NCBI RefSeq assembly: GCF_007197575.1 | Contig: NZ_CP041616.1 | Coordinates: 2,790,001-2,854,000 of the forward strand | DNA from: Ornithinimicrobium ciconiae | Lineage (GTDB): Bacteria; Actinomycetota; Actinomycetes; Actinomycetales; Dermatophilaceae | Length of the DNA stretch: 64,000 nt | Reading direction: 5' to 3' | Shown: positions 1 through 64,000 of the stretch, piece after piece | How positions within the stretch are numbered: the stretch's first letter is position 1 | Layout: each line of letters starts with the position of its first letter | Made by a program: the position numbers and the translations under genes | Notes under the pieces: generated by a model | Databases searched by the model: none | The model's input: the letters and a program-made list of their open reading frames with translations, nothing else | What the model was told of the DNA's origin: nothing

Positions 1-192
1 GAGGGACGGGCCCGCATCGCCGGGGACCTGACGGCGACGCTGGCTCCCACCATCATGGCTGCCACCCAGACCTTCACCGGCGACCTCGACGCCGTCACCG
101 GGACGGTGCGCCTGCTCGCCCAGGCGGTGCAGCTGGCCCGGCCGTGGACCCCGATGACCGGCTTCCCCGGTCTGCAGGTGCCGGGTGCCTGA
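1..192 (+). CDS. C-terminal fragment of an unrecognised protein
   Basis: Frame 1 is open from the window edge to a TGA at 190-192 and gives the last 63 residues of a protein, ending PGLQVPGA. The composition (Ala/Leu/Thr-rich) and GC-rich third positions look like genuine coding sequence. I recognise no motif. Its stop overlaps the GTG start of the next gene by 8 nt (GTGCCTGA), so the two are probably translationally coupled in one operon. Confidence 0.6.
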   Translation, partial: EGRARIAGDLTATLAPTIMAATQTFTGDLDAVTGTVRLLAQAVQLARPWTPMTGFPGLQVPGA

Positions 193-1153
193 GCGTCCCG
201 ACCTGCCCCGCGCCGTGACCGATCTGGTCCCGCAGGGCCTGATCACTCAGGTGTTGGGCCACGTCCCGGCCGAGGGGTATGCCGGTGGTCTGGCCTGGCT
301 CCCCACCGTCCCGCGGTTGGTGGCGGAGCTGGTGGAGCAGTGGCGCCTGGAGGTGACCGGACCAGCGACCCACGGCTACGCGGCCCTCGTGCTGCCCGTC
401 GAGACTCCCGGGGGCCCCGCCGTGCTCAAGATCGCCTGGCCGCACCCCGAGGGGAGGGACGAGCACCGCACCCTGGGCCTATGGGGCGGACACGGAGCCG
501 TCCGGTTGCTCGCAGCGGACCCCTCGCGCTGGGCCCTGCTGCTGGAGCGTCTCGACCCTCGTGACCTCAACGGTCCCCCGGTCTCAGTCCTCGACTCCTG
601 CGAGCAGATCGGGCGGCTGGCGGCCCTGCTGGACCGCCCGGCGCCGCCGTGGACGAGCCTGAGCGCCAGCGACCACCTCGCGACCCTGGTCGCCGACCTC
701 GACGCTCTCCGCGCGGGGGACCGGGCGCGGTCGCTGCCGCGCGCGCTGCTCGAGCGCGGCCGGTCGCTGGCCACCGACCTGGCCACGGAGCCGGGCATCG
801 ACGCCCGGCTGGTGCACAGCGACCTGCACCAGGAGAACGTCCTCTGGCGCCCCGACCCCGGCGAGTGGGTGGCCATCGATCCGCAGACGATCGCCGCCGA
901 CCCGGCCTGGGTGGTGGCCCCGGCGCTGTGGAACCGGTGGCCGGAGTCGGCCGCCGCCCACGACACCCGGGTCCACCTGCGCCTGCGGCTGGAGGTTCTG
1001 TGCGAGGCCGCTGATCTTGATCCGGACCGTGGCCGCGCCTTCGCCGAGATCCGGATGCTGCGCAACGCGGTCTGGGAGATCCAGGAGGGCACCGCCACGG
1101 CCGCGGGCCTGACCCGTCACGTGACCCTGATCAAGGCCTTCCAGCCCGCTTAG
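185..1153 (+). CDS. Aminoglycoside phosphotransferase-like kinase (APH(6)/hydroxyurea kinase family)
   Basis: A 322-residue protein with the catalytic loop LVHSDLHQENVLW (Brenner HxDxxxxN motif) and the following metal-binding segment AIDPQ, both typical of the aminoglycoside/hydroxyurea kinase family (PF04655). Such enzymes transfer the ATP gamma-phosphate to a small-molecule hydroxyl in the cytoplasm. In soil actinobacteria many are chromosomal, with unknown substrates, so resistance cannot be assumed. The GTG start is inside the previous gene's stop region, suggesting coupling. It converges on the DUF1206 gene with a 4-nt overlap of the 3' ends. The family call is good; the substrate is unknown. 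Confidence 0.8.
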   Translation: MPERPDLPRAVTDLVPQGLITQVLGHVPAEGYAGGLAWLPTVPRLVAELVEQWRLEVTGPATHGYAALVLPVETPGGPAVLKIAWPHPEGRDEHRTLGLWGGHGAVRLLAADPSRWALLLERLDPRDLNGPPVSVLDSCEQIGRLAALLDRPAPPWTSLSASDHLATLVADLDALRAGDRARSLPRALLERGRSLATDLATEPGIDARLVHSDLHQENVLWRPDPGEWVAIDPQTIAADPAWVVAPALWNRWPESAAAHDTRVHLRLRLEVLCEAADLDPDRGRAFAEIRMLRNAVWEIQEGTATAAGLTRHVTLIKAFQPA

Positions 1154-1971
1154 CTCATCGACTCCGCCATGGTCGAGTAGCGCGCCCGGGCGAAGGAGTA
1201 GAGACCATAGGTGGCCAGCCCCGCCGCGACGAGGAGCAGCAGCACCACTCCGAACGGCTGGTCCCGCAACGCCTTCAGGGCCGCGTCCATGCCCGTCTGC
1301 TGGTCGGCGTCGGCGGTGATGGCGGCGACCCCGAAGAGCACCCCGACGATGCCCAGCGCCACCCCCTTGGCGATGTAGCCGGTCGTGCCCACCACCGTGA
1401 CCGTCCGGGTCACCTCGCGCCCTCCCGTGGCGTGCAGGTCCTCGAGGAACTTTTGCGTGGCGCCCTTATAGACGTGGTAGACGCCCACCCCCAGGACGAC
1501 CAGAGCGAGGACCGCGACCAGGATCCGTCCAGCCGGTGCCGTCATCAGCGTCGAGGTCGCCTCGGTCGACGTCTCCCCGCTGTCCGCCCCTGAGCCGGTG
1601 ACCACCCGGAAGGCGGTCCAGCCCATCGCTCCGTAGACGACCGCCTTGGCCACCGCCTTGCCCCGACCGAGCAGCTGGTCCTTGGCCGACTCGTGTCGCG
1701 GCAGCACGGCCTCGACGAGGTGCCACACCGCCAGCGCGACGAAGGCGGCCGAGATCAGCCACAGCAGGACCCCGCCCATGGGCGTGCCACTGAGCTGGTG
1801 CAGCGCGCCCGACTCGTCCGCCTCCCCGGACCCGCCCATCGCCACCTGCACCGCAATGCAGGCGATCAGCAGGTGCACCAGCCCGCTCGCAGCGAACCCG
1901 ATCCGGGCAAGAATCTCGAGGGCGTCGCTCCGTCGGGCGCGCGCGGCGAGGTCCTGGGGGTCATTGCTCAC
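1150..1971 (-). CDS. DUF1206 family integral membrane protein
   Basis: 273 residues with about six hydrophobic segments arranged as three similar pairs (for example near LVHLLIACIAVQVAMGG, then a Trp-His-Leu-Val-Glu pair, then GVGVYHVYKG). This tandem-pair organisation is how I recognise the DUF1206 family, actinobacterial/cyanobacterial membrane proteins of unknown function. A GTG start at 1971 sits next to the palindrome at 1972-1987. The gene is divergent from the DUF255 gene across only 80 bp, and its 3' end overlaps the kinase gene by 4 nt. No enzymatic motif is visible. Confidence 0.8.
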   Translation of the reverse strand: MSNDPQDLAARARRSDALEILARIGFAASGLVHLLIACIAVQVAMGGSGEADESGALHQLSGTPMGGVLLWLISAAFVALAVWHLVEAVLPRHESAKDQLLGRGKAVAKAVVYGAMGWTAFRVVTGSGADSGETSTEATSTLMTAPAGRILVAVLALVVLGVGVYHVYKGATQKFLEDLHATGGREVTRTVTVVGTTGYIAKGVALGIVGVLFGVAAITADADQQTGMDAALKALRDQPFGVVLLLLVAAGLATYGLYSFARARYSTMAESMS

Positions 1972-1987
1972 CTGGTGATCTCACCAG
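1972..1987. promoter_or_regulatory. 16-bp palindrome in the divergent DUF1206/DUF255 promoter region
   Basis: CTGGTGA-TC-TCACCAG is a perfect inverted repeat with a 2-nt centre, abutting the GTG of the DUF1206 gene and 65 bp before the DUF255 ATG. It could be an operator for the 80-bp divergent promoter or a hairpin over the DUF1206 ribosome-binding region. Function is inferred only from position and symmetry. Confidence 0.35.
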
Positions 1988-2051
1988 ATGCGGAGCGGGT
2001 CGGCGAGACGGGGGGGGTGCTGGGCCGGGTGCAAGGTGCCATGGTGGGGCC

Positions 2052-4073
2052 ATGGCACACCGGCTGTCCGACAGCACCTCCCCCTACCTGCTCCAGCACG
2101 TCGACAACCCCGTGGACTGGCACGAGTGGGGCCCGGAGGCCTTCGCCGAGGCGCAGGCCACCAACCGCCCGATCTTCTTGTCCGTGGGCTATGCGGCCTG
2201 CCACTGGTGCCACGTGATGGCACACGAGTCGTTCGAGGACGAGTCCGTCGCCGAGCTGCTCAACGCCGGCTTCGTCCCGGTCAAGGTGGACCGTGAGGAA
2301 CGGCCGGACGTCGACGCGGTCTATATGGACGCCACGGTCGCGATGACCGGCCAGGGCGGGTGGCCGATGACCTGCCTGCTCACACCCGAGGGCGAGCCGT
2401 TCTGGTGCGGCACCTATCTGCAGCGCCCCCAGCTGCTGCAGCTCCTGACGGCGATCGGCGGCGCCTGGACGGAGCAGGAGGCCCAGGTGCGCGCCAGCGG
2501 CACCGCCGTGGTGGAGGCCCTGACGCGCTCGCAGGACCCGGCCCAGGAGCCCCTGCCACTCGACCCGGACCTGCTGGACGCGGCCGTCGCGACGCTCACC
2601 CGCAGCTTCGACCAGGAGGCCGGCGGTTTTGGCACGGCGCCGAAGTTTCCGCCCACGATGGTGCTGGAGTTCCTGTTGCGCCACCACGCGCGCACAGGCA
2701 GCACCTCCGCCTGGCGGATGCTCGAGGAGACCGCCACCGCGATGGCCCGCGGCGGCCTCTATGACCAGATCGGGGGCGGGTTCGCCCGGTATGCCGTCGA
2801 CCGCTCCTGGGTGCTCCCCCACTTCGAGAAGATGCTCTATGACAACGCCCAGCTGCTCCGCTTCTATGCGCACCTGTGGCAGGCAGCCGGCCGCGTCGAG
2901 GGTGCAGACGCCACCCGGCACCTCGCCGGTCGGGTGGTCCGGGAGACCGCAGAGTTCCTCCTGCGCGAGCTGCGGACCAGCGAGGGTGGCCTGGCCTCCT
3001 CGCTCGACGCGGACACCGAGGGCGTGGAGGGAGCCACCTATGTCTGGACACCGGCCCAGCTGACCGCGGTGCTCGGCGCCGAGGACGGGGCTCGGGCCGC
3101 CGAGCTGCTGGTCGTCACGCTGGGTGGCACCTTTGAGCACGGCGCCTCCACGCTGCAGCTCCCGGTCGAGCCCTCCGACCCGACGTGGTGGGACGGGGTG
3201 CGCACCAAGCTCAAGGCCGCGCGTGACCAGCGTCCGCAGCCGGACCTGGACGACAAGGTCGTCACGGCGTGGAACGGCCTCGCGATCGCTGCGCTGGCCG
3301 AGGCCGGCTGGCTCCTGGAGGAGCCTGCCTGGGTGCAGGCTGCCGTCGACGCCGCAACCCTGGTGGTCGAGTCTCACGTGGTCGACGGGCGGCTGCGCCG
3401 CAGCTCACGCAAGGGTCAGGTGGGTGTCGCGGAGGGGGTGGCCGAGGATCACGGCGATCTGATCGAGGGACTGGTGGTGCTCCACGCGGTCACGGCCCAG
3501 ACCCGGTGGCTGGAGTCTGCCGGCAGGCTGCTCGACGACGCGGTGGCACGCTTCGGCGAGGAGACCGAGGCGGGGCTGCTCATCCACGACACCGCCTCCG
3601 ACGCCGAGCCGCTGGTGCTGCGTCCCCGCGCCCGGGGCGACAACGCCGAGCCGTGCGGGCAGTCCGCACTCGCGGGTGCACTCCTGGGCTACGGCGCCGC
3701 GGTCGGCTCCGCCCAGCACCTGGAACGTGCGGGGCGCGCTCTGGGGCCGATGGGCACCATCGCGGCGCGCGATCCCCGTTTCGCCGGGTGGGCGCTGGCC
3801 GTTGCCGAGTCGACCGTCGACGGTCCGTTGCAGGTCGCGATCAGTGATGGCACCGGCCAGGCGGAGCTCGTCGCCGCCGTCCGGCAGGCGCTGCCCCCCG
3901 GGGCACTGGCGGTGGTCGCCGCCGGGGCCAGCAACCAGGGTCAGGCCACTCCCCCGCTGCTGCGCGACCGTGGCGCGGTCAACGGCAGGGCCGCGGCCTA
4001 TGTGTGTCGCGGCACCCGGTGCGACCTGCCGGTGAGCGAGTCGGAGGAACTGGTGGCCGCCCTGCTGCGGTGA
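2052..4073 (+). CDS. DUF255 thioredoxin-domain protein (YyaL / spermatogenesis-associated protein 20 family)
   Basis: 673 residues. The N-terminus has the family signature NPVDWHEWG followed by a thioredoxin-like active site C50-H-W-C53 (AACHWCHVM) and a conserved DREERPDVD block; the rest is the long (alpha/alpha)6-type domain with PHFEKMLYDNAQLL and SLDADTEG. The family (PF03190 plus a six-hairpin glycosidase-like region) is widespread and cytosolic, but its biochemical role is not settled; redox or sugar-epimerase-like roles have been suggested. The size matches the family (about 670-700 residues). Start ATG 2052 lies after GGTGGGGCC. It is a monocistronic-looking gene, divergent from DUF1206. 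Confidence 0.85.
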   Translation: MAHRLSDSTSPYLLQHVDNPVDWHEWGPEAFAEAQATNRPIFLSVGYAACHWCHVMAHESFEDESVAELLNAGFVPVKVDREERPDVDAVYMDATVAMTGQGGWPMTCLLTPEGEPFWCGTYLQRPQLLQLLTAIGGAWTEQEAQVRASGTAVVEALTRSQDPAQEPLPLDPDLLDAAVATLTRSFDQEAGGFGTAPKFPPTMVLEFLLRHHARTGSTSAWRMLEETATAMARGGLYDQIGGGFARYAVDRSWVLPHFEKMLYDNAQLLRFYAHLWQAAGRVEGADATRHLAGRVVRETAEFLLRELRTSEGGLASSLDADTEGVEGATYVWTPAQLTAVLGAEDGARAAELLVVTLGGTFEHGASTLQLPVEPSDPTWWDGVRTKLKAARDQRPQPDLDDKVVTAWNGLAIAALAEAGWLLEEPAWVQAAVDAATLVVESHVVDGRLRRSSRKGQVGVAEGVAEDHGDLIEGLVVLHAVTAQTRWLESAGRLLDDAVARFGEETEAGLLIHDTASDAEPLVLRPRARGDNAEPCGQSALAGALLGYGAAVGSAQHLERAGRALGPMGTIAARDPRFAGWALAVAESTVDGPLQVAISDGTGQAELVAAVRQALPPGALAVVAAGASNQGQATPPLLRDRGAVNGRAAAYVCRGTRCDLPVSESEELVAALLR

Positions 4074-4133
4074 TGTCACTGGTCGCCGCCGTGCCGCGAG
4101 GGTCAGGTGAGCGGCGCGCCATACAGTGTGCTC

Positions 4134-5423
4134 ATGTCCTCCCGTGCCCACCCGCCGCTGCGCTCCCGCCTCCTCGTCGCTGTCGTCGCCGCTCCCCTGG
4201 TGCTGCTCGCCGCCTGCGGTGGGGATGACGACTCGGGGATCACCCCGCCACCGGCGACCACCGCCACCCCGGACGGGGCAGCACAGACCACCAGCAACCC
4301 GGCCAAGGACGGCTTCGACAGCGCCGTCGGCGGCGACCGGGGCCAGCAGTCCGGGGACGCGGCCCAGGAGACCACGCAGGAGGCGACCGGGCCCAAGGAG
4401 GTCACGATCGGCGCGGCGGGTGACCTCCTGCTGCACGCACCGGTGATCCGCAACGCCCAGGCCAACGCGGGCGGCGAGGGCTATGACTTCACGCCGATGT
4501 TTGACGACGTCCGCGAGCTGCTCAGCGACAACGACGTGACCATCTGTCACATGGAGACCCCGATCTCGGCGGACAACACCAACCTGACGGTGCCGCGCGT
4601 GCTGGTCTTCAACAGCCCGCACGAGATCGTCGATGCCGTCGTCGACGCGGGCTATGACGGCTGCGACTTTGCCTCCAACCACACCTGGGACCAGGGCCTT
4701 TCGGGTCTGGCGGAGACCCAGCAGGTCCTCGAGGACGCGGGCCTGGAGTATGCCGGGCCGGTCGCCGACGAGGCGGACGCCGGGCACCACGCGAGCTATC
4801 AGGTCGGAGATGTCAGCGTCGCGCAGCTCGGCTACACCTACACGATCTACAACTCCGGGCAGCCGACCACGGACATCCCCCCGGACGCGCCGTGGCTGGG
4901 CGACTACCTCTGGCCGGTGATCGGCGCCGAGGGCATCATCGAGGATGCGGAGGCCGCCAAGGAGGACGGCGCCGACTTCGTCGTGGTGAGCATGCACTGG
5001 GGCAACGAGTACTGGACCGACCCCACCGACCAGCAGCGGGAGATCGCTGAGGAGCTGCTCGAGTCCGACGCCGTGGACCTGATCCTGGGCACGCACGTCC
5101 ACGTCATCCAGCCCTGCGAGAAGATCAACGACAAGTACGTCATCTATGGCCTGGGCAACTTCCTGTCCAACCAGTCCCCGGACACCACGCGCGGCAACCT
5201 GCGCAAGGAGACCCAGGAAGGCATGATCGCGCGCTTCCACCTGGTCAAGGACGAGGACGGCGTGGTGACCTCCCAGATGGAGTTCCAGCCCACCCGGGTG
5301 CAGATCGACAACCACGTCATCCGGCTGGCCACGCCGGATGAGCACACGGAGACCTACGACCGCGTGGTCGAGACGATGGACCGGCTCGGTGACAACGCCT
5401 GCGACGCCCAGCCGATGAGCTGA
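4134..5423 (+). CDS. CapA-family metallophosphoesterase-like lipoprotein
   Basis: Starting at ATG 4134 gives 429 residues with a lipoprotein signal peptide: basic start, hydrophobic core and lipobox LLAAC with Cys28, then a Gly/Asp/Thr-rich linker. The main domain has the CapA/PgsA-type pattern: AAGDLLLH, HMETPIS, NHTWDQG, SMHWGNEY, LGTHVHVIQP and YGLGNFLSNQ, a calcineurin-like metal-binding layout. CapA proteins were named for poly-gamma-glutamate capsule export, but lone copies without capBC, as here, have unclear roles in the envelope. An upstream GTG at 4107 is possible but would put nine extra residues before the signal peptide. A 13-bp tandem repeat begins at the stop codon. Confidence 0.85.
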   Translation: MSSRAHPPLRSRLLVAVVAAPLVLLAACGGDDDSGITPPPATTATPDGAAQTTSNPAKDGFDSAVGGDRGQQSGDAAQETTQEATGPKEVTIGAAGDLLLHAPVIRNAQANAGGEGYDFTPMFDDVRELLSDNDVTICHMETPISADNTNLTVPRVLVFNSPHEIVDAVVDAGYDGCDFASNHTWDQGLSGLAETQQVLEDAGLEYAGPVADEADAGHHASYQVGDVSVAQLGYTYTIYNSGQPTTDIPPDAPWLGDYLWPVIGAEGIIEDAEAAKEDGADFVVVSMHWGNEYWTDPTDQQREIAEELLESDAVDLILGTHVHVIQPCEKINDKYVIYGLGNFLSNQSPDTTRGNLRKETQEGMIARFHLVKDEDGVVTSQMEFQPTRVQIDNHVIRLATPDEHTETYDRVVETMDRLGDNACDAQPMS

Positions 5424-5483
5424 GCCGCACCGTTGAGCCGCACCGTTGAGCCGCACGGTTGAGCCGCACGGTTGAGCCGCGCC
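5421..5483. repeat. 13-bp tandem repeat between convergent genes
   Basis: Four units of TGAGCCGCACCGT or TGAGCCGCACGGT (5421-5433, 5434-5446, 5447-5459, 5460-5472) plus a partial fifth. The first unit contains the CapA-like gene's stop codon. The C/G change between units 2 and 3 lets ACCGT pair with ACGGT, so the array can fold into small hairpins and may help terminate the two convergent genes. Confidence 0.75.
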
Positions 5484-5509
5484 GGGGACCGAGCGGGCTG
5501 GGCGGAACC

Positions 5510-6295
5510 TCAGCCGGTGAACTGGGCCACCGTGTCGTAGCCGATCTTGAGGATGAAGACCACCAGCAGCACGACGAAGACGGTCCGCACGAAACCACTG
5601 CCGCGAGCGACGGCCGTGCGGGCCCCGAGATAGCCGCCCAGCATGTTGCACACACCCATCAGCAGACCGACCTTCCACATCACCGCACCCATCGGGATGA
5701 AGACACACAGCGCCGCCAGGTTGGTGGCCCAGTTGGCGATCTTGGCCTTGGCGCTGGCCTGCAGGAAGCCGTAGCCGAGCAGTCCGACCATCGCGAAGAC
5801 GAAGAAGGAGCCGGTCCCCGGACCCAGCGCTCCGTCATACAGCCCGACGCCGAGCCCGATGCCGGCGGCGACCAGGTGGTGCCGGCGACCGGAGAAGCGC
5901 AGCTCGGAGAGCTGTCCCATGCTCGGCTTGGCGAGGGTGTAGGCCCCCACGGCGATGAGGACCACCAGGATGATCGGGTTGAACGCCTCCTTGGGGATCT
6001 GGCTGCCGATGAACGCCCCGCCGAGCGAGCCCGCAAAGGCGAAACCGGCAAGCGGCAGGGCTGTGGACAGGTCGGGGCGCACCCGGCGCAGATAGGTCAG
6101 CGAACTGGCCGTCGTCCCGCAGATCGAGCCCAGCTTGTTGGTCGCCAGGATCTGCACCGGGCTGGCGCCGGGAAACCCGAGCAGGAGCGCCGGCAGCTGG
6201 ATCAGCCCGCCGCCCCCGACCACCGCGTCGATCCACCCGGCGGTCAGGCCGGCCAGCCCCATGAGGACGAGGACCCACACCGAGGGGTCATCCAC
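5510..6295 (-). CDS. TauE/SafE-family sulfite/organosulfonate exporter-like membrane protein
   Basis: 261 residues from GTG 6295; eight or so hydrophobic helices, including the family's first-helix motif GLTAGWIDAVVGGGGLIQLPALL and the mid-protein repeat GVGLYDGALGPGTGSFF. These two half-motifs are diagnostic of TauE/SafE (PF01925), whose members export sulfite, sulfoacetate or other small anions. The start overlaps the last 8 nt of the upstream HAD gene, so the pair is co-translated. An in-frame extension further upstream translates to low-complexity sequence and overlaps the HAD gene, so I rejected it. The substrate is unknown. Confidence 0.82.
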   Translation of the reverse strand: MDDPSVWVLVLMGLAGLTAGWIDAVVGGGGLIQLPALLLGFPGASPVQILATNKLGSICGTTASSLTYLRRVRPDLSTALPLAGFAFAGSLGGAFIGSQIPKEAFNPIILVVLIAVGAYTLAKPSMGQLSELRFSGRRHHLVAAGIGLGVGLYDGALGPGTGSFFVFAMVGLLGYGFLQASAKAKIANWATNLAALCVFIPMGAVMWKVGLLMGVCNMLGGYLGARTAVARGSGFVRTVFVVLLVVFILKIGYDTVAQFTG

Positions 6296-7016
6296 CAGCG
6301 TGCCGATTCCACCCGTGGACGATCCCGGCCACCTCGGCCAGGGACTGCGCGACAGCGTCTGGACGGGAGTCGACCTCGACGCGCTGCGCGAGCGGGATGA
6401 CGCTGTGCGGCACCAGGATTGCTCGCATACCCACCTGTTGCGGGCCGTGGATGTCCTCGAACAGCCGGTCGCCGACATAGACACAGTCGGCCGGGTCCGT
6501 GTCCACGGCAGCGGCAGCCGCCCGGAAGGCCTCGGGATGCGGCTTGGTCCACGGGATCTCGCTGCTATAGACATCAGCGTCGATCAGGGACAGCACCCCG
6601 TCCCGGTCAAAGATCGCCCGGTGGTGCTCCCGCGACCAGATCGTGTTGGACAGCACCCCGACCCGGATCTGCTGCTCGCGCAACGACTCCCACAGTGGAC
6701 GCACGTGGGGATCGGTGAGCGTGTGCGGCTCCCAGAACCTGTCATAGGCGCTGCGCGCCCGGGAGTATGCCGGGTGGCTGATCCCGTAGCCCACCTCCTC
6801 GAGCAGGTCCTCGACCCGGGCGCTGACGTGCTCGGCGCGCGCCAGCTGCCAGACCCGCTCCTCGACGTCCAGGATGCGCTGCGACAGCTCGGCCGCCTCC
6901 TGCTCGGAGGCGGTCGCCTCGGTGGCAAAAGCCAACCACTGTGCGGCATAGTCGAACTGGTGCCAGGGCGTCAGGGTGCCACCCCAGTCGAAGATGACCG
7001 CCCGGACCTGCCGCAT
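6288..7016 (-). CDS. HAD-superfamily phosphohydrolase
   Basis: 242 residues with all four HAD motifs: I, FDWGGTLTPW (nucleophile Asp10, with Gly where many phosphatases have the second Asp); II, VGVLSNTIW (Ser/Asn); III, Lys in KPHPEAF; IV, VYVGDRLFEDI. A helical cap lies between I and II, as in the phosphoglycolate-phosphatase/haloacid dehalogenase subclass. The substrate cannot be told from sequence. The 3' end overlaps the TauE-like gene by 8 nt. Upstream lies a 14-bp tandem repeat and then the end of proS, transcribed in the same direction. Confidence 0.8.
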   Translation of the reverse strand: MRQVRAVIFDWGGTLTPWHQFDYAAQWLAFATEATASEQEAAELSQRILDVEERVWQLARAEHVSARVEDLLEEVGYGISHPAYSRARSAYDRFWEPHTLTDPHVRPLWESLREQQIRVGVLSNTIWSREHHRAIFDRDGVLSLIDADVYSSEIPWTKPHPEAFRAAAAAVDTDPADCVYVGDRLFEDIHGPQQVGMRAILVPHSVIPLAQRVEVDSRPDAVAQSLAEVAGIVHGWNRHAGG

Positions 7017-7040
7017 CAGCCTGACTCCCTCACCGTCGCT

Positions 7041-7089
7041 CCATCAGCGTGACTCCATCAGCGTGACTCCATCAGGCCGACTCCATCAG
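7041..7089. repeat. 14-bp tandem repeat between proS and the HAD gene
   Basis: Units ending in ACTCCATCAG at 7048-7061, 7062-7075 and 7076-7089, with a partial unit at 7041-7047. The first two are identical (CGTGACTCCATCAG). The last overlaps the end of proS (stop at 7086-7088). It appears to be a local slippage product; no function is visible. Confidence 0.7.
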
Positions 7090-8864
7090 GCCGTCGCCTC
7101 GGGCCGCACCTCGGCCACGACCTCGCGGACGGCCTCGGCCACCGCGACCTCGCGCCGCTCGCCGGTGCGCCGGTCCTTGATCTCGACGGTGCCCTGCTCC
7201 AGGCCCCTGCCGACCACCACGATCGTGGGCACACCGACCAGCTCGGCGTCCTTGAACTTCACGCCCGGGGAGACCTTGGGGCGGTCGTCATAGAGCACGG
7301 TGAGCCCCTGGGACTCGAGCTCGCCGACCAGGGTGTCGGCATAGTCGAAGATCGCCTGGTCCTTGCCGGTGGCAACCAGGTGCACGTCCGCCGGGCTGAT
7401 CTCACGGGGCCAGCACAGGCCAATCTCGTCCAGGGTGCCCTCGGCGATGGCAGCCACGGCGCGGCTGACACCGATCCCGTAGGAGCCCATCGTCACGGTG
7501 GTGAGCTTGCCGTTCTGGTCGAGGACCTGCAGGCCCAGCGCCTCGGCATACTTGCGCCCGAGCTGGAAGATGTGCCCCATCTCGATGCCGCGGGCCAGCG
7601 TCAGCGTGCCGTTGCCGTCGGGGCTGGCGTCCCCCTCCCGGATGTCGGCCGCGTGGATCACGCCGTCGGCCGTGAAGTCCCGACCGTGCACCAGGTTGAA
7701 GACGTGCTTGCCGTGCTCGTCGGCGCCGGTGACCCAGGCGCTGCCCTCCCCGATGGAGGCGTCGAGCAGATACCGGATGCCCGACGCCTTGTCCGAGCCC
7801 AGCACACCCGGGCCGATATAGCCCTTGGCCAGCATCGGATAGGCGGCAAAGTCCTTGTCCTCGAAGGCACCCGGTGCGGCCGGGGAGACCTGCGCCTCGA
7901 GGCGCTTGGCGTCGACCTCGCGGTCACCGGGCACGCCGACGGCCAACGGCTCACGGGTGCCGTCGGGGTGGGTGAGCATCACCAGCACGTTCTTGAGGGT
8001 GTCGGCAGCGGTCCAGGCCCGACCGTCCTCACGCGGGTGGTTGGCGTTGGCGGACGCGACGAGCGTCTCGATGGTCGGAGTGTCGGGGGTGTCGTGCACC
8101 GCCGCGGCGGGCACCGTGGACGCGTCCACCGCGGCGGGGGTGGGCACATAGACGGCCTCGACGTTGGCGGCATACTCCCCCGTGGTGCTGCGCACGAAGG
8201 TGTCCTCGCCGTGCGGGCTGATGGCCAGGAACTCCTCGCTGGCCGAGCCACCCATGGCACCGGAGTCGGCGTGCACGATGACGTAGTCGAAACCGAGCCG
8301 GTCGAAGATCTTGATGTAGGCCTCGCGGTGCGCCTGGTAGGCACTCGCCAACCCGGCATCGTCCACGTCGAAGGAGTAGGAGTCCTTCATGATGAACTCG
8401 CGGCCGCGCAGCAGCCCAGCGCGCGGACGTGCCTCGTCGCGGTACTTGGTCTGGATCTGGTAGAGGTTGACCGGCAGATCCTTGTAGGAGGAGAACAGGT
8501 CCTTGACCGTGAGGGTGAACATCTCCTCGTGGGTCGGGCCCAGCAGCATGTCCACGCCCTTGCGGTCCTGCAGCCGGAACAGGTTGGGACCGTACTCCGT
8601 CCACCGGTTCGTCGCCTCGTAGGGCTCTCGGGGCAGCAGCGCGGGGAAGCTCAGCTCCTGGGCACCCATGGCGTCCATCTCCTCGCGGACGATGGCCTCG
8701 ACGTTGCGCAGCACGCGCAGCCCCAGTGGCAGCCAGGAGTAGACACCCGGTGCCGCCCGACGGATGTAGCCCGCGCGAACCAGCAGCTTGTGGCCCGGCA
8801 GCTCAGCGTCCGCCGGGTCCTCGCGCAGGGTTCGCAGGAACAGGGTCGACATCCGCAGTGCCAC
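7086..8864 (-). CDS. proS: Proline-tRNA ligase
   Basis: 592 residues from GTG 8864, which has a good AAGGAG site 6 nt upstream; the longer open frame upstream is not family-like. It has class II synthetase features: motif 1 region around [17 protein letters not shown], motif 2 [12 protein letters not shown] (about residues 140-151), a central insertion (YbaK-like editing domain) typical of bacterial ProRS, motif 3 [11 protein letters not shown] (about residue 460), and an anticodon-binding C-terminus. It charges tRNA-Pro with proline in the cytosol. Size matches bacterial-type ProRS (about 570-590). Confidence 0.96.
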
Positions 8865-8991
8865 GTGGGCTCCTTCGTCTTGGGGGTATGCCGACCGCCA
8901 CCTTCGACGGTCGGGCTCACCGACCGAGGATATCCGCTGCGGCGCTGCCTCCCGACCGCGCGCGCCGGGTGGCGACCGGTAGCGTCCGAGG

Positions 8992-9930
8992 GTGACCGCC
9001 ACGACCTCGCCCGGCACGCTGCGCCGCTACCCTCGACGCCGCCGGGTCATCGGTGACCTGCGGTACTGGCAGGACGTCCGGCTGCCGGGGCTGGACCGCA
9101 GCGCCGACATCTCCGTGTGGTTGCCTCCGGGCTATCACCACAGCCGGCGCCGCTACCCGGTGATCTATCTGCACGACGGTGGCAACCTGTTCGACCCCGT
9201 GACCTCCTTCGGCGGAGCGACCTGGCGCGCGGACGAGGCACTCACCTGGTTGCACACCCAGGGTCTGGACGCGATCGCCGTGGGTGTGCCCTGCTCGCCC
9301 GACCGGCGCATCGAGGAGTACACCCCGTATCTGGACACCCGGGTCCTGGCCCAGCGACCCGGACTGGGCGAGGCCGCGGCCGACACCTATGTCGACTTCC
9401 TCACCGACCATCTCAAGCCGTGGGTGGACAGCGCCCTGCGCACGCGCCCGGACCGGGAGAACACCCTGATCGCGGGGTCCTCGATGGGCGGAGTGGTCAG
9501 CATGCACGCCTGGGTGCGCCGCCCGGACGTCTTCGGCGGTGTCGGCGCCTTCTCCACCGCCTTCTGGGTGCCGGGCGAGCAGCACCTGCGTGAGATCGAG
9601 TTGGCCATCGCCGCGCCGCGTCCCCCCACCCGGTTCTACCTCGACGTCGGAGGTCGCGAGATCCCCGGATCGGCGGCCCTGCAGCGCTCCTACCGGCGCG
9701 ACACGGAGCGGATCGTCACGGCGCTGCAGGAGGCCTCGGTCCCGGTGCGCTACACCTACGACTCGGCGGCCTACCACTTTGAGACCGCCTGGGCAGAGCG
9801 GCTCCCGTCGGCGCTGGCCTGGCTCCTGCAGGGGTATGCCGTGCAGGCACCCAAAACGGGCCGCACCAGCCTGCTCAGGAGCGCGCAGGCAGCCCTGCGT
9901 CGCCTGCGGGGCCGCCCCGAGCCTGGTTAG
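8992..9930 (+). CDS. Alpha/beta-hydrolase, esterase-D/enterochelin-esterase-like
   Basis: 312 residues. [14 protein letters not shown] (oxyanion/first strand), the nucleophile elbow AGSSMGG (GxSxG), a downstream Asp region ([11 protein letters not shown]) and His in AYHFETAW fit the esterase (PF00756) fold. Relatives hydrolyse siderophore esters or small acyl esters; no siderophore genes are nearby, so the substrate is open. The GTG start at 8992 is 127 bp from the divergent proS start. No signal peptide, so probably cytoplasmic. Confidence 0.82.
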
Positions 9931-9987
9931 GCAACTCGGGGGGGCCCACGTGGCCCCGGGCGCGGCTCATGCGGCCCCGGGCGGACG

Positions 9988-10698
9988 TCATACGCCCAGG
10001 TAGGCCTGCACGACGCGCTCGTCGGCCAGGAGGTCAGCGGCGCGCCCCTCGTGGGCGATCTCACCGCTGGCCAGCACATAGCCGTGGTCGGCTGCTCGCA
10101 GCGCCCGCCGGGCGTTCTGCTCGACCAGCACCACCGTGGTGCCAGAGGTGCGGATCTCCTCGATCACCCGAAAGACCTCGTCGACGATCTTGGGCGCCAG
10201 GCCCATGGACGGCTCATCGAGCAGGATCAGCGTGGGGCGGGCCACCAGGGCACGCCCGATGGCCAGCATCTGCTGCTCACCACCGGACAGGGCACCAGCG
10301 GGGAGGTCACGTCGCTCCGCGAGCACCGGGAAGCGCTCGTAGACCGCCTGGATCGCCGCCGCGTCGTTGGTGTGCCAGCCACCCAGCTGGAGGTTCTCGT
10401 GGATGGTCAGCGTGCCGAGGATCTGCCGCCCCTCCGGCACCTGGACCAGGCCCTCGCCGACCAGGGTGTGGGCCTGCGTCCTGGTGATGTCACGGCCCTC
10501 AAAGGTGATGCGTCCAGACTTCGGCCGCACAATGCCGGAGACCGCGTTGATGATCGAGGACTTGCCGGCCCCGTTGGCTCCGACCAGGGTGATCAGGGAT
10601 CCGGGCAGGGCCTCGAAGGAGACCTTGCGGACCGCCTCGACCCGGCCGTAGGTGACGACCAGGTCCTCGACCTTCAGGATCGGCTCGGTTGTGCTCAT
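9988..10698 (-). CDS. livF: LIV-type ABC transporter ATPase, second subunit (LivF-like)
   Basis: 236 residues with Walker A GANGAGKSS, signature ALSGGEQQMLAIGRAL, Walker B LILLDEPSMGLAP and the H-loop region VVLVEQNAR. The LivF hallmarks PEGRQILGTLTI and NLQLGG are present. It energises uptake across the membrane with the fused LivG domain encoded just upstream. The start ATG overlaps the stop of the upstream permease-ATPase fusion gene (ATGA). It is the last gene of the oxidase-importer operon. Confidence 0.9.
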   Translation of the reverse strand: MSTTEPILKVEDLVVTYGRVEAVRKVSFEALPGSLITLVGANGAGKSSIINAVSGIVRPKSGRITFEGRDITRTQAHTLVGEGLVQVPEGRQILGTLTIHENLQLGGWHTNDAAAIQAVYERFPVLAERRDLPAGALSGGEQQMLAIGRALVARPTLILLDEPSMGLAPKIVDEVFRVIEEIRTSGTTVVLVEQNARRALRAADHGYVLASGEIAHEGRAADLLADERVVQAYLGV

Positions 10699-12383
10699 GA
10701 CACGTCCTCCGACTCGGAACTGCCGAGATAGGCCTCGACCACGGCAGGGTTGTTGGCGATCTCCTCAGGCGTGCCCGTGGCGATCACCTGGCCGAAGTTG
10801 AGCACGACGATGCGGCTGCAGGTCTTCATAACCATGCCGACGTTGTGCTCGATCAGCAGGATGGTCAGCCCGTCCCGGGCCAGGGACCCGATGAGATCGG
10901 ACAGCGCATCGGCCTCGACGTGGTTCATGCCGGCCGCCGGCTCGTCGAGGATGAGCAGGGAGGGGTCCGAGGCCAGCGCCCGGGCGATCTCCAGGCGCCG
11001 CTGGTCACCGTAGGACAGCGCGGAGGCCTTGACCCCCTCCTTGTCCAGCAGCCCGACGCGCTCGAGGCACCGGGCAGAGTGGACCGCCAGGCGTCGCTCG
11101 TCGCGGCGGGCGGAGGGCAGCCACAGCAGCCGGCGCAGGAAGGTCGGTCGGCCGACCAGGTGGCCCCCGACCATGACGTTCTCCAGCGCGGTGAGCCTGG
11201 CGAACAGCTTGGAGTGCTGGAAGGTGCGACTCACACCGGCGGCCGCCACCTTGTGGACGGCGACCTTGCCGGGGTCCAGACCCAGCACCTGTGCCGTGCC
11301 CGAGGTGGACTTCGCCAGGCCGCTGATCATGTTCACCAGGGTGGTCTTGCCGGCACCGTTGGGGCCGATGAGACCGATGACTTCTCCGCCGGTGATGTGC
11401 AGGTCGATGTCCTTGTTGGCGTGGACACCGCCATAGTCCTTGCCGAGGCCCTTGAGGTCGACCACGGTCTCCCCCGCGGCGGGGTGGACCCGCTGGGCGA
11501 GACGGCTCTCGACCTCAGCCCGCTCGGACTCGCTGCCGCTGACCAGCCGGGCTGCCCTGCGGGGGATCAGACTGGCCAGCCCACCGGGCAGGAACAGGAT
11601 CACCAGGAGCAGCAGCAGACTGGCCAGGAACGGACGGATCCAGCCGGCCTCGATGCCGACGGCACGCTGCACCTCCGGGACCATGGTGAGGAAGCCGGCA
11701 CCCAGCAGCGGTCCGATAAAGGCGGTCGAGCCACCCACGACGGCGGTGACCAGGCCATCGATCGCTGCGGCGAAGCCGAAGTCCTCCGGGGCGATGAGTC
11801 GGACAAAGAAGGCCCACAGCACGCCGTAGAGACCGGCGATCGCGCCAGCCGCGACGAACGCGGAGAGGCGGTGGGTGCCGACGTCGATGCCCATCGCCCG
11901 GGCAGCCAGCTCGTCCTCGCGGATCGCCTCGAGCGCCCGGCCGTAGCGGGAGGGTCCCTGCCGCCAGAACCAGTAGGCCACCAGCGCCAGGACCACCCAG
12001 GCCATCCACGGCTCGAGGACCTTGGGCACGGTCATGCCCTGGGCGCCGCCGGTCCACTCCATGTTGATGATCAGGATGCGCACGGCCTCGGCGAACGCCA
12101 GGGTGGCGATCGCGAGGAAGACACCGCGCAGGCGCATGGTCGGCAGGCCGAGGACGAGAGCGGCCGCGGCACCGACCGCCATGCCGATGACGATGGCGAT
12201 CATCAGGGCCGGGAGATCACCGACATCCTTGGGGCTCGGCGCCAGGCTGGCCGCGGTGAAGGCTGCCAGGGAGGCGAATCCAGCCTGGCCCAGGCTCAGC
12301 TGGCCGGCGACCAGGACGGCATAGAAGGAGTAGGCGAAGATCGCGGCGAGCGCGATGAAGACCAGAGTCGAATCGGTGAACAC
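10695..12383 (-). CDS. LivM-LivG fusion: ABC permease plus ATPase of a branched-chain amino acid-type importer
   Basis: 562 residues. Residues about 1-285 are a LivM-type permease with roughly eight to nine hydrophobic helices (VAGQLSLGQAGFASLAAF; GIDVGTHRLSAFVAAG). About residues 300-562 are a LivG-type ATPase: Walker A GPNGAGKTT, FQHSKLFARLTALENVM, signature ALSYGDQRRLEIARAL, Walker B LLILDEPAAGMN, and HNVGMVM. In E. coli livM and livG are separate genes; such fusions occur in some Actinobacteria. The start lies immediately after the livH stop, and its stop overlaps livF. Confidence 0.9.
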   Translation of the reverse strand: MFTDSTLVFIALAAIFAYSFYAVLVAGQLSLGQAGFASLAAFTAASLAPSPKDVGDLPALMIAIVIGMAVGAAAALVLGLPTMRLRGVFLAIATLAFAEAVRILIINMEWTGGAQGMTVPKVLEPWMAWVVLALVAYWFWRQGPSRYGRALEAIREDELAARAMGIDVGTHRLSAFVAAGAIAGLYGVLWAFFVRLIAPEDFGFAAAIDGLVTAVVGGSTAFIGPLLGAGFLTMVPEVQRAVGIEAGWIRPFLASLLLLLVILFLPGGLASLIPRRAARLVSGSESERAEVESRLAQRVHPAAGETVVDLKGLGKDYGGVHANKDIDLHITGGEVIGLIGPNGAGKTTLVNMISGLAKSTSGTAQVLGLDPGKVAVHKVAAAGVSRTFQHSKLFARLTALENVMVGGHLVGRPTFLRRLLWLPSARRDERRLAVHSARCLERVGLLDKEGVKASALSYGDQRRLEIARALASDPSLLILDEPAAGMNHVEADALSDLIGSLARDGLTILLIEHNVGMVMKTCSRIVVLNFGQVIATGTPEEIANNPAVVEAYLGSSESEDVS

Positions 12384-13259
12384 TCAGACCTCACGCACCT
12401 TACGGGCACCGAACAGACCCTGCGGGCGCACCAACAGGATCAGGAAGAGCAGACCGAACGCGATCAGGTCCCGCCAGCTGGACCCGATGTTGGCCACGGC
12501 GAAGACCTCCGCCAGGCCGAGCAGCAGGCCGCCCACGAGGGCACCGGGCAACGACCCCATGCCCCCGACGATGATGACCGCCAGCCCCTTGAGCTCGATC
12601 GCGGTGCCCATCCCCAGCTGTGCGCTGTTGACGTTCATGGCGAAGAGGGCGCCCGCGACCGCACCGAGGGCCGAGGAGATCGCGAAGGTGGTGACCGTGA
12701 CCCGGTCCACGTTGATGCCCAGGACCCGCGCTGCCGTGGGGTTCTCGGCGATGGCTCGCATGCCGCGCCCGAGACGCGACTTGGCCACCAGCAGCGTGAG
12801 CGCCACCATCAGCACGATCGAGATCACCAGGATGGCCACCTGCAGCAGCGTCACGTGGGCCCCGAACACCGTGAAGGAGGTGCTGGGGAAGGAGTCCGCC
12901 GGGAAGCGCCTGGTGTTGGGTCCGTAGCGCCACTGCAGCAGGGCGATGAACATCCCCGCCAGGGCGATGGAGGAGATCAACCCAGCAAAGTGGGCATCGG
13001 GTCTGTTCTTCAGCGGCCGGAACGCGACCCGTTCGATGATGATGCCTAATATCCCGCCGACGACAAAGATGATCGGCAGGGCCAGCCAGATCGACAGCCC
13101 GGCCACCTCGACCAGCTCGATCCCGACGAAGGCGGACACGGCAAAGACCGCGGGGTGGGCCAGGTTCAGCCGGTCCAGCACGCCGAAGACCAGCGTGAAG
13201 CCGATCGCAAAGAGGGCATAGATGGACCCGATGAACAGGCCGTTGAGCAGTTGCTGCAT
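12384..13259 (-). CDS. livH: LIV-type ABC transporter permease (LivH-like)
   Basis: 291 residues, about eight membrane segments, with the LivH N-terminus (QQLLNGLFIGSIYALFAIG), a RVAFRPLKN loop and the cytoplasmic coupling segment RAIAENPTAARVLGINVDRV followed by GLAVIIVGGMGSLPGALVGG. It forms the translocation pore with the LivM half of the fusion protein. ATG 13259 has GGAGG 8 nt upstream. It abuts the fusion gene with no spacer and follows the binding-protein gene by 54 bp. Confidence 0.9.
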   Translation of the reverse strand: MQQLLNGLFIGSIYALFAIGFTLVFGVLDRLNLAHPAVFAVSAFVGIELVEVAGLSIWLALPIIFVVGGILGIIIERVAFRPLKNRPDAHFAGLISSIALAGMFIALLQWRYGPNTRRFPADSFPSTSFTVFGAHVTLLQVAILVISIVLMVALTLLVAKSRLGRGMRAIAENPTAARVLGINVDRVTVTTFAISSALGAVAGALFAMNVNSAQLGMGTAIELKGLAVIIVGGMGSLPGALVGGLLLGLAEVFAVANIGSSWRDLIAFGLLFLILLVRPQGLFGARKVREV

Positions 13260-13313
13260 GTGTCCGCCTCCGTCAGGGGTGGGGGTGGATCGAGTCGGAT
13301 GGGACCGTCAGGG

Positions 13314-14489
13314 TCAGGGCAGGACGGTGAACTTGCCGCCCTTGATGACCTGGACGACCGCGTCGTGCTCGGCGTCGCGGTCGGCGTTGATGCTGATCGA
13401 TCCCAGCACGGTCGGCATGTCGGAGATCCCGCTCAGGCCCTCCTTGATGGCGTCGCGCTCGGCGGAGCAGTCGCTGCGGACCGCTGCGTCGATGATGTGC
13501 ATGGCCGCATAGGCCTGGGCCGCGAACTGGTCCGGCTGGCTGCCGAACTTCTCCTCGTAGGCCGCCAGGAAGGCGGTGTTCTCCGCGTTGTCGGAGGCGG
13601 AGTTCCAGGCAGCTCCGACGACCACGCCCTCGGCGGCGTCGCCCGCGTCGGCCATCAACTGGGGGTTGTTGAAGCCGTTGCCGCCGATGATCGGCACGTC
13701 GATGCCGAGCTCACGGGCCTGCGTGACCAGCGGGATGGCGGCCTCGATCAGACCGGAGACGAAGATCGCGTCCGGGTTGGCGCCCTTGGCCTGGGTCAGC
13801 AGCGCGCGGAAGTCGGTGTCAGCCTTGGAGAAGGTGATCGTCTCGGCGACGTCCACTCCCTCCTCCTCCAGGGAGGAGGCCATGACCTCGTAGCCAGACT
13901 CGGTGAAGGCGTCGTCGTTGGAGTACATGACGATGACGTTCTGCAGGTCGTAGGTCTCCACGGCCGTGGCGACGGTCTGCGGGATGACCTGTGCCTCGGT
14001 CAGCGAGTTGCGGAAGATGTAGTCGCCCTGCTCGGTGATCCCGGCCGCGGTGTTGGAGATGGCCAGCACCGGCACACTCTCCTCCTGTGCGATCGGCTGG
14101 GCCTGGAAGGCGGTGTTGGACAGGGTCGGGCCGATGATGATGCTGGTCCCGTCGCCGGCAAAACCCTCGAACAGGGTGATCGCCTGCTTGGGGTCGGTCT
14201 GGTCGTCCTCGACCTTGAGGGCATAGGTGACGCCCTCCTTCTCGTTGAGCTCCTCCGCGGCGAGCTCCAGGCCGTTCTTCTGCGACTCGCCGTAGGACGC
14301 GGCTGCGCCGGTCAGCGACACGGCAGCGCCGACCGGGACGTCGCTGTCGATGACGCACTCGTCGCCGGTGCCCTCGCCGGCGAGGGCACCATCGGACGCG
14401 CCGTCGCCGCCATCGTCGGATCCGCAGGCGGTGAGCGTCAGGGCCAGGACTCCGGCGGCGGCGGTGAGCTTAAACAGGTTGGTGCGCAT
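13314..14489 (-). CDS. LIV-type substrate-binding lipoprotein (LivK-like)
   Basis: 391 residues. The signal peptide ends in lipobox LTAC with Cys22, followed by a Gly/Asp/Ser linker. The type I periplasmic-binding fold is recognisable from VGAAVSLTGAAASYGE, KNGLELAAEELNEKEG, VPVLAISNTAAGIT and the hinge-region MYSNDDAFTESGYEVM. It captures ligand outside the membrane for the LivH/LivMG/LivF importer encoded downstream. The ligand may be a branched-chain amino acid or, given the neighbouring 2-hydroxy-acid oxidase, a related organic acid or amide. GGAGGAA precedes the ATG. Confidence 0.88.
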   Translation of the reverse strand: MRTNLFKLTAAAGVLALTLTACGSDDGGDGASDGALAGEGTGDECVIDSDVPVGAAVSLTGAAASYGESQKNGLELAAEELNEKEGVTYALKVEDDQTDPKQAITLFEGFAGDGTSIIIGPTLSNTAFQAQPIAQEESVPVLAISNTAAGITEQGDYIFRNSLTEAQVIPQTVATAVETYDLQNVIVMYSNDDAFTESGYEVMASSLEEEGVDVAETITFSKADTDFRALLTQAKGANPDAIFVSGLIEAAIPLVTQARELGIDVPIIGGNGFNNPQLMADAGDAAEGVVVGAAWNSASDNAENTAFLAAYEEKFGSQPDQFAAQAYAAMHIIDAAVRSDCSAERDAIKEGLSGISDMPTVLGSISINADRDAEHDAVVQVIKGGKFTVLP

Positions 14490-14514
14490 GAACTTCCTCC
14501 AGGGGTTGTGCGGG

Positions 14515-15795
14515 TTAGGCAGGGGGTGTGGGGACGCGGGCTGGGAGCAGCACCGCGTGGTCGGGGGTCAACTGGTCCACGGCGGTGACCCCGAGCAGTC
14601 GCAGGGTGCGGTGGACCTGAGAAATGAGGATGTCGAGTGCCCGGGTCACCCCGGCCTCACCTCCGGCCATGAGGCCGTAGAGGTAGGCACGGCCGACCAT
14701 CACGGCGTCGGCGCCGTTGGCGACGGCGGCGACGATGTCGCCCCCGTGCATGACGCCCGTGTCGAGCAGCACGGGCACTCGCCCGTCGACCGCTGCGACG
14801 ACATCGGGCAGCACCTCGAGCGGAGTGACCGAGCGGTCCAGCTGGCGGCCGCCGTGGTTGGAGACCACCAGTCCGTCGGCGCCGAGGTCGACGAACTCGC
14901 GGGCGTCCTCGGTGTTCTGGATGCCCTTGAGCACGATCGGACCGGACCAGTTCTCCCGCAGCCACACCAGGTCGCGAGTGCTCAGGGTGGGGTCGAACAT
15001 CCGGTTGACCAACTGCTCGACGGTGCCGCCGGACTCACGCAGCGAGGCGAACTCGAGCGGGTCGGTGGTGAGCAGGTTGGCCCACCAGCGCGGGTGCAGG
15101 GCCATGTCCGCCAGGGTGCGGGGGGTGAGCTGGGGCGGGATGGTCATGCCATTGCGCACGTCACGCAGCCGCTGGCCGGCGACCGCGGTGTCAACGGTCA
15201 GGACGAGCGTCGTAAAACCGGAGGCCTGGGCCCGTGCCATGAGCTCCAGCGAGGCGTCCCGGTCCTGCCACAGATAGAGCTGGAACCACCGCTGCAGGTC
15301 AGGGATCTCTGCGGCCAGGTCCTCGACAGAGACCGTCCCCATGGTGGACAGGGTGTAGGGAACTCCTGCTGCGGCGGCTGCGCGACCGACGGCCCGCTCC
15401 CCCTCGTGCTGCATCATCCGGGTGAAGCCGGTCGGCGCCAGGATCAGCGGGATGGGGCTGGTGACGTCCAGCACGCTCACGGCGCTGGTCACCTGGGAGA
15501 CGTCGCGCAGCACCCGCGGCCGGAACTCGACCCTGCCGAAGGCCTCCCGGGCGCGCGTCAGGCTGACCTCGCTCTCGGCGGCGCCGTCAACATAGTCAAA
15601 GGCGGACCGCGGGGTCCGCCGCCGGCCGATCGCCCGCAGGTCCTCGATCGTGTTGGCCCGCTCCAGCGCGCGACGCGTGCGGTGCAGCGTGGGGCGCTCA
15701 ACCTTCACCAGCGGCCGCAACTCCTCGACCCGCGGGAGCCGCCGGGAAACCCGTGCCGTCACGGCGGGCACCTCCAGATCGGGATGAATAAGCAT
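14515..15795 (-). CDS. FMN-dependent alpha-hydroxy-acid oxidase/dehydrogenase (LldD-like)
   Basis: 426 residues of the FMN alpha-hydroxy-acid dehydrogenase family. Visible: FDYVDGAAESEVS, ILAPTGFTRMM, the active-site His in VVSNHGGRQLD, and the flavin-phosphate region LLDTGVMHGGD then GADAVMVGRAYLYGLMAGG. The enzyme oxidises an L-2-hydroxy acid (lactate or another) to the 2-keto acid. The phosphate-binding segment is MHGGD rather than the RRGTD-type sequence of classical LldD, so it belongs to a divergent subgroup and the substrate is uncertain. It is followed after 25 bp by the LIV-type binding-protein gene, so the five genes probably form one operon. Confidence 0.86.
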   Translation of the reverse strand: MLIHPDLEVPAVTARVSRRLPRVEELRPLVKVERPTLHRTRRALERANTIEDLRAIGRRRTPRSAFDYVDGAAESEVSLTRAREAFGRVEFRPRVLRDVSQVTSAVSVLDVTSPIPLILAPTGFTRMMQHEGERAVGRAAAAAGVPYTLSTMGTVSVEDLAAEIPDLQRWFQLYLWQDRDASLELMARAQASGFTTLVLTVDTAVAGQRLRDVRNGMTIPPQLTPRTLADMALHPRWWANLLTTDPLEFASLRESGGTVEQLVNRMFDPTLSTRDLVWLRENWSGPIVLKGIQNTEDAREFVDLGADGLVVSNHGGRQLDRSVTPLEVLPDVVAAVDGRVPVLLDTGVMHGGDIVAAVANGADAVMVGRAYLYGLMAGGEAGVTRALDILISQVHRTLRLLGVTAVDQLTPDHAVLLPARVPTPPA

Positions 15796-15807
15796 ACAGG
15801 GGCGTGT

Positions 15808-15825
15808 ATATCCCCGTGAGGATAT
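15808..15825. promoter_or_regulatory. Inverted repeat just upstream of the hydroxy-acid oxidase gene (candidate operator 1)
   Basis: ATATCC-CCGTGA-GGATAT: perfect 6-bp arms around a 6-nt centre, 13 nt before the oxidase start codon. With the related repeat at 15870-15885 it forms a pair of AT-rich dyads in an otherwise GC-rich region, as expected for a repressor controlling the oxidase-importer operon. The regulator itself is not encoded nearby. Confidence 0.5.
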
Positions 15826-15869
15826 CTCTCCCGCAGGTCAAGGCCCGGCCACGACCGCCCACTGTGGCC

Positions 15870-15885
15870 ATATCGTGACCGATAT
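15870..15885. promoter_or_regulatory. Inverted repeat in the hydroxy-acid oxidase promoter (candidate operator 2)
   Basis: ATATCG-TGAC-CGATAT: perfect 6-bp arms, 4-nt centre, 75 nt before the oxidase start. It shares the ATATC/GATAT half-site and the GTGA core with the dyad at 15808-15825. Centre-to-centre distance is about 61 bp. Confidence 0.5.
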
Positions 15886-15895
15886 CTCAGTCAGG

Positions 15896-15943
15896 GATCA
15901 CAGCAGCCAGCGATCACGGCAGGCAGGTATCACAGCAGGACGG
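15896..15943. repeat. 16-bp tandem repeat at the 3' end of the GNAT gene
   Basis: Three units of the form GATCACAGCAGCCAGC (15896-15911, 15912-15927, 15928-15943) with a few substitutions. The third unit overlaps the GNAT stop codon at 15930-15932. It looks like a local duplication of the end of that gene. Confidence 0.65.
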
Positions 15944-16778
15944 TGGCGAAGGTGCCCGTCTGGACAAACCCCACGTGGCGGTAGGTGGCGATCGCCGGGG
16001 CGTTGAAGTTGTTGACATAGAGCGTCACGGTGGGCGCGATGTGGGTCAGCACGTGCTCGACAACGGCCGCCATGGCCGGCACGGCGAGCCCCTGCCCGCG
16101 GTAGCGCGGGTTGACCCACACGCCCTGGATCTGGGCGACGTCCAGCGCCACACTGCCCACATCCGCCTTGAAGACCACCTCGCCGTCCTCGATCCGCACC
16201 AGCGAGCGCCCGGCACGCACCAGCGCCCCCACGGACAGGCGATAGGCCCGGTCCGACCCGCGATAGGGCGGATAGCCGATCTCCTCGGTGAACATTGCTG
16301 CCGCCGCCGGCACCACCAGGTCGGTCTCCTCCACCGTGGCCGGGCGCACCATCGGGTCGCATGCGACTCCGACGAGGCTGGGAGGGGTGCTCATCGTCAT
16401 GACCGGTTGGTGGCGACGCACCTCCCGCGCCGGACCCCACTGCGGCGCCAGCAGATCCCACAGCGGGAGGACCTGATCGACCGGGCCGAAGAGCGAGGAG
16501 GCCCAGGCTCGTCGTTTGATGACCTTGGCCGCGAGCGGCTCGAGCATGTCGTCACTGACTTCGACCGGCACGACATTGGCTGAGGTCCAGCAAAGCCCGG
16601 CGCGACCCCCGCGGTCATAGCCCAGGACCGAGTTTCGCCCACCAGCCATGCCCCCTTCGAGGATGCGGGCAGCCACAAAAACGTTGGAGACCGGGTCACG
16701 ACCACAGATCTCCAGGGCGCGGGGGGCGTCGGAGAGTCCGAGCCCACGCACGGGGGCCGGCATGCGCAGCATCGCCAC
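15930..16778 (-). CDS. GNAT-family N-acetyltransferase with DUF4081-type N-terminal domain
   Basis: 282 residues: an N-terminal half (DPVSNVFVAARI, LCWTSANVVPVEV, SLFGPVDQVLPLWDLL) that resembles DUF4081, and a C-terminal GNAT domain with the acetyl-CoA loop VNPRYRGQGLAVPAMAAV and YVNNFNAPAIATYRHVGF. It presumably acetylates an unknown amine in the cytosol. In other Actinobacteria (recalled for Mycobacterium) this gene sits directly beside ispG, rip1 and dxr; here about 5 kb of glycerol genes separates them. The start could also be the Met two codons downstream. Confidence 0.83.
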   Translation of the reverse strand: MAMLRMPAPVRGLGLSDAPRALEICGRDPVSNVFVAARILEGGMAGGRNSVLGYDRGGRAGLCWTSANVVPVEVSDDMLEPLAAKVIKRRAWASSLFGPVDQVLPLWDLLAPQWGPAREVRRHQPVMTMSTPPSLVGVACDPMVRPATVEETDLVVPAAAAMFTEEIGYPPYRGSDRAYRLSVGALVRAGRSLVRIEDGEVVFKADVGSVALDVAQIQGVWVNPRYRGQGLAVPAMAAVVEHVLTHIAPTVTLYVNNFNAPAIATYRHVGFVQTGTFATVLL

Positions 16779-16906
16779 AGCCTACCCAGCAGGCAGGGCG
16801 ATCGGACAGCATCTCCGGGCGTGGCCGCGCGGGTGAGGGGTTGCGCAGCGCCCCGGCGGCGGCGAGGATCGGAACACCCATCCCCACACCGAGCCAGGAG
16901 ACCCTT

Positions 16907-18661
16907 GTGCAGCCACTCCCGTTGACCCCAGAAAGTCGGCAGGCAGCCCTCTCCGCACTCGCCGCGAGCGCCACCGACGGACCGGTGATCGACGTGCTGG
17001 TCATCGGCGGTGGCGTGACTGGCGCGGGGACGGCCCTGGACGCCGCGACGCGGGGCCTGTCCACGGTGGTCGTTGAGGCACAGGACTGGGCGTCCGGCAC
17101 GTCGTCGCGGTCGACCAAGCTCGTGCATGGTGGTCTGCGTTATCTGCAGATGCTCGACTTCAAGCTGGTGCACGAGGCTCTGACCGAGCGAGGCCTGCTG
17201 CTGAGCAAGATCGCCCCTCACCTGGTCAAGCCGATGTCCTTCCTGATCCCGCTGGAGCACCGGATCTGGCAGCGTGCCTACTACGGCGCCGGGGTGACCC
17301 TGTATGACGTGCTGGCCAACATCATGCCGGGCCGCCGAGCCCTGCCGATCCACCAGCACGCCACGCGCAAGGGGCTGCAGGAGCAGTTCCCGGACCTCAA
17401 GCACGACACGGCGATCGGTGCCGTGAAGTATTGGGACGCCACGGTCGACGACGCACGCCTGGTGGCCACCCTGATCCGCACCGCCACCACCTACGGGGCC
17501 AAGGCAGCCACTCGCACCCAGGTCGTCAAGCTCACCAAGGACGAGCGGGGCCGGATCAACGGCGCCGTGCTGCGCGACCTGGAGTCCGGCACCGAGCTGA
17601 CCGCCCGGGCTCGTCATGTCATCAACGCGACCGGCGTGTGGACCGAGGACACCGAAGAGCTTGCCGACACGAGCGGAGGACTGCGGGTGCTGGCCTCCAA
17701 GGGGATCCACCTGACCATTCCGCGCGACCGGATCAAGGGCAGCTCGGGCCTGTTCGTCCAAACCGAGAAGTCGGTGCTCTTCTTCATCCCCTGGTCGCGC
17801 TACTGGATCCTGGGCACCACCGACACACCCTGGAAGCTGGACCCCCAGCACCCGGTGCCCACCGCCGCCGACATCGACTACGTGCTGGAGCACGCCAACG
17901 AGGTGCTGACCACCACGCTCACCCGCGACGACGTCATCGGGTCGTATGCCGGGCTGCGCCCCCTGCTCCAGCCCGGCACGAAGGAGGGGACGGACTCGGC
18001 CAAGGTGAGTCGAGAGCACACGGTAGCCAGCCCCGTGCCCGGCCTGACCATCATCGCCGGAGGCAAGCTCACGACATACCGGGTGATGGCCAAGGACGCC
18101 GTCGACTTCGCCCTCGGCGGCGAGGCCGTGCAGACCCCGAGCATCACCCACGAGATCCCACTCGTCGGCGCGGAGGGAGAGAAGGCCGTGCGCCGTCAGG
18201 CGGAGCACTGGCGCACCGAGTTCGGATGGTCGGCGATGATGGTGGATCACCTGCTGCACCGCTACGGTTCGCTGCTCACCGAGCTGGTGGAGCTGATCCG
18301 GCAGGACGACTCACTGGGCCGTCCGGTGGAGAGTGCGCCGGCATACCTGCGCGCCGAGATCGTCTATGCCGCCAGTCACGAGGGTGCCCTGCACCTCGAG
18401 GACATCATGTATCTGCGCACCCGCATCAACTATGAGTTCGCCGACCGCGGACTGGCCGCCGTCGAGGAGATCGCCGAGCTGGCGGGTGCGGTGCTGGGCT
18501 GGGACGAGGAGCGGCGCCACAAGGAGGTCGAGTCCTACCGTGCCCAGGCGGCCGCCGAGGAGCAGGCGGCCCAGGAGACGGACGACGAGTCGGCCGAGCG
18601 GGTCCGGAGCCAGGCACCAGATCTGACGCCGATGATCACCCTTGGCGCAGAAGGGAAATGA
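16907..18661 (+). CDS. glpD: Glycerol-3-phosphate dehydrogenase (FAD-dependent)
   Basis: 584 residues from GTG 16907, chosen for its AGGAG site and because upstream in-frame sequence is not family-like. The FAD-binding GxGxxG (VIGGGVTGAGTAL, about residues 30-42), the GlpD signature SSRSTKLVHGGLRYL, GVWTEDTEELA, and the second FAD block GSYAGLRPLL are present, plus a C-terminal helical domain and a charged tail. It oxidises sn-glycerol-3-phosphate to dihydroxyacetone phosphate at the membrane. It is first of the glpD-glpF-glpK cassette and divergent from the GNAT gene across 128 bp. Confidence 0.93.
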   Translation: MQPLPLTPESRQAALSALAASATDGPVIDVLVIGGGVTGAGTALDAATRGLSTVVVEAQDWASGTSSRSTKLVHGGLRYLQMLDFKLVHEALTERGLLLSKIAPHLVKPMSFLIPLEHRIWQRAYYGAGVTLYDVLANIMPGRRALPIHQHATRKGLQEQFPDLKHDTAIGAVKYWDATVDDARLVATLIRTATTYGAKAATRTQVVKLTKDERGRINGAVLRDLESGTELTARARHVINATGVWTEDTEELADTSGGLRVLASKGIHLTIPRDRIKGSSGLFVQTEKSVLFFIPWSRYWILGTTDTPWKLDPQHPVPTAADIDYVLEHANEVLTTTLTRDDVIGSYAGLRPLLQPGTKEGTDSAKVSREHTVASPVPGLTIIAGGKLTTYRVMAKDAVDFALGGEAVQTPSITHEIPLVGAEGEKAVRRQAEHWRTEFGWSAMMVDHLLHRYGSLLTELVELIRQDDSLGRPVESAPAYLRAEIVYAASHEGALHLEDIMYLRTRINYEFADRGLAAVEEIAELAGAVLGWDEERRHKEVESYRAQAAAEEQAAQETDDESAERVRSQAPDLTPMITLGAEGK

Positions 18662-18750
18662 CCGTCACAGCGTGCGCCTGATCCCCGTGATTGTCAGTTT
18701 CTGGCACGCTGCCTCCGACAGATCCACTCAACGACGATTGGAGTACCCGC

Positions 18751-19482
18751 ATGGGAGATATCTTTCTCTACGAGATCATGGGCACCGCCATGCTCACCCT
18801 GCTCGGTTGCGGCGTGGTCGCCAACGCGATCCTGCCTAAGACCAAGGGCAACGGCGGCGGCTGGCTGCTGATCAACTTCGGCTGGGGCCTTGCGGTCTTC
18901 GCCGGTGTCTATGTCGCCTTCAAGACCGGCGCCCACATCAACCCCGCGGTCACCCTCGGACTGGCGGCCAGCGGTGCCGAGTTCTATGACGGGGACGCCG
19001 CCAACATCGCGGTCAACTTCGGCAACACCATCGCCTATATCGTGGCGCAGATGATCGGTGCCTTCATCGGTGCCGTCATCATGTGGGTGGCCCACAAGCA
19101 GCACTTCGATGAGGACGCCGAGCCGGCCACCAAGCTGGCCGTCTTCTCGACCGGTGCCGAGATCCGCAACCCGCTGTGGAACACCCTCACCGAGGTCATC
19201 GGCACGTTCGTGCTGGTCTTCGTGATCCTCCAGTTCGCCAACGCGCCGTCCGGGCTCGGCCCGCTGGCCGTCGCCCTGCTGGTGGTCGGTATCGGTAACA
19301 GCCTCGGTGGCCCCACCGGGTACGCCATCAACCCCGCCCGAGACCTCGGACCCCGCATCGCGCACGCCGTGCTGCCCATCAGGGGCAAGGGTGGCAGCGA
19401 CTGGGGCTACTCCTGGATCCCGGTCGTCGGCCCCATCGGCGGTGCCGTCATCGCAGGTCTCCTGCACATGGCCATCACCTGA
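18751..19482 (+). CDS. glpF: Glycerol uptake facilitator (MIP/aquaglyceroporin)
   Basis: 243 residues from ATG 18751 (GGAG 8 nt upstream). Six membrane helices and both half-helix NPA motifs: HINPAVT in the first half and YAINPARDLGPR in the second, the Asp after NPAR being the glyceroporin-type residue. It allows glycerol to diffuse in, to be trapped by GlpK. The 89-bp gap from glpD and a strong hairpin just after its stop suggest that transcript levels of the three genes are adjusted separately. Confidence 0.92.
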   Translation: MGDIFLYEIMGTAMLTLLGCGVVANAILPKTKGNGGGWLLINFGWGLAVFAGVYVAFKTGAHINPAVTLGLAASGAEFYDGDAANIAVNFGNTIAYIVAQMIGAFIGAVIMWVAHKQHFDEDAEPATKLAVFSTGAEIRNPLWNTLTEVIGTFVLVFVILQFANAPSGLGPLAVALLVVGIGNSLGGPTGYAINPARDLGPRIAHAVLPIRGKGGSDWGYSWIPVVGPIGGAVIAGLLHMAIT

Positions 19483-19497
19483 TCCCCCTGCACCATC

Positions 19498-19534
19498 GTG
19501 CCGGGTGCTCACCGCCCGGGTGAGCGCCCGGCAC
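19498..19534 (+). terminator. Hairpin between glpF and glpK
   Basis: 16-nt arms (19498-19513 and 19519-19534) pair with a single mismatch around a 5-nt loop, 15 nt after the glpF stop. There is no T-tract, as is common for actinobacterial terminators. It may attenuate transcription into glpK or protect the 3' end of a glpDF message. Confidence 0.6.
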
Positions 19535-19613
19535 GCAGCATTTCCCGAGCAGCACGTTTCATCTCAACTGCACAGCCCATCCCGTACACAACGAAGTGAA
19601 GGAGCGCTCAGCA

Positions 19614-21164
19614 ATGGCTGACACAGAAACCTCTAACTACGTGCTCGCGATCGACCAGGGCACCACGAGCACCCGTGCCATCGTGTTCACCAAGTCCGGC
19701 GAGATCCACTCGGTGGGTCAGAAGGAGCACGAGCAGATCTTCCCGAAGGCGGGATGGGTCGAGCACAACCCGGCAGAGATCTGGGACAACACCCGCGAGG
19801 TCATCGGCCAGGCCCTCGGCAAGGGAGATGTTGCGAACACCGATCTGGCCGCGATCGGCATCACCAACCAGCGGGAGACCGCCGTGGTGTGGGACAAGAA
19901 CACCGGCGAGGCCGTCTACAACGCCATCGTGTGGCAGGACACCCGCACCGACAAGATCGTCGCTGAACTGGGCGGCGACGATGGCGCGGACAAATACAAG
20001 GCCGTCTGCGGTCTGCCGTTGGCGACCTACTTCTCCGGGCCCAAGGTGAAGTGGATTCTCGACAATGTCGAAGGCGCCCGCGACAAGGCCGAGGCCGGCG
20101 ACCTGCTGTTCGGCAACACCGACACCTGGACGCTGTGGAACCTCACCGGCGGAACCAACGGCGGCGTGCACGTCACCGACGTCACCAATGCCTCGCGCAC
20201 CATGCTGATGAACCTCAAGACGCTGTCCTGGGACGAGGGCATCGCCGCTGACATGGGCATCCCGCTGTCGATGCTGCCGGAGATCAAGTCCTCGTCCGAG
20301 GTCTATGGCGAGAGCGACAAGCTCGGCGTGCCGATCGCGGGCATCCTGGGTGACCAGCAGGCCGCCACCTTCGGCCAGGCGTGCTTTGAGAAGGGCATGT
20401 CCAAGAACACCTACGGCACGGGCAACTTCATGCTGCTCAACACCGGCACGGAGATCGTCCCCTCGGAGAACGGGCTGCTGACCACGGTCTGCTACAAGAT
20501 CGGTGAGCAGGACGCGGTCTATGCCCTGGAGGGTTCGATCGCGGTCACCGGTTCTCTGGTGCAGTGGCTGCGCGACAACCTGGGTCTGATCAAGGAGGCC
20601 CCGGAGGTCGAGGAGCTGGCCAAGCAGGTCGACGACAACGGTGGCTGCTATATCGTCCCCGCCTTCTCCGGCCTGTTCGCGCCCTACTGGAAGGACGACG
20701 CCCGCGGCGCGATCGTCGGCCTGACGCGCTATGTCAACAAGAACCACATCGCGCGGGCCTCCCTGGAGGCCACGGCCTTCCAGACCCGCGAGGTGCTGGA
20801 CGCGATGAACGCCGACTCCGGGGTCGACCTGGCCGAGCTGCGCGTGGACGGCGGCATGATCGCCAACGAGACCCTGATGCAGTTCCAGGCCGACATCCTC
20901 GGCGTCGACGTCGTCCGTCCGAAGGTCGCCGAGACCACGGCGCTCGGAGCCGCCTATGCCGCTGGCATCGCGGTCGGCTTCTGGAATGGCGAGCAGGACG
21001 TCATCGACAACTGGGCCGAGGGTGCCCGCTGGAGCCCGAAGATGGCCGACGCCGAGCGCGATCGCCTCTACCGCCAGTGGAAGAAGGCTGTCACCAAGAC
21101 GTTCGGCTGGGTGGACGAGGACGCCGAGGCCGCCGAAGAGGCTGTGGAGGAGGCTGAGGGCTAA
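19614..21164 (+). CDS. glpK: Glycerol kinase
   Basis: 516 residues from ATG 19614 (AAGGAG about 10 nt upstream; GTG 19596 would place the start upstream of that site). FGGY-kinase features: [61 protein letters not shown] and [10 protein letters not shown]. It phosphorylates glycerol to sn-glycerol-3-phosphate, the GlpD substrate, completing a glycerol-to-DHAP route with GlpF. The acidic C-terminal tail (about 15 residues rich in Glu/Ala) is a common actinobacterial extension. A long palindrome follows the stop. Confidence 0.95.
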
Positions 21165-21198
21165 ACCACTCTGGGGAAGATCGGACCGCCCCATGCGG

Positions 21199-21250
21199 AT
21201 TGTGAGGGAGGTTCGGACCGCCTTCCGGCGGACCGAACCTCCCTCACAAT
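21199..21250. terminator. 52-bp palindrome between convergent glpK and the uridine kinase-like gene
   Basis: 24-nt arms (21199-21222 and 21227-21250) complementary except one position, with a 4-nt loop TTCC; the arms contain TGTGAGGGAGGTTCGGACC. Located 34 bp after the glpK stop and 47 bp before the convergent gene's stop, it fits a bidirectional terminator. Degenerate pieces of the arm (GGACCGAAC..CCCACAATGG) recur at 21181-21190 and 21261-21298, so a repeat family may have expanded here. Confidence 0.7.
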
Positions 21251-21297
21251 GTTCTCCAGCCGGACCGAACGTCCCCCACAATGGTCCCCCACAATGG

Positions 21298-22002
21298 TTA
21301 GGGCAACTCCAGCCACTGTGGTTCCTCGGGGTCCGGCTCGATCAGGGCGGGCCGCTGCAGGTCGGTGTTGTCCAGGATCCAGGTGGGCGGGCGCAGGCGG
21401 GCCTGCTGCAGATAGAGCTGCTGACCGCCGACATAGCGCGCGTTGGTCTCGTGTGCTGGATCCTCTGCCCCGGCACGGCCGGGGAAGCGGGCATTCCCGC
21501 GCGGCACTGAGACTGCCAGCGGCACCCACACCATGAGCGTGGCGTCCCACTCGGTAGCCAGCTCAGGTCGCCGCAGGAAGATCCCGTCGACGAGCAGGAG
21601 GGCATCGTCAGAGGCCGTCACCGGGGCTGGTGTGAGCGCCTGGTCGGTGCCGACGTCATGCACGGCCGGCACATAGTCCTTGCCGGCCCGGAAGGGCCGC
21701 AGCACACCGGTCCGGAAGGCCTCGTAGTCGTAGGAGTCCTGATAGAAGCTCTCCGGACCGCTCCCCCGCGCCTGCCGGACCGCCCGGGGGTGGTGGAAGC
21801 CGTCGATGGAGACACTGTGGACCTCACGGCCGGCAACATGCGGGGCGAGGGCCACCAGCTCGCGCGCCAGGCGGGTCTTGCCGGCGCCGTCCACACCGTC
21901 GATCGCCACGACAGCCCGCTGCCCCGGCGCGACGGCGAGCATCATCGACAGCAGGTCCACCAGGACCAGTTGTCGGACAGGCAGGAACCCGGGGCCGGTC
22001 AT
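21298..22002 (-). CDS. Uridine kinase-like P-loop nucleoside kinase
   Basis: 234 residues with Walker A DGVDGAGKTRLA near residue 38, the kinase pattern SIDGFHHPRAVR, FYQDSYDYEAF, LLLVDGIFLRRPEL and a C-terminal NARYVGGQQLY. These are shared by the uridine kinase/phosphoribulokinase superfamily. It likely phosphorylates a nucleoside or related metabolite; actinobacterial members of this type are not well characterised. It lies upstream of ispG on the minus strand (34-bp gap between ispG stop and its start), in the backbone direction. Confidence 0.75.
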   Translation of the reverse strand: MTGPGFLPVRQLVLVDLLSMMLAVAPGQRAVVAIDGVDGAGKTRLARELVALAPHVAGREVHSVSIDGFHHPRAVRQARGSGPESFYQDSYDYEAFRTGVLRPFRAGKDYVPAVHDVGTDQALTPAPVTASDDALLLVDGIFLRRPELATEWDATLMVWVPLAVSVPRGNARFPGRAGAEDPAHETNARYVGGQQLYLQQARLRPPTWILDNTDLQRPALIEPDPEEPQWLELP

Positions 22003-22036
22003 GCGGAGACGTATGCCGTGTGCTCGGGTGGGCAGG

Positions 22037-23206
22037 TCAGCCGACGGTGACCGAGGGGGATCCGGTTGATCCCTCGACAGGTTCGCCCATCTCCTCGGCG
22101 ATGCGCATGGCCTCCTCGATCAGGGTCTCCACGATCTGGCTCTCGGGCACGGTCTTGATGACCTCGCCCTTGACGAAGATCTGGCCCTTGCCATTGCCGG
22201 AGGCGACGCCGAGATCGGCCTCGCGGGCCTCGCCGGGTCCGTTGACGACGCAGCCCATGACGGCCACGCGCAGCGGCACCTCCAGACCCTCGAGACCGGC
22301 GGTGACCTCGTCGGCCAGCGTGTAGACGTCGACCTGGGCACGACCGCAGGAGGGGCAGGAGACGATCTCCAACTTGCGGGGCCGCAGGTTGAGGCTCTGC
22401 AGGATCTGGTTGCCGACCTTGACCTCCTCGACGGGAGGCGCTGAGAGGGAGACGCGGATCGTGTCGCCGATGCCCTGGGACAGCAGTGCCCCGAAGGCCG
22501 TCGCGGACTTGATGGTGCCCTGGAAAGCCGGTCCGGCCTCCGTCACCCCGAGGTGCAGCGGCCAGTCGCCACGCTCGGAGAGCAGTTCATAGGCGCGCAC
22601 CATGACCACCGGGTCGTTGTGCTTGACGGAGATCTTGAAGTCGTGGAAGTCGTGCTCCTCAAACAGGGAGGCCTCCCAGACGGCCGACTCCACCAGCGCC
22701 TCCGGAGTCGCCTTGCCGTACTTCTCCATCACCCGCTTGTCCAACGAGCCGGCGTTGACGCCGATGCGGATCGAGACGCCCGCGTCCTTGGCGGCGCGCG
22801 CGATCTCCTTGACCTGGTCGTCGAACTTGCGGATGTTGCCAGGGTTGACCCGCACCGCAGCGCAGCCGGCGTCGATCGCGGCGAAGACATACTTCGGCTG
22901 GAAGTGGATGTCGGCGATGACCGGGATCTGCGACTTCCTGGCGATGGCGGGCAACGCCTCCGCGTCGTCCTGGCTGGGGCAGGCGACCCGCACGATGTCA
23001 CACCCGGTGGCGGTCAACTCCGCGATCTGCTGCAGCGTCGCGTTGATGTCCGTGGTGGGGGTGGTGGTCATGGACTGCACCGAGATGGGTGCGTCCCCGC
23101 CGACCTCGACCTTGCCGACCCTGATCTTGCGGGTCGTGCGCCGGGGGGCGAGAACCGGGGGCGGGGCGGCGGGCATGCCGAGGGAGATGGGGGTGCCAGC
23201 AGTCAT
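22037..23206 (-). CDS. ispG: 4-hydroxy-3-methylbut-2-en-1-yl diphosphate synthase (MEP pathway)
   Basis: 389 residues from ATG 23206 (AAGGAG 11 nt upstream). GcpE signature: [49 protein letters not shown], and the [4Fe-4S] cysteines in SCPSCGRAQ and CVVNGPGEA. It converts MEcPP to HMBPP using ferredoxin/flavodoxin electrons. It lies downstream of rip1 and dxr, the latter encoding the pathway's second enzyme; the three are the conserved actinobacterial isoprenoid cluster. Confidence 0.95.
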
Positions 23207-23241
23207 GGATTCAGTATCTCCTTGATCGTCCGGGGGACGGG

Positions 23242-24567
23242 TCATCCGGCGAGCCGGATGGGGTTGACGAGGTCGGCATAGACCAGCAGCAGGGTCATGC
23301 CGATCAGGGCGATGGCCACGGTGTAGGCGACCGGGAGGGCCTTGGCGATGTCGACCGGCAACGGCTCCGGCAGTCCGCGCAGCCGGGCCCACGTCTTCTT
23401 CACACCCTCCCAGAGGGCGCCAGCGATGTGGCCGCCGTCCAGCGGCAGCAGGGGCACCATGTTGAAGACGAAGAGCGCGATGTTGAGGGAGGCCAGCAGC
23501 GACAAAAGCATGACCGCCTTGCCCTCGAACGACTCGGTCAGCGCCCCGAGCGAGCCGTCGGTCACCTCGCCGGCGACACGCCCCACGCCCACGACCGACA
23601 TGGGCCCCTCGAGGTCGCGGTCCTGACCCCCGAAGGCGGCCTGATAGACACCGACCAGCTTCTCGGGGAGCTTGAGGAAGATCCGGGCGGTGTCGACGAC
23701 CGCACCACCGACAAAGGCTGGAGCCTCGGCGATCGGCTGCGCGACATACTCGATGGAGCCGCTGGCCCCGAAGAAGCGACGCGGCTCCAGGACCGGCTCC
23801 CCCGCCGCATCCAGCTGGAGGGTGCCGTCCGCGTTGTAGACCGGCCGGTCGCGCTCGACCAGGGTCGCCTGGAGGTCCAGGGAGTCTCCCGCGCGGTCGA
23901 CGGTGAAGACAGCCTGCTCGGGAGCGTTCTGGATCTGGTAGGTCGCCTCGCTCCAGGAGCCGACCGCCACGCCGTTGACGTGGGTGATGACATCGCCGAC
24001 CTGCAGTCCCGCCGACACGGCCGGGGACGCGGGCTCACCCGTGCAGTCGGTCGCGGTCACCTCGGTGGGCGCACACTCGCTGACCGCTGAGATCTTGGCG
24101 GTGCTGGCCGGCAGACCGGCGATGACGAGGATGCCGGTGAGCAGCACCGCGGCGATGGCCAGGTTCATCAGCGGGCCACCGAACATCACGACGATGCGCT
24201 TCCAGACCGGCAACCTGTAGAACACCCGGTCCTCGTCGCCGGGACCGATCTCCTCCATGGACTCGGCCCGGGCCTGGTCCGCCATCTGGCTCCACCGACC
24301 GGTGGAGGAGGCCCGCAGTCGGCCCTGGTCCTGCGGCCGGGGAGGGAACATGCCGATCATCCGGACATATCCGCCCAGCGGGATGGCCTTGACGCCGTAT
24401 TCGGTCTCCCCCCTGCGACGGGACCAGATCGTCGGGCCGAAGCCGACCATGTACTGGGTGACCTTGACACCAAACTTCTTGGCGGGCACCAGGTGCCCGA
24501 TCTCGTGCAGCGCGATGGAGAGCGCGACACCGAACACCATGAGCAGCACCCCGAGCAGGTACATCAT
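23242..24567 (-). CDS. Site-2 RIP metalloprotease (RseP/Rip1 family)
   Basis: 441 residues from ATG 24567, whose codon overlaps the dxr stop (ATGA). Zinc-binding HEIGH in [16 protein letters not shown] near the N-terminus, [10 protein letters not shown], a central PDZ domain ([14 protein letters not shown]) and the C-terminal [13 protein letters not shown] (third zinc ligand Asp), with four membrane helices. The family cleaves anti-sigma factors or other membrane proteins within the bilayer; Mycobacterium Rip1, encoded at the equivalent position, is the nearest named relative I know. The substrate here is unknown. Confidence 0.92.
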
Positions 24568-25844
24568 GCGTGGCTCTCCTCCTGGGGCGACATCCCGATC
24601 ATCGTGCGTGCACGCTCGCGGGCCCACTGGTCCGCGGCCAACACGTCATCAACCGACAACACTGGGGAATCGTTCCCCTGCGCCCCCGATTCTACGCTCG
24701 CTGAGCGTGCGGAATGGTCTCCGGCGCCCGCGCCGACCGCAGGCCCCTCCCCCGCCTCGTGGGCCGCGACGACGCGGGCCACGGTGTCGACGATGTCGAG
24801 GAAGCCGATCGCACCGTCGTGGAAGGCGTCGACACAGATCTCGTTGGCGGCGTTGTAGACGGCCGGGTGCGTGCCTCCGGCGGTCCCCACCCGCCGGGCC
24901 AGCTGCACTGCGGGGAAGACGTCGTCGTCGAGCGGGTGGAACTCCCAGGTCATGGGCGTGCCCCAGTCGCACGGCTCGTCGACGTCGGCGAGCCGGTCGG
25001 GCCAGAACAGGCCCAGGGCGATCGGCACGAGCATGCGGGGCGGGCCGGCCTGCGCGATCGTGGAGCCGTCGTGGAACTCGACCATGGAGTGGATCTGCTG
25101 CTGGGGGTGGACGACGACATCGATCCGCTCAAAGGGTATGCCGAAGAGCAGGTGAGCCTCGATGACCTCCAGTCCCTTGTTCACCAGGGTGGCCGAGTTG
25201 GTGGTCACCACCCGACCCATGGCGAAGTTGGGGTGCTTGAGCGCCTGCCCCGGGGTGACGGCGGCCAGGTCCTCGCGGGGCCGGCCACGAAACGGTCCGC
25301 CGCTGGCGGTGAGCACCAGGCGCCGGACCTCCTCGGCACGGCCCGAGCGCAGAGACTGAGCGATCGCGCTGTGCTCGGAGTCGACCGGCACGATCTGTCC
25401 GGGGGCGGCCGCGGCCGTGACGACCGGCCCGCCCACGATCAACGACTCCTTGTTGGCCAGGGCGAGGGTGCTGCCCGCCGCCAGTGCGGCCAGGGTGGGA
25501 CGCAGCCCGATGCTGCCCGTGATGCCGTTGAGCACCACGTCAGCGCCGTTGCCGGCGACCTGCACGACGCCCTCCTCCCCGACGAGGATGTCGGGGCGGC
25601 GTGCACCCGGAGCCGCCGACCCGATCAGCGCGCGGTGCAGGGGGTCCACGGCGTCCTCGCGCGCGACGGCGACCTGCTGGACCTGCAGCGCGAGCGCCTG
25701 CCGAGCGAGAGCTGACGGGTCGCTCCCGGCAGCGCTGATCGCCCGGACCGTGAACCGGTCGGGGTTGGCCAGGATGATCTGCTCGGCCTGGGTGCCGATC
25801 GATCCGGTGGAGCCCAGCAAGGTCACGGTGCGCGGTGCGGTCAC
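24564..25844 (-). CDS. dxr: 1-deoxy-D-xylulose 5-phosphate reductoisomerase (MEP pathway)
   Basis: 426 residues from GTG 25844. NADPH-binding LLGSTGSIGTQA, ALANKESLIVGG, metal/substrate residues in PVDSEHSAIAQSL, ASGGPFRGRPRE, NSATLVNKGLEVIEAHLLF and HPQQQIHSMVEF. It converts DXP to MEP. A purine-rich GGGGAG directly abuts the GTG, so a start at GTG 25826 (TLLGSTG) cannot be excluded. The last 50 or so residues (after GFLDIVDTVARVVA) form a Gly/Ala/Ser-rich extension. Co-translated with the RIP protease gene. Confidence 0.93.
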   Translation of the reverse strand: MTAPRTVTLLGSTGSIGTQAEQIILANPDRFTVRAISAAGSDPSALARQALALQVQQVAVAREDAVDPLHRALIGSAAPGARRPDILVGEEGVVQVAGNGADVVLNGITGSIGLRPTLAALAAGSTLALANKESLIVGGPVVTAAAAPGQIVPVDSEHSAIAQSLRSGRAEEVRRLVLTASGGPFRGRPREDLAAVTPGQALKHPNFAMGRVVTTNSATLVNKGLEVIEAHLLFGIPFERIDVVVHPQQQIHSMVEFHDGSTIAQAGPPRMLVPIALGLFWPDRLADVDEPCDWGTPMTWEFHPLDDDVFPAVQLARRVGTAGGTHPAVYNAANEICVDAFHDGAIGFLDIVDTVARVVAAHEAGEGPAVGAGAGDHSARSASVESGAQGNDSPVLSVDDVLAADQWARERARTMIGMSPQEESHA

Positions 25845-25941
25845 CTCCCCATTGTGGCCCGGGATCACCGTGGTCGCGGACGCGCGGGTCTGCTGAGGCG
25901 CTGACCGTTGCTGATGAGCAGTGGCCTCACTCGGCCGTCTC

Positions 25942-26757
25942 CTACGAACCGCCGAGCGCGCTGCGCACCAGGTCAGCGATCGCGGCATCGGGATCCACTG
26001 GGTGATAGACGATCGAGTCGGCTGACCGGAAGCACCCGCCGGGCCCTAGCGCCAGCATCTGGCTCACCGGCTCCGGCCCACTCAGGACGGCTGCCTCGAC
26101 GAGCACCGTGGGGTGCCCCAGGGACGTGAGCAGGTCGGCCACCGCTGTGTCCCCCGTGCTCGCCAGTCGGCGGGGCTTCCCCGTGCCCGGCACGGCCTCC
26201 GGCGGTCGGATGAAGTCCGAGACGGCATCGTCAAAACGATCGGGAAGCACGGTGAGCAGGCTGTGCATGCCGTCAGTGGTGACGTCCTCGATGACTGCGA
26301 TCTGCGGGTGCAGGTGCAGATAGCGCGTCGCCGTCGTGGACTCCGTCTCGTCTGCTCGACCGGCAGGCACCTCCTCGACCCGTGGCCCCAGCACCCGCTG
26401 GAGGCCGAGGACCGCCGTGGCCAGCGCCCGCAGGGACAGGGTCAGGCCCAGCGGCTCGGCGGCTTCCCACCCGACACCGTCAGCCGACCCGGCTGCCTCT
26501 GCCCCAAGAATGCTCGTGGCACGCGGGAGCGGGCTGACGAGACCGCGGGCCATCAGGGCGCGCAGTGCGACGGTGCGCACCAGCTCGGCCCCCTCGGTGG
26601 TGTCGGGCAGCCGCAGGCGTGGCGGCACGACCCCCAGGTCGTCGTCGGTGAGCACCAGCAACTCCTCCTCGGTCAGAGTCAGGACCGGCAGCAGGGGCGG
26701 TGCCTCCGCAGCGGTCTGCCCGGCATCCGCGCCTCCCCTGCCTCGCTCGCCCGCCAT
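25942..26757 (-). CDS. Unrecognised protein of a WXG100-like operon (possible remote EspG-like chaperone)
   Basis: 271 residues, acidic, without signal peptide or membrane segment. The N-terminal block (LTLTEEELLVLTDDDLGVVP, then RLRLPD and a helical RTVALRALMARGLV) and its position after two WXG100-like genes recall EspG-type ESX chaperones, but I see no diagnostic motif and the resemblance is weak. The C-terminal half looks like an alpha/beta region (RYLHLHPQIAVIEDV, DRFDDAVSDFI). Start and upstream stop share one base (TGATG), so it must be co-translated with the preceding gene. Function unknown. Confidence 0.7.
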   Translation of the reverse strand: MAGERGRGGADAGQTAAEAPPLLPVLTLTEEELLVLTDDDLGVVPPRLRLPDTTEGAELVRTVALRALMARGLVSPLPRATSILGAEAAGSADGVGWEAAEPLGLTLSLRALATAVLGLQRVLGPRVEEVPAGRADETESTTATRYLHLHPQIAVIEDVTTDGMHSLLTVLPDRFDDAVSDFIRPPEAVPGTGKPRRLASTGDTAVADLLTSLGHPTVLVEAAVLSGPEPVSQMLALGPGGCFRSADSIVYHPVDPDAAIADLVRSALGGS

Positions 26758-28028
26758 CAGAACAGCCTGCCCAGCCGGGGCAGCAGCAGTCCCGCACCGA
26801 CCACGCCCAGGCTCGGCAGCGGGATGGCCGGGAGTCGGGGACCGAGCTCAATCGGCACCCGCGGGACTCCGATGGGCCCGCCAATGCCGGGGAGCAGGCT
26901 GCGCAGCTCCTCCAGGCGCGGCAGCTCGTCGAGCAGGTCTCGCGGCCGCGGCACCAACGGAGCCATCGGACCCAGTGGGCCCAGGGGGAAGGCAGGTGAC
27001 GGGCGCAGGACCGTGGTGGCGATCTTCACGATCTCGTGACGGCGCCGGTAGATCTGGGCGCCGACCTGAGCGAGGAGGATCCGGTGGTCGTGCAGGGCGA
27101 ATCCGCCCTTGGCCAGGTAGTAGCCGCCCACGGTCACCGCACCGATCCCCGCGACGACCGGGTGCGGCATCACCATGGCGACGGCTCCGGGGATGGCCAG
27201 GGCCGCGGTGACCCGCAGGGTGAAGCCCTGCCATCCCTCATAACCGCCACCGTCGATGACGTCCGGGATGGCGCCGGAGATCACCACGACCGGCACGATG
27301 ACGCGGGCCGGGGCCATCGTGAGGAGGGCTAGGACCGGGCGTTTCATCACCACCTTGAGCAGCCGGTCGAGGCGCGCCTCGATGACCGCCCGAGCGAAAG
27401 GGTCGAAGGCGCGGGCGAGCCGGACAGAGCTGAGCAGCACCCGCCCGCCCACGACGACCAGCCCGCCACCGCGCCACAGCGGAGCCAGACCCTCACCGGC
27501 CTGGACCAGGTCCGCGAGGTCGTCCACCCCCACCCCGAGCCAGGAGTCACGCAGCACCCTGTCCACCCACTGGCGTCCGCGCTCGAGCTGGTTCTCCGCC
27601 CAGGCGATCTCATCGCCGGAGCGCCGGATCATCACCTCCAGCACGGTGATCCGCTGCCGCAGCACCTCCAGCTCCACGGGATCGGTGACTGTGCTCAGCG
27701 ACCGGATCAGCCGAGAGCGTTCGGCACCTGCCTCCTGCGCGTCCCGCTGCGCCGCCCGCACCACGCTCTGGGCGTGCGCGGCCTGGTCTGCCAGATCGGC
27801 GAGGGCGCTGGAGACCTCACTCACGGGCGCACACCGTGCGACCACAGCAGCGTGCATCCGGGCGGTTGCGGTCCGCTGTCCCAGTGCTGCGACCCCCTGC
27901 CAGCCGCTCGTGCTCTCCTGCGCCGCGCGCGTCAGCCGGGCAGCGACCTCCTCCAGCTCGGCCCGGCCCCGCACCAGCGTCTGCGCGGCCAACCGCAGAT
28001 CATCGGGTCGGGTCGCGAGCGCGGTCAT
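26757..28028 (-). CDS. WXG-motif helical protein with hydrophobic and proline-rich C-terminal part
   Basis: 423 residues. Residues about 1-95 form a helical hairpin with a WxG turn (SGWQGVAAL, Trp43), then a long coiled-coil stretch to about 160, then hydrophobic segments (VLALLTMAPARVIVPVVVIS; LAIPGAVAMVMPHPVVAGIG) and a Pro/Leu/Gly-rich tail. An N-terminal WXG100/LXG-like module on a longer protein is the architecture of ESX-type secreted effectors, but no C-terminal toxin motif is visible. It overlaps the upstream small gene by ATGA and the downstream gene by TGATG. Confidence 0.75.
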   Translation of the reverse strand: MTALATRPDDLRLAAQTLVRGRAELEEVAARLTRAAQESTSGWQGVAALGQRTATARMHAAVVARCAPVSEVSSALADLADQAAHAQSVVRAAQRDAQEAGAERSRLIRSLSTVTDPVELEVLRQRITVLEVMIRRSGDEIAWAENQLERGRQWVDRVLRDSWLGVGVDDLADLVQAGEGLAPLWRGGGLVVVGGRVLLSSVRLARAFDPFARAVIEARLDRLLKVVMKRPVLALLTMAPARVIVPVVVISGAIPDVIDGGGYEGWQGFTLRVTAALAIPGAVAMVMPHPVVAGIGAVTVGGYYLAKGGFALHDHRILLAQVGAQIYRRRHEIVKIATTVLRPSPAFPLGPLGPMAPLVPRPRDLLDELPRLEELRSLLPGIGGPIGVPRVPIELGPRLPAIPLPSLGVVGAGLLLPRLGRLF

Positions 28029-28330
28029 GGACGACCCACCGGGGTGAACCGACCACGTGCCTGCCGCTCCACCAGGTCATAGAGCTCAGCGGCCCGCTGG
28101 GTGGCGACGGACAGGGAGAGGCCTGCCTCGGCATACTGGGCCAGTCCCTGACTCCAGCGCTGGGAGACGACCGAACTGGTCCCGGCCAGAACTGCCGAGC
28201 CACCCGCGCTGCCGACCAGCACCAGCGCGCCGCTGATGCGCTGGGACGCGGCCCGCAGCTCCTCGACCGCCGTCCGGACGGTCGTTGCCGCGGTCTCCAG
28301 GGCCCACGGATCGATCTCAAACCTGCTCAT
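28025..28330 (-). CDS. Small WXG100-like helical protein
   Basis: 101 residues predicted as two helices separated by a Gly/Ser-rich turn, with a Trp-Ser-Gln-Gly sequence near residue 59 (QRWSQGLAQY) and a C-terminal YDLVERQ. Size, alpha-helical hairpin and first place in a coupled operon fit the WXG100 superfamily, although the canonical W-x-G is W-S-Q-G here. Such proteins usually pair with a partner and leave through a type VII (EccC-dependent) apparatus; no such genes are in the window. Confidence 0.65.
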   Translation of the reverse strand: MSRFEIDPWALETAATTVRTAVEELRAASQRISGALVLVGSAGGSAVLAGTSSVVSQRWSQGLAQYAEAGLSLSVATQRAAELYDLVERQARGRFTPVGRP

Positions 28331-28454
28331 CGCCCTCCCCCATCTCGCGGGCGTCCCTGCTGACGCCTCCCTGGGTTGTGCGGCACACGCTAGAGAAGCG
28401 GCGATCCGGCGCGCAGGAATTGTCCACAGGGTCCACGGCGATCCGCCCGTGCGA

Positions 28455-28518
28455 CAGGAAGGGAGATGCCCGCGTAGCCCCGCAGGCAGGAAGGGAGGTG
28501 GCCCGCGCAGCCCCGCGG
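28455..28518. repeat. 32-bp tandem duplication
   Basis: Two units beginning CAGGAAGGGAG (28455-28486 and 28487-28518), about 90% identical allowing a single-base shift, in the 210-bp spacer between the WXG100-like and TupA-like genes. The remainder of that spacer shows no gene. Confidence 0.7.
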
Positions 28519-28540
28519 TCAGGACGAGGTCGCTCAGCCC

Positions 28541-29635
28541 TCAGGTATGCGGCAACGAGGAGGTGGCAGCCATTGGTGCCGTGACGTCTCGGTCGTGCGG
28601 ACCGAAGGCCACGGCATAGGGCCGGCCCCGGGCGAACTCGAGGTTGAGACGGCCCTCCGCCTCGTCATACAGCCCGCCGAGCAGGCGGTCGTACTCCCGC
28701 GTGAAGCCTGCGGAGGACCCGGGAAGCGGTGTCAGCTCGCCGAGCATGATGCCCTCGGGCACCTGGTAGAGGTCGACCCGGACGAACGGGACCGGCATGG
28801 CGAGGGAGAGCACCCGTGCGGCCTCGACCATCTGCGCGAGGTCGCGGGGCACGGCGATGTCGGGGTCATGCCTGTGCACCTCCTGGAGCTGACCGAGATC
28901 CTGGCCTGCAGGGTCGAGGAAGCGATAGCTGAAGGAGCCCAGGTCGGCGTGCTTGGTCACGCGGCGCAGCATCGCGAAGACGACCTCGCCGTGGAAGGCA
29001 TAGATCTTCACGTCATCCGGCAGGACCGCCCCGGTGCCCGGCAGGACCTCTTCGACGAAGTAGGGGCCGGCCAGACCCTTCGTCTTCTCGTAGTGCCGGA
29101 CGATGCCCTCCGGATCGATCTCGTCGGCGGAGTCGATGAAGCGGAAGCCGTCACCGTGGCGACGCAGCGGCAGCACACCGTTGCCGCTGTAGCCACGGTT
29201 GCTCTTGACCACGAAGGTGTCCGGCAGCTCGGCCCACGGCACGTCCTCGATCCGCGGCCAGGAGCCAATCACCCGCGGCGTGGCAATGCCATAGCTGCGA
29301 GCCAGCTCGTAGTTGTGCAGCTTGGCCAGGAGCCGACGCCGGGGCATGTCCCGCTCGGGGTCCCGCGGAGCGGTGTAGCGCCCCACCCGGGCCTGCTCCA
29401 TGATGCGCACGTGCCACGACGGGTGCACGGGTGAGTACTTGCCCTCGCGCTGCTGCCGGCGCACCTGGTCGCGCTCCTGCGTGACCTTCTCGAGCTGCGC
29501 TGCGAGAGTGCTCACCCGCTGCGTGCTCTCGTCCAGTTGGCGCTGCAGTGACTTCTCGCTCTGCCGCAGTTGAGTCAACCGCTCGTCCCGCCAGGCGATC
29601 GGCGGAAACTGACGAAGCCTGGCACGCAGTCCCAT
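28541..29635 (-). CDS. TupA-like ATP-grasp protein with N-terminal coiled coil
   Basis: 364 residues. Residues about 15-70 are a charged coiled coil (heptads around LTQLRQSEKSLQRQLDEST), followed by an ATP-grasp region: KLHNYELARSYGIATPRVIG, FVVKSNRGYSGNGVLPL (nucleotide-binding Lys and Gly-rich loop), GPYFVEEVLPG, VRVDLYQVPEGIMLGELTPLPGS. Members of this TupA-like group (PF14305) occur in cell-surface polysaccharide or teichuronopeptide synthesis, forming amide bonds with acids. Acceptor and donor are unknown. ATG 29635 has GGAGG upstream; divergent from the LOG-family gene. Confidence 0.8.
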   Translation of the reverse strand: MGLRARLRQFPPIAWRDERLTQLRQSEKSLQRQLDESTQRVSTLAAQLEKVTQERDQVRRQQREGKYSPVHPSWHVRIMEQARVGRYTAPRDPERDMPRRRLLAKLHNYELARSYGIATPRVIGSWPRIEDVPWAELPDTFVVKSNRGYSGNGVLPLRRHGDGFRFIDSADEIDPEGIVRHYEKTKGLAGPYFVEEVLPGTGAVLPDDVKIYAFHGEVVFAMLRRVTKHADLGSFSYRFLDPAGQDLGQLQEVHRHDPDIAVPRDLAQMVEAARVLSLAMPVPFVRVDLYQVPEGIMLGELTPLPGSSAGFTREYDRLLGGLYDEAEGRLNLEFARGRPYAVAFGPHDRDVTAPMAATSSLPHT

Positions 29636-29729
29636 GCGTCCTCCATCCTGCCCGGGTGCCCCCGCCGGTCGGCAGCAGTCTGGCCCGATGGTATCCCCCG
29701 CGGGCTGCGGGCCCGGTTAGGGTCGGGAC

Positions 29730-30893
29730 ATGCATCGCGCCGAGCCACCGCACCGCGAGGTGCGCTACTCCCGGGCCCTCCGCACGCCGATGCCGGGCGT
29801 GATCCACGAGGTCTCCGACCTGCAGTCTCTCGACACGTTTCTGGAGGCGGGCGCGTCGCTGCGGGGGTCACGGCTGCAGGGGCTGGACCTCAGCGGCCAC
29901 GAGGCTGCGCTGCTGGCTCGGGAGGACCTCAGCGGCGTGGTCGTGCTGGGCGGTGTGCTGACACCGGCCCTGGAGCACCACCTGCGCACCCACGGGGCGA
30001 TCATCTTTCCCACCGACCCCAGCGCGCCCGTCCGGCCCTACCGTGGCTCGCTTTACACCGCCGCCGAGTTGTATGACGGACTGGCCCAGCACGGCTATGG
30101 GCGCACGACCGACGCGCGTGCCTACGCCTGGTTGCAGGACGCCGCCATCCGGCACGACGCCTATGTCACGGTGCTGCGGGCGATCCACGACGATGCGATA
30201 GCTGATGCCTTGGTGGACGTGGTCTCCGAGCGTCGGGTCGTCGGGGTGATGGGAGGCCACGCCCTGGCACGCGGGAGCGCCGGGTTCGCCGAGGCGGCGC
30301 ACCTTGGTCATACCCTGGCGGAGGCCGGGTATGTCGTGGCAACAGGGGGCGGTCCTGGCGCCATGGAGGCGGCGAACCTCGGCGCGTGGTGCCGTGAGGA
30401 GGGACAGCTCGCGCCCGCGCTGGAGCGGCTCTCGGCCGTCCCGCACTTTGTCGAGGGAATCGGTCCGTGGGCGCAGGTCGCCCTGGACATCGTGGAGGAT
30501 GCCACCGGTGGTCAGCCGCCGGCCGGGCCGCTGCGCAGCCTCGGCATCCCGACGTGGCACTACGGCCACGAGCCGCCCAACGTCTTCGGTGACCTGATCG
30601 CCAAATTCTTCAGCAATGCGCTGCGTGAGGACCTGCTGCTGCACCACAGCACCGCCGGGCTGGTCGTGCTGCCCGGCGCTGCCGGGACGGTCCAGGAGAT
30701 CTTCCAGATGGCGACCCGGCAGTACTACGAGGTCGACGGCCGGGTGCCCTCGGTGGTGCTGGTCGGGCGGGAGCACTGGACCGCACACCTGCCAGTCCAC
30801 CCGCTGCTGCAGGCACTGGGGCGCGATCGACCGATGGCTGCCCAGGTGCACCTGGTCGACACCGTCGAGGAGGCCGCTGCGCTCCTCGGCTGA
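29730..30893 (+). CDS. LOG-family nucleotide 5'-monophosphate nucleosidase-like protein (PpnN-type)
   Basis: 387 residues with a Rossmann-like LOG domain: VGVMGGHALARGS, YVVATGGGPGAMEAANLGA and, near the C-terminus, VVLPGAAGTVQEIFQ, the equivalent of the family motif PGGxGTxxE (second Gly replaced by Ala). The long N-terminal region (about 150 residues) resembles the bacterial PpnN group, which hydrolyses purine monophosphates to base and ribose-5-phosphate, rather than short plant-like LOG proteins. Cytosolic and monocistronic. It converges on rlmN with a duplicated 33-bp segment between. Confidence 0.82.
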   Translation: MHRAEPPHREVRYSRALRTPMPGVIHEVSDLQSLDTFLEAGASLRGSRLQGLDLSGHEAALLAREDLSGVVVLGGVLTPALEHHLRTHGAIIFPTDPSAPVRPYRGSLYTAAELYDGLAQHGYGRTTDARAYAWLQDAAIRHDAYVTVLRAIHDDAIADALVDVVSERRVVGVMGGHALARGSAGFAEAAHLGHTLAEAGYVVATGGGPGAMEAANLGAWCREEGQLAPALERLSAVPHFVEGIGPWAQVALDIVEDATGGQPPAGPLRSLGIPTWHYGHEPPNVFGDLIAKFFSNALREDLLLHHSTAGLVVLPGAAGTVQEIFQMATRQYYEVDGRVPSVVLVGREHWTAHLPVHPLLQALGRDRPMAAQVHLVDTVEEAAALLG

Positions 30894-30911
30894 GTCGCAC
30901 GCCCGGTCAGG

Positions 30912-30980
30912 TCAGACGGTGGCGGCAAACTGGCCGCAGGCGCCCTCTCAGACGGTGGCAGCCAGCTGGCCGCAGGCGCC
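30912..30980. repeat. 33-bp duplication of the 3' end of rlmN
   Basis: TCAGACGGTGGC... units at 30912-30944 and 30948-30980 differ at three positions and are separated by 3 nt. The second is the true end of rlmN (residues ACGQLAATV plus stop); the first is a displaced copy that would encode ACGQFAATV plus stop. Confidence 0.8.
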
Positions 30981-32114
30981 GTCGATCTCCGAGCCGCGCG
31001 TGTCGCGCACGGTGGTCGGGATGCCGTGGGCGCGTAGTCGCTCGACGAACTGCTGCTCCACACCCGGACGGGAGGCGGTCCACTTCGAGCCCGGCGTCGG
31101 GTTCAACGGGATCGGGTTGACGTGCACCCAGCCGCGACCGCGCGCGTTGAGCTTCTCCCCCAGCAGGTCGGCACGCCAGGCGTGATCGTTGATGTCCTTG
31201 ATCAACGCATACTCGATGCTGACCCGGCGACCGGTCGTCTCGTAGTAGCGGTAGGCAGCATCCAGCGCTTCATCCACCTTCCACCGCGTGTTGATCGGCA
31301 CCAGTTCGTCACGCAGCTCGTCGTCAGGGGCGTGCAGCGACAGGGCGAGGGTGACCGGGATGCCCTCCCGGCCCAGCTTGTCGATCGCCGGGACCAGCCC
31401 GACCGTCGACATCGTGATGCCGCGGGCAGACATGCCCAACCCCTCGGGCGAGGGGTCCACGAGGCGTCGGATCGCGTCCACGGCCTTGCGGTAGTTGGCC
31501 AGCGCCTCCCCCATCCCCATGAAGACCACGTTGCTGACCCGCAGGGCCTCCTCGGTGGACCCGGCACCGGCGTCGCCGCCGGCCAGGTCGCCGTGCCGCA
31601 GATAACGCGCAGCTGCCACGACCTGCTCGACGATCTCGGCGGTCGACAGGTTGCGGGTCAGGCCAGCCTGACCGGTCGCGCAGAACGGACAGTTCATGCC
31701 GCAGCCGGCCTGGCTCGAGATGCACATCGTGACCCGGCCCGGATAGCGCATGAGCACCGACTCGACCATCGCTCCGTCGTGCAGGCGGTGCACCTGCTTG
31801 ACGGTGGCGCCGTCGTCGGTGGACAGGGTGCGGACCGGCGTGAACAGCTGGGGCAGGACGCCGGTGACCAACTCCTCCCGGCCCTCCTTGGGCAGGTCGG
31901 TCATCTGCTCCGGGTCGGTGATCAGCCGCTCAAAGTAGTGACGGGAGATCTGGTCGGCCCGGAAGGGTTTGTGTCCGAGCTCGGTCAGCCAGGCACGCCG
32001 CCCGGCCATGTCGAGGTCGGCGAGGTGCTGGAGCGCCTTGCCCCGTCGGGGGGCGCTGAAGGTCAGCGTCCCGGGGGCGGGGCGCGTGCTGGGGATCGGC
32101 AGTTCGGTGGTCAT
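30948..32114 (-). CDS. rlmN: 23S rRNA (A2503-C2) methyltransferase, radical SAM
   Basis: 388 residues from ATG 32114. Radical-SAM CxxxCxxC in [33 protein letters not shown], the conserved [17 protein letters not shown] and the catalytic Cys region near the C-terminus ([15 protein letters not shown]). It methylates A2503 of 23S rRNA and A37 of some tRNAs. The longer open frame upstream is rejected because it enters the MFS gene region with no family similarity. Downstream of cdsA in backbone order, with an MFS gene between. Confidence 0.95.
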
Positions 32115-32188
32115 CGCCACCCAGTCTCCCAGCCCTGGGCCCGAAAGCCCACTTCCGTGGATGCGGCCCCGGTGTCGGAGCCACTCCC

Positions 32189-33544
32189 TCATCCTCGGCG
32201 GGACAGGGGCACCAGCGTCAGCGACAGCAGGGCGAGGATGCCGTAGACCACCATGGCGTAGCCGGCCCGGTCTGCCGGAGCGCCCATGATCCAGGCGAGG
32301 GCCGAGGCGGTCAGGGTCCCCGCCAGGGCGGTGGCGATCACCTCTGACATCACCAGCGCCTGGGCCGCCTGGTGGGTGTCGATCCCGTCGGGCACCTGTG
32401 GGGTGTCCAGACCGCGGTTGAGGGTGTCCACATAACACAGCCCCATCCCCACGCCGCTGACCGTCCATCCCAGGACGAGCAGCGGCCAGGCTCCCGGAAA
32501 ACCTGGCAGGGTGGCCGTGCCCATGGTGGCGGCTCCCACCGCCAACAGCAGCGCTCCCCCGGTGACCCGTCGGACGTAGGCGCGCCTGCTCCGAGCCGGC
32601 CACCGGCCGCAGATCATCCCGAGCACGGCCCAGCCGACCCCACCGGCGCCCAGGAGCACGGCGAGCGAGCCGGCGTCGCGCCCCAGCAGGTCGTGGGCCG
32701 TGATGGCCACGATGGCGTGCGCCCCAAAGTAGGCGCCAGACAGGACCCCGATGATGAGAACCAGAGCACGACGTCCCTGCGTGCCAGTGGGCAGGATCCG
32801 TGCGGCCGCAGCCAGCACCGCGACCGCCCCTGCCACGGCCAGCAGGTTGCGCCCCCAGGAACTGCCGGCCAGGGACACCAGGGTGATGCCGGCGGCCAAC
32901 ACCGTCGCGGGCGCCAGGGCAAGCCGCTGCGGGCTCGTCTGCTCCGCCTGGTCCAGCTCACGAAGGCGCACGATCACCACGGCCCGCGCCACCAGGAAGA
33001 GCGGGAGGTACACGACCAGCGCCCACCGCCACCCGATCACGGCGCTGGCCCACCCGGCATACACCGGTCCCACCAGGGAGGCGACCAGCCAGACGAGGGC
33101 GTAGCCGGCCAGGGTCATCCGCCGCCAGTGCGGCGGCAGGGCTGTGGCCAGCGCGGAGAGGGAGACCGTCATCAGGGCACCGGCTGCCAGCGAAGCCAGG
33201 ACCCGCCCCGCCAGGAAGACGGTGAAGGTTGGGGCGAGCGCACTCACCACGCCGCCGAGGACGACCACGGGGGTGAGCCAGGCCAGCATCCGCGCCGCCG
33301 GCCACCGGGACAGCAGGCCTGCGCCAAGTGGCATGGTCAGGAACATCGCAGCCTGGGTCGCGGCCATGAGGACGCCGTAGCCATCCTTGGCGTCCAGGTC
33401 GCTGGCCATCAACGGCGTGATGGTCGACGTCAGATAGGACTGGCAGGCCGCGACCAGCTCGACCAGCAGCAGCGCCACCGCAAGGATCGCGGCGGACCGG
33501 CGACGGACCTGGCTGCTCGCGCTTGTCGTCAGGCCAGGAGACAT
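32189..33544 (-). CDS. Major facilitator superfamily transporter
   Basis: 451 residues, 12-14 hydrophobic segments, with the MFS loop 2-3 region ([15 protein letters not shown]) and a central charged loop ([18 protein letters not shown]). [16 protein letters not shown] after helix 1 resembles the drug:H+ antiporter-2 group. It has no adjacent regulator, so a drug-efflux role is only possible. Inserted between cdsA and rlmN, which are often adjacent; the 17-bp gap from cdsA suggests cotranscription. Confidence 0.8.
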
Positions 33545-33561
33545 GCCGGAATGCTAGCAAA

Positions 33562-34440
33562 CTATGCCACGGGAACGAACACCCCGAGGAGAAGCCAGGA
33601 CAGCGGTGCGGTGACCAGGAGCGAGTCGAGGCGGTCCATGACCCCGCCGTGCCCGGGCAACAGGCTGCCCATGTCCTTGATGCCCAGGTCACGCTTGATG
33701 GTGGACTCGGACAGATCACCGATCGTGGCGAAGCAGGCCGCGACCAGTCCGAGCAGGAGGCCGGCCCACCAGTCACCGCCGAGGAGCAGCGGGACGCTGA
33801 TCGCACCGGCCAGGACGCTGGCCAGGACCGAGCCGGCGAACCCCTCCCAGGATTTCTTGGGACTGATCGACGGGGCCATCGGATGCTTGCCCTTGAGCAC
33901 GCCGAGCGTGTAGCCGCCGATGTCACTCATGACCGTCACCAGGGCAAAGACGATGATCCGCTGCCCGCCGTCGGGCTCGGCGATCATCAGCGCAGCGAAC
34001 CCGGCCATCAGCGCCACATAGGTAACGATGAACACGCCGCCGGCGATGTCTCGGATCGCACCGGCAGGCTCTCCCACCGCGCGCCACAGCAGGATCGCCA
34101 GGCAGACCAGCCCATACCCGAGCATCAGCGCGGGCACGCCCCCCACATAGGCGATCGGGATGAGCGCGGCCCCGGCCACCACGGGCACCAGGGGCGGGTG
34201 CAGCCGCCCGGCGCGCAGCGCGGACACCATCTCGATCAGGGCGAGCAGGATCGCGACCGTGACCAGCACCACGAACGAGGGTGCCCACAGCAGCGCCGTG
34301 GCAATGACCAGCCCACCCAGGAACACTCCGACCCCGATCGCGGCCGGAAGGTTGCGACCGGCGCGTGATGACCGAGCCGGAGCCACGGGCTCAGCAGTGC
34401 GCTGCCGGGCTCGATACGCGCGCCGCGACAAGGCCTCCAT
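33562..34440 (-). CDS. cdsA: Phosphatidate cytidylyltransferase
   Basis: 292 residues, about eight membrane helices, with the C-terminal CDP-diacylglycerol synthase signature SDIGGYTLGVLKGKHP...SPKKSWEG and GDLSESTIKRDLGIKDMGSLLPGHGGVMDRLDS. It makes CDP-diacylglycerol from phosphatidate and CTP for phospholipid synthesis in the membrane. A basic N-terminal cytosolic extension of about 35 residues precedes the first helix. GAGGAGGG precedes the ATG. 28 bp downstream of frr, same direction. Confidence 0.94.
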   Translation of the reverse strand: MEALSRRAYRARQRTAEPVAPARSSRAGRNLPAAIGVGVFLGGLVIATALLWAPSFVVLVTVAILLALIEMVSALRAGRLHPPLVPVVAGAALIPIAYVGGVPALMLGYGLVCLAILLWRAVGEPAGAIRDIAGGVFIVTYVALMAGFAALMIAEPDGGQRIIVFALVTVMSDIGGYTLGVLKGKHPMAPSISPKKSWEGFAGSVLASVLAGAISVPLLLGGDWWAGLLLGLVAACFATIGDLSESTIKRDLGIKDMGSLLPGHGGVMDRLDSLLVTAPLSWLLLGVFVPVA

Positions 34441-34468
34441 GGCCCTCCTCCTCAGCTGTGTGGGTCGC

Positions 34469-35035
34469 TCAGACCTCCAGCAGTTCGGCTTCCTTGAGCT
34501 TGAGCACCTCGTCGACCTGATCCACGAACTTCTTGGTCAGCGCCTCGATCTCCTTCTCGGAGCGGGTGCCCTCATCCTCACCGATGTCGCCGTCCTTGAC
34601 CGCCTTGGAGATCGTGTCCATGGTCGCGCGCCGCACGTTGCGCACCGACACCTTGGCGTCTTCGCCCTTGGTGCGCGCCAGCTTGATGTACTCCTTGCGG
34701 CGGTCCTCGGTCAATTGAGGCATCACGATGCGGATGGCGTGGCCATCGTTGCTCGGGTTCAGTCCGAGGTCGCTCTCGCGAAGCGCCTTCTCGATGCCGC
34801 TCATCGCGCCCTTGTCGAACGGCGTGATGAGCACGGTGCGTGCATCGTGCACCTGGAACGAAGCGAGCTGCTGCATCGGGGTCGCGGCGCCGTAGTAGTC
34901 GACCAGCAACTTGCTGAACATGGCCGGGTGCGCACGGCCGGTGCGGATCGAAGCCATGTCCTCGCGGGCGACCTCCAGGGCCTTGCCCATCTTGTCCTCG
35001 GCCTCCATGATGGCCATCTCGATCGCTTCGGACAT
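34469..35035 (-). CDS. frr: Ribosome recycling factor
   Basis: 188 residues with the RRF three-helix domain: MGKALEVAREDMASIRTGRAHP, TPMQQLASFQVHDART, PFDKGAMSGIEKALRESDLGLNPSNDG, LTEDRRKEYIK and RNVRRATMD. It splits post-termination ribosomes with EF-G. Length is typical (about 185). AAGGAG lies 9 nt before the ATG. Downstream of pyrH across a spacer of tandem repeats. Confidence 0.97.
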   Translation of the reverse strand: MSEAIEMAIMEAEDKMGKALEVAREDMASIRTGRAHPAMFSKLLVDYYGAATPMQQLASFQVHDARTVLITPFDKGAMSGIEKALRESDLGLNPSNDGHAIRIVMPQLTEDRRKEYIKLARTKGEDAKVSVRNVRRATMDTISKAVKDGDIGEDEGTRSEKEIEALTKKFVDQVDEVLKLKEAELLEV

Positions 35036-35093
35036 CAGCTCTTGCTCCTTGTGTCGGTGCGCCCGGTGGCGCGGTGTGCGTCGGTCTGCTCGG

Positions 35094-35169
35094 CTGCGGT
35101 GCTTATCGAACTGCGGTGCTATCGAACTGCGGTGCTCATCGAACTGCGCTGCCTATCGAATTGCGGTGG
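35094..35169. repeat. 16-17-bp tandem repeat between pyrH and frr
   Basis: Four units of CTGCGGTGCTTATCGAA type (35094-35110, 35111-35126, 35127-35143, 35144-35160) with small indels, plus a partial unit to 35169. In the message, the array sits between the pyrH stop and the frr ribosome-binding site. No ORF or palindrome explains it. Confidence 0.8.
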
Positions 35170-35181
35170 TCACCGTCGGAC

Positions 35182-35976
35182 TCACCCGGCCGTGACTAGT
35201 GTGCCGATCTTCTCACCACGCAGGGCGCGAGTGATGCTGTCCTCGCCGCCCATGCCGAAGACCAGCATGTCCAGGCCATTCTCCATGCACAGGCTGAACG
35301 CGGCAGCGTCCACGACCTTCAGGTTGCTCGTCAGGGCATCAGAGTAGGTGAGCGTCTCCAGTTTGACCGCGTCGGGGTGGGTGCGCGGGTCAGCGGTGTA
35401 GACACCATCCACGCCGTGCTTGCTCATGAGCACCACATCACAGTGGATCTCCAGGGCGCGCTGCGCCGAGACGGTGTCGGTGGAGAAGTAGGGCATGCCC
35501 GCCCCCGCTCCGAAGATGACGACCCGCCCCTTCTCCATGTGTCGGATCGCCCGGCGCGGGATGTAGGGCTCGGCGACCTGCCCCATGGTGATCGCTGTCT
35601 GGACGCGGGTGGGCACACCCTCCTTCTCCAGGTAGTCCTGCAGCGCCAGGCAGTTCATCACGGTGCCGAGCATGCCCATGTAGTCCGCCCGGGCACGGTC
35701 CATCCCGCGCTGCTGCAGCTGGGCACCGCGGAAGAAGTTGCCACCGCCCATCACCACTGCGATCTGCACGCCCTCGCGCGCAGCCCGGGCGATCTGCCGG
35801 GCAATGCCACGCACGACGTCCGGGTCGAGCCCGACACTGCCACCACCGAAGGCCTCGCCAGAGAGCTTCAACAGCACTCGGCGCCCGGGCTCGGCCCCCT
35901 CTGGCGCGTCGTCGCCCAACGGGTCAGGAGCGGTGGCGGCGAACACTTCGTGGGTGGTGGATAGGCGCTCGGACAC
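35182..35976 (-). CDS. pyrH: UMP kinase
   Basis: 264 residues from GTG 35976, chosen because AGGAGG lies 4-5 nt upstream. Amino-acid-kinase fold motifs: [75 protein letters not shown]. It phosphorylates UMP to UDP in pyrimidine metabolism. The N-terminal 30 residues are an Ala/Glu/Pro-rich extension seen in some actinobacterial homologues. In the order rpsB-tsf-(CPBP)-pyrH-frr. Confidence 0.95.
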
Positions 35977-36073
35977 GAAGCCTCCTGATGTGCTGCTGCG
36001 GTGAGGGGTCGCTCGATACTGCCACACCGGAGCCGGTGGGCCCCACTTCGGCAAGTGGGGGCCGAAGGGGTGC

Positions 36074-36808
36074 TCAGAAGGCCAGGCGCCAAGCCAGGGA
36101 GCCGAAGAGCACGCCCAGGCCGTTGGTGGCCCAGTGCATCCCGACGCTGGCGAGCAGGCTGCCGCTGCGGCGCCGCAACTCGCCCGCCACCAGCCCACCC
36201 ACCGCCGTGAACAGCACCGTGCCGACGATCAGAGCAAGCGTGGCATAACCGCCGAGGGCCCCGAAGACCGATCCGATCGCCGCATTGCCATCCGCTGAAG
36301 CCGTGGCCGGGATCACGTGCCACAACCCGAACAGCAGCGAGGACCCCAGCAGCACCTGCCACATCCGGGCGTGCCGGGCCAGCATGCCCCACAGCACCGA
36401 ACGGAAGGCGACCTCCTCGAGCAGGACCGTCCCCAACGGGATCAGCACGAAGGCGGTGAACAGGATGCTTGCTGGTGGCAAGTGGTAGCGCACATCGAGG
36501 AAGGCCGTGCGGGTGACCGGCAGCAGGACCCCCACCAGATAGACCGCGGCGACGGCCCCGATGAACATCCCGCCCCAGCGCAACCCTGCGGCGTGGGTGC
36601 TCCTGGCCAGACCCAGCTGATGCCAAGTCAGTCCGGAGGCTCGAGCGAAGACGATGAGACCCACCGCCCCCACCGGTCCGAGCCACAAGGAGTTCCAGCC
36701 GAGGAGGTGGTTGCCGAGGTTCAGACCCAGCAGGCTGAGCACCACCGTGATCGTGGCAGCCGGAGCAAACCGCTGGCGGGCAGCAGGCACGGCGCTCACA
36801 TCACTCAT
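36074..36808 (-). CDS. CPBP-family intramembrane metalloprotease
   Basis: 244 residues from ATG 36808, about seven membrane helices, with the CPBP/Abi motifs [11 protein letters not shown] (EExxxR), FGLWHVIPA (FxxxH) and [10 protein letters not shown] (HxxxN). Relatives include eukaryotic Rce1 and bacterial proteins involved in bacteriocin self-immunity or membrane-protein processing. The substrate is unknown. Inserted between tsf and pyrH in the conserved translation cluster. The strong hairpin at 36858-36908 separates it from tsf. Confidence 0.87.
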
Positions 36809-36857
36809 CAGGGTGCAGACTACGCGCACCGGCCTGCCGGAGCGGCACCACGAGCAG

Positions 36858-36908
36858 GTATGCCGTGAGGCCGGGTCCCCAGAACGGGAACCCGGCCTCA
36901 CGGCATAC
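36858..36908 (-). terminator. Strong hairpin downstream of tsf
   Basis: Perfect 19-bp stem (36858-36876 with 36890-36908) around a 13-nt loop, 20 nt after the tsf stop. There is no T-run, typical for GC-rich actinobacteria. It probably ends the rpsB-tsf transcript. Confidence 0.8.
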
Positions 36909-36927
36909 AGCACTCAGCGGGTGCGAC

Positions 36928-37755
36928 TCAGACACCGACCTTGAAGCGCGCGAAGGAGGTGACCTCCCCGCCGCCCTCCTTGACGATCTGGGCGACCGAC
37001 TTCTTGGGGTCCTTGGCGAACGCCTGGTCGAGCAGGACGTTCTCCTTGAAGTAGCCGTTGACGCGACCCTCGACGATCTTGGGCAGCGCCTGCTCGGGCT
37101 TGCCCTCCTCACGAGCGGTCTCCTCGGCGATCCGGCGCTCTGCAGCGACGGTCTCCTCGGCGACCTCGTCACGGGTCAGCACGGTCGGGCTGAACGCCGC
37201 GACGTGCATCGCGACGTCGCGACCCAGCTGGGCGTCGCCGCCCGTGGTGGCCACGAGGACACCGATCTGCGCGGGCAGGTCGGGGCTGGTCTTGTGCAGG
37301 TAGGACGCGACCTGGTCACCCTCGATACGCGCGACGCGACGGATCTCGATCTTCTCGCCGATGGTCGCGTTGGCGTCGTTGAGCACGTCCTGCACGGTCT
37401 GGCCGTCGAGCTCGCTGGCCAGCAGCGTCTCGGCGTCGGTCGCGCCGGTGGCGACGGCCTGGGCCAGCACCTTGTCGGCCAGCTCGCCGAACTTCTCGCC
37501 CTTGGCGACGAAGTCCGTCTCGCAGTTGATCTCGACGAGGGTGCCGGTGGTGCCGTCGACGTGCGCGACAACCATGCCGTTGGAGGCCGAGCGGCCCTCG
37601 CGCTTGGTGACGCCCTTCAGGCCCTTGACCCGAAGGATCTCGGTGGCCTTGGCAGTGTCGCCGTCGGACTCGTCGAGGGCCTTCTTGACGTCCATCATGC
37701 CGGCGCCAGTTGCCTCGCGCAGGGCCTTGATGTCAGCGGCGGTGTAGTTCGCCAT
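36928..37755 (-). CDS. tsf: Elongation factor Ts
   Basis: 275 residues with the UBA-like N-terminus YTAADIKALREATGAGMMDVKKAL, the EF-Ts core TDFVAKGEKFGELAD, and LVATTGGDAQLGRDVAMHVAA, ending VTSFARFKVGV. It is the guanine-nucleotide exchange factor for EF-Tu. Length and domain order are normal for Actinobacteria. Downstream of rpsB by 59 bp, in the universal rpsB-tsf operon. Confidence 0.97.
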   Translation of the reverse strand: MANYTAADIKALREATGAGMMDVKKALDESDGDTAKATEILRVKGLKGVTKREGRSASNGMVVAHVDGTTGTLVEINCETDFVAKGEKFGELADKVLAQAVATGATDAETLLASELDGQTVQDVLNDANATIGEKIEIRRVARIEGDQVASYLHKTSPDLPAQIGVLVATTGGDAQLGRDVAMHVAAFSPTVLTRDEVAEETVAAERRIAEETAREEGKPEQALPKIVEGRVNGYFKENVLLDQAFAKDPKKSVAQIVKEGGGEVTSFARFKVGV

Positions 37756-37814
37756 GGATCGGGTTCGCTCCTTCTTGGTGGAACTTCGTGGATTGCGGTG
37801 CGTATGCCGTGGGC

Positions 37815-38762
37815 TCAGGCCTGGTCGGCCGGCGCGGCCTCTACCTCGGTCGCGGGGGCCTCAGCGGGAGCCTCGGTCGCGGGGGCCTCGGTGGCCTCAG
37901 CGGCAGGAGCCTCGGTCGCGGCGGCCTCGGTGGCGTCAGCGGCAGGAGCCTCGGTGGACTCAGCGGTAGCAGCCTCAGCAGCCGGGGTCTCCTCGGACCC
38001 GGCGAGGAGCTCGCGCTCCCACTCGGCCATCGGCTCTGCGGCGGGGGCGCCCTCCTCGGAGGAGCCACCACCGGCGCGGGACATGAGTCCGTCAGCAACC
38101 GCGTCAGCCATGACCCGGGTCAGCAGCGCGACCGAGCGGATGGCGTCGTCGTTGCCGGGCACCTTGTAGTCGACCTCGTCCGGGTCGCAGTTGGTGTCCA
38201 GGATCGCGATGACCGGCACGCCGAGCTTGCGGGCCTCGGTGACGGCCAGGTGCTCCTTCTTGGTGTCGACGACCCAGATGGCCGAGGGGACCTTGCCCAT
38301 GTCGCGGATGCCGCCCAGGGTGCGGTCGAGCTTCTGGTGCTCGCGGCGCATCATGAGGAGTTCCTTCTTGGTGTGCCCGGATCCGGCCACAGCGTCGAAG
38401 TCGATCTCCTCGAGCTCCTTGAGGCGGCTCAGCCGCTTGGAGACGGTCTGGAAGTTGGTGAGCATGCCGCCCAGCCAGCGGTGGTTCACGTAGGGCATGC
38501 CCACGCGGGTGGCCTGCTCGGCGATGGCCTCCTGGGCCTGCTTCTTGGTGCCGACGAACAGGATGGTGCCGCCGTGGGCAACCGTCTGCTTGACGAAGTC
38601 GTAGGCCTCGTTGAGGTAGGTCAGCGACTGCTGCAGGTCAATGATGTAGATGCCATTGCGCTCGGTCATGATGAAGCGCTTCATCTTGGGGTTCCAACGA
38701 CGGGTCTGGTGCCCGAAGTGAACGCCGCTCTCGAGGAGCTGGCGCATGGTGACGACGGCCAT
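37815..38762 (-). CDS. rpsB: 30S ribosomal protein S2 with Ala/Glu/Pro/Thr repeat tail
   Basis: 315 residues from ATG 38762 ([10 protein letters not shown]). S2 core motifs: [69 protein letters not shown]. After about residue 245 the protein continues into a low-complexity tail of TEAPA/ATEAP repeats, longer than in most bacteria but a recurring actinobacterial trait. The much longer open frame upstream is rejected: it has no S2-like sequence and runs antisense into the aminotransferase gene. Confidence 0.96.
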
Positions 38763-38799
38763 GCCGAGGTCTCGCTTTCTGGTAGGGGTGCAGTTGTCT

Positions 38800-38960
38800 C
38801 CTGGCACGGGCGACGACCTCCACCCGACCCCAACTTCGGGGGCGGGACCGCGGAGGCGCGTCCCGGCATACCTGGTCCGCGACCGAGAGGTCGCGGTGAC
38901 ATGCCGGTGAGCTCGTGCGCGAATTCGTCCGGCGCACCCATCTGCGGGCACACCACACGT
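38800..38960 (-). promoter_or_regulatory. rpsB leader / divergent promoter region with two hairpins
   Basis: In the 228-bp spacer between rpsB and the aminotransferase gene, CCGCGACC-GAGA-GGTCGCGG (38877-38896) forms an 8-bp stem with a GNRA-like loop (GAGA on the plus strand, TCTC in the rpsB transcript) and CCCC-AACTTC-GGGG (38828-38841) a second small stem. Both would lie in the rpsB 5' leader and might mediate autogenous control by S2. I do not recognise a catalogued leader family. Confidence 0.3.
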
Positions 38961-38990
38961 GGGGCTCATCTTACGGCTACCGTGCAGGAC

Positions 38991-40154
38991 ATGCGAAATC
39001 CACTCGTCACGCGGATGACCGGCTTCGGCACCACGATCTTCGCCGAGATGACCCAGGCGGCCCTGCGCTATGACGCCGTGAACCTCGGGCAGGGCTTCCC
39101 GGACACGGACGGACCGGGCGAGTTGCTGCAGATCGCCCAGGAGTCGATCGCGTCCGGGCTCAACCAGTACTCCCCCGGGATCGGTATGCCGGTGCTGCGT
39201 GAGGCCATCGCCGCGCACCAGGGACGGTTCTACGACCTGACGGTTGATCCCGAGACCGAGGTGCTGGTCACCGTCGGCGCGACCGAGGCCATCGCGGCCG
39301 CCATCCTCGCCCTCGTCGAGCCCGGAGAGGAGGTCGTCACCTTCGAGCCGTTCTATGACTCGTATGCCGCCTCGATCGCCCTGGCCGGTGGGGTGCGCCG
39401 GACCGTGCCCCTGCGCTTTCCTGACCTCGCCGTCGACGAGGCCGCGCTGCGTGCCGCTTTCGGTCCGAAGACCCGGGCGGTGCTGCTCAATACGCCGCAC
39501 AACCCGACGGGCAAGGTGTTCACCCGCGCCGAGCTCGAGCTGGTGGCCGCCCTGGCCCGGGAGCACGACGTGGTGGTGATCTCCGACGAGGTCTATGAGC
39601 ACCTGACCTTTGACGGACTCACCCACATCCCGATCGCGACGCTGCCGGGCATGGCGGAGCGGACCCTGACGATCAGCTCGGGCGGGAAGACCTTCTCACT
39701 GACCGGTTGGAAGGTCGGTTGGGTGCACGGGCCGGCAGAACTGGTCGACGCGGTCCGGGCCGTGAAACAGTTCCTCACCTTTGTCGGCTCGGGTCCGTTC
39801 CAGCCGGCGATCGCCCACGGGCTCGGGATGCCCAGGGAGTTCTTCACGGGGTTCGCTGCCGAGCTGCAGGGCAAGCGAGACATCCTGGTGGAGGCCCTGA
39901 CCGGCGTGGGGCTACCCGTGATGCCCTGCCAGGGCACCTATTTCGTGATCGCTGACACGGCGCCGCTCGGCGTCACCGATGCGGTCGACTTCTGCCGGCG
40001 GATGCCGCAGGAGGTCGGTGTCGTCGGGGTGCCGGTGTCGGCCTTCTGCGACGACACCGAGCCGGTCCGCACCCTGGTCCGGTTTGCATTCTGCAAGCGC
40101 GAAGAGGTGCTGCGCGAGGGCGCGGCACGGCTGTCCCGCCTGCACACGCCCTGA
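38991..40154 (+). CDS. PLP-dependent class I/II aminotransferase (DapC / kynurenine aminotransferase-like)
   Basis: 387 residues from ATG 38991. [59 protein letters not shown], the Schiff-base Lys in [16 protein letters not shown], and the C-terminal Arg in [12 protein letters not shown]. This group includes N-succinyldiaminopimelate, methionine and kynurenine aminotransferases; sequence alone does not decide. The open frame extends far upstream through the rpsB region, but the family N-terminus begins at this Met. A strong terminator follows. Confidence 0.87.
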
Positions 40155-40174
40155 CGGGAGCCGGACCTGACACC

Positions 40175-40211
40175 GGCGGTGGTCGGTCCCGGTCTGGGAC
40201 AGACCACCGCC
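40175..40211. terminator. Bidirectional hairpin terminator
   Basis: A 10-bp stem (40175-40184 with 40202-40211), a one-base mismatch, a further 5-bp stem GTCCC/GGGAC and a 5-nt loop GGTCT. It lies between the convergent aminotransferase and YbdD genes, 20 nt after the former's stop. Confidence 0.8.
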
Positions 40212-40227
40212 AGTGATCAGATCGGGC

Positions 40228-40536
40228 CTAGCAGCATCGCCCCTGAGGATTGCGTTCCTGCCAGTCAGTCCGCGAGCGCCAGTAGTCACGCTCGGACAGG
40301 GCGGGGGCGGCACACCCGGAGCGCTCGTGGTGTGCGAGGTAGGCCTGGTAGGCGTTCTCGCCCAGCACGCCCTTCACCAGCCAGCGGGCACGGGCCCACC
40401 AGCTGTCGCCGGACGGTCCGACCGAGAGCCTCGCCGAGCGGCGCGGTGTTGCTGTCTCGAGCGGCGCCGGTGCCTGACCGTCTCCGGCTGCCTGGACCTT
40501 GCTCTCCACGGCGGGACTGGGCACCGACGGGGACAT
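40228..40536 (-). CDS. YbdD/YjiX-family small protein partner of CstA
   Basis: 102 residues from ATG 40536, whose codon overlaps the cstA stop by one base (TAATG), so translation is coupled. The C-terminal 60 residues carry the YbdD/YjiX pattern: WWARARWLVKGVLGENAYQAYLAHH, ERDYWRSRTDWQERNPQGRCC. The N-terminal 40 residues are a Pro/Ala-rich extension. In E. coli such proteins accompany the pyruvate/peptide transporters CstA and BtsT and appear needed for their activity. Two terminal Cys residues are notable. Confidence 0.88.
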   Translation of the reverse strand: MSPSVPSPAVESKVQAAGDGQAPAPLETATPRRSARLSVGPSGDSWWARARWLVKGVLGENAYQAYLAHHERSGCAAPALSERDYWRSRTDWQERNPQGRCC

Positions 40537-42776
40537 TAGTGGTGCCCCCGCACGCGCTCGACCGGGTGCTCCGAGAGGAAGGTGGCCCACTGTGCCTCCA
40601 GATCCTTCTCCGCCTCGGTGGCCAGGAAGCCGGCCGGGGCGTAGATCCTGGACTGGGTGAACTCATCCTCGGTGGTGGGGGCACCTCCACTGCGGACGGA
40701 CTTGACGGTGGCGATGAGCGCCGCCGCGATGACGATGAGTGTCAGCACGACGAACACGATTGACAGCGTGCCCTGGATGAAGGTGTTGCGGACCACCGCC
40801 TCCATGGCCTCGACGGATCCGGCGGTGCCAAAGCTGGTCTCGCCTCGGTCCAGCGCGTCCTTGAAAGCCTGGTGCTGGGCCCAGTAGCCCACCGCGGGCA
40901 CAGAGCTGAAGATCTTGTGCAGCGAGGCCACGGTGGTCACCACGGTGGCGAAGGCCAGCGGCAGGGCGATGATCCACAGTGCCTTGCGGTTCTGCCGGGC
41001 CGCGATGGCGAGACAGATCGACAGTGCCAGTGCAGCGAGCAACTGGTTGGCGATGCCAAACAACGGGAACAACGTATTGATCCCTCCGAGGGGATCTGTC
41101 ACTCCCATGATGAGGATCGCTCCCCACCCGGCCACCATCACCGCTGTGCAGACCCAGGCTCCGGTGCGCCATGAGGTGTCCTTGAAGCGGGGCCAGAAGT
41201 TGCCGAGGCTGTCCTGCAGCATGAACCGCGCCACCCGGGTGCCGGCGTCGACTGCGGTGAGGATGAACAGCGCTTCAAACATGATTGCGAAGTGATACCA
41301 AAAGCTCATCATGCTGGTGCCGCCGATGAGCTGCTGCATGATGTGCGACAGCCCCAGGGCCAGCGTCGGAGCACCGCCCGTGCGCGAGACGATGCTCTCC
41401 TCGCCCACGTTGGCCGCTGCGGTCTCCAACATCTCGGCGGTCAGGTTCACGCCGGTGAGCCCGAGGCCGTTGACATAGGCGACGGCGCCCTCGACCGTGC
41501 CCTGCGTGGCAGCGGCCGAGACGTTCATCGCGAAGTAGATGCCGCGGTCGATCGAGATCGCCGCGACGAGCGCCATGATCGCCACGAAGGACTCCATGAG
41601 CATGCCGCCGTAGCCGATGAACTTGGTCTGGCGCTCCTTCTCGATCAGTTTCGGCGTGGTGCCCGAGGCGATCAGCGCGTGGAAACCTGAGAGTGCACCA
41701 CAGGCGATGGTCACGAACAGGAACGGGAACAACGGCCCGGCGACCACGGGCGCATCGGAGCGACCGGCGAACTCACTGAGCGCGGGCACGGTGATCTCGG
41801 GGCGCACCAGGATGATGGCGACGGCGAGCATCACGATGGTGCCGACCTTCATGAAGGTCGACAGGTAGTCGCGCGGCGCGAGCAACAGCCACACCGGTAG
41901 TACCGCGGCGATGAAACCGTAGATGATGATGCCCCACGAGATGGTGGTGCGGTCCAGGGTGAACCAGTCGACACCCCAGCTGGTGTCGGCCACCCATCCG
42001 CCGGCGACGATGACCAGGATGAGCAGCACAAACCCGATGATCGAGACCTCAGAGACCTTGCCCGGACGCAGGTAGCGCAGGTAGACGCCCATGAACAGGG
42101 CGATCGGGATCGTCATACCGACAGAGAAGACACCCCAGGGGCTCTCGCCGAGGGCGTTGACGACCACCAGGGCCAGGATGGCCACGATGATGATCATGAT
42201 CATGAGCGTTGCCAGCAGGGCAGCGGTGCCGCCGACCCGGCCGAGCTCGTCGCGGGCCATCTGGCCCAGGGAGCGACCACCACGTCGCATCGAGAAGAAC
42301 AGGACGAGGTAGTCCTGCACGGCCCCCGCGAGCACGACACCGAGGATGATCCAGATGGTGCCGGGCAGATATCCGAGCTGCGCAGCCAGCACGGGGCCGA
42401 CGAGCGGACCTGCACCGGCGATCGCCGCGAAGTGGTGCCCGTAGAGCACCCGGCGGTCGGTGGGCATGTAGTCCTGCCCGTTCTCCTTGTACTCCGCCGG
42501 TGTGGCCCGGTTGTCGTCGGGTTGGGTGATCTTCTTCTCGATGTAGGTCGCGTAGAACCGATAGGCGATCAGGTAGGTACAGACCGCCGCGAAGACGAAC
42601 CAGATCGCGTTGATGGTCTCGCCGCGCACCACCGCGAGCATGACCCAGGCAACGCCTCCCAGGACGGCGATCGCGGCCCAGACCGCGATGCGCATCGGAG
42701 TCCAGCGCCGCTGTTCGGCCTCCACCTGCTCGTCGGTGAGGCTGACGGGGGGCATTTCCGTCGAGTCCACACTCAT
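40536..42776 (-). CDS. cstA: CstA-family carbon-starvation / pyruvate transporter
   Basis: 746 residues with about 16-18 membrane helices and the CstA core: RVLYGHHFAAIAGAGPLVGPVLAAQLGY, SMRRGGRSLGQMARDELG, SGFHALIASGTTPKLIEKE, LFGIANQLLAALAL. Homologues take up pyruvate or peptides during carbon limitation. AAGGAG lies 6 nt before the ATG. It forms a two-gene operon with the YbdD-like gene. The 214-bp region upstream towards xerC holds no visible gene. Confidence 0.92.
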   Translation of the reverse strand: MSVDSTEMPPVSLTDEQVEAEQRRWTPMRIAVWAAIAVLGGVAWVMLAVVRGETINAIWFVFAAVCTYLIAYRFYATYIEKKITQPDDNRATPAEYKENGQDYMPTDRRVLYGHHFAAIAGAGPLVGPVLAAQLGYLPGTIWIILGVVLAGAVQDYLVLFFSMRRGGRSLGQMARDELGRVGGTAALLATLMIMIIIVAILALVVVNALGESPWGVFSVGMTIPIALFMGVYLRYLRPGKVSEVSIIGFVLLILVIVAGGWVADTSWGVDWFTLDRTTISWGIIIYGFIAAVLPVWLLLAPRDYLSTFMKVGTIVMLAVAIILVRPEITVPALSEFAGRSDAPVVAGPLFPFLFVTIACGALSGFHALIASGTTPKLIEKERQTKFIGYGGMLMESFVAIMALVAAISIDRGIYFAMNVSAAATQGTVEGAVAYVNGLGLTGVNLTAEMLETAAANVGEESIVSRTGGAPTLALGLSHIMQQLIGGTSMMSFWYHFAIMFEALFILTAVDAGTRVARFMLQDSLGNFWPRFKDTSWRTGAWVCTAVMVAGWGAILIMGVTDPLGGINTLFPLFGIANQLLAALALSICLAIAARQNRKALWIIALPLAFATVVTTVASLHKIFSSVPAVGYWAQHQAFKDALDRGETSFGTAGSVEAMEAVVRNTFIQGTLSIVFVVLTLIVIAAALIATVKSVRSGGAPTTEDEFTQSRIYAPAGFLATEAEKDLEAQWATFLSEHPVERVRGHH

Positions 42777-42990
42777 GTGCTACTCCTTGCCGACTCGAGC
42801 CCACCACGGTGGGCAGTTGCTGGGCGCGGCACCCGCGCCCGCGCGTGAGACTACCGCCAGCAGGGTGGGCCGGGGCGACGAGGGCAGGGTCTTTGACCAG
42901 GCCATGACCGGAGCCAGACCAGGTGCGGAGGAAGGTGGGTCGTCGGGCGCGCGGATGTGCGTGACGGCGGCCGCCCGAGCCGGTCGACGG

Positions 42991-43962
42991 TCAGGCGCGC
43001 GGGTGGGCCTGACGGTAGGCCGCTCGAAGCCGGTCGACCGACACGTGCGTGTAGATCTGGGTGGTCGCCAGGCTCGAGTGCCCCAGCAGTTCCTGGACGG
43101 TGCGCAGGTCCGCGCCGCCCTCGAGCAGGTGGGTCGCCGCGCTGTGCCGCAGCCCGTGCGGACCAAGGTCCGCAGCGTCGGGGACGTGGGTCAGCAGGTC
43201 ATGGACCACGGTGCGCACCTGTCGTTGGTCGACGCGGCGGCCGCGCCGTCCGAGAAACAGCGCCGGGCCGGACTCGCCGGTCACCAGGGCGGTCCTGCCT
43301 CGGTCCAGCCAGGTGCGCAGGGCCTCGCCGGCCGGGGCACCGAACGGCACGGTGCGTTCCTTGTTGCCCTTGCCCAGCACGCGGGCCACCTGACCGGCAA
43401 GGTCGACGTCATCGACGTCTAGCCCGGTGAGCTCACCGACTCGGACGCCGCTGGCATAGAGGAGCTCAAGGATGGCCCGGTTGCGCAGGTGGATGGGGTC
43501 GTCATCGTCTGCTGCGACGGCAGCGATCTCCATCAGGTCGCTGGCCTCACTCTGCTTCAGGACACCGGGCAGCGTCCGGCCCTTGCGCGGTGCTCCCAGT
43601 CGCAGGGCGGGGTCGGTCTCCACCAGGCCAGTGCGCTTGGCCCACCGGAAGAAGGTGCGAGCCGCCGCGGACCGGCGGGCGATGGTCGAGGCCGACGCCC
43701 CGCCCTCAGCCTGGTCACCGAGCCAGGAACGCAGGTCGGCAAGGGTGGTGTCGGGCAGGCCGGTGACTCCCGCCGCGGCAAGTGCCTCAGACATCGCGGT
43801 GATGTCACCGAGATAGGCGCGGACGGTGTGCTCTGAGCGATTGCGTTCTGCCTCCAGGTGCCGCCGGAAGTCAGCCAGCACATCCTCAGGGACCACCGGG
43901 GCGGCGGTCGCTGTGGACTCCTGCTGGCGCTGTCCCGAGGCGGGGCGAGGCGAGGTCGGCAC
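42991..43962 (-). CDS. xerC: Tyrosine recombinase XerC
   Basis: 323 residues: an N-terminal SAM-like DNA-binding domain ([22 protein letters not shown]) and a catalytic domain with Arg ([14 protein letters not shown]), Lys/His-Arg ([15 protein letters not shown]), His ([12 protein letters not shown]) and the nucleophile Tyr (IYTHV). It resolves chromosome dimers at dif with XerD. Position upstream of the M23 and dprA genes is the conserved actinobacterial location, so it is housekeeping rather than a phage integrase. GTG 43962 has GGAGG only one base away, so the true start may lie slightly downstream. Confidence 0.92.
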
Positions 43963-44012
43963 GCCTCCACGGTGTCACGACTCGGTCCGTCGGTGGGTCC
44001 GCGACGCGCGCA

Positions 44013-44690
44013 TCAGTCACCGTGCGGGAGCAGGGTCAGCTCACGTGGTTGGATAAACTGCAGCGGATCCAGGTAGGTCCGCTCACCCCGGACCGCTCCC
44101 AGGTGCAGGCACAGCCTCACGAGGCAGTGGCTGCCGATGTCACCCAGGTGGCCGATCTGATCACCGGCGCGCACGTCCCGTCCCTCGGCGATCCGGTCGG
44201 TCACCGGCTGGTAGGTGCTGCGGATCCCGTTCGGGTGCGTGACCGACACGATGCCGATGCCGGCAATGCGCCCGCTATAGCTCACTGTCCCGTCGTCCAC
44301 GGCCAGCACCGGCGCAGCCTGGGTGCCGACCAGATCGATGCCTCGGTGGCCAGGCAGCCAAGGCCGGTCCGGTGGGTCGAAGGCCTTGACGACCTCCGGC
44401 TGGCCCGGCAGCGGCCACTGCCAACTCCCCCGGGGTCGCACGTCCGCAACGGCTGTGTCGTATGCCGTGGCAAGACCTGCCGAGGCGGTGACACCCAGCG
44501 CTCCGCCCACGTTGGCGACGGTGACCACGATGTCCGCGATCTCCTCGACGTCCTCGACGTCCTCGACGCCAGGGTCCTGCTCCTGCACCTCCCGCTCACC
44601 AGGGTGAGAAATCCCCGGCGACACGGCACCGCTGAGGGCGATCACGGCGGCCACGGCTCCCGCGAGCACACCCTGCAGCTGGCCACTCAT
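44013..44690 (-). CDS. M23-family peptidoglycan metallopeptidase (LytM-like), secreted
   Basis: 225 residues from ATG 44690 (ATGA overlap with dprA). An N-terminal hydrophobic signal (GVLAGAVAAVIALSGAVS) is followed by a Glu/Asp/Val-rich linker with a short repeat (VEDVEDVEEI) and a C-terminal LytM domain: PGHRGIDLVG (zinc His and Asp), VLAVDDGTVSYSG, GDQIGHLGDIGSH and LHLGAVRG (third ligand). It should act outside the membrane, cleaving peptide cross-links, or, if inactive, as a regulator. Confidence 0.86.
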   Translation of the reverse strand: MSGQLQGVLAGAVAAVIALSGAVSPGISHPGEREVQEQDPGVEDVEDVEEIADIVVTVANVGGALGVTASAGLATAYDTAVADVRPRGSWQWPLPGQPEVVKAFDPPDRPWLPGHRGIDLVGTQAAPVLAVDDGTVSYSGRIAGIGIVSVTHPNGIRSTYQPVTDRIAEGRDVRAGDQIGHLGDIGSHCLVRLCLHLGAVRGERTYLDPLQFIQPRELTLLPHGD

Positions 44691-45802
44691 GCCCGCCCCC
44701 ACCCGTCGAGCCGCAACTCAGCCAGACCGCGCCCTTGGAGCTCGCCGAGGGCCCCGAGGACCTCACCCGCCGACAGTCCCGCCTGCACGGTGACTTCTTC
44801 CACGGACTTGGACCGGAACGGGGCGAGCGTGCCCCAGACCTGCCGCGTCACCGGATCGAGATCGTCCTCCACGCGCGTCGGTCCCCTCTTGGCCGGGGCG
44901 AGGTCCTCGGTCCCGATCTGACCAAGCAGGTCGATCACCTCGGCGGCATCGGTCACCAGGACCGCCAGCTGCTCCCGGATCGCCTGGTGGCAGCCGGCCG
45001 AGACCATGGAGGTCACAGGTCCGGGGACGGCCGCCACGGGACGTCCCAGACGAACAGCCGCGTTGAGCGTGTGGCGGGCACCGGAGCGCAGTCCGGCCTC
45101 GATCACCACGGTGCCGGTCGCGAGCGCGGCGATGAGCCTGTTGCGTGCCAGGAACCTGCTGCGCGTGGGGGCCGACCCTGGGGGCACCTCGCTGATGACG
45201 GCACCGGCTCGGGCAATCTCGCGCAGCAGCTCCGAGTGCGCGCTCGGATAGGGCCGGTCCACCCCTCCAGCCAGCACCGCGACCGTGGACGCCTCGACAG
45301 CCAGGGCCGCGCGGTGCGCCGCTGCATCGATGCCGAACGCCGCCCCCGAGACGACGGTGAACCCACGAGCGGCCGTCCCTGCCGCGATCTCAGCGGACAC
45401 GTGATTGCCGTAGGCCGTGCTGGCCCGGGCTCCGACGATGGCCACGCTGCGGTCGGCCAGGTCGGTCACCTCGAGAGGGCCCCGCACCCACAGCGCCCAC
45501 GGCGGCACCTCGAGGTCGTCCAGGGCTGTCGGCCACTCGGGTTCACCCGGCACCAGCACGCGGGCTCCGAGGCGGTCCAGGATCTCGGCGTCACGCTCGA
45601 TGCTCAGTGTGTCGAGGCGAGCAGTGAACCGGTCCACCACCTTGCCGGAGGGGCCGACGCCTCCGCGCCGGACGATGTCAAGGGCACCCAGGAAGCCGAA
45701 GCTGTCGATCAGCGCCGTGGCCACCGAGTCGAGGGGCTCGGCGAGACGGGCCCAGGCCAGTCGGGCCGTGCGCTCATCCGTCACACCGGGCAGAGTCCTC
45801 AT
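44687..45802 (-). CDS. dprA: DNA-processing protein DprA (Smf)
   Basis: 371 residues from ATG 45802 with GGAGG 7 nt upstream. Rossmann core: SVAIVGARASTAYGN, VSGAAFGIDAAAHRAAL, VLAGGVDRPYPSAH, SRFLARNRLIAALA, VVIEAGLRSGARHTLN, and a C-terminal winged-helix (VEEVTVQAGLSAGEVLGAL). It loads RecA on incoming single-stranded DNA in natural transformation and may protect recombination intermediates. Preceded by comM and a 13-codon ORF with overlapping stop/start codons on both sides. Confidence 0.93.
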   Translation of the reverse strand: MRTLPGVTDERTARLAWARLAEPLDSVATALIDSFGFLGALDIVRRGGVGPSGKVVDRFTARLDTLSIERDAEILDRLGARVLVPGEPEWPTALDDLEVPPWALWVRGPLEVTDLADRSVAIVGARASTAYGNHVSAEIAAGTAARGFTVVSGAAFGIDAAAHRAALAVEASTVAVLAGGVDRPYPSAHSELLREIARAGAVISEVPPGSAPTRSRFLARNRLIAALATGTVVIEAGLRSGARHTLNAAVRLGRPVAAVPGPVTSMVSAGCHQAIREQLAVLVTDAAEVIDLLGQIGTEDLAPAKRGPTRVEDDLDPVTRQVWGTLAPFRSKSVEEVTVQAGLSAGEVLGALGELQGRGLAELRLDGWGRA

Positions 45803-45840
45803 GCCGCCACCTCCACGGCCGCCCTGTTCGGCGCTCTCAT
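45799..45840 (-). CDS. 13-codon linker ORF between comM and dprA
   Basis: ATG at 45840 overlaps the comM stop (ATGA), codes for MRAPNRAAVEVAA, and its own TGA (45799-45801) overlaps the dprA ATG. It arises from a direct duplication of the junction: CTCATGCCGCCACCTCC occurs at 45799-45815 and again at 45837-45853, 38 bp apart. The repeated segment reproduces both ribosome-binding site and start/stop overlap, so ribosomes finishing comM could pass through this peptide to dprA. Whether the peptide has a function is unknown. Confidence 0.5.
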   Translation of the reverse strand: MRAPNRAAVEVAA

Positions 45841-47372
45841 GCCGCCACCTCCGAGCTGGTGCGCAGCGCCAAGGCCTGACCGAGGTGCTCCCGACCCGGC
45901 CGGTCGGCACCCGCCAGGTCCGCGACCGTCCAGGCAACCCGCAGACAGCGGTCATAGCCGCGCAGGGTCAACTCCCCACGATCCATCGCTCGGTCCAGGG
46001 GCGTGGTGACCGACCGAGGCAGGCGCCACACGCTGTCGCGGAGCAGGCTGCCGGGCACATCGGCGTTGACGGTCCACCCCGTGTCCGCCCAGCGCTGCCG
46101 CTGGGCTTGCCTCGCAACCAGAACCCGGCGGGCCACCACCGACGTCGGCTCACCCGGTGGTCCACCGAGCGCGGCTAGCGTCACCGGCAGCAGGCTCACC
46201 CGCACGTCGATGCGGTCGAGCAGAGGCCCGCTGAGTTTGTTGAAGTAGGTCCGCCGGGCCAGTGAGGTGCACTCACACCGCTCCCCCTTGCCGACCGCGC
46301 GACCGCATGGGCAGGGGTTGGCAGCGGCCACCAGCTGGAAGCGCGCTGGCAACCGGGTCTGCCGGTCGGCGCGGGCGATGACGACCTCGCCGCTCTCCAA
46401 CGGTTGCCGGAGTCCATCGAGCACGTCACGGCGAAACTCCGGGGTCTCGTCCAAAAAGAGCACCCCGCGATGGGCCTGCGACACGGCCCCGGGCCGCACC
46501 CGCGCGCTGCCGCCACCGATCACGGCGGCCATCGACGCGCTGTGGTGCGGAGCGACGAACGGGGCGCGGACCACCAGTGAGTGCCGGTCCTCCAGCGCCC
46601 CGAGCACGGAGTGCACCGCGGTGACCTCCAGTGCCTCGGACCGGTCCAGCGCGGGGAGCAGTCCGGGAAGCCGCTCGGCCAGCATCGTCTTGCCCGCACC
46701 GGGGGTGCCGACCATGAGCATGTGATGTCGGCCGGCAGCCGCGACCTCCAGGGCCGCACGTGCCTCCGGCTGGCCCACAACATCGCACAGGTCTGGTGCA
46801 CCGCCTCCACTGTCCTGGGGCTCAGGGACAGGCACCGCCCGCGGGCGCGCGCCCGCGTGGACTGACAGGTGCAGGTCGATCGCCTCACGCAGGCTGGCCA
46901 CGCCATAGACCGTGACGCCCGGCACGAGCGCCGCCTCGGCGGCGTTGGCCGCCGGGACGATGATGGCCGTGCGGCCTCCGGCGGCCGCTGCGGCAACCAT
47001 CGGCAGGACGCCGGCGACGGGACGCACCGCGCCGTCCAGCCCGAGCTCGCCGATGTGGACCACTCCCTCGGCCACCCGCGGTGGAAGCAGGTCGCTGGCG
47101 ACCAGCTGGGCGACCGCGATGCCCAGGTCAAAGCCGCTGCCGGTCTTGGGCAGCCAGGCAGGGGTCAGGTTGATCGTCCAGCGCCGTTGCGGGATGGACA
47201 GACCACAGCCCTCTGCCGCTGCCCTGACCCGGTTTGGCGCCCGGGAGCAGGCCGCGTCGGGCAGCCCGCTCATGGCCATGGCCGGCAGGCCCTGGGCCAT
47301 GTGAGCCTCCACCTGCACCAGCTGGCCCTCCACGCCGCTCAGCGCCACGGCGTGGGTGCGTCCCAGGCCCAT
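45837..47372 (-). CDS. comM: ComM/YifB Mg-chelatase-like AAA+ ATPase
   Basis: 511 residues from ATG 47372 (ATGA overlap with yraN). N-terminal Lon-like domain (VEGQLVQVEAHMAQGLPAM, GSGFDLGIAVAQLVAS), AAA+ core with Walker A GTPGAGKTMLAERLPGLLP, Walker B GVLFLDETPEF, a Cys-rich insert NPCPCGRAVGKGERCEC, and C-terminal Mg-chelatase lid. ComM drives branch migration during integration of transformed DNA. Its pairing with dprA here is the conserved actinobacterial arrangement. Confidence 0.94.
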   Translation of the reverse strand: MGLGRTHAVALSGVEGQLVQVEAHMAQGLPAMAMSGLPDAACSRAPNRVRAAAEGCGLSIPQRRWTINLTPAWLPKTGSGFDLGIAVAQLVASDLLPPRVAEGVVHIGELGLDGAVRPVAGVLPMVAAAAAGGRTAIIVPAANAAEAALVPGVTVYGVASLREAIDLHLSVHAGARPRAVPVPEPQDSGGGAPDLCDVVGQPEARAALEVAAAGRHHMLMVGTPGAGKTMLAERLPGLLPALDRSEALEVTAVHSVLGALEDRHSLVVRAPFVAPHHSASMAAVIGGGSARVRPGAVSQAHRGVLFLDETPEFRRDVLDGLRQPLESGEVVIARADRQTRLPARFQLVAAANPCPCGRAVGKGERCECTSLARRTYFNKLSGPLLDRIDVRVSLLPVTLAALGGPPGEPTSVVARRVLVARQAQRQRWADTGWTVNADVPGSLLRDSVWRLPRSVTTPLDRAMDRGELTLRGYDRCLRVAWTVADLAGADRPGREHLGQALALRTSSEVAA

Positions 47373-47740
47373 CAGGCCACACCCTTGAGGTGCTCGACCT
47401 GGGCCGGGCCACGGGCCGGTCGCAGGACACCGATGACGTCGACCCGCAGCTCGGGTGCGTGTGTGTCGTGCGCGCGCAGCCAGCTGATGGCCAGGCGCCG
47501 CAACCGCGCTGCTTTGGCCGGTGTCACGGCCTCCACCGGTGACCCAAAGGCCGTCGATCGTCGTGTCTTGACCTCGCAGAACACCAGGCACGCGCCGTCC
47601 CGCGCCACGATATCCAGCTCCCCCTGGGCACAACGCCAGTTGCGATCGAGCAACTCATACCCCAGCCCGGTGAGGTACTCGCCTGCCAGCCGTTCGCCAT
47701 ACTCCCCGATCGCGCTCGCGACCCGGTGGGACATTCCCAT
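47372..47740 (-). CDS. YraN/UPF0102-family nuclease-fold protein
   Basis: 122 residues from ATG 47740 (GGAGG 8 nt upstream; ATG 47734 also possible). Pattern of the family: GEYGERLAGEYLTGLGYELLDRNWRC, GELDIVARDGACLVFCEVKTR (a PD-(D/E)XK-like Asp-x-Lys core), ARLRRLAISWL, RVDVIGV. Related to Holliday-junction resolvase folds; role unproven. Normally it lies close to the DUF2469 gene, but here an island of about 2.8 kb on the opposite strand separates them. Confidence 0.88.
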   Translation of the reverse strand: MGMSHRVASAIGEYGERLAGEYLTGLGYELLDRNWRCAQGELDIVARDGACLVFCEVKTRRSTAFGSPVEAVTPAKAARLRRLAISWLRAHDTHAPELRVDVIGVLRPARGPAQVEHLKGVA

Positions 47741-48024
47741 CTCCACCACCTCCGCCCCCACTGTCCGACTCGGCGGACGGAGCGTGGGGGTGGCGATCAC
47801 AATCTGTGGGTGACGGCGGCTCCCAAAAGTGGCTGTGGAGAACGATCTTCGGCCGCAGTGTCCCGGATCTGGGTCTTCCGGTCACCCCGCGGGAGAGCTC
47901 CGCCTGTCCGGTCCCGCGTCAACGGTCCTGCCTTTTCGTGCACGATGCCGATCCCGATGGACCCTTGCTGCGCGGCCTCCAGGTACCTAGCGTCGGTCAT
48001 ACGATCGCGGCAGTGAGGGTGACG

Positions 48025-49698
48025 ATGACGAGCACAGGCCAGCACGCCACACCCCGGTCCAGCGAGCGCTCCAGACGACCGAACTCGCCCACCCCGCGAG
48101 CCAGGACTCCACAGACCGCCACGTGCGCTCCGCGTGTCGCCGGTCCCGCACCAGGCAGTGGCACGGCGCTGCCGCCGGCCGGCGTGCTGCAGCGGCTGGC
48201 GGGCAATCGCGCCGTGACCGACATGCTGGAGCGACCCGTCCAACACGAATCACGTGACACACCCCAGGCCCCGCCCCCCGAGCCCGTGGCGGCTGACGCG
48301 ATCGTCGACCAGCATGGTGCCGCCGTAGCGATGCTGGAAGAGAAGGTCGAGCGGACGGTGGGTCAGACCGATGAGGATGAAGCCGCACCTGAGCTCGCGT
48401 CCGAAGAGACCGTCGCGCAGTTGCCGGGATTGCTGGCGGAGGTTGACGCGCAGTATGCGCGCATCGCGGCCGACGTGCAGCAACTGGTCGCCGCGCCAAC
48501 CCATTTCACCGGCACCTCACCCGCTCACACAAGGCACGTCGGGGCTTCTGCTCAGTGGAATCCCCTCGGGGCACAGACGGCCACGCCATCAATTCAGCGG
48601 GTCAAGACCACAAAGCATGACAGAAACTACTTCAAGCGCACAAGGAAACTGTCGGCGAAACTGGAGAAGAGTAAACTGGTGATCGGCGGCGCCGAGTACG
48701 CCGATTTCAGGAAAGCTCGGCGCAAGGCGAAAGCGTACGCACGGAAACTCGACAAGAACCGCTCCGCATCGCAATTAATGTACCAGGCGTACACCGCGAA
48801 GAAAACGGGGGCGGTCCACCCGACCTGGAACATCTTGGTCCACGCGACCAAGATGTACAAGTACCTGGACCGCATGAACGTCACCAAGGAACGGGTGCGC
48901 TGGTTCCAGCACAAGGCGCCGACAGGATTCACGCGTCGGAGCATGCGCGCAGCGCTGCAACCTGGTGCGAAGAATCTTATGGTGGGCTCGAACAGGAGTG
49001 GTACCCACGACTTGTACTGGGGTGAGCCCACACTGAGCGCTCGCAAAGGAAGCAGCGGCTCGGCGCTCTACATCAAGGGTCACTTGCTCAACGATCACCT
49101 CGGCGGAGGCGGGCTGGCCCACAACCTCGTGCCGCTCACGGCCGACAAGCAACGTGGCGCCAAGAACAAGACGGGCAGCAACGACGCGAACGGGGAACAC
49201 AACAAGCAAATCGAAGAGCCGATCAAGAAACTCTTGACGGGGAAGACCCAGATCAAAGAGACTCTGAAATATCGCGTTGATTCTCTAGCACCCGATCCCG
49301 ATGCAACCCGGGTCACGAACACGCAGCTCGTGCGGAAGTACGCCCACGCGTTCGACGCCGCCGCGAAACTACCAGCGAACAGTTCCCTCACGACGGGTGA
49401 AGTCCGTGATGCGATTGAGACCGCGGATGCATCACTGGACGGCATCGGCAAACACCTTCTGGCGGCAATCGGAACTGGGCATCTGAAATCACCGTCAGCT
49501 GCCGCTTCCCTGCTCCTCGACAACGCGACGCTCTGGGAAGCGGAAAACGCGGTCATCCCCGGCGGCATCGAGTGTTCGGCCACTTACTCCGATGGAGTGA
49601 CAGTAACGACTCCGCTGACGAAGTCCGGGCACCCCATGCGCAAGTTCGAGATCCGCAACGTGCTACCGACAAAGTTCACCGCACCGTATCGACCATAG
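48025..49698 (+). CDS. Putative effector/toxin: AGN-motif N-terminus and HH/HNH-like nuclease-type domain
   Basis: 557 residues from ATG 48025 (GAGGG 5 nt upstream; the frame is open back to 47806 but that part is unconvincing). Residues about 54-72 carry LQRLAGNRAVTDML, the LQRxAGNxAV motif I know from actinobacterial DUF4157/extracellular contractile injection system cargo proteins; a Pro/Ala-rich linker, helices and a Lys-rich block follow. Near residues 351-372, YIKGHLLNDHLGGGG and HNLVPLT, then EHNKQIEEPIK (about 392-402), resemble the DNA/RNA non-specific endonuclease group of toxins (GH..ND..GG....NLVPLT...N..H...IE). No DUF4157 protease motif (HExxH), signal peptide or immunity gene is visible. 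Base composition is more AT-rich than its neighbours. Confidence 0.7.
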   Translation: MTSTGQHATPRSSERSRRPNSPTPRARTPQTATCAPRVAGPAPGSGTALPPAGVLQRLAGNRAVTDMLERPVQHESRDTPQAPPPEPVAADAIVDQHGAAVAMLEEKVERTVGQTDEDEAAPELASEETVAQLPGLLAEVDAQYARIAADVQQLVAAPTHFTGTSPAHTRHVGASAQWNPLGAQTATPSIQRVKTTKHDRNYFKRTRKLSAKLEKSKLVIGGAEYADFRKARRKAKAYARKLDKNRSASQLMYQAYTAKKTGAVHPTWNILVHATKMYKYLDRMNVTKERVRWFQHKAPTGFTRRSMRAALQPGAKNLMVGSNRSGTHDLYWGEPTLSARKGSSGSALYIKGHLLNDHLGGGGLAHNLVPLTADKQRGAKNKTGSNDANGEHNKQIEEPIKKLLTGKTQIKETLKYRVDSLAPDPDATRVTNTQLVRKYAHAFDAAAKLPANSSLTTGEVRDAIETADASLDGIGKHLLAAIGTGHLKSPSAAASLLLDNATLWEAENAVIPGGIECSATYSDGVTVTTPLTKSGHPMRKFEIRNVLPTKFTAPYRP

Positions 49699-49737
49699 GG
49701 CCACACCACCCGTTGGCGGATGCCGTTGAGCGGGCCG

Positions 49738-49815
49738 TCAGCCGCGGTCCAGCTTGGTCAGATCGAGGTCGGACTTGGCGCTGCAGTCGACTTCGAACGT
49801 GGCCCCGCTTGATGT
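49738..49815 (-). pseudogene. Possible displaced 3' end of a DUF2469-type gene
   Basis: Read on the minus strand this segment encodes ATFEVDCSAKSDLDLTKLDRG and a stop. It resembles the end of the intact DUF2469 protein (TFKDVNVEELAKSDLD..., stop) and shares an exact 19-bp sequence with it (49761-49779 versus 50588-50606) in the same reading frame. It has no upstream part. This is either a remnant left by insertion at the gene's 3' end or a chance partial duplication. Confidence 0.45.
49761..49779. repeat. 19-bp direct repeat, left copy
   Basis: GATCGAGGTCGGACTTGGC, identical to 50588-50606 and in the same orientation. The two copies bracket 808 bp containing only the lipoprotein gene, and the right copy lies inside the 3' end of the DUF2469 gene, an att-like geometry. 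No integrase is present. Confidence 0.6.
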
Positions 49816-49863
49816 ATCTACTTGCGGGGAGATACTCCCGTACGTGCAGTGTACTGTCTGGAC

Positions 49864-50499
49864 ATGCGACGGCGCATAGGGAGAGCAAGGCGGCGTACAC
49901 CCGCCCTCGCCGTGGGCTGTGGGCTGGTCTTTGTGCTGGCAGGCTGTGGTGGACTCGAGGCTGAGGACCAGTCGACTGCGGACCCAGTTGCCACCGAGTC
50001 CTCGCTCAACGCCACGGCTCAAGGCACGACTGCCGTTGGGGAGACCCCGCGCGACGCTGCGATGGACCGGCAACAGCGATTCGAGGCGCAGGCAGCCTGT
50101 CTCACAGATAAGGGTTTCACCTCGGTCGCGGGCCCAGACGGGGTGATGACTGAGGTTGCTGAGGATCAGGACGAAGCATTCATGGAGGCGAGCCAGCAGT
50201 GCACTCAGCACGTCGACGCTCAACTTGGTCCTGACCCCGCTGCAGCGGTCTTGACCGAAGAGGAGCTGGGCGAGCAGTACGACGCACTCTTGGGGGTGCG
50301 CGACTGCCTGGTGACCGCCGGACATCCCGTCAGCGATCCACCATCACGTGAGACCTGGATCGCGTCCGCTCTGCTGGTGCAGGACGCACTCCAGGAGGCA
50401 AAGCCGGGAGACAACCGGGCCATGGACCTACCGTGGAACCCCTACGACGACATCCAGTCAGTCGCCGCAACCGAGCAGTGCCCCATCCCAATACCTTGA
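49864..50499 (+). CDS. Cys-rich lipoprotein, paralogous to the one at 61,381
   Basis: 211 residues with an N-terminal basic/hydrophobic signal and lipobox LAGC (Cys28), so probably anchored to the outer face of the membrane. The mature part has four Cys in the pattern QAACLTDKGF, SQQCTQHV, RDCLVTAGHPVSDPPSRETW, TEQCPIP, matching the lipoprotein at 61,381-62,061 and suggesting two disulfides. No known domain. Tyr codons before G are TAC, unlike most neighbours. Flanked by a 19-bp direct repeat; transcribed against the operon it interrupts. Function unknown. Confidence 0.75.
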   Translation: MRRRIGRARRRTPALAVGCGLVFVLAGCGGLEAEDQSTADPVATESSLNATAQGTTAVGETPRDAAMDRQQRFEAQAACLTDKGFTSVAGPDGVMTEVAEDQDEAFMEASQQCTQHVDAQLGPDPAAAVLTEEELGEQYDALLGVRDCLVTAGHPVSDPPSRETWIASALLVQDALQEAKPGDNRAMDLPWNPYDDIQSVAATEQCPIPIP

Positions 50500-50561
50500 G
50501 GCCTAGACGCCGCGCGATGGGGAACGGCGCCAGCCCGGCGCTGCCGAGGCGCGTTTGAGGC

Positions 50562-50882
50562 TCAGCGCTGGTCTTTGAACAGTGTTTGATCGAGGTCGGA
50601 CTTGGCCAGCTCCTCGACGTTGACGTCCTTGAAGGTGATGACACGCACCTTCTTGACGAAGCGCGCCGGGCGATAGACGTCCCACACCCAGGCGTCGGTC
50701 ATCGTCACCTCGAACCAGGTCTCCCCGCCGCCGGTGCGCACCTGCACGTCCACCTCGTTGGCCAGGTAGAACCGCCGCTCGGTCTCCACAACATGGCTGA
50801 ACAGGCTCACGACATCGCGGTACTCGCGGTAGAGCTGCAGCTCCATGTCGGTCTCGTACTTCTCAAGATCCTCAGCGCTCAT
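50562..50882 (-). CDS. DUF2469 family protein
   Basis: 106 residues: MSAEDLEKYETDMELQLYREY, VVETERRFYLANEV, WFEVTMTDAWVWDVYRPARFVKKVRVITFKDVNVEEL. This is a small, highly conserved actinobacterial protein of unknown function, always near rnhB/lepB in genomes I know. The last residues (AKSDLDQTLFKDQR) differ from what lies in the displaced copy at 49738-49815, hinting that its 3' end was replaced. It starts 7 nt after the rnhB stop. Confidence 0.92.
   Translation of the reverse strand: MSAEDLEKYETDMELQLYREYRDVVSLFSHVVETERRFYLANEVDVQVRTGGGETWFEVTMTDAWVWDVYRPARFVKKVRVITFKDVNVEELAKSDLDQTLFKDQR
50588..50606. repeat. 19-bp direct repeat, right copy (within the DUF2469 3' end)
   Basis: Same sequence and orientation as 49761-49779; encodes AKSDLD of the DUF2469 C-terminus. 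After the repeat both copies reach a stop within about eight codons in the same frame. Confidence 0.6.
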
Positions 50883-50889
50883 GCTTGGT

Positions 50890-51666
50890 TCATCTCCCTC
50901 GCCTCGGGCGGGACGCGTCGTCCCGCAGCGTGTTGCCGGTGATGTTCATGCCGGTGATATTCCTGCCGGTGATATTCCACGACCGGCGGTGGTGCGCGCA
51001 CGGCCCCAGGGTGCGCAGGGCGGCTTGGTGCTCCGGAGCGGCATAACCCTTGTTCAGTTCCCAGGAGTATGCCGGGTGCTCGGGGGCGAGCTGCACCATG
51101 TGGTCGTCGCGGGTCACCTTGGCCAGGACACTGGCGGCAGCGACCGAGGAGCACTTCAGGTCCGCCTTGATCATGGTCCGCACCGGCACCTGTGGTGGTC
51201 CGGTCGGGTCGGCCAGCGCGAGCAGTCCCTCACGGCTCGGGTCGGTGAGCCAGTCGTGGTTGCCGTCCAGCACGATGAGGTCGGGAGTCACCTCGAGCTG
51301 GGCCAGCGCCCGCTCGCCTGCAAGGCGCAGTGCAGCCATGATCCCGATGGCGTCGATCTCCTCGGGCCAGGCGTGGCCGACTCCCCACGCACGTGCCCAT
51401 TGCTGGATCCGGGGGACCAGACGCTCGCGTGCCTGCGCGGTGAGCAACTTGGAGTCCTTGACGCCCTGCGGCGCGCTGCGGCAAGTCTCGTCGATGGCGA
51501 CCACGCCGACCGACACCGGTCCGGCGAGGGCGCCGCGGCCGACCTCGTCCATGCCGACCAGCACGGAGTGACCCTCGCGCATCAGGGCACGCTCCAGCCG
51601 CAGGCTCGGTCGGGTGGTCCGCGGCGGGGTCCGCCGACGGACCACCGTCACGGCGTGCTCAGTCAT
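50890..51666 (-). CDS. rnhB: Ribonuclease HII with C-terminal NITG repeats
   Basis: 258 residues from ATG 51666 (AGGAG 11 nt upstream, 8-nt overlap with lepB). Catalytic acidic residues in GMDEVGRGALAGPV (Asp, Glu) and LIVLDGNHDWL, plus IKADLKCSSVAAASVLAKVTRDD. It removes misincorporated ribonucleotides and RNA primers from DNA. After HHRRSW, where the family normally ends, it continues NITGRNITGMNITGNTLRDD from three 15-bp repeats and a basic tail, so the C-terminus has probably grown by slippage. Confidence 0.94.
   Translation of the reverse strand: MTEHAVTVVRRRTPPRTTRPSLRLERALMREGHSVLVGMDEVGRGALAGPVSVGVVAIDETCRSAPQGVKDSKLLTAQARERLVPRIQQWARAWGVGHAWPEEIDAIGIMAALRLAGERALAQLEVTPDLIVLDGNHDWLTDPSREGLLALADPTGPPQVPVRTMIKADLKCSSVAAASVLAKVTRDDHMVQLAPEHPAYSWELNKGYAAPEHQAALRTLGPCAHHRRSWNITGRNITGMNITGNTLRDDASRPRRGR
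50936..50980. repeat. 15-bp in-frame tandem repeat in rnhB
   Basis: CCGGTGATGTTCATG (50936-50950), CCGGTGATATTCCTG (50951-50965) and CCGGTGATATTCCAC (50966-50980). On the coding strand they give three NITG units at the end of RNase HII. Confidence 0.85.
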
Positions 51667-52549
51667 CGGACGGTGACTCCTGGTCGGGCACTTCGCCGAA
51701 CACGTCGCCAGGGTTGGTGAAGGCATGGAACCGGTCCAGCGGCCACACCAGGGCAAAGGCCTGTCCGACGACGTTGTCCGCAGGGACCGAGCCAGCGGTG
51801 CCGGAGCCGTCGTCGTGCGCCCGGGAGTCCCGGGAGAAAGATCGGTGGTCGCCCATCATCCAGTAGTGGTCCGGCGGCACGACGATGTCGAAGTTCTCCA
51901 GGCTCGCCTCGTCGCCGGCATAGAGGTAGGTCTCGTCCAGAGGCGCACCGTTGACGGTGATGCGCAGGTTGTCGTCGCAGCACACCACGTGGTCCCCGCC
52001 GACGCCGATGACCCGTTTGATCAGGTGGTTGCTCTCGCCCTCGGGTGCCACGCCGACAAACTTCGCCACGTCGTGCAGGACCTCCATCACCGGTCCGCGG
52101 TCACTGGGCGGTGCCTGGGGCAGCCAGCCGCCGGGGTCCTCAAAGACGATGATGTCTCCACGGTCGACCGCCATCGGGCCCGCCTGGATCTTGCTCACCA
52201 GCACCCGGTCGCCATAGACGAGGGTGGACTCCATGGAGCCCGATGGGATCCAGAAGGCTTGGACGAGGAAGGTCTTGATGAGGAAGGAGATCAGCAGGGC
52301 CGTGACTCCGATGATCAGCACCTCGCGGACGAAGTGCAGCACCGGATGGCGCGTCGGACGCGAGCGGGCGAGCGCCGTCGCGCCACCGCCAACCGGGGTG
52401 CCTACCGTCTCCCCAAGGGCCGCCCGCCGGGCAGCAGTGCGCTCCCCCTCGACCGCCTGGCTGGCCGGGTCGCTCACACCTGTGCCCACGCTCTCCTGCT
52501 CTGGTCGTGGGTCGTGCGTCACGGGGTGTGTCCTGTCTGCCGAAGTCAT
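51659..52549 (-). CDS. lepB: Signal peptidase I
   Basis: 296 residues: a disordered Thr/Ala/Glu-rich N-terminal cytosolic stretch (about 70 residues), one membrane helix (VLIIGVTALLISFLIKTFLV), catalytic Ser in IPSGSMESTL, catalytic Lys in HLIKRVIGVGGDHV, and box E MGDHRSFSRDSRAH. It cleaves signal peptides on the outer face of the membrane, presumably including that of the M23 protein here. Overlaps rnhB by 8 nt. Downstream of rplS. Confidence 0.94.
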   Translation of the reverse strand: MTSADRTHPVTHDPRPEQESVGTGVSDPASQAVEGERTAARRAALGETVGTPVGGGATALARSRPTRHPVLHFVREVLIIGVTALLISFLIKTFLVQAFWIPSGSMESTLVYGDRVLVSKIQAGPMAVDRGDIIVFEDPGGWLPQAPPSDRGPVMEVLHDVAKFVGVAPEGESNHLIKRVIGVGGDHVVCCDDNLRITVNGAPLDETYLYAGDEASLENFDIVVPPDHYWMMGDHRSFSRDSRAHDDGSGTAGSVPADNVVGQAFALVWPLDRFHAFTNPGDVFGEVPDQESPSDD

Positions 52550-52653
52550 TGCTCTCAGTATGCGGTCATGCCGAACCCTAGTACGCGCAGGTCGGCGATT
52601 CGGTGCCCGCCGATGGCCCGGCAGTCAGCTGTCGGCAAGGAAGTGCGGACAGC

Positions 52654-52689
52654 AGAACCGCCCCGTGCCTTGGGCCTCGGGGCGGTTCT
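52654..52689 (-). terminator. Hairpin downstream of rplS
   Basis: Perfect 12-bp stem (AGAACCGCCCCG / CGGGGCGGTTCT) around a 12-nt loop, 21 nt after the rplS stop on the minus strand. No T-tract. Likely ends or attenuates the rplS transcript before lepB. Confidence 0.75.
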
Positions 52690-52710
52690 AGGAGTATGCC
52701 GTGACGCGCC

Positions 52711-53070
52711 TCAGTTGGAGGGGGCGTTCTCGCGCTTCTCGCGGATCTTGGCGGCCTTGCCGCGCAGTTCGCGCAGGTAGTAGAGCTTGGCGCGACGCAC
52801 GTCACCACGGCTGACGACCTCGATCTTGTCGACGTTCGGGGAGTGCAGCGGGAAGGTGCGCTCGACACCGACGCCGAAGCTCATCTTGCGGACCGTGTAG
52901 GTCTCGCCGATGCCGCCGCCGTGACGGCGGATGACCACGCCCTGGAAGATCTGGACACGGGAGCGGCTGCCCTCGATGACCTTCACGTGGACCTTGATGT
53001 TGTCGCCGGCGCGGAAGGCCGGGATGTCGGTGCGCAGGCTGGCTGCGTCCAGGTCGTCGAGCTTGTGCAT
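52711..53070 (-). CDS. rplS: 50S ribosomal protein L19
   Basis: 119 residues from ATG 53070 ([12 protein letters not shown]). L19 motifs: [74 protein letters not shown]. It sits at the 30S-50S interface. Followed by a strong hairpin. The 265-bp spacer upstream towards trmD contains no gene and probably carries the rplS promoter and leader. Confidence 0.97.
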
Positions 53071-53335
53071 GGTGTGTCGCTTTCTCGTCGGTGCCACAGG
53101 TCACCCACGGCGGTGTGCCGTCGCAGTGGACGGTGGTGGTCAAGGGGTGTGTCTGCCCGTCCTGACCGCACTCTTCCCCCTGTGGCAGGGGCGCGGTGTC
53201 GTCGTCCGGGCGGACGCAAGGGACAAGTTTGCCACATGCAGGGCCGCTGGAGCCAATCCGCGGTTCCGTCTGGAACGCCCTGCGTGGCCGGCCCGCTCAG
53301 CAGCGGGTCGCAGGTGCCCGGCCGTCGTGGGCAGG

Positions 53336-54046
53336 TCAGTCAGAGAGCAGGTCCGGACGGCGCGCTGCGGTGCGTCGGAGACGCTGCTCATGGCGCCAGT
53401 CCGCGATCGCCCCGTGGTTGCCGGACAGGAGGATCTCGGGGACCTCGCGGCCGCGCCAGGAGGCCGGCTTGGTGTAGACCGGATACTCCAGCAGCCCGTC
53501 CTCGTGCGACTCCTCGACGAGGGACTGCTCGTTGCCGATGACGCCGGGGATGAGCCGGGCGATCGCCTCGACCATCGACAGCACGGCGACCTCTCCCCCG
53601 TTGAGCACGTAGTCGCCGAGGGAGATCACCGAGACCGGCATGCGCTCGGCGGCCTCCTCGTAGACCCGTTCGTCGATGCCCTCATAGCGTCCGCATGCGA
53701 ACGCGAGCCACGGCTCGGTCGCCAGGTCGCGTGCGGTCTGCTGGGTGAACGGGATGCCACCGGGTCCGGGGATGATCAGGTGCGGGACCGCGCCGGTCTC
53801 GGCACCCTCCTCGTGGTGACCCCCGACCAACTCGTCCAAGGCCTCCCCCCACGGTTCGGGCTTCATCACCATGCCGGCGCCCCCGCCATACGGGGTGTCG
53901 TCGACGGTGCGGTGCCGGTCGTGCGCGTGCTCGCGCAGGTCGTGGACACGCAGGTCGATCAGCCCCTCGCGGCGGGCTTTCCCGATCAGGCTCAGGTCCA
54001 GCGGCGCGAGGTAGTCCGGGAAGATCGTGATGACGTCGAGGCGCAC
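53336..54046 (-). CDS. trmD: tRNA (guanine37-N1)-methyltransferase
   Basis: 236 residues from GTG 54046, one base after the rimM stop. SPOUT trefoil-knot features: [69 protein letters not shown] and the C-terminal [24 protein letters not shown]. It methylates G37 of tRNAs reading CNN codons. Co-translated with rimM. Confidence 0.96.
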
Positions 54047-54047
54047 G

Positions 54048-54554
54048 TCAGTCCCCCAGCTCCAACAACCCCTCGGGCGGGTCGATGACGACGCGTCCGG
54101 CCTCCTCGTCAACCTCGGGCACGAGCTCCTCGACGAAGGGCACGAGCAGCTCACCTCCATCGGTGCGGCGCACCTCGAGCAGGTCCTGGACCTCGCGCGT
54201 ATGCAGTGCGCTCACCTCCCCCACGACCGTCCCGTCGGTCAGCACGACAATGAGACCGAGCAGGTCGTCCTCACGCCAGGCGTCGTCCTCCTCGGTTGCC
54301 TCGTCCTCGTCCTCGAGCAGGATCCGGGTGTTGCGCAGGGCCTCAGCCCCGGTGCGGTCGGTGACGCCCTCGAAGCCGAGCAGATAGGTCTGCTGGTGCA
54401 GTCGCACGGAGCGCAGGGTCAGCGGGCCGCGGTCTGGCTCGGTGCTGAACTCGGTGCCGGGGGTGAACCGCTGCTCCGGTGCATCGGTGTGGACCTGGAC
54501 GGTCACTTCACCCTTGAGGCCATGGGCCTTGCCGATACGGGCGACGACGAACAC
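54048..54554 (-). CDS. rimM: 16S rRNA processing/ribosome maturation factor RimM
   Basis: 168 residues from GTG 54554 (AGGAG 5 nt upstream). N-terminal RimM domain [19 protein letters not shown] and [19 protein letters not shown]; a central acidic run ([11 protein letters not shown]) longer than usual; C-terminal PRC-barrel [38 protein letters not shown]. Assists assembly of the 30S head with S19. Conserved khpA-rimM-trmD order. Confidence 0.95.
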
Positions 54555-54649
54555 GCGGGCTCCTGTTCTGACGGTGGGGACTCAGGGATGGGACGCAGCT
54601 GTGCACCTGGGGTGACCGTGGCGTTCCCGACTGGCTGGTGCCACACGCA

Positions 54650-54692
54650 CGGGAGGGGTATGACGGGCTGTGGCCTCGTCATACCCCTCCCG
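54650..54692 (-). terminator. Hairpin between khpA and rimM
   Basis: Perfect 16-bp stem (54650-54665 with 54677-54692) around an 11-nt loop, 18 nt after the khpA stop on the minus strand. It may end the rpsP-khpA transcript or set a lower level for rimM-trmD. Confidence 0.75.
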
Positions 54693-54710
54693 GGTGTTGC
54701 GTGGTCGGGC

Positions 54711-54953
54711 TCAGCGAGCCCGGTCGGTGTCGACGATGTCGACGCGGACCTTGTCGCCACCGGCGAGCGCACCCATGACGGTGCGCAGCGCGCTGGCGGT
54801 CCGGCCGCGACGGCCGATCACCCGGCCGAGGTCCTCGGGGTGCACGCGCACCTCAAGGACGTCGCCGTGGCGAACGTTCTTGGTGCGCACGGTCACGTCG
54901 CCGTCGTGGTCGACGATCCCTTTGACGAGGTGCTCCAGGGCCTCTTCGAGCAT
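54711..54953 (-). CDS. khpA: KH-domain RNA-binding protein (KhpA/UPF0109)
   Basis: 80 residues: LEEALEHLVKGIVDHD, VHPEDLGRVIGRRGRTASALRTVM. The GxxG loop is GRRG, the usual KH RNA-contact loop. Homologues bind structured RNAs with KhpB and influence cell elongation and division. It starts 5 nt after the rpsP stop; the rpsP-khpA pair is conserved in Gram-positives. Confidence 0.94.
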   Translation of the reverse strand: MLEEALEHLVKGIVDHDGDVTVRTKNVRHGDVLEVRVHPEDLGRVIGRRGRTASALRTVMGALAGGDKVRVDIVDTDRAR

Positions 54954-54958
54954 CGGAC

Positions 54959-55855
54959 TCAGCCCTCGGCCTTGTCGGTGCCGATCTCGGCACCGGCGTC
55001 GGCGGACTGCTTGGCAGCGCCACCGGCCGGCTCGAAGCCAGCAGCCTTGGCGGCCTCAGCGGAGCGGAACCACACCTCGGCGGCGGTGGCGTCATACCAC
55101 TGCGAGCCCTCGACGTGATACTTCATCGAGTCCTTGTTGCCCTTGACGGTGAAGCCCTCGGGGGCCGAGCCGTCCTCGGTCGCGGCGGCGGAGTCGGCGC
55201 CGAAGCCACCGTCAACCAGCGCGGCCGGAGCGGTCGCCTCGGGAGCGGTCTCCTCGGCCTTCGCGTCGTCAGCCTTGGCCTCCTCGGCCGGAGCCTCGGT
55301 CGCAGCAGCCTCGTCGGCCTTCTCGACCTTGGGAGCGTCGTCCTTCTTGGCCTCGTCCTTCTTGGCCTCGTCCTTCTTGGCCTTCGGCTCAGCCTTGGTG
55401 TCGTCGGCCTTGGCCTCGTCCTTCTTGGCCTTCGGCTCAGCCTTGGTGTCGTCGGCCTTGGCCTCGTCCTTCTTGGCCTTGCGCGGCGTGTCGGCCGTGC
55501 TGGCCTCCTTGCCCTCGGCGGCAGCGAGAGCGGCCTCGTAGAGCGCCTTCTTGTCCGGGCGCGGCTCGGCGACCTTGAGGGTGCCCTCGGCGCCCTCCTC
55601 GCCCTTGAACTTCTGCCAGTCGCCGGTGACCTTTAGCAGTGCGGCGACCTGCTCGGTCGGCTGAGCGCCGACGGAGAGCCAGTACTGCGCACGCTCGGAG
55701 TCGACCTCGATGAGCGAGGGCTCCTCGGAGGGGACGTAGCGACCGATTTCCTCGATCGCACGACCATCGCGCTTCTTGCGGCCGTCCATGACGACGACGC
55801 GGTAGAACGGTGCACGGATCTTGCCCATGCGCTTCAGACGAATCTTGACAGCCAC
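54959..55855 (-). CDS. rpsP: 30S ribosomal protein S16 with long repeat tail and extra C-terminal module
   Basis: 298 residues from GTG 55855. Residues 1 to about 85 are ordinary S16 ([61 protein letters not shown]). Then comes a Lys/Glu/Ala/Asp tail with [15 protein letters not shown] repeats (48-bp DNA repeat), and a final folded-looking module: [41 protein letters not shown]. The module resembles a small domain that I recall on actinobacterial ribosomal proteins (annotated as a sunset-type domain). S16 is usually 80-160 residues, so this is exceptionally long. Confidence 0.93.
55383..55478. repeat. 48-bp tandem repeat inside rpsP
   Basis: Two essentially identical 48-bp units (55383-55430, 55431-55478) encode the [16 protein letters not shown] repeats of the S16 tail; shorter 15-bp TCCTTCTTGGCCTCG-type units precede them at about 55341-55382. 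Confidence 0.85.
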
Positions 55856-56071
55856 GAGTTCGGGTGTCTCCTCATTCTTGGTCAGGGTGAACGCCCGCTT
55901 GCCCACGTGGGGAAACACGCGCGGGGCGGATGCTCGGGAACACGCTGGGGCCGGAGAGAGGGGCCGGACCGCAGACGGGTACCGGATCATTGTGCCAGAT
56001 CACGCGACCCCCGACGAACCGCCGCCACTCCACCGCAGCGTGCACCCCGCGCCCAGCCGCCCCATCTCCAA

Positions 56072-56138
56072 CCTGGGCACGCTTATCCCGGCTGGGACAC
56101 GGCTATAACCGTGACACCGACCAAACAAGCGTGCCCAG
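56072..56138. repeat. 67-bp palindromic element, copy 1
   Basis: Outer inverted repeat CTGGGCACGCTT / AGCGTGCCCAG with an inner dyad around GACACGGCTATAACCGTGAC. First of three copies at an exact 82-bp period filling most of the 456-bp spacer between rpsP and the nuclease-like gene. That spacer (55856-56311) otherwise shows only the rpsP upstream region. Confidence 0.85.
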
Positions 56139-56153
56139 CCTCACCCCAACCAA

Positions 56154-56220
56154 CCTGGGCACGCTTAGCCCGGCTGGGACACGGCTATAACCGTGACACC
56201 GACCCCACAACCGTGCCCAG
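56154..56220. repeat. 67-bp palindromic element, copy 2
   Basis: Same element as copy 1, starting 82 bp later, with the outer arm CGTGCCCAG and inner GACACGGCTATAACCGTGAC conserved. The 15-bp inter-element spacers (CCTCACCCCAACCAA type) are also similar, so whole 82-bp units were duplicated. Confidence 0.85.
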
Positions 56221-56235
56221 CCTCCCGCCAACCCA

Positions 56236-56302
56236 CCTGGGCACGCTTAGCCCGGCTGGGACACGGCTATAACCGTGACACCGACCCCACAACCGTGCCC
56301 AG
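56236..56302. repeat. 67-bp palindromic element, copy 3
   Basis: Nearly identical to copy 2; ends 9 bp before the stop codon of the AbiEi/Vsr-like gene. Confidence 0.85.
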
Positions 56303-56311
56303 GCGACGGGA

Positions 56312-57244
56312 TCAGCTCGCGGGTTGCCGCTGAGCGAGCGCGAACCCGGCGAGCACCTTGGCACGCACGCGCTCCGGGTGCGCCAGATCCGCCCAGGTGA
56401 GCCGCACGACGGTGTAGCCGAGAGAGCGCAGCCAGTCCTCACGCTTCTTCTCCTTTATCAGGTCCTCACGGGCGTCGTACTTGCCGAGGCCGTCGAACTC
56501 CACGACGGTCCGCTGCTCACGGAAGAGGAAGTCCACCCTGCCGACGAACTGGCCGCTGTCGGTGATGCCCGCCTGGAGCTCGGGTTCCGGCAGGCCCATC
56601 AGGTGGAAGATCCAGCGACAGCGCGACTCCCCCGCGGACTCCGAGTTATCCCGGGCGTGTTCGGTCACCCTCCGAGCGCGTTCTAGGCCGTGCCCGTAGC
56701 CCCCGGCCGACAGGGCCGCGGCAAGGTCCTCACGCGTGCACAGGTTCATTCGCAGGCATCCGTCTGCGCTGACCAGACCTGCCTGGACCCCGAAGGCTGC
56801 CGCCACCTGGAGGGCTGCTCGCGCAGGCTTTACGACCCTCACGCCGTGCTGCTCCGTCACCCACCGCGCATCAAGAGGTGCGTGGACCCGCAGCAGACTG
56901 CCGCTGTGCCCTCGCCGCCCGTCGATGCGGACGGCGTGCACCCGGTCGTCGACACCATAGAGTGGGACACCAAGGACCGACAGGGCGCTGTGATGGCTCA
57001 GTGCCAAACCCGTGTCATCCTCCCGACCGTGCATGATTGCTCGCGCGCGTAGTCGGTGCCGCTCCCAGACTGGTGCAGCTGCCCACCGCACCGCATCGAC
57101 CAGGACGTCACGCCGCAGCCGGATCAGGTGACCCGAGCGCACAGCCTGAGCTGTCGCAGCGGCGGAGATCCCGGCCCTTGCCATCCGTCCCGCTGATGCC
57201 ACCCCGTCGTGCACTGCCAGCCATGCGCTGATCTCAGCATCCAT
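56312..57244 (-). CDS. AbiEi-like antitoxin-domain / Vsr-DUF559-type nuclease fusion protein
   Basis: 310 residues. The N-terminus (AWLAVHDGVASAGRMARAGIS, LIRLRRDVLVDA) resembles the winged-helix AbiEi-type antitoxin domain; the middle (LSHHSALSVLGVPLYGV, VRVVKPARAALQVAAAF) matches that family; the C-terminus has a very-short-patch-repair/DUF559-like PD-(D/E)XK core: GRVDFLFREQRTVVEFDG, KYDAREDLIKEKKREDWLRSLGYTVVRLTW. It is probably a DNA-acting protein, common in multiple copies in Actinobacteria, with role unknown. No partner AbiEii toxin is adjacent. Bracketed by four copies of the 67-bp palindrome. Confidence 0.78.
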   Translation of the reverse strand: MDAEISAWLAVHDGVASAGRMARAGISAAATAQAVRSGHLIRLRRDVLVDAVRWAAAPVWERHRLRARAIMHGREDDTGLALSHHSALSVLGVPLYGVDDRVHAVRIDGRRGHSGSLLRVHAPLDARWVTEQHGVRVVKPARAALQVAAAFGVQAGLVSADGCLRMNLCTREDLAAALSAGGYGHGLERARRVTEHARDNSESAGESRCRWIFHLMGLPEPELQAGITDSGQFVGRVDFLFREQRTVVEFDGLGKYDAREDLIKEKKREDWLRSLGYTVVRLTWADLAHPERVRAKVLAGFALAQRQPAS

Positions 57245-57311
57245 AGCCCCACCGTGCCCAAGTTGGCGCGCGGCTGCAGGAAATAGTCCACAGGCCCACT
57301 CCTGCTACACA

Positions 57312-57378
57312 CCTGGGCACGCTTGCGGCGTCTGTGTCACGGCTATATCCGTGACACAGACCTTCTTCGCGTGCCCAG
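57312..57378. repeat. 67-bp palindromic element, copy 4
   Basis: Same length and outer arms as copies 1-3, located 67 bp upstream of the start of the AbiEi/Vsr-like gene. Its inner dyad is the most perfect: GTCTGTGTCACGG and CCGTGACACAGAC pair over 13 bp. Fragments of the outer arm recur at 57249-57261 (CACCGTGCCCAAG) and 57421-57432 (CGCGTGCCCAGG). Confidence 0.85.
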
Positions 57379-57443
57379 GTCGGTGCCGAGCTCAGGGGTA
57401 GTGCGACCCGAGGGCCCGTCCGCGTGCCCAGGTCAGTGCCGGC

Positions 57444-58556
57444 TCAGTGGTGGTGGCGGCCCTGAGACTCGTGGGCATGACCTCGGAGTATGACGCGGTG
57501 CGGGTCAGCCATCGTCCTCAAGTCCTCACGGGGGTCGTCGCGGTAGACCACCAGGTCCGCAGACTCCCCCTCGGCGATGCCGGGCCGGCCCAGCCACTCC
57601 CGCGCAGCCCACGTGGCGGCGCCGATCGCCTCGACGTTGCTCATGCCGGTCATCGTCAGCGCCTCGATCTCGCGCGCGACCAGCCCGTGCGGCAGCTGCC
57701 CTCCGGCGTCGGTGCCGACATAGACCGGCACCCCAGCCTCCCGCGACTTGGCGACCGTCTCGTAGCGCCGCTCATACAGATCCATCATGTGATCGGCATA
57801 GGTCGGAAACTTCCCACGTCCCGCTTCGGCGAACTTCGGGAAGTTGTCGATGTTGACCAGCGTCGGCACGATCGCGATCTGCTGCTCGGCGAAGGCGTCG
57901 ATCGTGTCGTCGAGCAACCCGGTCGCGTGCTCGATGCAGTCGGTGCCAGCCGCCGCGAAGTCACGCAGCGATTGCTCACCGAAGCAGTGCGCCGTGACCC
58001 TGGCACCCTCCTCGTGAGCTGCGGCGATCGCTGCGGTCAGGGCCTCGACCGGCCAGCAGGTGTTCAGGTCCCCTGTTTCCCGGTCGATCCAGTCCCCCAC
58101 GAGCTTGACCCAACCGTCACCACGTCGCGCTTCCTGGCGGACGAACTCGACCAGATCCTCCGGCTCGATCTCGTGAGCGAAGTTGCGGATATAACGTCGG
58201 GTCCTGGCAATGTGCCGGCCCGCGCGGATCAACCGAGGCAGATCCTCCCGGTCCTGGACCCACGAGGTGTCCGCCGGGCTCCCCGCATCCCGCAACAACA
58301 GCGCTCCGGCGTCCCGGTTAGCCAACGCGTGTTCCTCAGCGCGCTCGGGAGGGACTGCACCCGTCGCCTCCAGCCCCACGTGGCAGTGGGCATCCACCAG
58401 TCCCGGCAACGCCCAGCCCTCGACCGTCTCAACGTCTCCGGCGTGCCCCGTGGGTGCCGTCAGACTGATCCGACCATCCACCACCCAGATCTCATCACGC
58501 GTCTCCTCAGGGCCCACCAGCACCTGACCTCGCACGTGCAACACGGGCTGACTCAT
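57444..58556 (-). CDS. Amidohydrolase-superfamily protein (imidazolonepropionase/prolidase-like)
   Basis: 370 residues. Metal ligands of the superfamily: LVDAHCHVGLE (HxH), GWVKLVGDW (Lys), ARVTAHCFGEQ (His), IEHATGLLDD (His) and YVGTDAGGQLPHGL (Asp). The substrate is a cyclic amide, dipeptide or similar, not determinable here. A gene of this type lies between rpsP and ffh in other Actinobacteria, so it belongs to the backbone. It has a natural C-terminal HHH, is cytosolic, and is followed by the palindrome region. Confidence 0.83.
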   Translation of the reverse strand: MSQPVLHVRGQVLVGPEETRDEIWVVDGRISLTAPTGHAGDVETVEGWALPGLVDAHCHVGLEATGAVPPERAEEHALANRDAGALLLRDAGSPADTSWVQDREDLPRLIRAGRHIARTRRYIRNFAHEIEPEDLVEFVRQEARRGDGWVKLVGDWIDRETGDLNTCWPVEALTAAIAAAHEEGARVTAHCFGEQSLRDFAAAGTDCIEHATGLLDDTIDAFAEQQIAIVPTLVNIDNFPKFAEAGRGKFPTYADHMMDLYERRYETVAKSREAGVPVYVGTDAGGQLPHGLVAREIEALTMTGMSNVEAIGAATWAAREWLGRPGIAEGESADLVVYRDDPREDLRTMADPHRVILRGHAHESQGRHHH

Positions 58557-58679
58557 CGACTCCGGCCTCCTCGCAGGTTCCAGTCACCGCAGGCTAGCGG
58601 TCTCAGACGTCTGCTGCTGGGTACGTCGACGCTCGCCAGCACGTGCACCTGAGGCCCTTCCCAGGTCCCGGTCTCGCCG

Positions 58680-58715
58680 TGTTAAGGGACAGTGGGACTT
58701 CCCTGTAGGCGGACA
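58680..58715. repeat. IS21 left terminal inverted repeat
   Basis: Starts TGTTAAGGGACA and contains TCCCTGTAGGCGGACA, which is repeated inverted at the right end. Further GGCGGACAG/TCTCC units follow to 58772. Confidence 0.85.
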
Positions 58716-58778
58716 GTAGATCTCCTGGTGGGCGGACAGGTTATCTCCCTGTCTGCGGTCAGCTGATCTCCCGGGTTG

Positions 58779-59594
58779 TTAGGTCGTCAAGGGGATCACC
58801 CCGCGTCCCGTGGTGGCCTCGCTCAGGCGTAGTGAGGTGCCCTCGGTGATGATGACGTGGGCGTGGTGCAGGAGCCGGTCGACAGCGGCGGTGGCCAGTG
58901 TCTTGGGCATGATCGTGTCGTATCCGGAGGGGTGGATGTTGCTCGTGACCGCCAGTGATCGACGTTCGTAGGTGGCATCGACGAGGCGGTAGAACGCTTC
59001 GGCTGCTGCTTGCCCGGAGGGCAGCATCCCGATGTCATCGACGACGACGAGCTCGGCTCGGGTGATGCGGGCCAGGACCTTGCTGATCGACCCGTCGACC
59101 GCGGCGCGTCCGATGGTGTTCGTCAACGATTCCAGGGTGAACCAGGACACGCGCATGCCTTCGTCGATGACCTTGTGGGCCAGGGCCTCGACGAAGTGGG
59201 TCTTGCCGGTACCCGAGGGGCCACTAATCGCAAGGTTCTCGCCTCGCCCGACCCATTCCAGGGTGGCCAGCCCCGACTGGGTCGGCACCGGGATGGAAGA
59301 GTCGGCCTCGCGCCAGGAGTCCAGCGTCTTCCCGGCCGGCAGCCCTGCGGCTTTGCGGCGCATCGCCTTGGTGGCCTCGTCGCGGCCGCGGACCTCCTCA
59401 TCGAGCAGGACCTTCAGGACCTCGCCGGGGTCCCACCGTTGGGCCTTGGCGGTGGCCAGCACCCCGGGTGCTGCCTCGCGCAGGTAGGGCAGCCGCATCC
59501 GACGCAAGAGCTGCTCAAGATCGGCCGGCAGCGGCGGGGAGGCCCCCGGCCCACTCGTCCTGGTGGTCGCCTTGGGCGTGTTCGCAGGGCTCAT
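58779..59594 (-). CDS. istB: IS21-family transposition helper ATPase
   Basis: 271 residues, DnaA/DnaC-like AAA+: N-terminal helices (LEQLLRRMRLPYLREAAPGV), Walker A ISGPSGTGKTHFVEAL, Walker B ELVVVDDIGMLP, and sensor region LAVTSNIHPSGY. IstB assembles on target DNA and recruits the IstA transposase. Start ATG overlaps the istA stop (ATGA). Length is typical of family members (about 250-270). Confidence 0.95.
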   Translation of the reverse strand: MSPANTPKATTRTSGPGASPPLPADLEQLLRRMRLPYLREAAPGVLATAKAQRWDPGEVLKVLLDEEVRGRDEATKAMRRKAAGLPAGKTLDSWREADSSIPVPTQSGLATLEWVGRGENLAISGPSGTGKTHFVEALAHKVIDEGMRVSWFTLESLTNTIGRAAVDGSISKVLARITRAELVVVDDIGMLPSGQAAAEAFYRLVDATYERRSLAVTSNIHPSGYDTIMPKTLATAAVDRLLHHAHVIITEGTSLRLSEATTGRGVIPLTT

Positions 59595-61156
59595 CGGGTG
59601 CTCCCGGTGGCGAACCCGGCCCAGCCGGTGGTGCCCGGTTGGGTCGTGGCGTCCTCGTCGGCGACGACGAGGCCGGCGGTGCTGGTCCCAGCGGCGAGGT
59701 GGTCGGCGATACTGGCCAGGTCAGTCTGCCCGAACCGGCCGGCGGCCGCGGCCACCCCGAGGGCGGCGTCGACCCGTTCGGTACCGATCAGCGCAGCGAG
59801 CTGGAGCGCGTCGGCCATCTTCGCCCGGATCCGCACCGTCCCGGCCGCGGAGGCCTCCACCAGCCAGGTGCTGGCTCCGTCCCCGAGGTCCAGGAACGCC
59901 GCCTCGGCATCGGTACGCGCCTTCGGCTTGGGCACCCGCGGTGCCCCGTCGGGTTCCTGGGGGTGGTCGGGGTAGTGAGCTGGTTCGATCCGCGGGTTGC
60001 CCGGGGTGGACGTGGCGTGCCGGGCGACCTCGACCAGCCCGGCCCGCCCATGCGCCCACGACGGTTCGACCGGTAACGCGTCCAGGTCGGCGACGATGAC
60101 GAGCTCAGTGCCGGCGACCCGGGCCCATACCTGGGTTCCGAGCAGCCCGGGTGGGGTGGAGTAGCGCACCGAGTTGTACCGGATGGTTTGGTCGGTGCTG
60201 ACCGTGCGTGCCAGGCCGAGGGCCATCGTGTGCGGGCCCGAGGGCAGGGTGTGCAGCCTGGCCCGCTCCAGGGCCAGCGCGTCGGCCGGGATGCGGGCGG
60301 ACTCGCGGTGCGTGCGCCCGTTGACCTTGGCCATGAACGCCGCGCAGGGTGCTTCCAGCGCGGCGAAGGAGGCGTACGCTTCGAGCAGGTTGGCCTGCGT
60401 GGGGACCAGGTCGGCCTTGGCGATCTTGACGGTGGCCTCGGTACCGCCCTTGGACTCGGGGTCGAACGGGACACAGGTGTGCACGGTCGTGCCGTAGCGC
60501 CGGGCGACCTTGACCAGCTCAGGGTGGCGCACCGGGACACCGGCGACGTGATCGATCGTGACGGTCTTGGCGTTGTCGGTCAGCACGTACGCCGGGACCC
60601 CGCCGATCGTGCGCAACGTGGCATCCAGGCACGCCACCAACGTCGGCAACGTCTGGTCCCACGTCGGGATGACGACCCGGAACCGCGACCAGGCAACCCA
60701 GGCACAGAACAACAACGTAGGACGCAGCACCCCGTCCGGGCCGGGCACCTGCGGGCCGGCGCCCCAGTCGAACTGCAACCACAACCCGGGCTCGCTGATC
60801 CAGGGCCGGTAGGTGCGCCGGTTCCCCGCCCGCCAAGCCGCTTTGGCGTCGGCGACCGCGCGGCGGGTGGTCCGCTCGGTCCCGCTGAATCCCAGGCCCA
60901 CGAGGCGGGCGTGGATCACGTCCGCGCGGGCCTTACCTTCCGAGCGGTCGACCCACTCCTCGACCTTGGGAAGGTGCTCATCGATGATCCTTGGCCGCCT
61001 ACCAGGACCGGTCACCGGTGCCCCGCTGTCGCGGGCCGCGACGTACCGCCGCACCGTCTTGGGGTCCACCCCAGCCAGCTCACCGGCCGAGTGCGCACAC
61101 TCTGTCGTATCAAACGCTTCCAAAATTTGCATGATCTCCCTGTCAGACTTCTTCAT
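59591..61156 (-). CDS. istA: IS21-family transposase
   Basis: 521 residues from ATG 61156 (GGAGG 5 nt upstream). N-terminal helix-turn-helix (REIMQILEAFDTTECAHSAGELAGVDPKTVRRYVAA), rve/DDE integrase core with Asp in WLQFDWGAG, Asp in YVLTDNAKTV and Glu in DPESKGGTEATVKIAKADL, then the C-terminal beta-barrel region. No frameshift or internal stop, so the element could be active. Confidence 0.95.
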   Translation of the reverse strand: MKKSDREIMQILEAFDTTECAHSAGELAGVDPKTVRRYVAARDSGAPVTGPGRRPRIIDEHLPKVEEWVDRSEGKARADVIHARLVGLGFSGTERTTRRAVADAKAAWRAGNRRTYRPWISEPGLWLQFDWGAGPQVPGPDGVLRPTLLFCAWVAWSRFRVVIPTWDQTLPTLVACLDATLRTIGGVPAYVLTDNAKTVTIDHVAGVPVRHPELVKVARRYGTTVHTCVPFDPESKGGTEATVKIAKADLVPTQANLLEAYASFAALEAPCAAFMAKVNGRTHRESARIPADALALERARLHTLPSGPHTMALGLARTVSTDQTIRYNSVRYSTPPGLLGTQVWARVAGTELVIVADLDALPVEPSWAHGRAGLVEVARHATSTPGNPRIEPAHYPDHPQEPDGAPRVPKPKARTDAEAAFLDLGDGASTWLVEASAAGTVRIRAKMADALQLAALIGTERVDAALGVAAAAGRFGQTDLASIADHLAAGTSTAGLVVADEDATTQPGTTGWAGFATGSTR

Positions 61157-61293
61157 ACGTCCCTCCGTGGGGTGCTCGTTGGTGGTCGAAGACCACGAGC
61201 ACATCCCCGGAGGGACGCTTTCGTCGGGACCGACACGGCCCGGTCCCACAGCCACGGGCAGGGAGATCAGCTGTCCGTCAACAGGGAAGTCCG

Positions 61294-61329
61294 TGTCCGC
61301 CTACAGGGAGGTTGGCATGTCCGCTAGCA
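61294..61329. repeat. IS21 right terminal inverted repeat
   Basis: Ends ...CCGCTAGCA; the reverse complement begins TGCTAGCGGACA. CGCCG follows immediately at 61330-61334, the right copy of the target duplication. Confidence 0.85.
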
Positions 61330-61380
61330 CGCCGTACACTCTGGTTCCTCGCAGGATGCGAACGAGACCGGAGGAGATCC

Positions 61381-62061
61381 ATGTCGGGCATGCGTGTGCG
61401 CGCAGGAGTGCTCCTTCTCGTGCTCGCCGCCGTGACCGCGTGCTCCGACACGCCAGTTGGCCCCGAGGACTCGACGAGCGGCCCACCCGGTCAGGATGCG
61501 CCCACTACCGAAGCGGCAAACCCACCAGGACAGGACCAGTCGCTGCCGGAGGTCACCCGCCAGGACATGCTGCAGATCTGGTGGGACGAGCGAGGGCTGG
61601 AGGGGCCGCCCGAGCAGGTTGACCTCATCCGCGAGGTCTCCGATACGGAGTACATGCCGGTCCAGGCGGAGTGCCTCACCGCCGTCGGGTTCCCACCTGA
61701 GGTCAGTGGCGACTCCTACACCTGGGAGGTCCCGGCGGCACAGTCAGAGGCCTTTACCCTTGCGGACTACCGTTGTGCGGCGCAGTACCCGCGGCTCCTC
61801 GCCTACTCACAGCCCTACACCGATGAGCAGATGACCCTCATCTACAACTGGGTCGCGGAGGAGACCATCCCCTGTTATGCCGAGCAGGGTCACCACGTGA
61901 GCGGCATGCCCACCCTCGAGTCCTTCCTGGAGCACTACCGCACAACCCAGACCTGGTGGCTGCCGAAGGACGGGATGGACCCCATCACGTTCGAGGAGCA
62001 GGAAGCACTGGAGTTGGTGTGCCCGCGGCTACCGCCGCAGGAGGTGCTCTACGGGGAATAG
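61381..62061 (+). CDS. Cys-rich lipoprotein, paralogous to the one at 49,864
   Basis: 226 residues from ATG 61381 (GGAGGAG 6 nt upstream). Signal peptide with lipobox VTAC (Cys21), then a Pro/Thr/Gly-rich linker. Four Cys in QAECLTAVGF, YRCAAQY, IPCYAEQGHHVSGMPTLESF and LVCPRLPP align with those of the lipoprotein at 49,864-50,499. No known domain; likely a surface-exposed disulfide-stabilised protein. The IS21 element ends 51 bp upstream and has probably displaced or replaced its promoter. Confidence 0.75.
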   Translation: MSGMRVRAGVLLLVLAAVTACSDTPVGPEDSTSGPPGQDAPTTEAANPPGQDQSLPEVTRQDMLQIWWDERGLEGPPEQVDLIREVSDTEYMPVQAECLTAVGFPPEVSGDSYTWEVPAAQSEAFTLADYRCAAQYPRLLAYSQPYTDEQMTLIYNWVAEETIPCYAEQGHHVSGMPTLESFLEHYRTTQTWWLPKDGMDPITFEEQEALELVCPRLPPQEVLYGE

Positions 62062-62096
62062 CGGTGACGGCGCTGCCCGACCGATACCGTGACTCC

Positions 62097-63608
62097 ATGA
62101 GAGTTGACGCCGTCGTCATCGGAGCCGGCCACAACGGCCTGACCGCCGCCGCCTACCTGGCCAAGGCCGGCCGTTCAGTCCTGATCCTGGAGCGCTCCGA
62201 GCACGCCGGCGGGGCCGCGCGCTCTGACCAAGTGTTTCCCGCCCACGATGCCCGCCTGTCGGCATACTCCTATCTGGTCAGCCTGCTGCCTGACCAGATC
62301 ATCGACGAACTCGGCCTGGACCTGCAGTTGGTCCGCCGCCGGATCAGTTCCTACACACCGGTCGGCGACGGCGGCATTCTGGTCGACAACGGCGACGCGG
62401 TCCGCACCGCACGCGACCTCGGGCCCGACGCGCAGGCCTGGGACGACTTCTACGGCATGACGGGCGAGCTCGCCCAGCGGCTCTTCCCCACGGTCACCGA
62501 GCCGCTGCGGTCGCGGGACGACGTCCGCTCACTCGTGGGCGACGAGGCGTGGCGGGACATCTTCGAGCGGCCGCTGGGCGAGGCGATCGAGACCCGCTTC
62601 ACGTCCGACATCGTGCGCGGCATCGTGCTCACCGATGGGCTGATCGGCACCTTCGGCCAGCCGGGCGACGCCGAGCGCCTGATCAACCGGTGCTTCCTCT
62701 ATCACGTGATCGGCCGCGGCACCGGGGACTGGGATGTGCCGGTCGGCGGCATGGGTGCGGTCACCGACGGCCTGCTGCGCACTGCCCAGGAGTATGGCGC
62801 GCAGCTGCGGACCTCCACCACCGTTACCTCGGTCTCCACGAACGGGCGCGAGGCGGTGGTCACCACTGCAGACGGGCTGGAGGTGCGCGCGGGACAGGTC
62901 TTCGCCAACTGCGCTCCGAACGTGCTGGACCGACTGCTGGGTGAGACGCCGAGTCGGCCGGAGCCAGAGGGTGCCCAGCTCAAGATCAACATGCTGCTCT
63001 CCCGCCTGCCTGCTCTCAAGGACGAGCGCACGACGCCGGAGCAGGCCTTCGCCGGGACGTTGCACATCAACGAGGGCTACGACCAGATCGCGACCGCCTA
63101 TGCGCAGGCCGCGGCCGGGCAGATCCCGGACGTGCCGCCGTGCGAGGTCTACTGCCACAGCCTGTCCGACGACTCGATCCTCGGGCCCGACCTGGTCGCG
63201 TCCGGCGCTCACACTCTGACACTCTTCGGGTTGCACATGCCGGCCCGATTGTTCCGCGAGGACCCGGTCGGTGCCCGGGAGCGTGCCGCGGAGCTGACGA
63301 TGGCGTCGATCAACTCGGTCCTCGCTGAGCCGATCGAGGACTGTCTGCTCGCTCCTGACACGATCGAAGTGCGCAGCCCGCTCGACGTCGAGGCCTCGGT
63401 CGCGATGCCCGGAGGCCACATCTTCCACGGCGACCTGCAGTGGCCCTTCGCCGAGTCGGCGGACGACGTGGGCCGGTGGGGCACCGAGACCCGGCACGCC
63501 AACGTCTTCCTGTGCGGGGCCGGGGCGCGGCGCGGTGGCGGCGTCAGCGGGATCCCCGGCCGTGCCGCGGTGGCTGCCGCCCTGGGTGAGGACGAGCTCA
63601 GCCGCTGA
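62097..63608 (+). CDS. FAD-dependent oxidoreductase, phytoene-desaturase/PYROXD2-like
   Basis: 503 residues from ATG 62097 (an in-frame GTG at 62064 with a better purine-rich site is an alternative). N-terminal FAD fold VVIGAGHNGLTAAAYLAKAG and LERSEHAGGAARS; PVGGMGAVTDGLLR; C-terminal GGHIFHGDLQWPF and FLCGAGARRGGGVSG. The C-terminal block is characteristic of the PYROXD2/CrtI-like flavoprotein group, whose bacterial members have unknown substrates. No carotenoid genes are adjacent, so a carotenoid role is not supported. Confidence 0.85.
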   Translation: MRVDAVVIGAGHNGLTAAAYLAKAGRSVLILERSEHAGGAARSDQVFPAHDARLSAYSYLVSLLPDQIIDELGLDLQLVRRRISSYTPVGDGGILVDNGDAVRTARDLGPDAQAWDDFYGMTGELAQRLFPTVTEPLRSRDDVRSLVGDEAWRDIFERPLGEAIETRFTSDIVRGIVLTDGLIGTFGQPGDAERLINRCFLYHVIGRGTGDWDVPVGGMGAVTDGLLRTAQEYGAQLRTSTTVTSVSTNGREAVVTTADGLEVRAGQVFANCAPNVLDRLLGETPSRPEPEGAQLKINMLLSRLPALKDERTTPEQAFAGTLHINEGYDQIATAYAQAAAGQIPDVPPCEVYCHSLSDDSILGPDLVASGAHTLTLFGLHMPARLFREDPVGARERAAELTMASINSVLAEPIEDCLLAPDTIEVRSPLDVEASVAMPGGHIFHGDLQWPFAESADDVGRWGTETRHANVFLCGAGARRGGGVSGIPGRAAVAAALGEDELSR

Positions 63609-63685
63609 TCGCGCCGGCCTGTGGACAAGTTCTGAGCCAGTCCCCCGACCATGTGTCGCTGGACCACATGAAAGAGAGGGGCATC

Positions 63686-64000
63686 ATGGGACTTATGCCG
63701 ACGCTGCCGCGGAGCGGCCCACTGACCCTCGAGGACTTCGAGGCGATCCGTGACGTCGACGACGGGCACCGTTACGAACTCATCGACGGGACGCTCGTCG
63801 TGACACCGTCACCCGTGCCCGCACACCAGAACGCGGTGCAGGAGCTGTTCTTGCGACTGCACGACACAAAACCAGCTGACATACGGGTCTTCGTCGCGCC
63901 ACTGGACATCAGGTTTGCAGGCGACACGGTCCTACAGCCTGACGTGCTGGTGGTGCCCAGGTCCGCAGTTGGTGGGCGGCGCATCGAGGGCGACCCACTG
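63686..64000 (+). CDS. Uma2-family (DUF820) putative endonuclease, N-terminal part
   Basis: The first 105 codons from ATG 63686 (GAGAGGGG upstream) run to the window end without a stop. Pattern of the Uma2 PD-(D/E)XK fold: LTLEDFEAIRDVDDGHRYELIDGTLVVTPSPVPAHQ, ...APLDIRF..TVLQPDVLVVPRS, with the likely catalytic Glu in RYELIDG and Asp in PDVLVV. The family is abundant in cyanobacteria and actinobacteria; physiological role unclear. It is incomplete because the window ends. Confidence 0.85.
   Translation, partial: MGLMPTLPRSGPLTLEDFEAIRDVDDGHRYELIDGTLVVTPSPVPAHQNAVQELFLRLHDTKPADIRVFVAPLDIRFAGDTVLQPDVLVVPRSAVGGRRIEGDPL

Follow-up and report, generated by a model that had tools for sequence, protein, structure and literature searches.

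Nuclease genes bracketed by their own dispersed palindromes in Ornithinimicrobium ciconiae and related Actinomycetota: a possible REP-like system with a different enzyme

A nuclease gene of Ornithinimicrobium ciconiae stands between copies of a palindrome that is also scattered through the rest of its genome, and most relatives of the gene that I compared stand between palindromes of their own. The locus lies in the window analysed here, a stretch of 64,000 nucleotides of contig NZ_CP041616.1 (positions 2,790,001 to 2,854,000 of the forward strand), whose numbering is used below. On balance, it seems to be one of a family of REP/RAYT-like units, each combining a gene for an AbiEi-Vsr/EDxHD nuclease with an imperfect palindrome of 60-80 bp belonging to that gene. 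Their architecture is a palindrome on both sides of the gene and solo copies dispersed in the same genome. The association of each gene with a private palindrome is close to certain; mobilisation of the palindrome by the nuclease, which I infer, is the weakest step of this reading.

Results

Four copies of the palindrome occur at the locus. Three (56073-56138, 56155-56220 and 56237-56302) follow one another on the 3' side of the nuclease gene at an exact 82-bp period, and the fourth (57313-57378) lies on the 5' side, 68 bp before the start codon; this arrangement, noticed in the initial annotation, is real. The length given there, 67 bp, includes a C that directly precedes every copy, and the palindrome itself is 66 bp. 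All four copies share exact outer arms, CTGGGCACG/CGTGCCCAG, and have NTATAN as the central loop; the palindromes are imperfect. Copies 2 and 3 have the same sequence over all 66 bp, and copy 4 is the most diverged. An inner dyad had also been described, and it is indeed present and exact in every copy, but in two versions: copies 1-3 have CACGGCTATAACCGTG and copy 4 has CACGGCTATATCCGTG. A lone half-arm, GCGTGCCCAGGT, follows at 57422-57433.

The window contains 12 occurrences of the arm 9-mer where 2.2 are expected, and none of 100 shuffles reaches 12. The inner dyad alone is not above chance: a search allowing three mismatches returned four matches, all of them exact, against 2.1 expected, and 17 of 100 shuffles reached four. 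Folded as RNA (n = 6, four plus-strand copies and two minus-strand), the palindromes give z-scores from -4.0 to -10.3, equalled in 0 of 200 shuffles. No intrinsic terminator (a G+C-rich stem followed by a T run) was found at 55800-57600, which does not support the alternative of a duplicated terminator. A known structured RNA was also considered as the identity of the palindrome, and Rfam has no match to E 0.1 within 55500-58000.

The sole gene between the palindromes (56312-57244, minus strand) encodes a protein of 310 aa. In Pfam, DUF559 is above the cut-off (E 4e-6) and the AbiEi N-terminal domains are below it, while PADLOC AbiEi models match residues 12-196. A structure model of the protein is covered by two matches, an AbiEi-like module comprising a winged helix and a second domain (residues 2-198; 56651-57241, minus strand) and a Vsr/I-Bth0305I-like nuclease fold (residues 203-306; 56327-56638, minus strand). 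The nearest nuclease to the C-terminal fold is the homing endonuclease I-Bth0305I, and E206, D238 and E249 are invariant across 108 homologues. As modelled, the bracketed protein is an AbiEi-like DNA-binding module fused to a nuclease fold of the Vsr/EDxHD type. The PD-(D/E)XK-like C-terminus first proposed is therefore described more exactly as a Vsr / EDxHD homing-endonuclease-type fold, the N-terminal two thirds having the AbiEi fold.

The gene is free-standing and intergenic, flanked by the rpsP (ribosomal S16) side and an amidohydrolase gene. No gene for an AbiEii nucleotidyltransferase toxin was found beside it, and Y1_Tnp is absent from Pfam scans of the six family members in this genome. 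The S16 reading frame itself (54959-55990, minus strand) has a long Ala/Lys-rich C-terminal extension, and its far end (about 54958-55240) shows 80-90% DNA identity to other places in several genomes. An IS21-type istB-like gene and a Mu/rve-type transposase gene lie near the unit at 58779-61255, minus strand.

Exact-arm copies of the CTGGGCACG element number 13 in the 4.09-Mb genome, against none for the reversed control pattern. A covariance model trained on 19 elements, 11 of them from this genome, recovers 17 copies, distributed over 12 sites, 11 of the 17 being training members; 17 may be a lower bound, because 150 of 4643 first-look candidates were scored. The window locus, with four, is the largest cluster, and three tandem copies lie at 2.643 Mb, between what I take to be a yaaA-like gene and a cystathionine gamma-synthase-like gene. 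The genome-wide search for the element suggested in the initial annotation places no copy at the genome's five other members of the nuclease family. A tie between this element and DUF559-type genes in general was considered and rejected, since those five have a palindrome of their own or none. The opposite possibility, an element scattered without association, holds for the scatter and fails for the association, which exists at the level of the gene family.

The family has six members in this genome. L017, a 51% relative at 466 kb, has a different palindrome of 61 bp (ATGCGAC...GTCGCAT), with two copies behind the gene, one before it and further copies dispersed in the genome. L019 and L020 are each bracketed by yet another palindrome. 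At L018 (4063 kb) a 66-bp palindrome lies 39 bp behind the gene (L018:1108-1173), with no partner found before the gene within 1 kb, and L021 has no palindrome on either side. Short tandem repeats with periods of 39 bp, 15/16 bp and 43/45 bp also occur near bracketed genes (L020:2284-2517; L019:1148-1241 and 2514-2709).

A genus sample of 60 further members, fetched from 31 genomes, extended the comparison. The bracket test aligned the 600 bp before each gene to the 600 bp after it and was run on 93 of 95 loci, two being too short; a first, lax scoring was uninformative and a stricter one was used. At a score of at least 38, 63 of the 93 loci are bracketed, and 58 at a score of at least 45, with the known brackets at L020, L033 and L034, hidden by script-set gene bounds, counted as misses. 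The corresponding figures are 15 and 10 of 744 for swapped locus pairs, 1 (score 38) and 0 for 44 other window genes, and 2 and 1 for 254 control genes from the window and 20 further stretches, drawn from G000 (the O. ciconiae genome), G005 and G015 only; neither of these two matches is palindromic. The 30 loci that are unbracketed by this test include L018 and L021. A palindromic segment is present in 50 of 56 bracketed loci tested, and the 58 strongest loci fall into 32 palindrome families. In these 58 the segments that match are 76 bp long at the median; their median distance from the aligned gene region is 98.5 bp on the upstream side and 29 bp on the downstream side. Nine of 16 protein clusters (50% single linkage) have a bracketed member.

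The association also extends beyond the genus sample. Scanning named genomes yielded 270 relatives; the 80 best of them were retained and 77 could be used, some species being shared with the genus set. Of these 77, from the best 80 of 270, 46 reach a bracketing score of 38 or more, as do 17 of 616 swapped pairs. The 46 are distributed as follows: Kribbella 25/31, Ornithinimicrobium 6/14, Janibacter 4/7, Serinicoccus 3/6, Phycicoccus 2/4, Knoellia 1/2, and Rhodococcoides fascians, Nostocoides and Streptomyces sp. SID13031 1/1 each. In the same set, Dermatophilaceae MAGs (0/3) and Kribbia, Pedococcus and an 'Acidobacteria' MAG (0/1 each) are unbracketed.

With some exceptions, dispersed copies of two palindrome families are nearly confined to genomes with the matching gene. 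Four of 31 genomes contain the CTGGGCACG element, with 13 copies in G000, 8 in G005, 14 in G023 and 1 in G011. The protein nearest to that of the window (64%) is encoded in G005, where CTGGGCACG arms bracket its gene. G023, a draft of 570 contigs, is an exception: it has nine members, and the two whose flanks were read are bracketed by TCGGTGCGAGC and TGCGACC palindromes. The CCTGAGCAGAGA element has 3-10 copies in six of the 31 genomes and none in the other 25; five of the six have a CCTGAGCAGAGA-bracketed gene in the set (L077, L079-L082), the exception being G028, with three copies of the element and none of four members examined bracketed by it. The palindrome family of L017 occurs in G000, in G023 (12 copies) and once in G025; the other matches of the TGCGACC pattern, which is too short, are at chance level, most single ones being chance by its control (0-4 per genome). 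L068 of G023, a 74% relative of L017, is bracketed by a palindrome of the L017 family.

Comparison of orthologous sites shows that both units and solo copies are present in some relatives and absent from others, a gain or loss that the initial annotation had proposed to look for. The gene and its four palindromes have no counterpart at the orthologous site of G002 (56021-57440) or of G006 (56027-57442), where the rpsP side and the amidohydrolase gene are joined with 6 and 14 bp, respectively, at an empty site. In G008 the same two neighbours are joined by 70 bp; in most other genomes they are kilobases apart and uninformative. The unit at the same rpsP-side site has CTGGGCACG palindromes in G005; a 57% relative in G023 and a 55% relative in G025 occupy that site with TCGGTGCGAGC palindromes on both sides, and G016 shows there a gene-less solo palindrome of another family, GTCATGCGG...CCGCATGAC (L131:2810-2870). 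The rpsP-side site is possibly an insertion hotspot. A second site with an exchanged type of unit is seen on comparing L019 (G000, 3516.8 kb) with L032 of G021, whose flanks match (78% over 1.1 kb and 84% over 0.65 kb) and whose nuclease genes are about 28% identical and have different palindromes.

The L017 unit, likewise, is absent from its site in G005, G002, G006 and G025. The solo element at 2064804 is present in G000 and G005 and cleanly absent in G025, and G002 and G006 have there unrelated sequence of similar length; that at 2065959 is present in G000, whereas G005, G006 and G025 cleanly lack it. No target-site duplication or cut position was identified at the compared sites. Finally, G000 contains at about 3.10 Mb (L026:1365-1639) a partial relative of the L017 unit (94-96%), consisting of a palindrome and pieces of the 3' half of the gene with an internal deletion. 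On one side the match extends beyond the palindrome, so this is a partial copy of L017 and not a clean insertion of a unit.

The inner stem changes and yet stays paired. Among 19 elements, the number of cells with a change on both sides is 38, compared with 23.4 (sd 3.3) in shuffled sets (0/500), and 82% of cells are paired, against 31-45% when slid. Three of five measures (paired cells, both-side-changed cells and the score) exceed all 500 shuffles, while both-side-changed pairs (89/500) and further pair types (224/500) lie within them. The nine outermost pairs are uninformative, because the copies were picked by exact arms. Across 34 elements inner pairing is 0.65 in register and 0.35-0.43 when slid.

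Furthermore, the two palindromes of a locus change together at orthologous sites. At protein identities below 80%, 42 of 45 pairs have palindromes that are more alike within a locus than between orthologues (means 0.49 and 0.24), whereas at 80% or more this is reversed, with 7 of 21 pairs (0.46 within the locus and 0.54 between orthologues); there is dependence among the pairs, and the segments had been selected for similarity within the locus. A Mantel test on 56 loci (score of at least 44, no internal stop in the script translation, more than 230 aa) gives a correlation of 0.21 between protein and palindrome similarity, the largest of 1000 permutations being 0.14. Most pairs above 60% identity have neighbours in common, and this correlation, confounded by orthologous sites, is thus not taken as main evidence.

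Discussion

What could such a protein do with its palindrome? According to the sections of PMC3985639 used here, the promoter of AbiEi contains a long inverted repeat to which AbiEi binds, and because of this known ligand the palindrome is likely to be the DNA ligand of the AbiEi module. The module would recognise chiefly the conserved outer arms, which are specific to each family, and the copy before the gene may double as an operator. The nuclease domain would then nick or cut the palindrome, possibly as a hairpin or cruciform, and repair or strand transfer at the break would copy or move it to new intergenic sites and, rarely, move the whole unit. As recognition by the protein drifts, its own palindromes would be replaced in concert. 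That the nuclease cuts the palindrome and thereby spreads it, as a RAYT does with its REPs, is the best fit to the dispersal, the dependence on the gene and the turnover, and I favour it with moderate confidence. The REP-like system with a different enzyme suggested in the initial annotation is thus strongly supported as an association, by the private brackets, the co-occurrence by genome and the gain and loss, its mobilising step being a matter of inference.

The main rival, which I consider unlikely, holds that the whole unit moves by homing-like repair after a cut and that solo palindromes are scars, comparable to solo LTRs, of events in which the two bracketing copies recombined and the gene was lost. 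The presence and absence of units at the rpsP-side and L017 sites agree with it, as do the likeness to a homing endonuclease among nucleases, the tandem copies at an 82-bp period, which fit unequal recombination, and the internally deleted relative of the L017 unit at 3.10 Mb. However, 17 copies at 12 sites for the single gene of this type would need many past units, and the partial L017 copy, extending beyond its palindrome, is no clean unit insertion.

A purely regulatory role is a more doubtful account: the palindromes would be AbiEi-type operators, upstream for autoregulation and dispersed as a small regulon, and the nuclease would do something else. The promoter repeat bound by AbiEi (PMC3985639, in the same sections) is a precedent, and the upstream copies are suitably placed, at 68 bp before the start codon here and, among the 58 strongest loci, at the median distance given above from the homologous start in the alignment. 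Yet a copy also lies close behind the gene, the copies lack conservation among relatives at both solo sites examined, and an operator alone leaves an inner stem that changes while staying paired unexplained.

Host use or defence, with a domesticated nuclease acting on hairpins or invading DNA and palindromes serving as marks or decoys, is improbable. AbiEi belongs to a phage-defence toxin-antitoxin family (PMC3985639, sections used here) and the PADLOC models recognise it in this protein, but no AbiEii partner accompanies it, its neighbours are the rpsP side and an amidohydrolase gene, and the private palindromes and the gain and loss of sites would go unexplained. Least credible of all is that the palindromes belong, as MITEs, to an unrelated transposase and that the nuclease genes are bystanders or terminators' neighbours: short dispersed intergenic palindromes do look MITE-like and the unit has an IS21-type gene pair at a distance of about 1.5-4 kb, but 32 palindrome families bracket this one gene family while 2 of 254 control genes pass the bracket test, and the locus has neither a terminator-like site nor an Rfam match.

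Returning to a nuclease that spreads its own palindrome, the broader proposal, on which I lean neither way, is that AbiEi-Vsr nucleases would be the enzymes of RAYT-independent dispersed palindromic repeats in Actinomycetota, each recognising, cutting and spreading its own palindrome, with both specificities turning over together and several private pairs per genome. If true, REP-like repeats arose at least twice, with unrelated enzymes, and many actinobacterial genes, now named 'type IV antitoxin AbiEi', 'DUF559' or 'endonuclease', would gain a role open to testing. With 32 or more gene-palindrome pairs there is a natural series on the evolution of DNA recognition, and the partner swaps at one site (two species with CTGGGCACG and two with TCGGTGCGAGC) allow recognition to be compared directly. 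Such pairs may also yield programmable-looking structure-specific nucleases. The brackets and the scattered copies suggest an undescribed kind of spreading DNA repeat tied to a nuclease with no earlier link to such repeats.

Parts of this system resemble known ones. The N-terminal two thirds have the fold of AbiEi (PDB 6y8q) of the AbiE type IV toxin-antitoxin system, but here there is no adjacent AbiEii toxin gene, a nuclease domain has been added, and palindromes also lie behind the gene and are dispersed. The C-terminal fold and its conserved acidic residues are like those of Vsr (1cw0), I-Bth0305I (3r3p) and, in the sections of PMC12907096 used here, the DUF559 protein VsrA of Caulobacter, but those sections report no cognate dispersed palindromes for such proteins. 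The gene described here also differs in being free-standing and intergenic and in having an AbiEi module. TnsA of Tn7 has as its partner a DDE transposase, TnsB. TnsA (PDB 1t0f) is likewise a restriction-fold nuclease serving a mobile element, though the Foldseek match is weak (E 1.8) and no TnsB is seen here.

The closest parallel is with REP/RAYT (TnpAREP) systems, REPtrons and TIRtrons. As presented in the sections of PMC3733652 and PMC8266576 used here, these too have a gene bordered by palindromes, palindromes genome-wide with a single gene per type, and genomes with several types of gene, every type having a repeat of its own. According to the same sections, however, the REPs of RAYTs are 20-40 bp with a GTAG tag, and the RAYT is a Y1/HUH tyrosine transposase with a single-stranded DNA substrate. 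Here the palindromes are 60-80 bp with family-specific outer arms, and the protein joins AbiEi to a Vsr-like nuclease, no Y1 domain being found. The system would thus work like a REPtron yet is not one, because the defining Y1 transposase is absent. A search of the open-access literature found no description of such a nuclease-palindrome system, and since its enzyme class is also unrelated to that of REP systems, I call it new in kind; a stricter view could class it as a variant of the REP kind.
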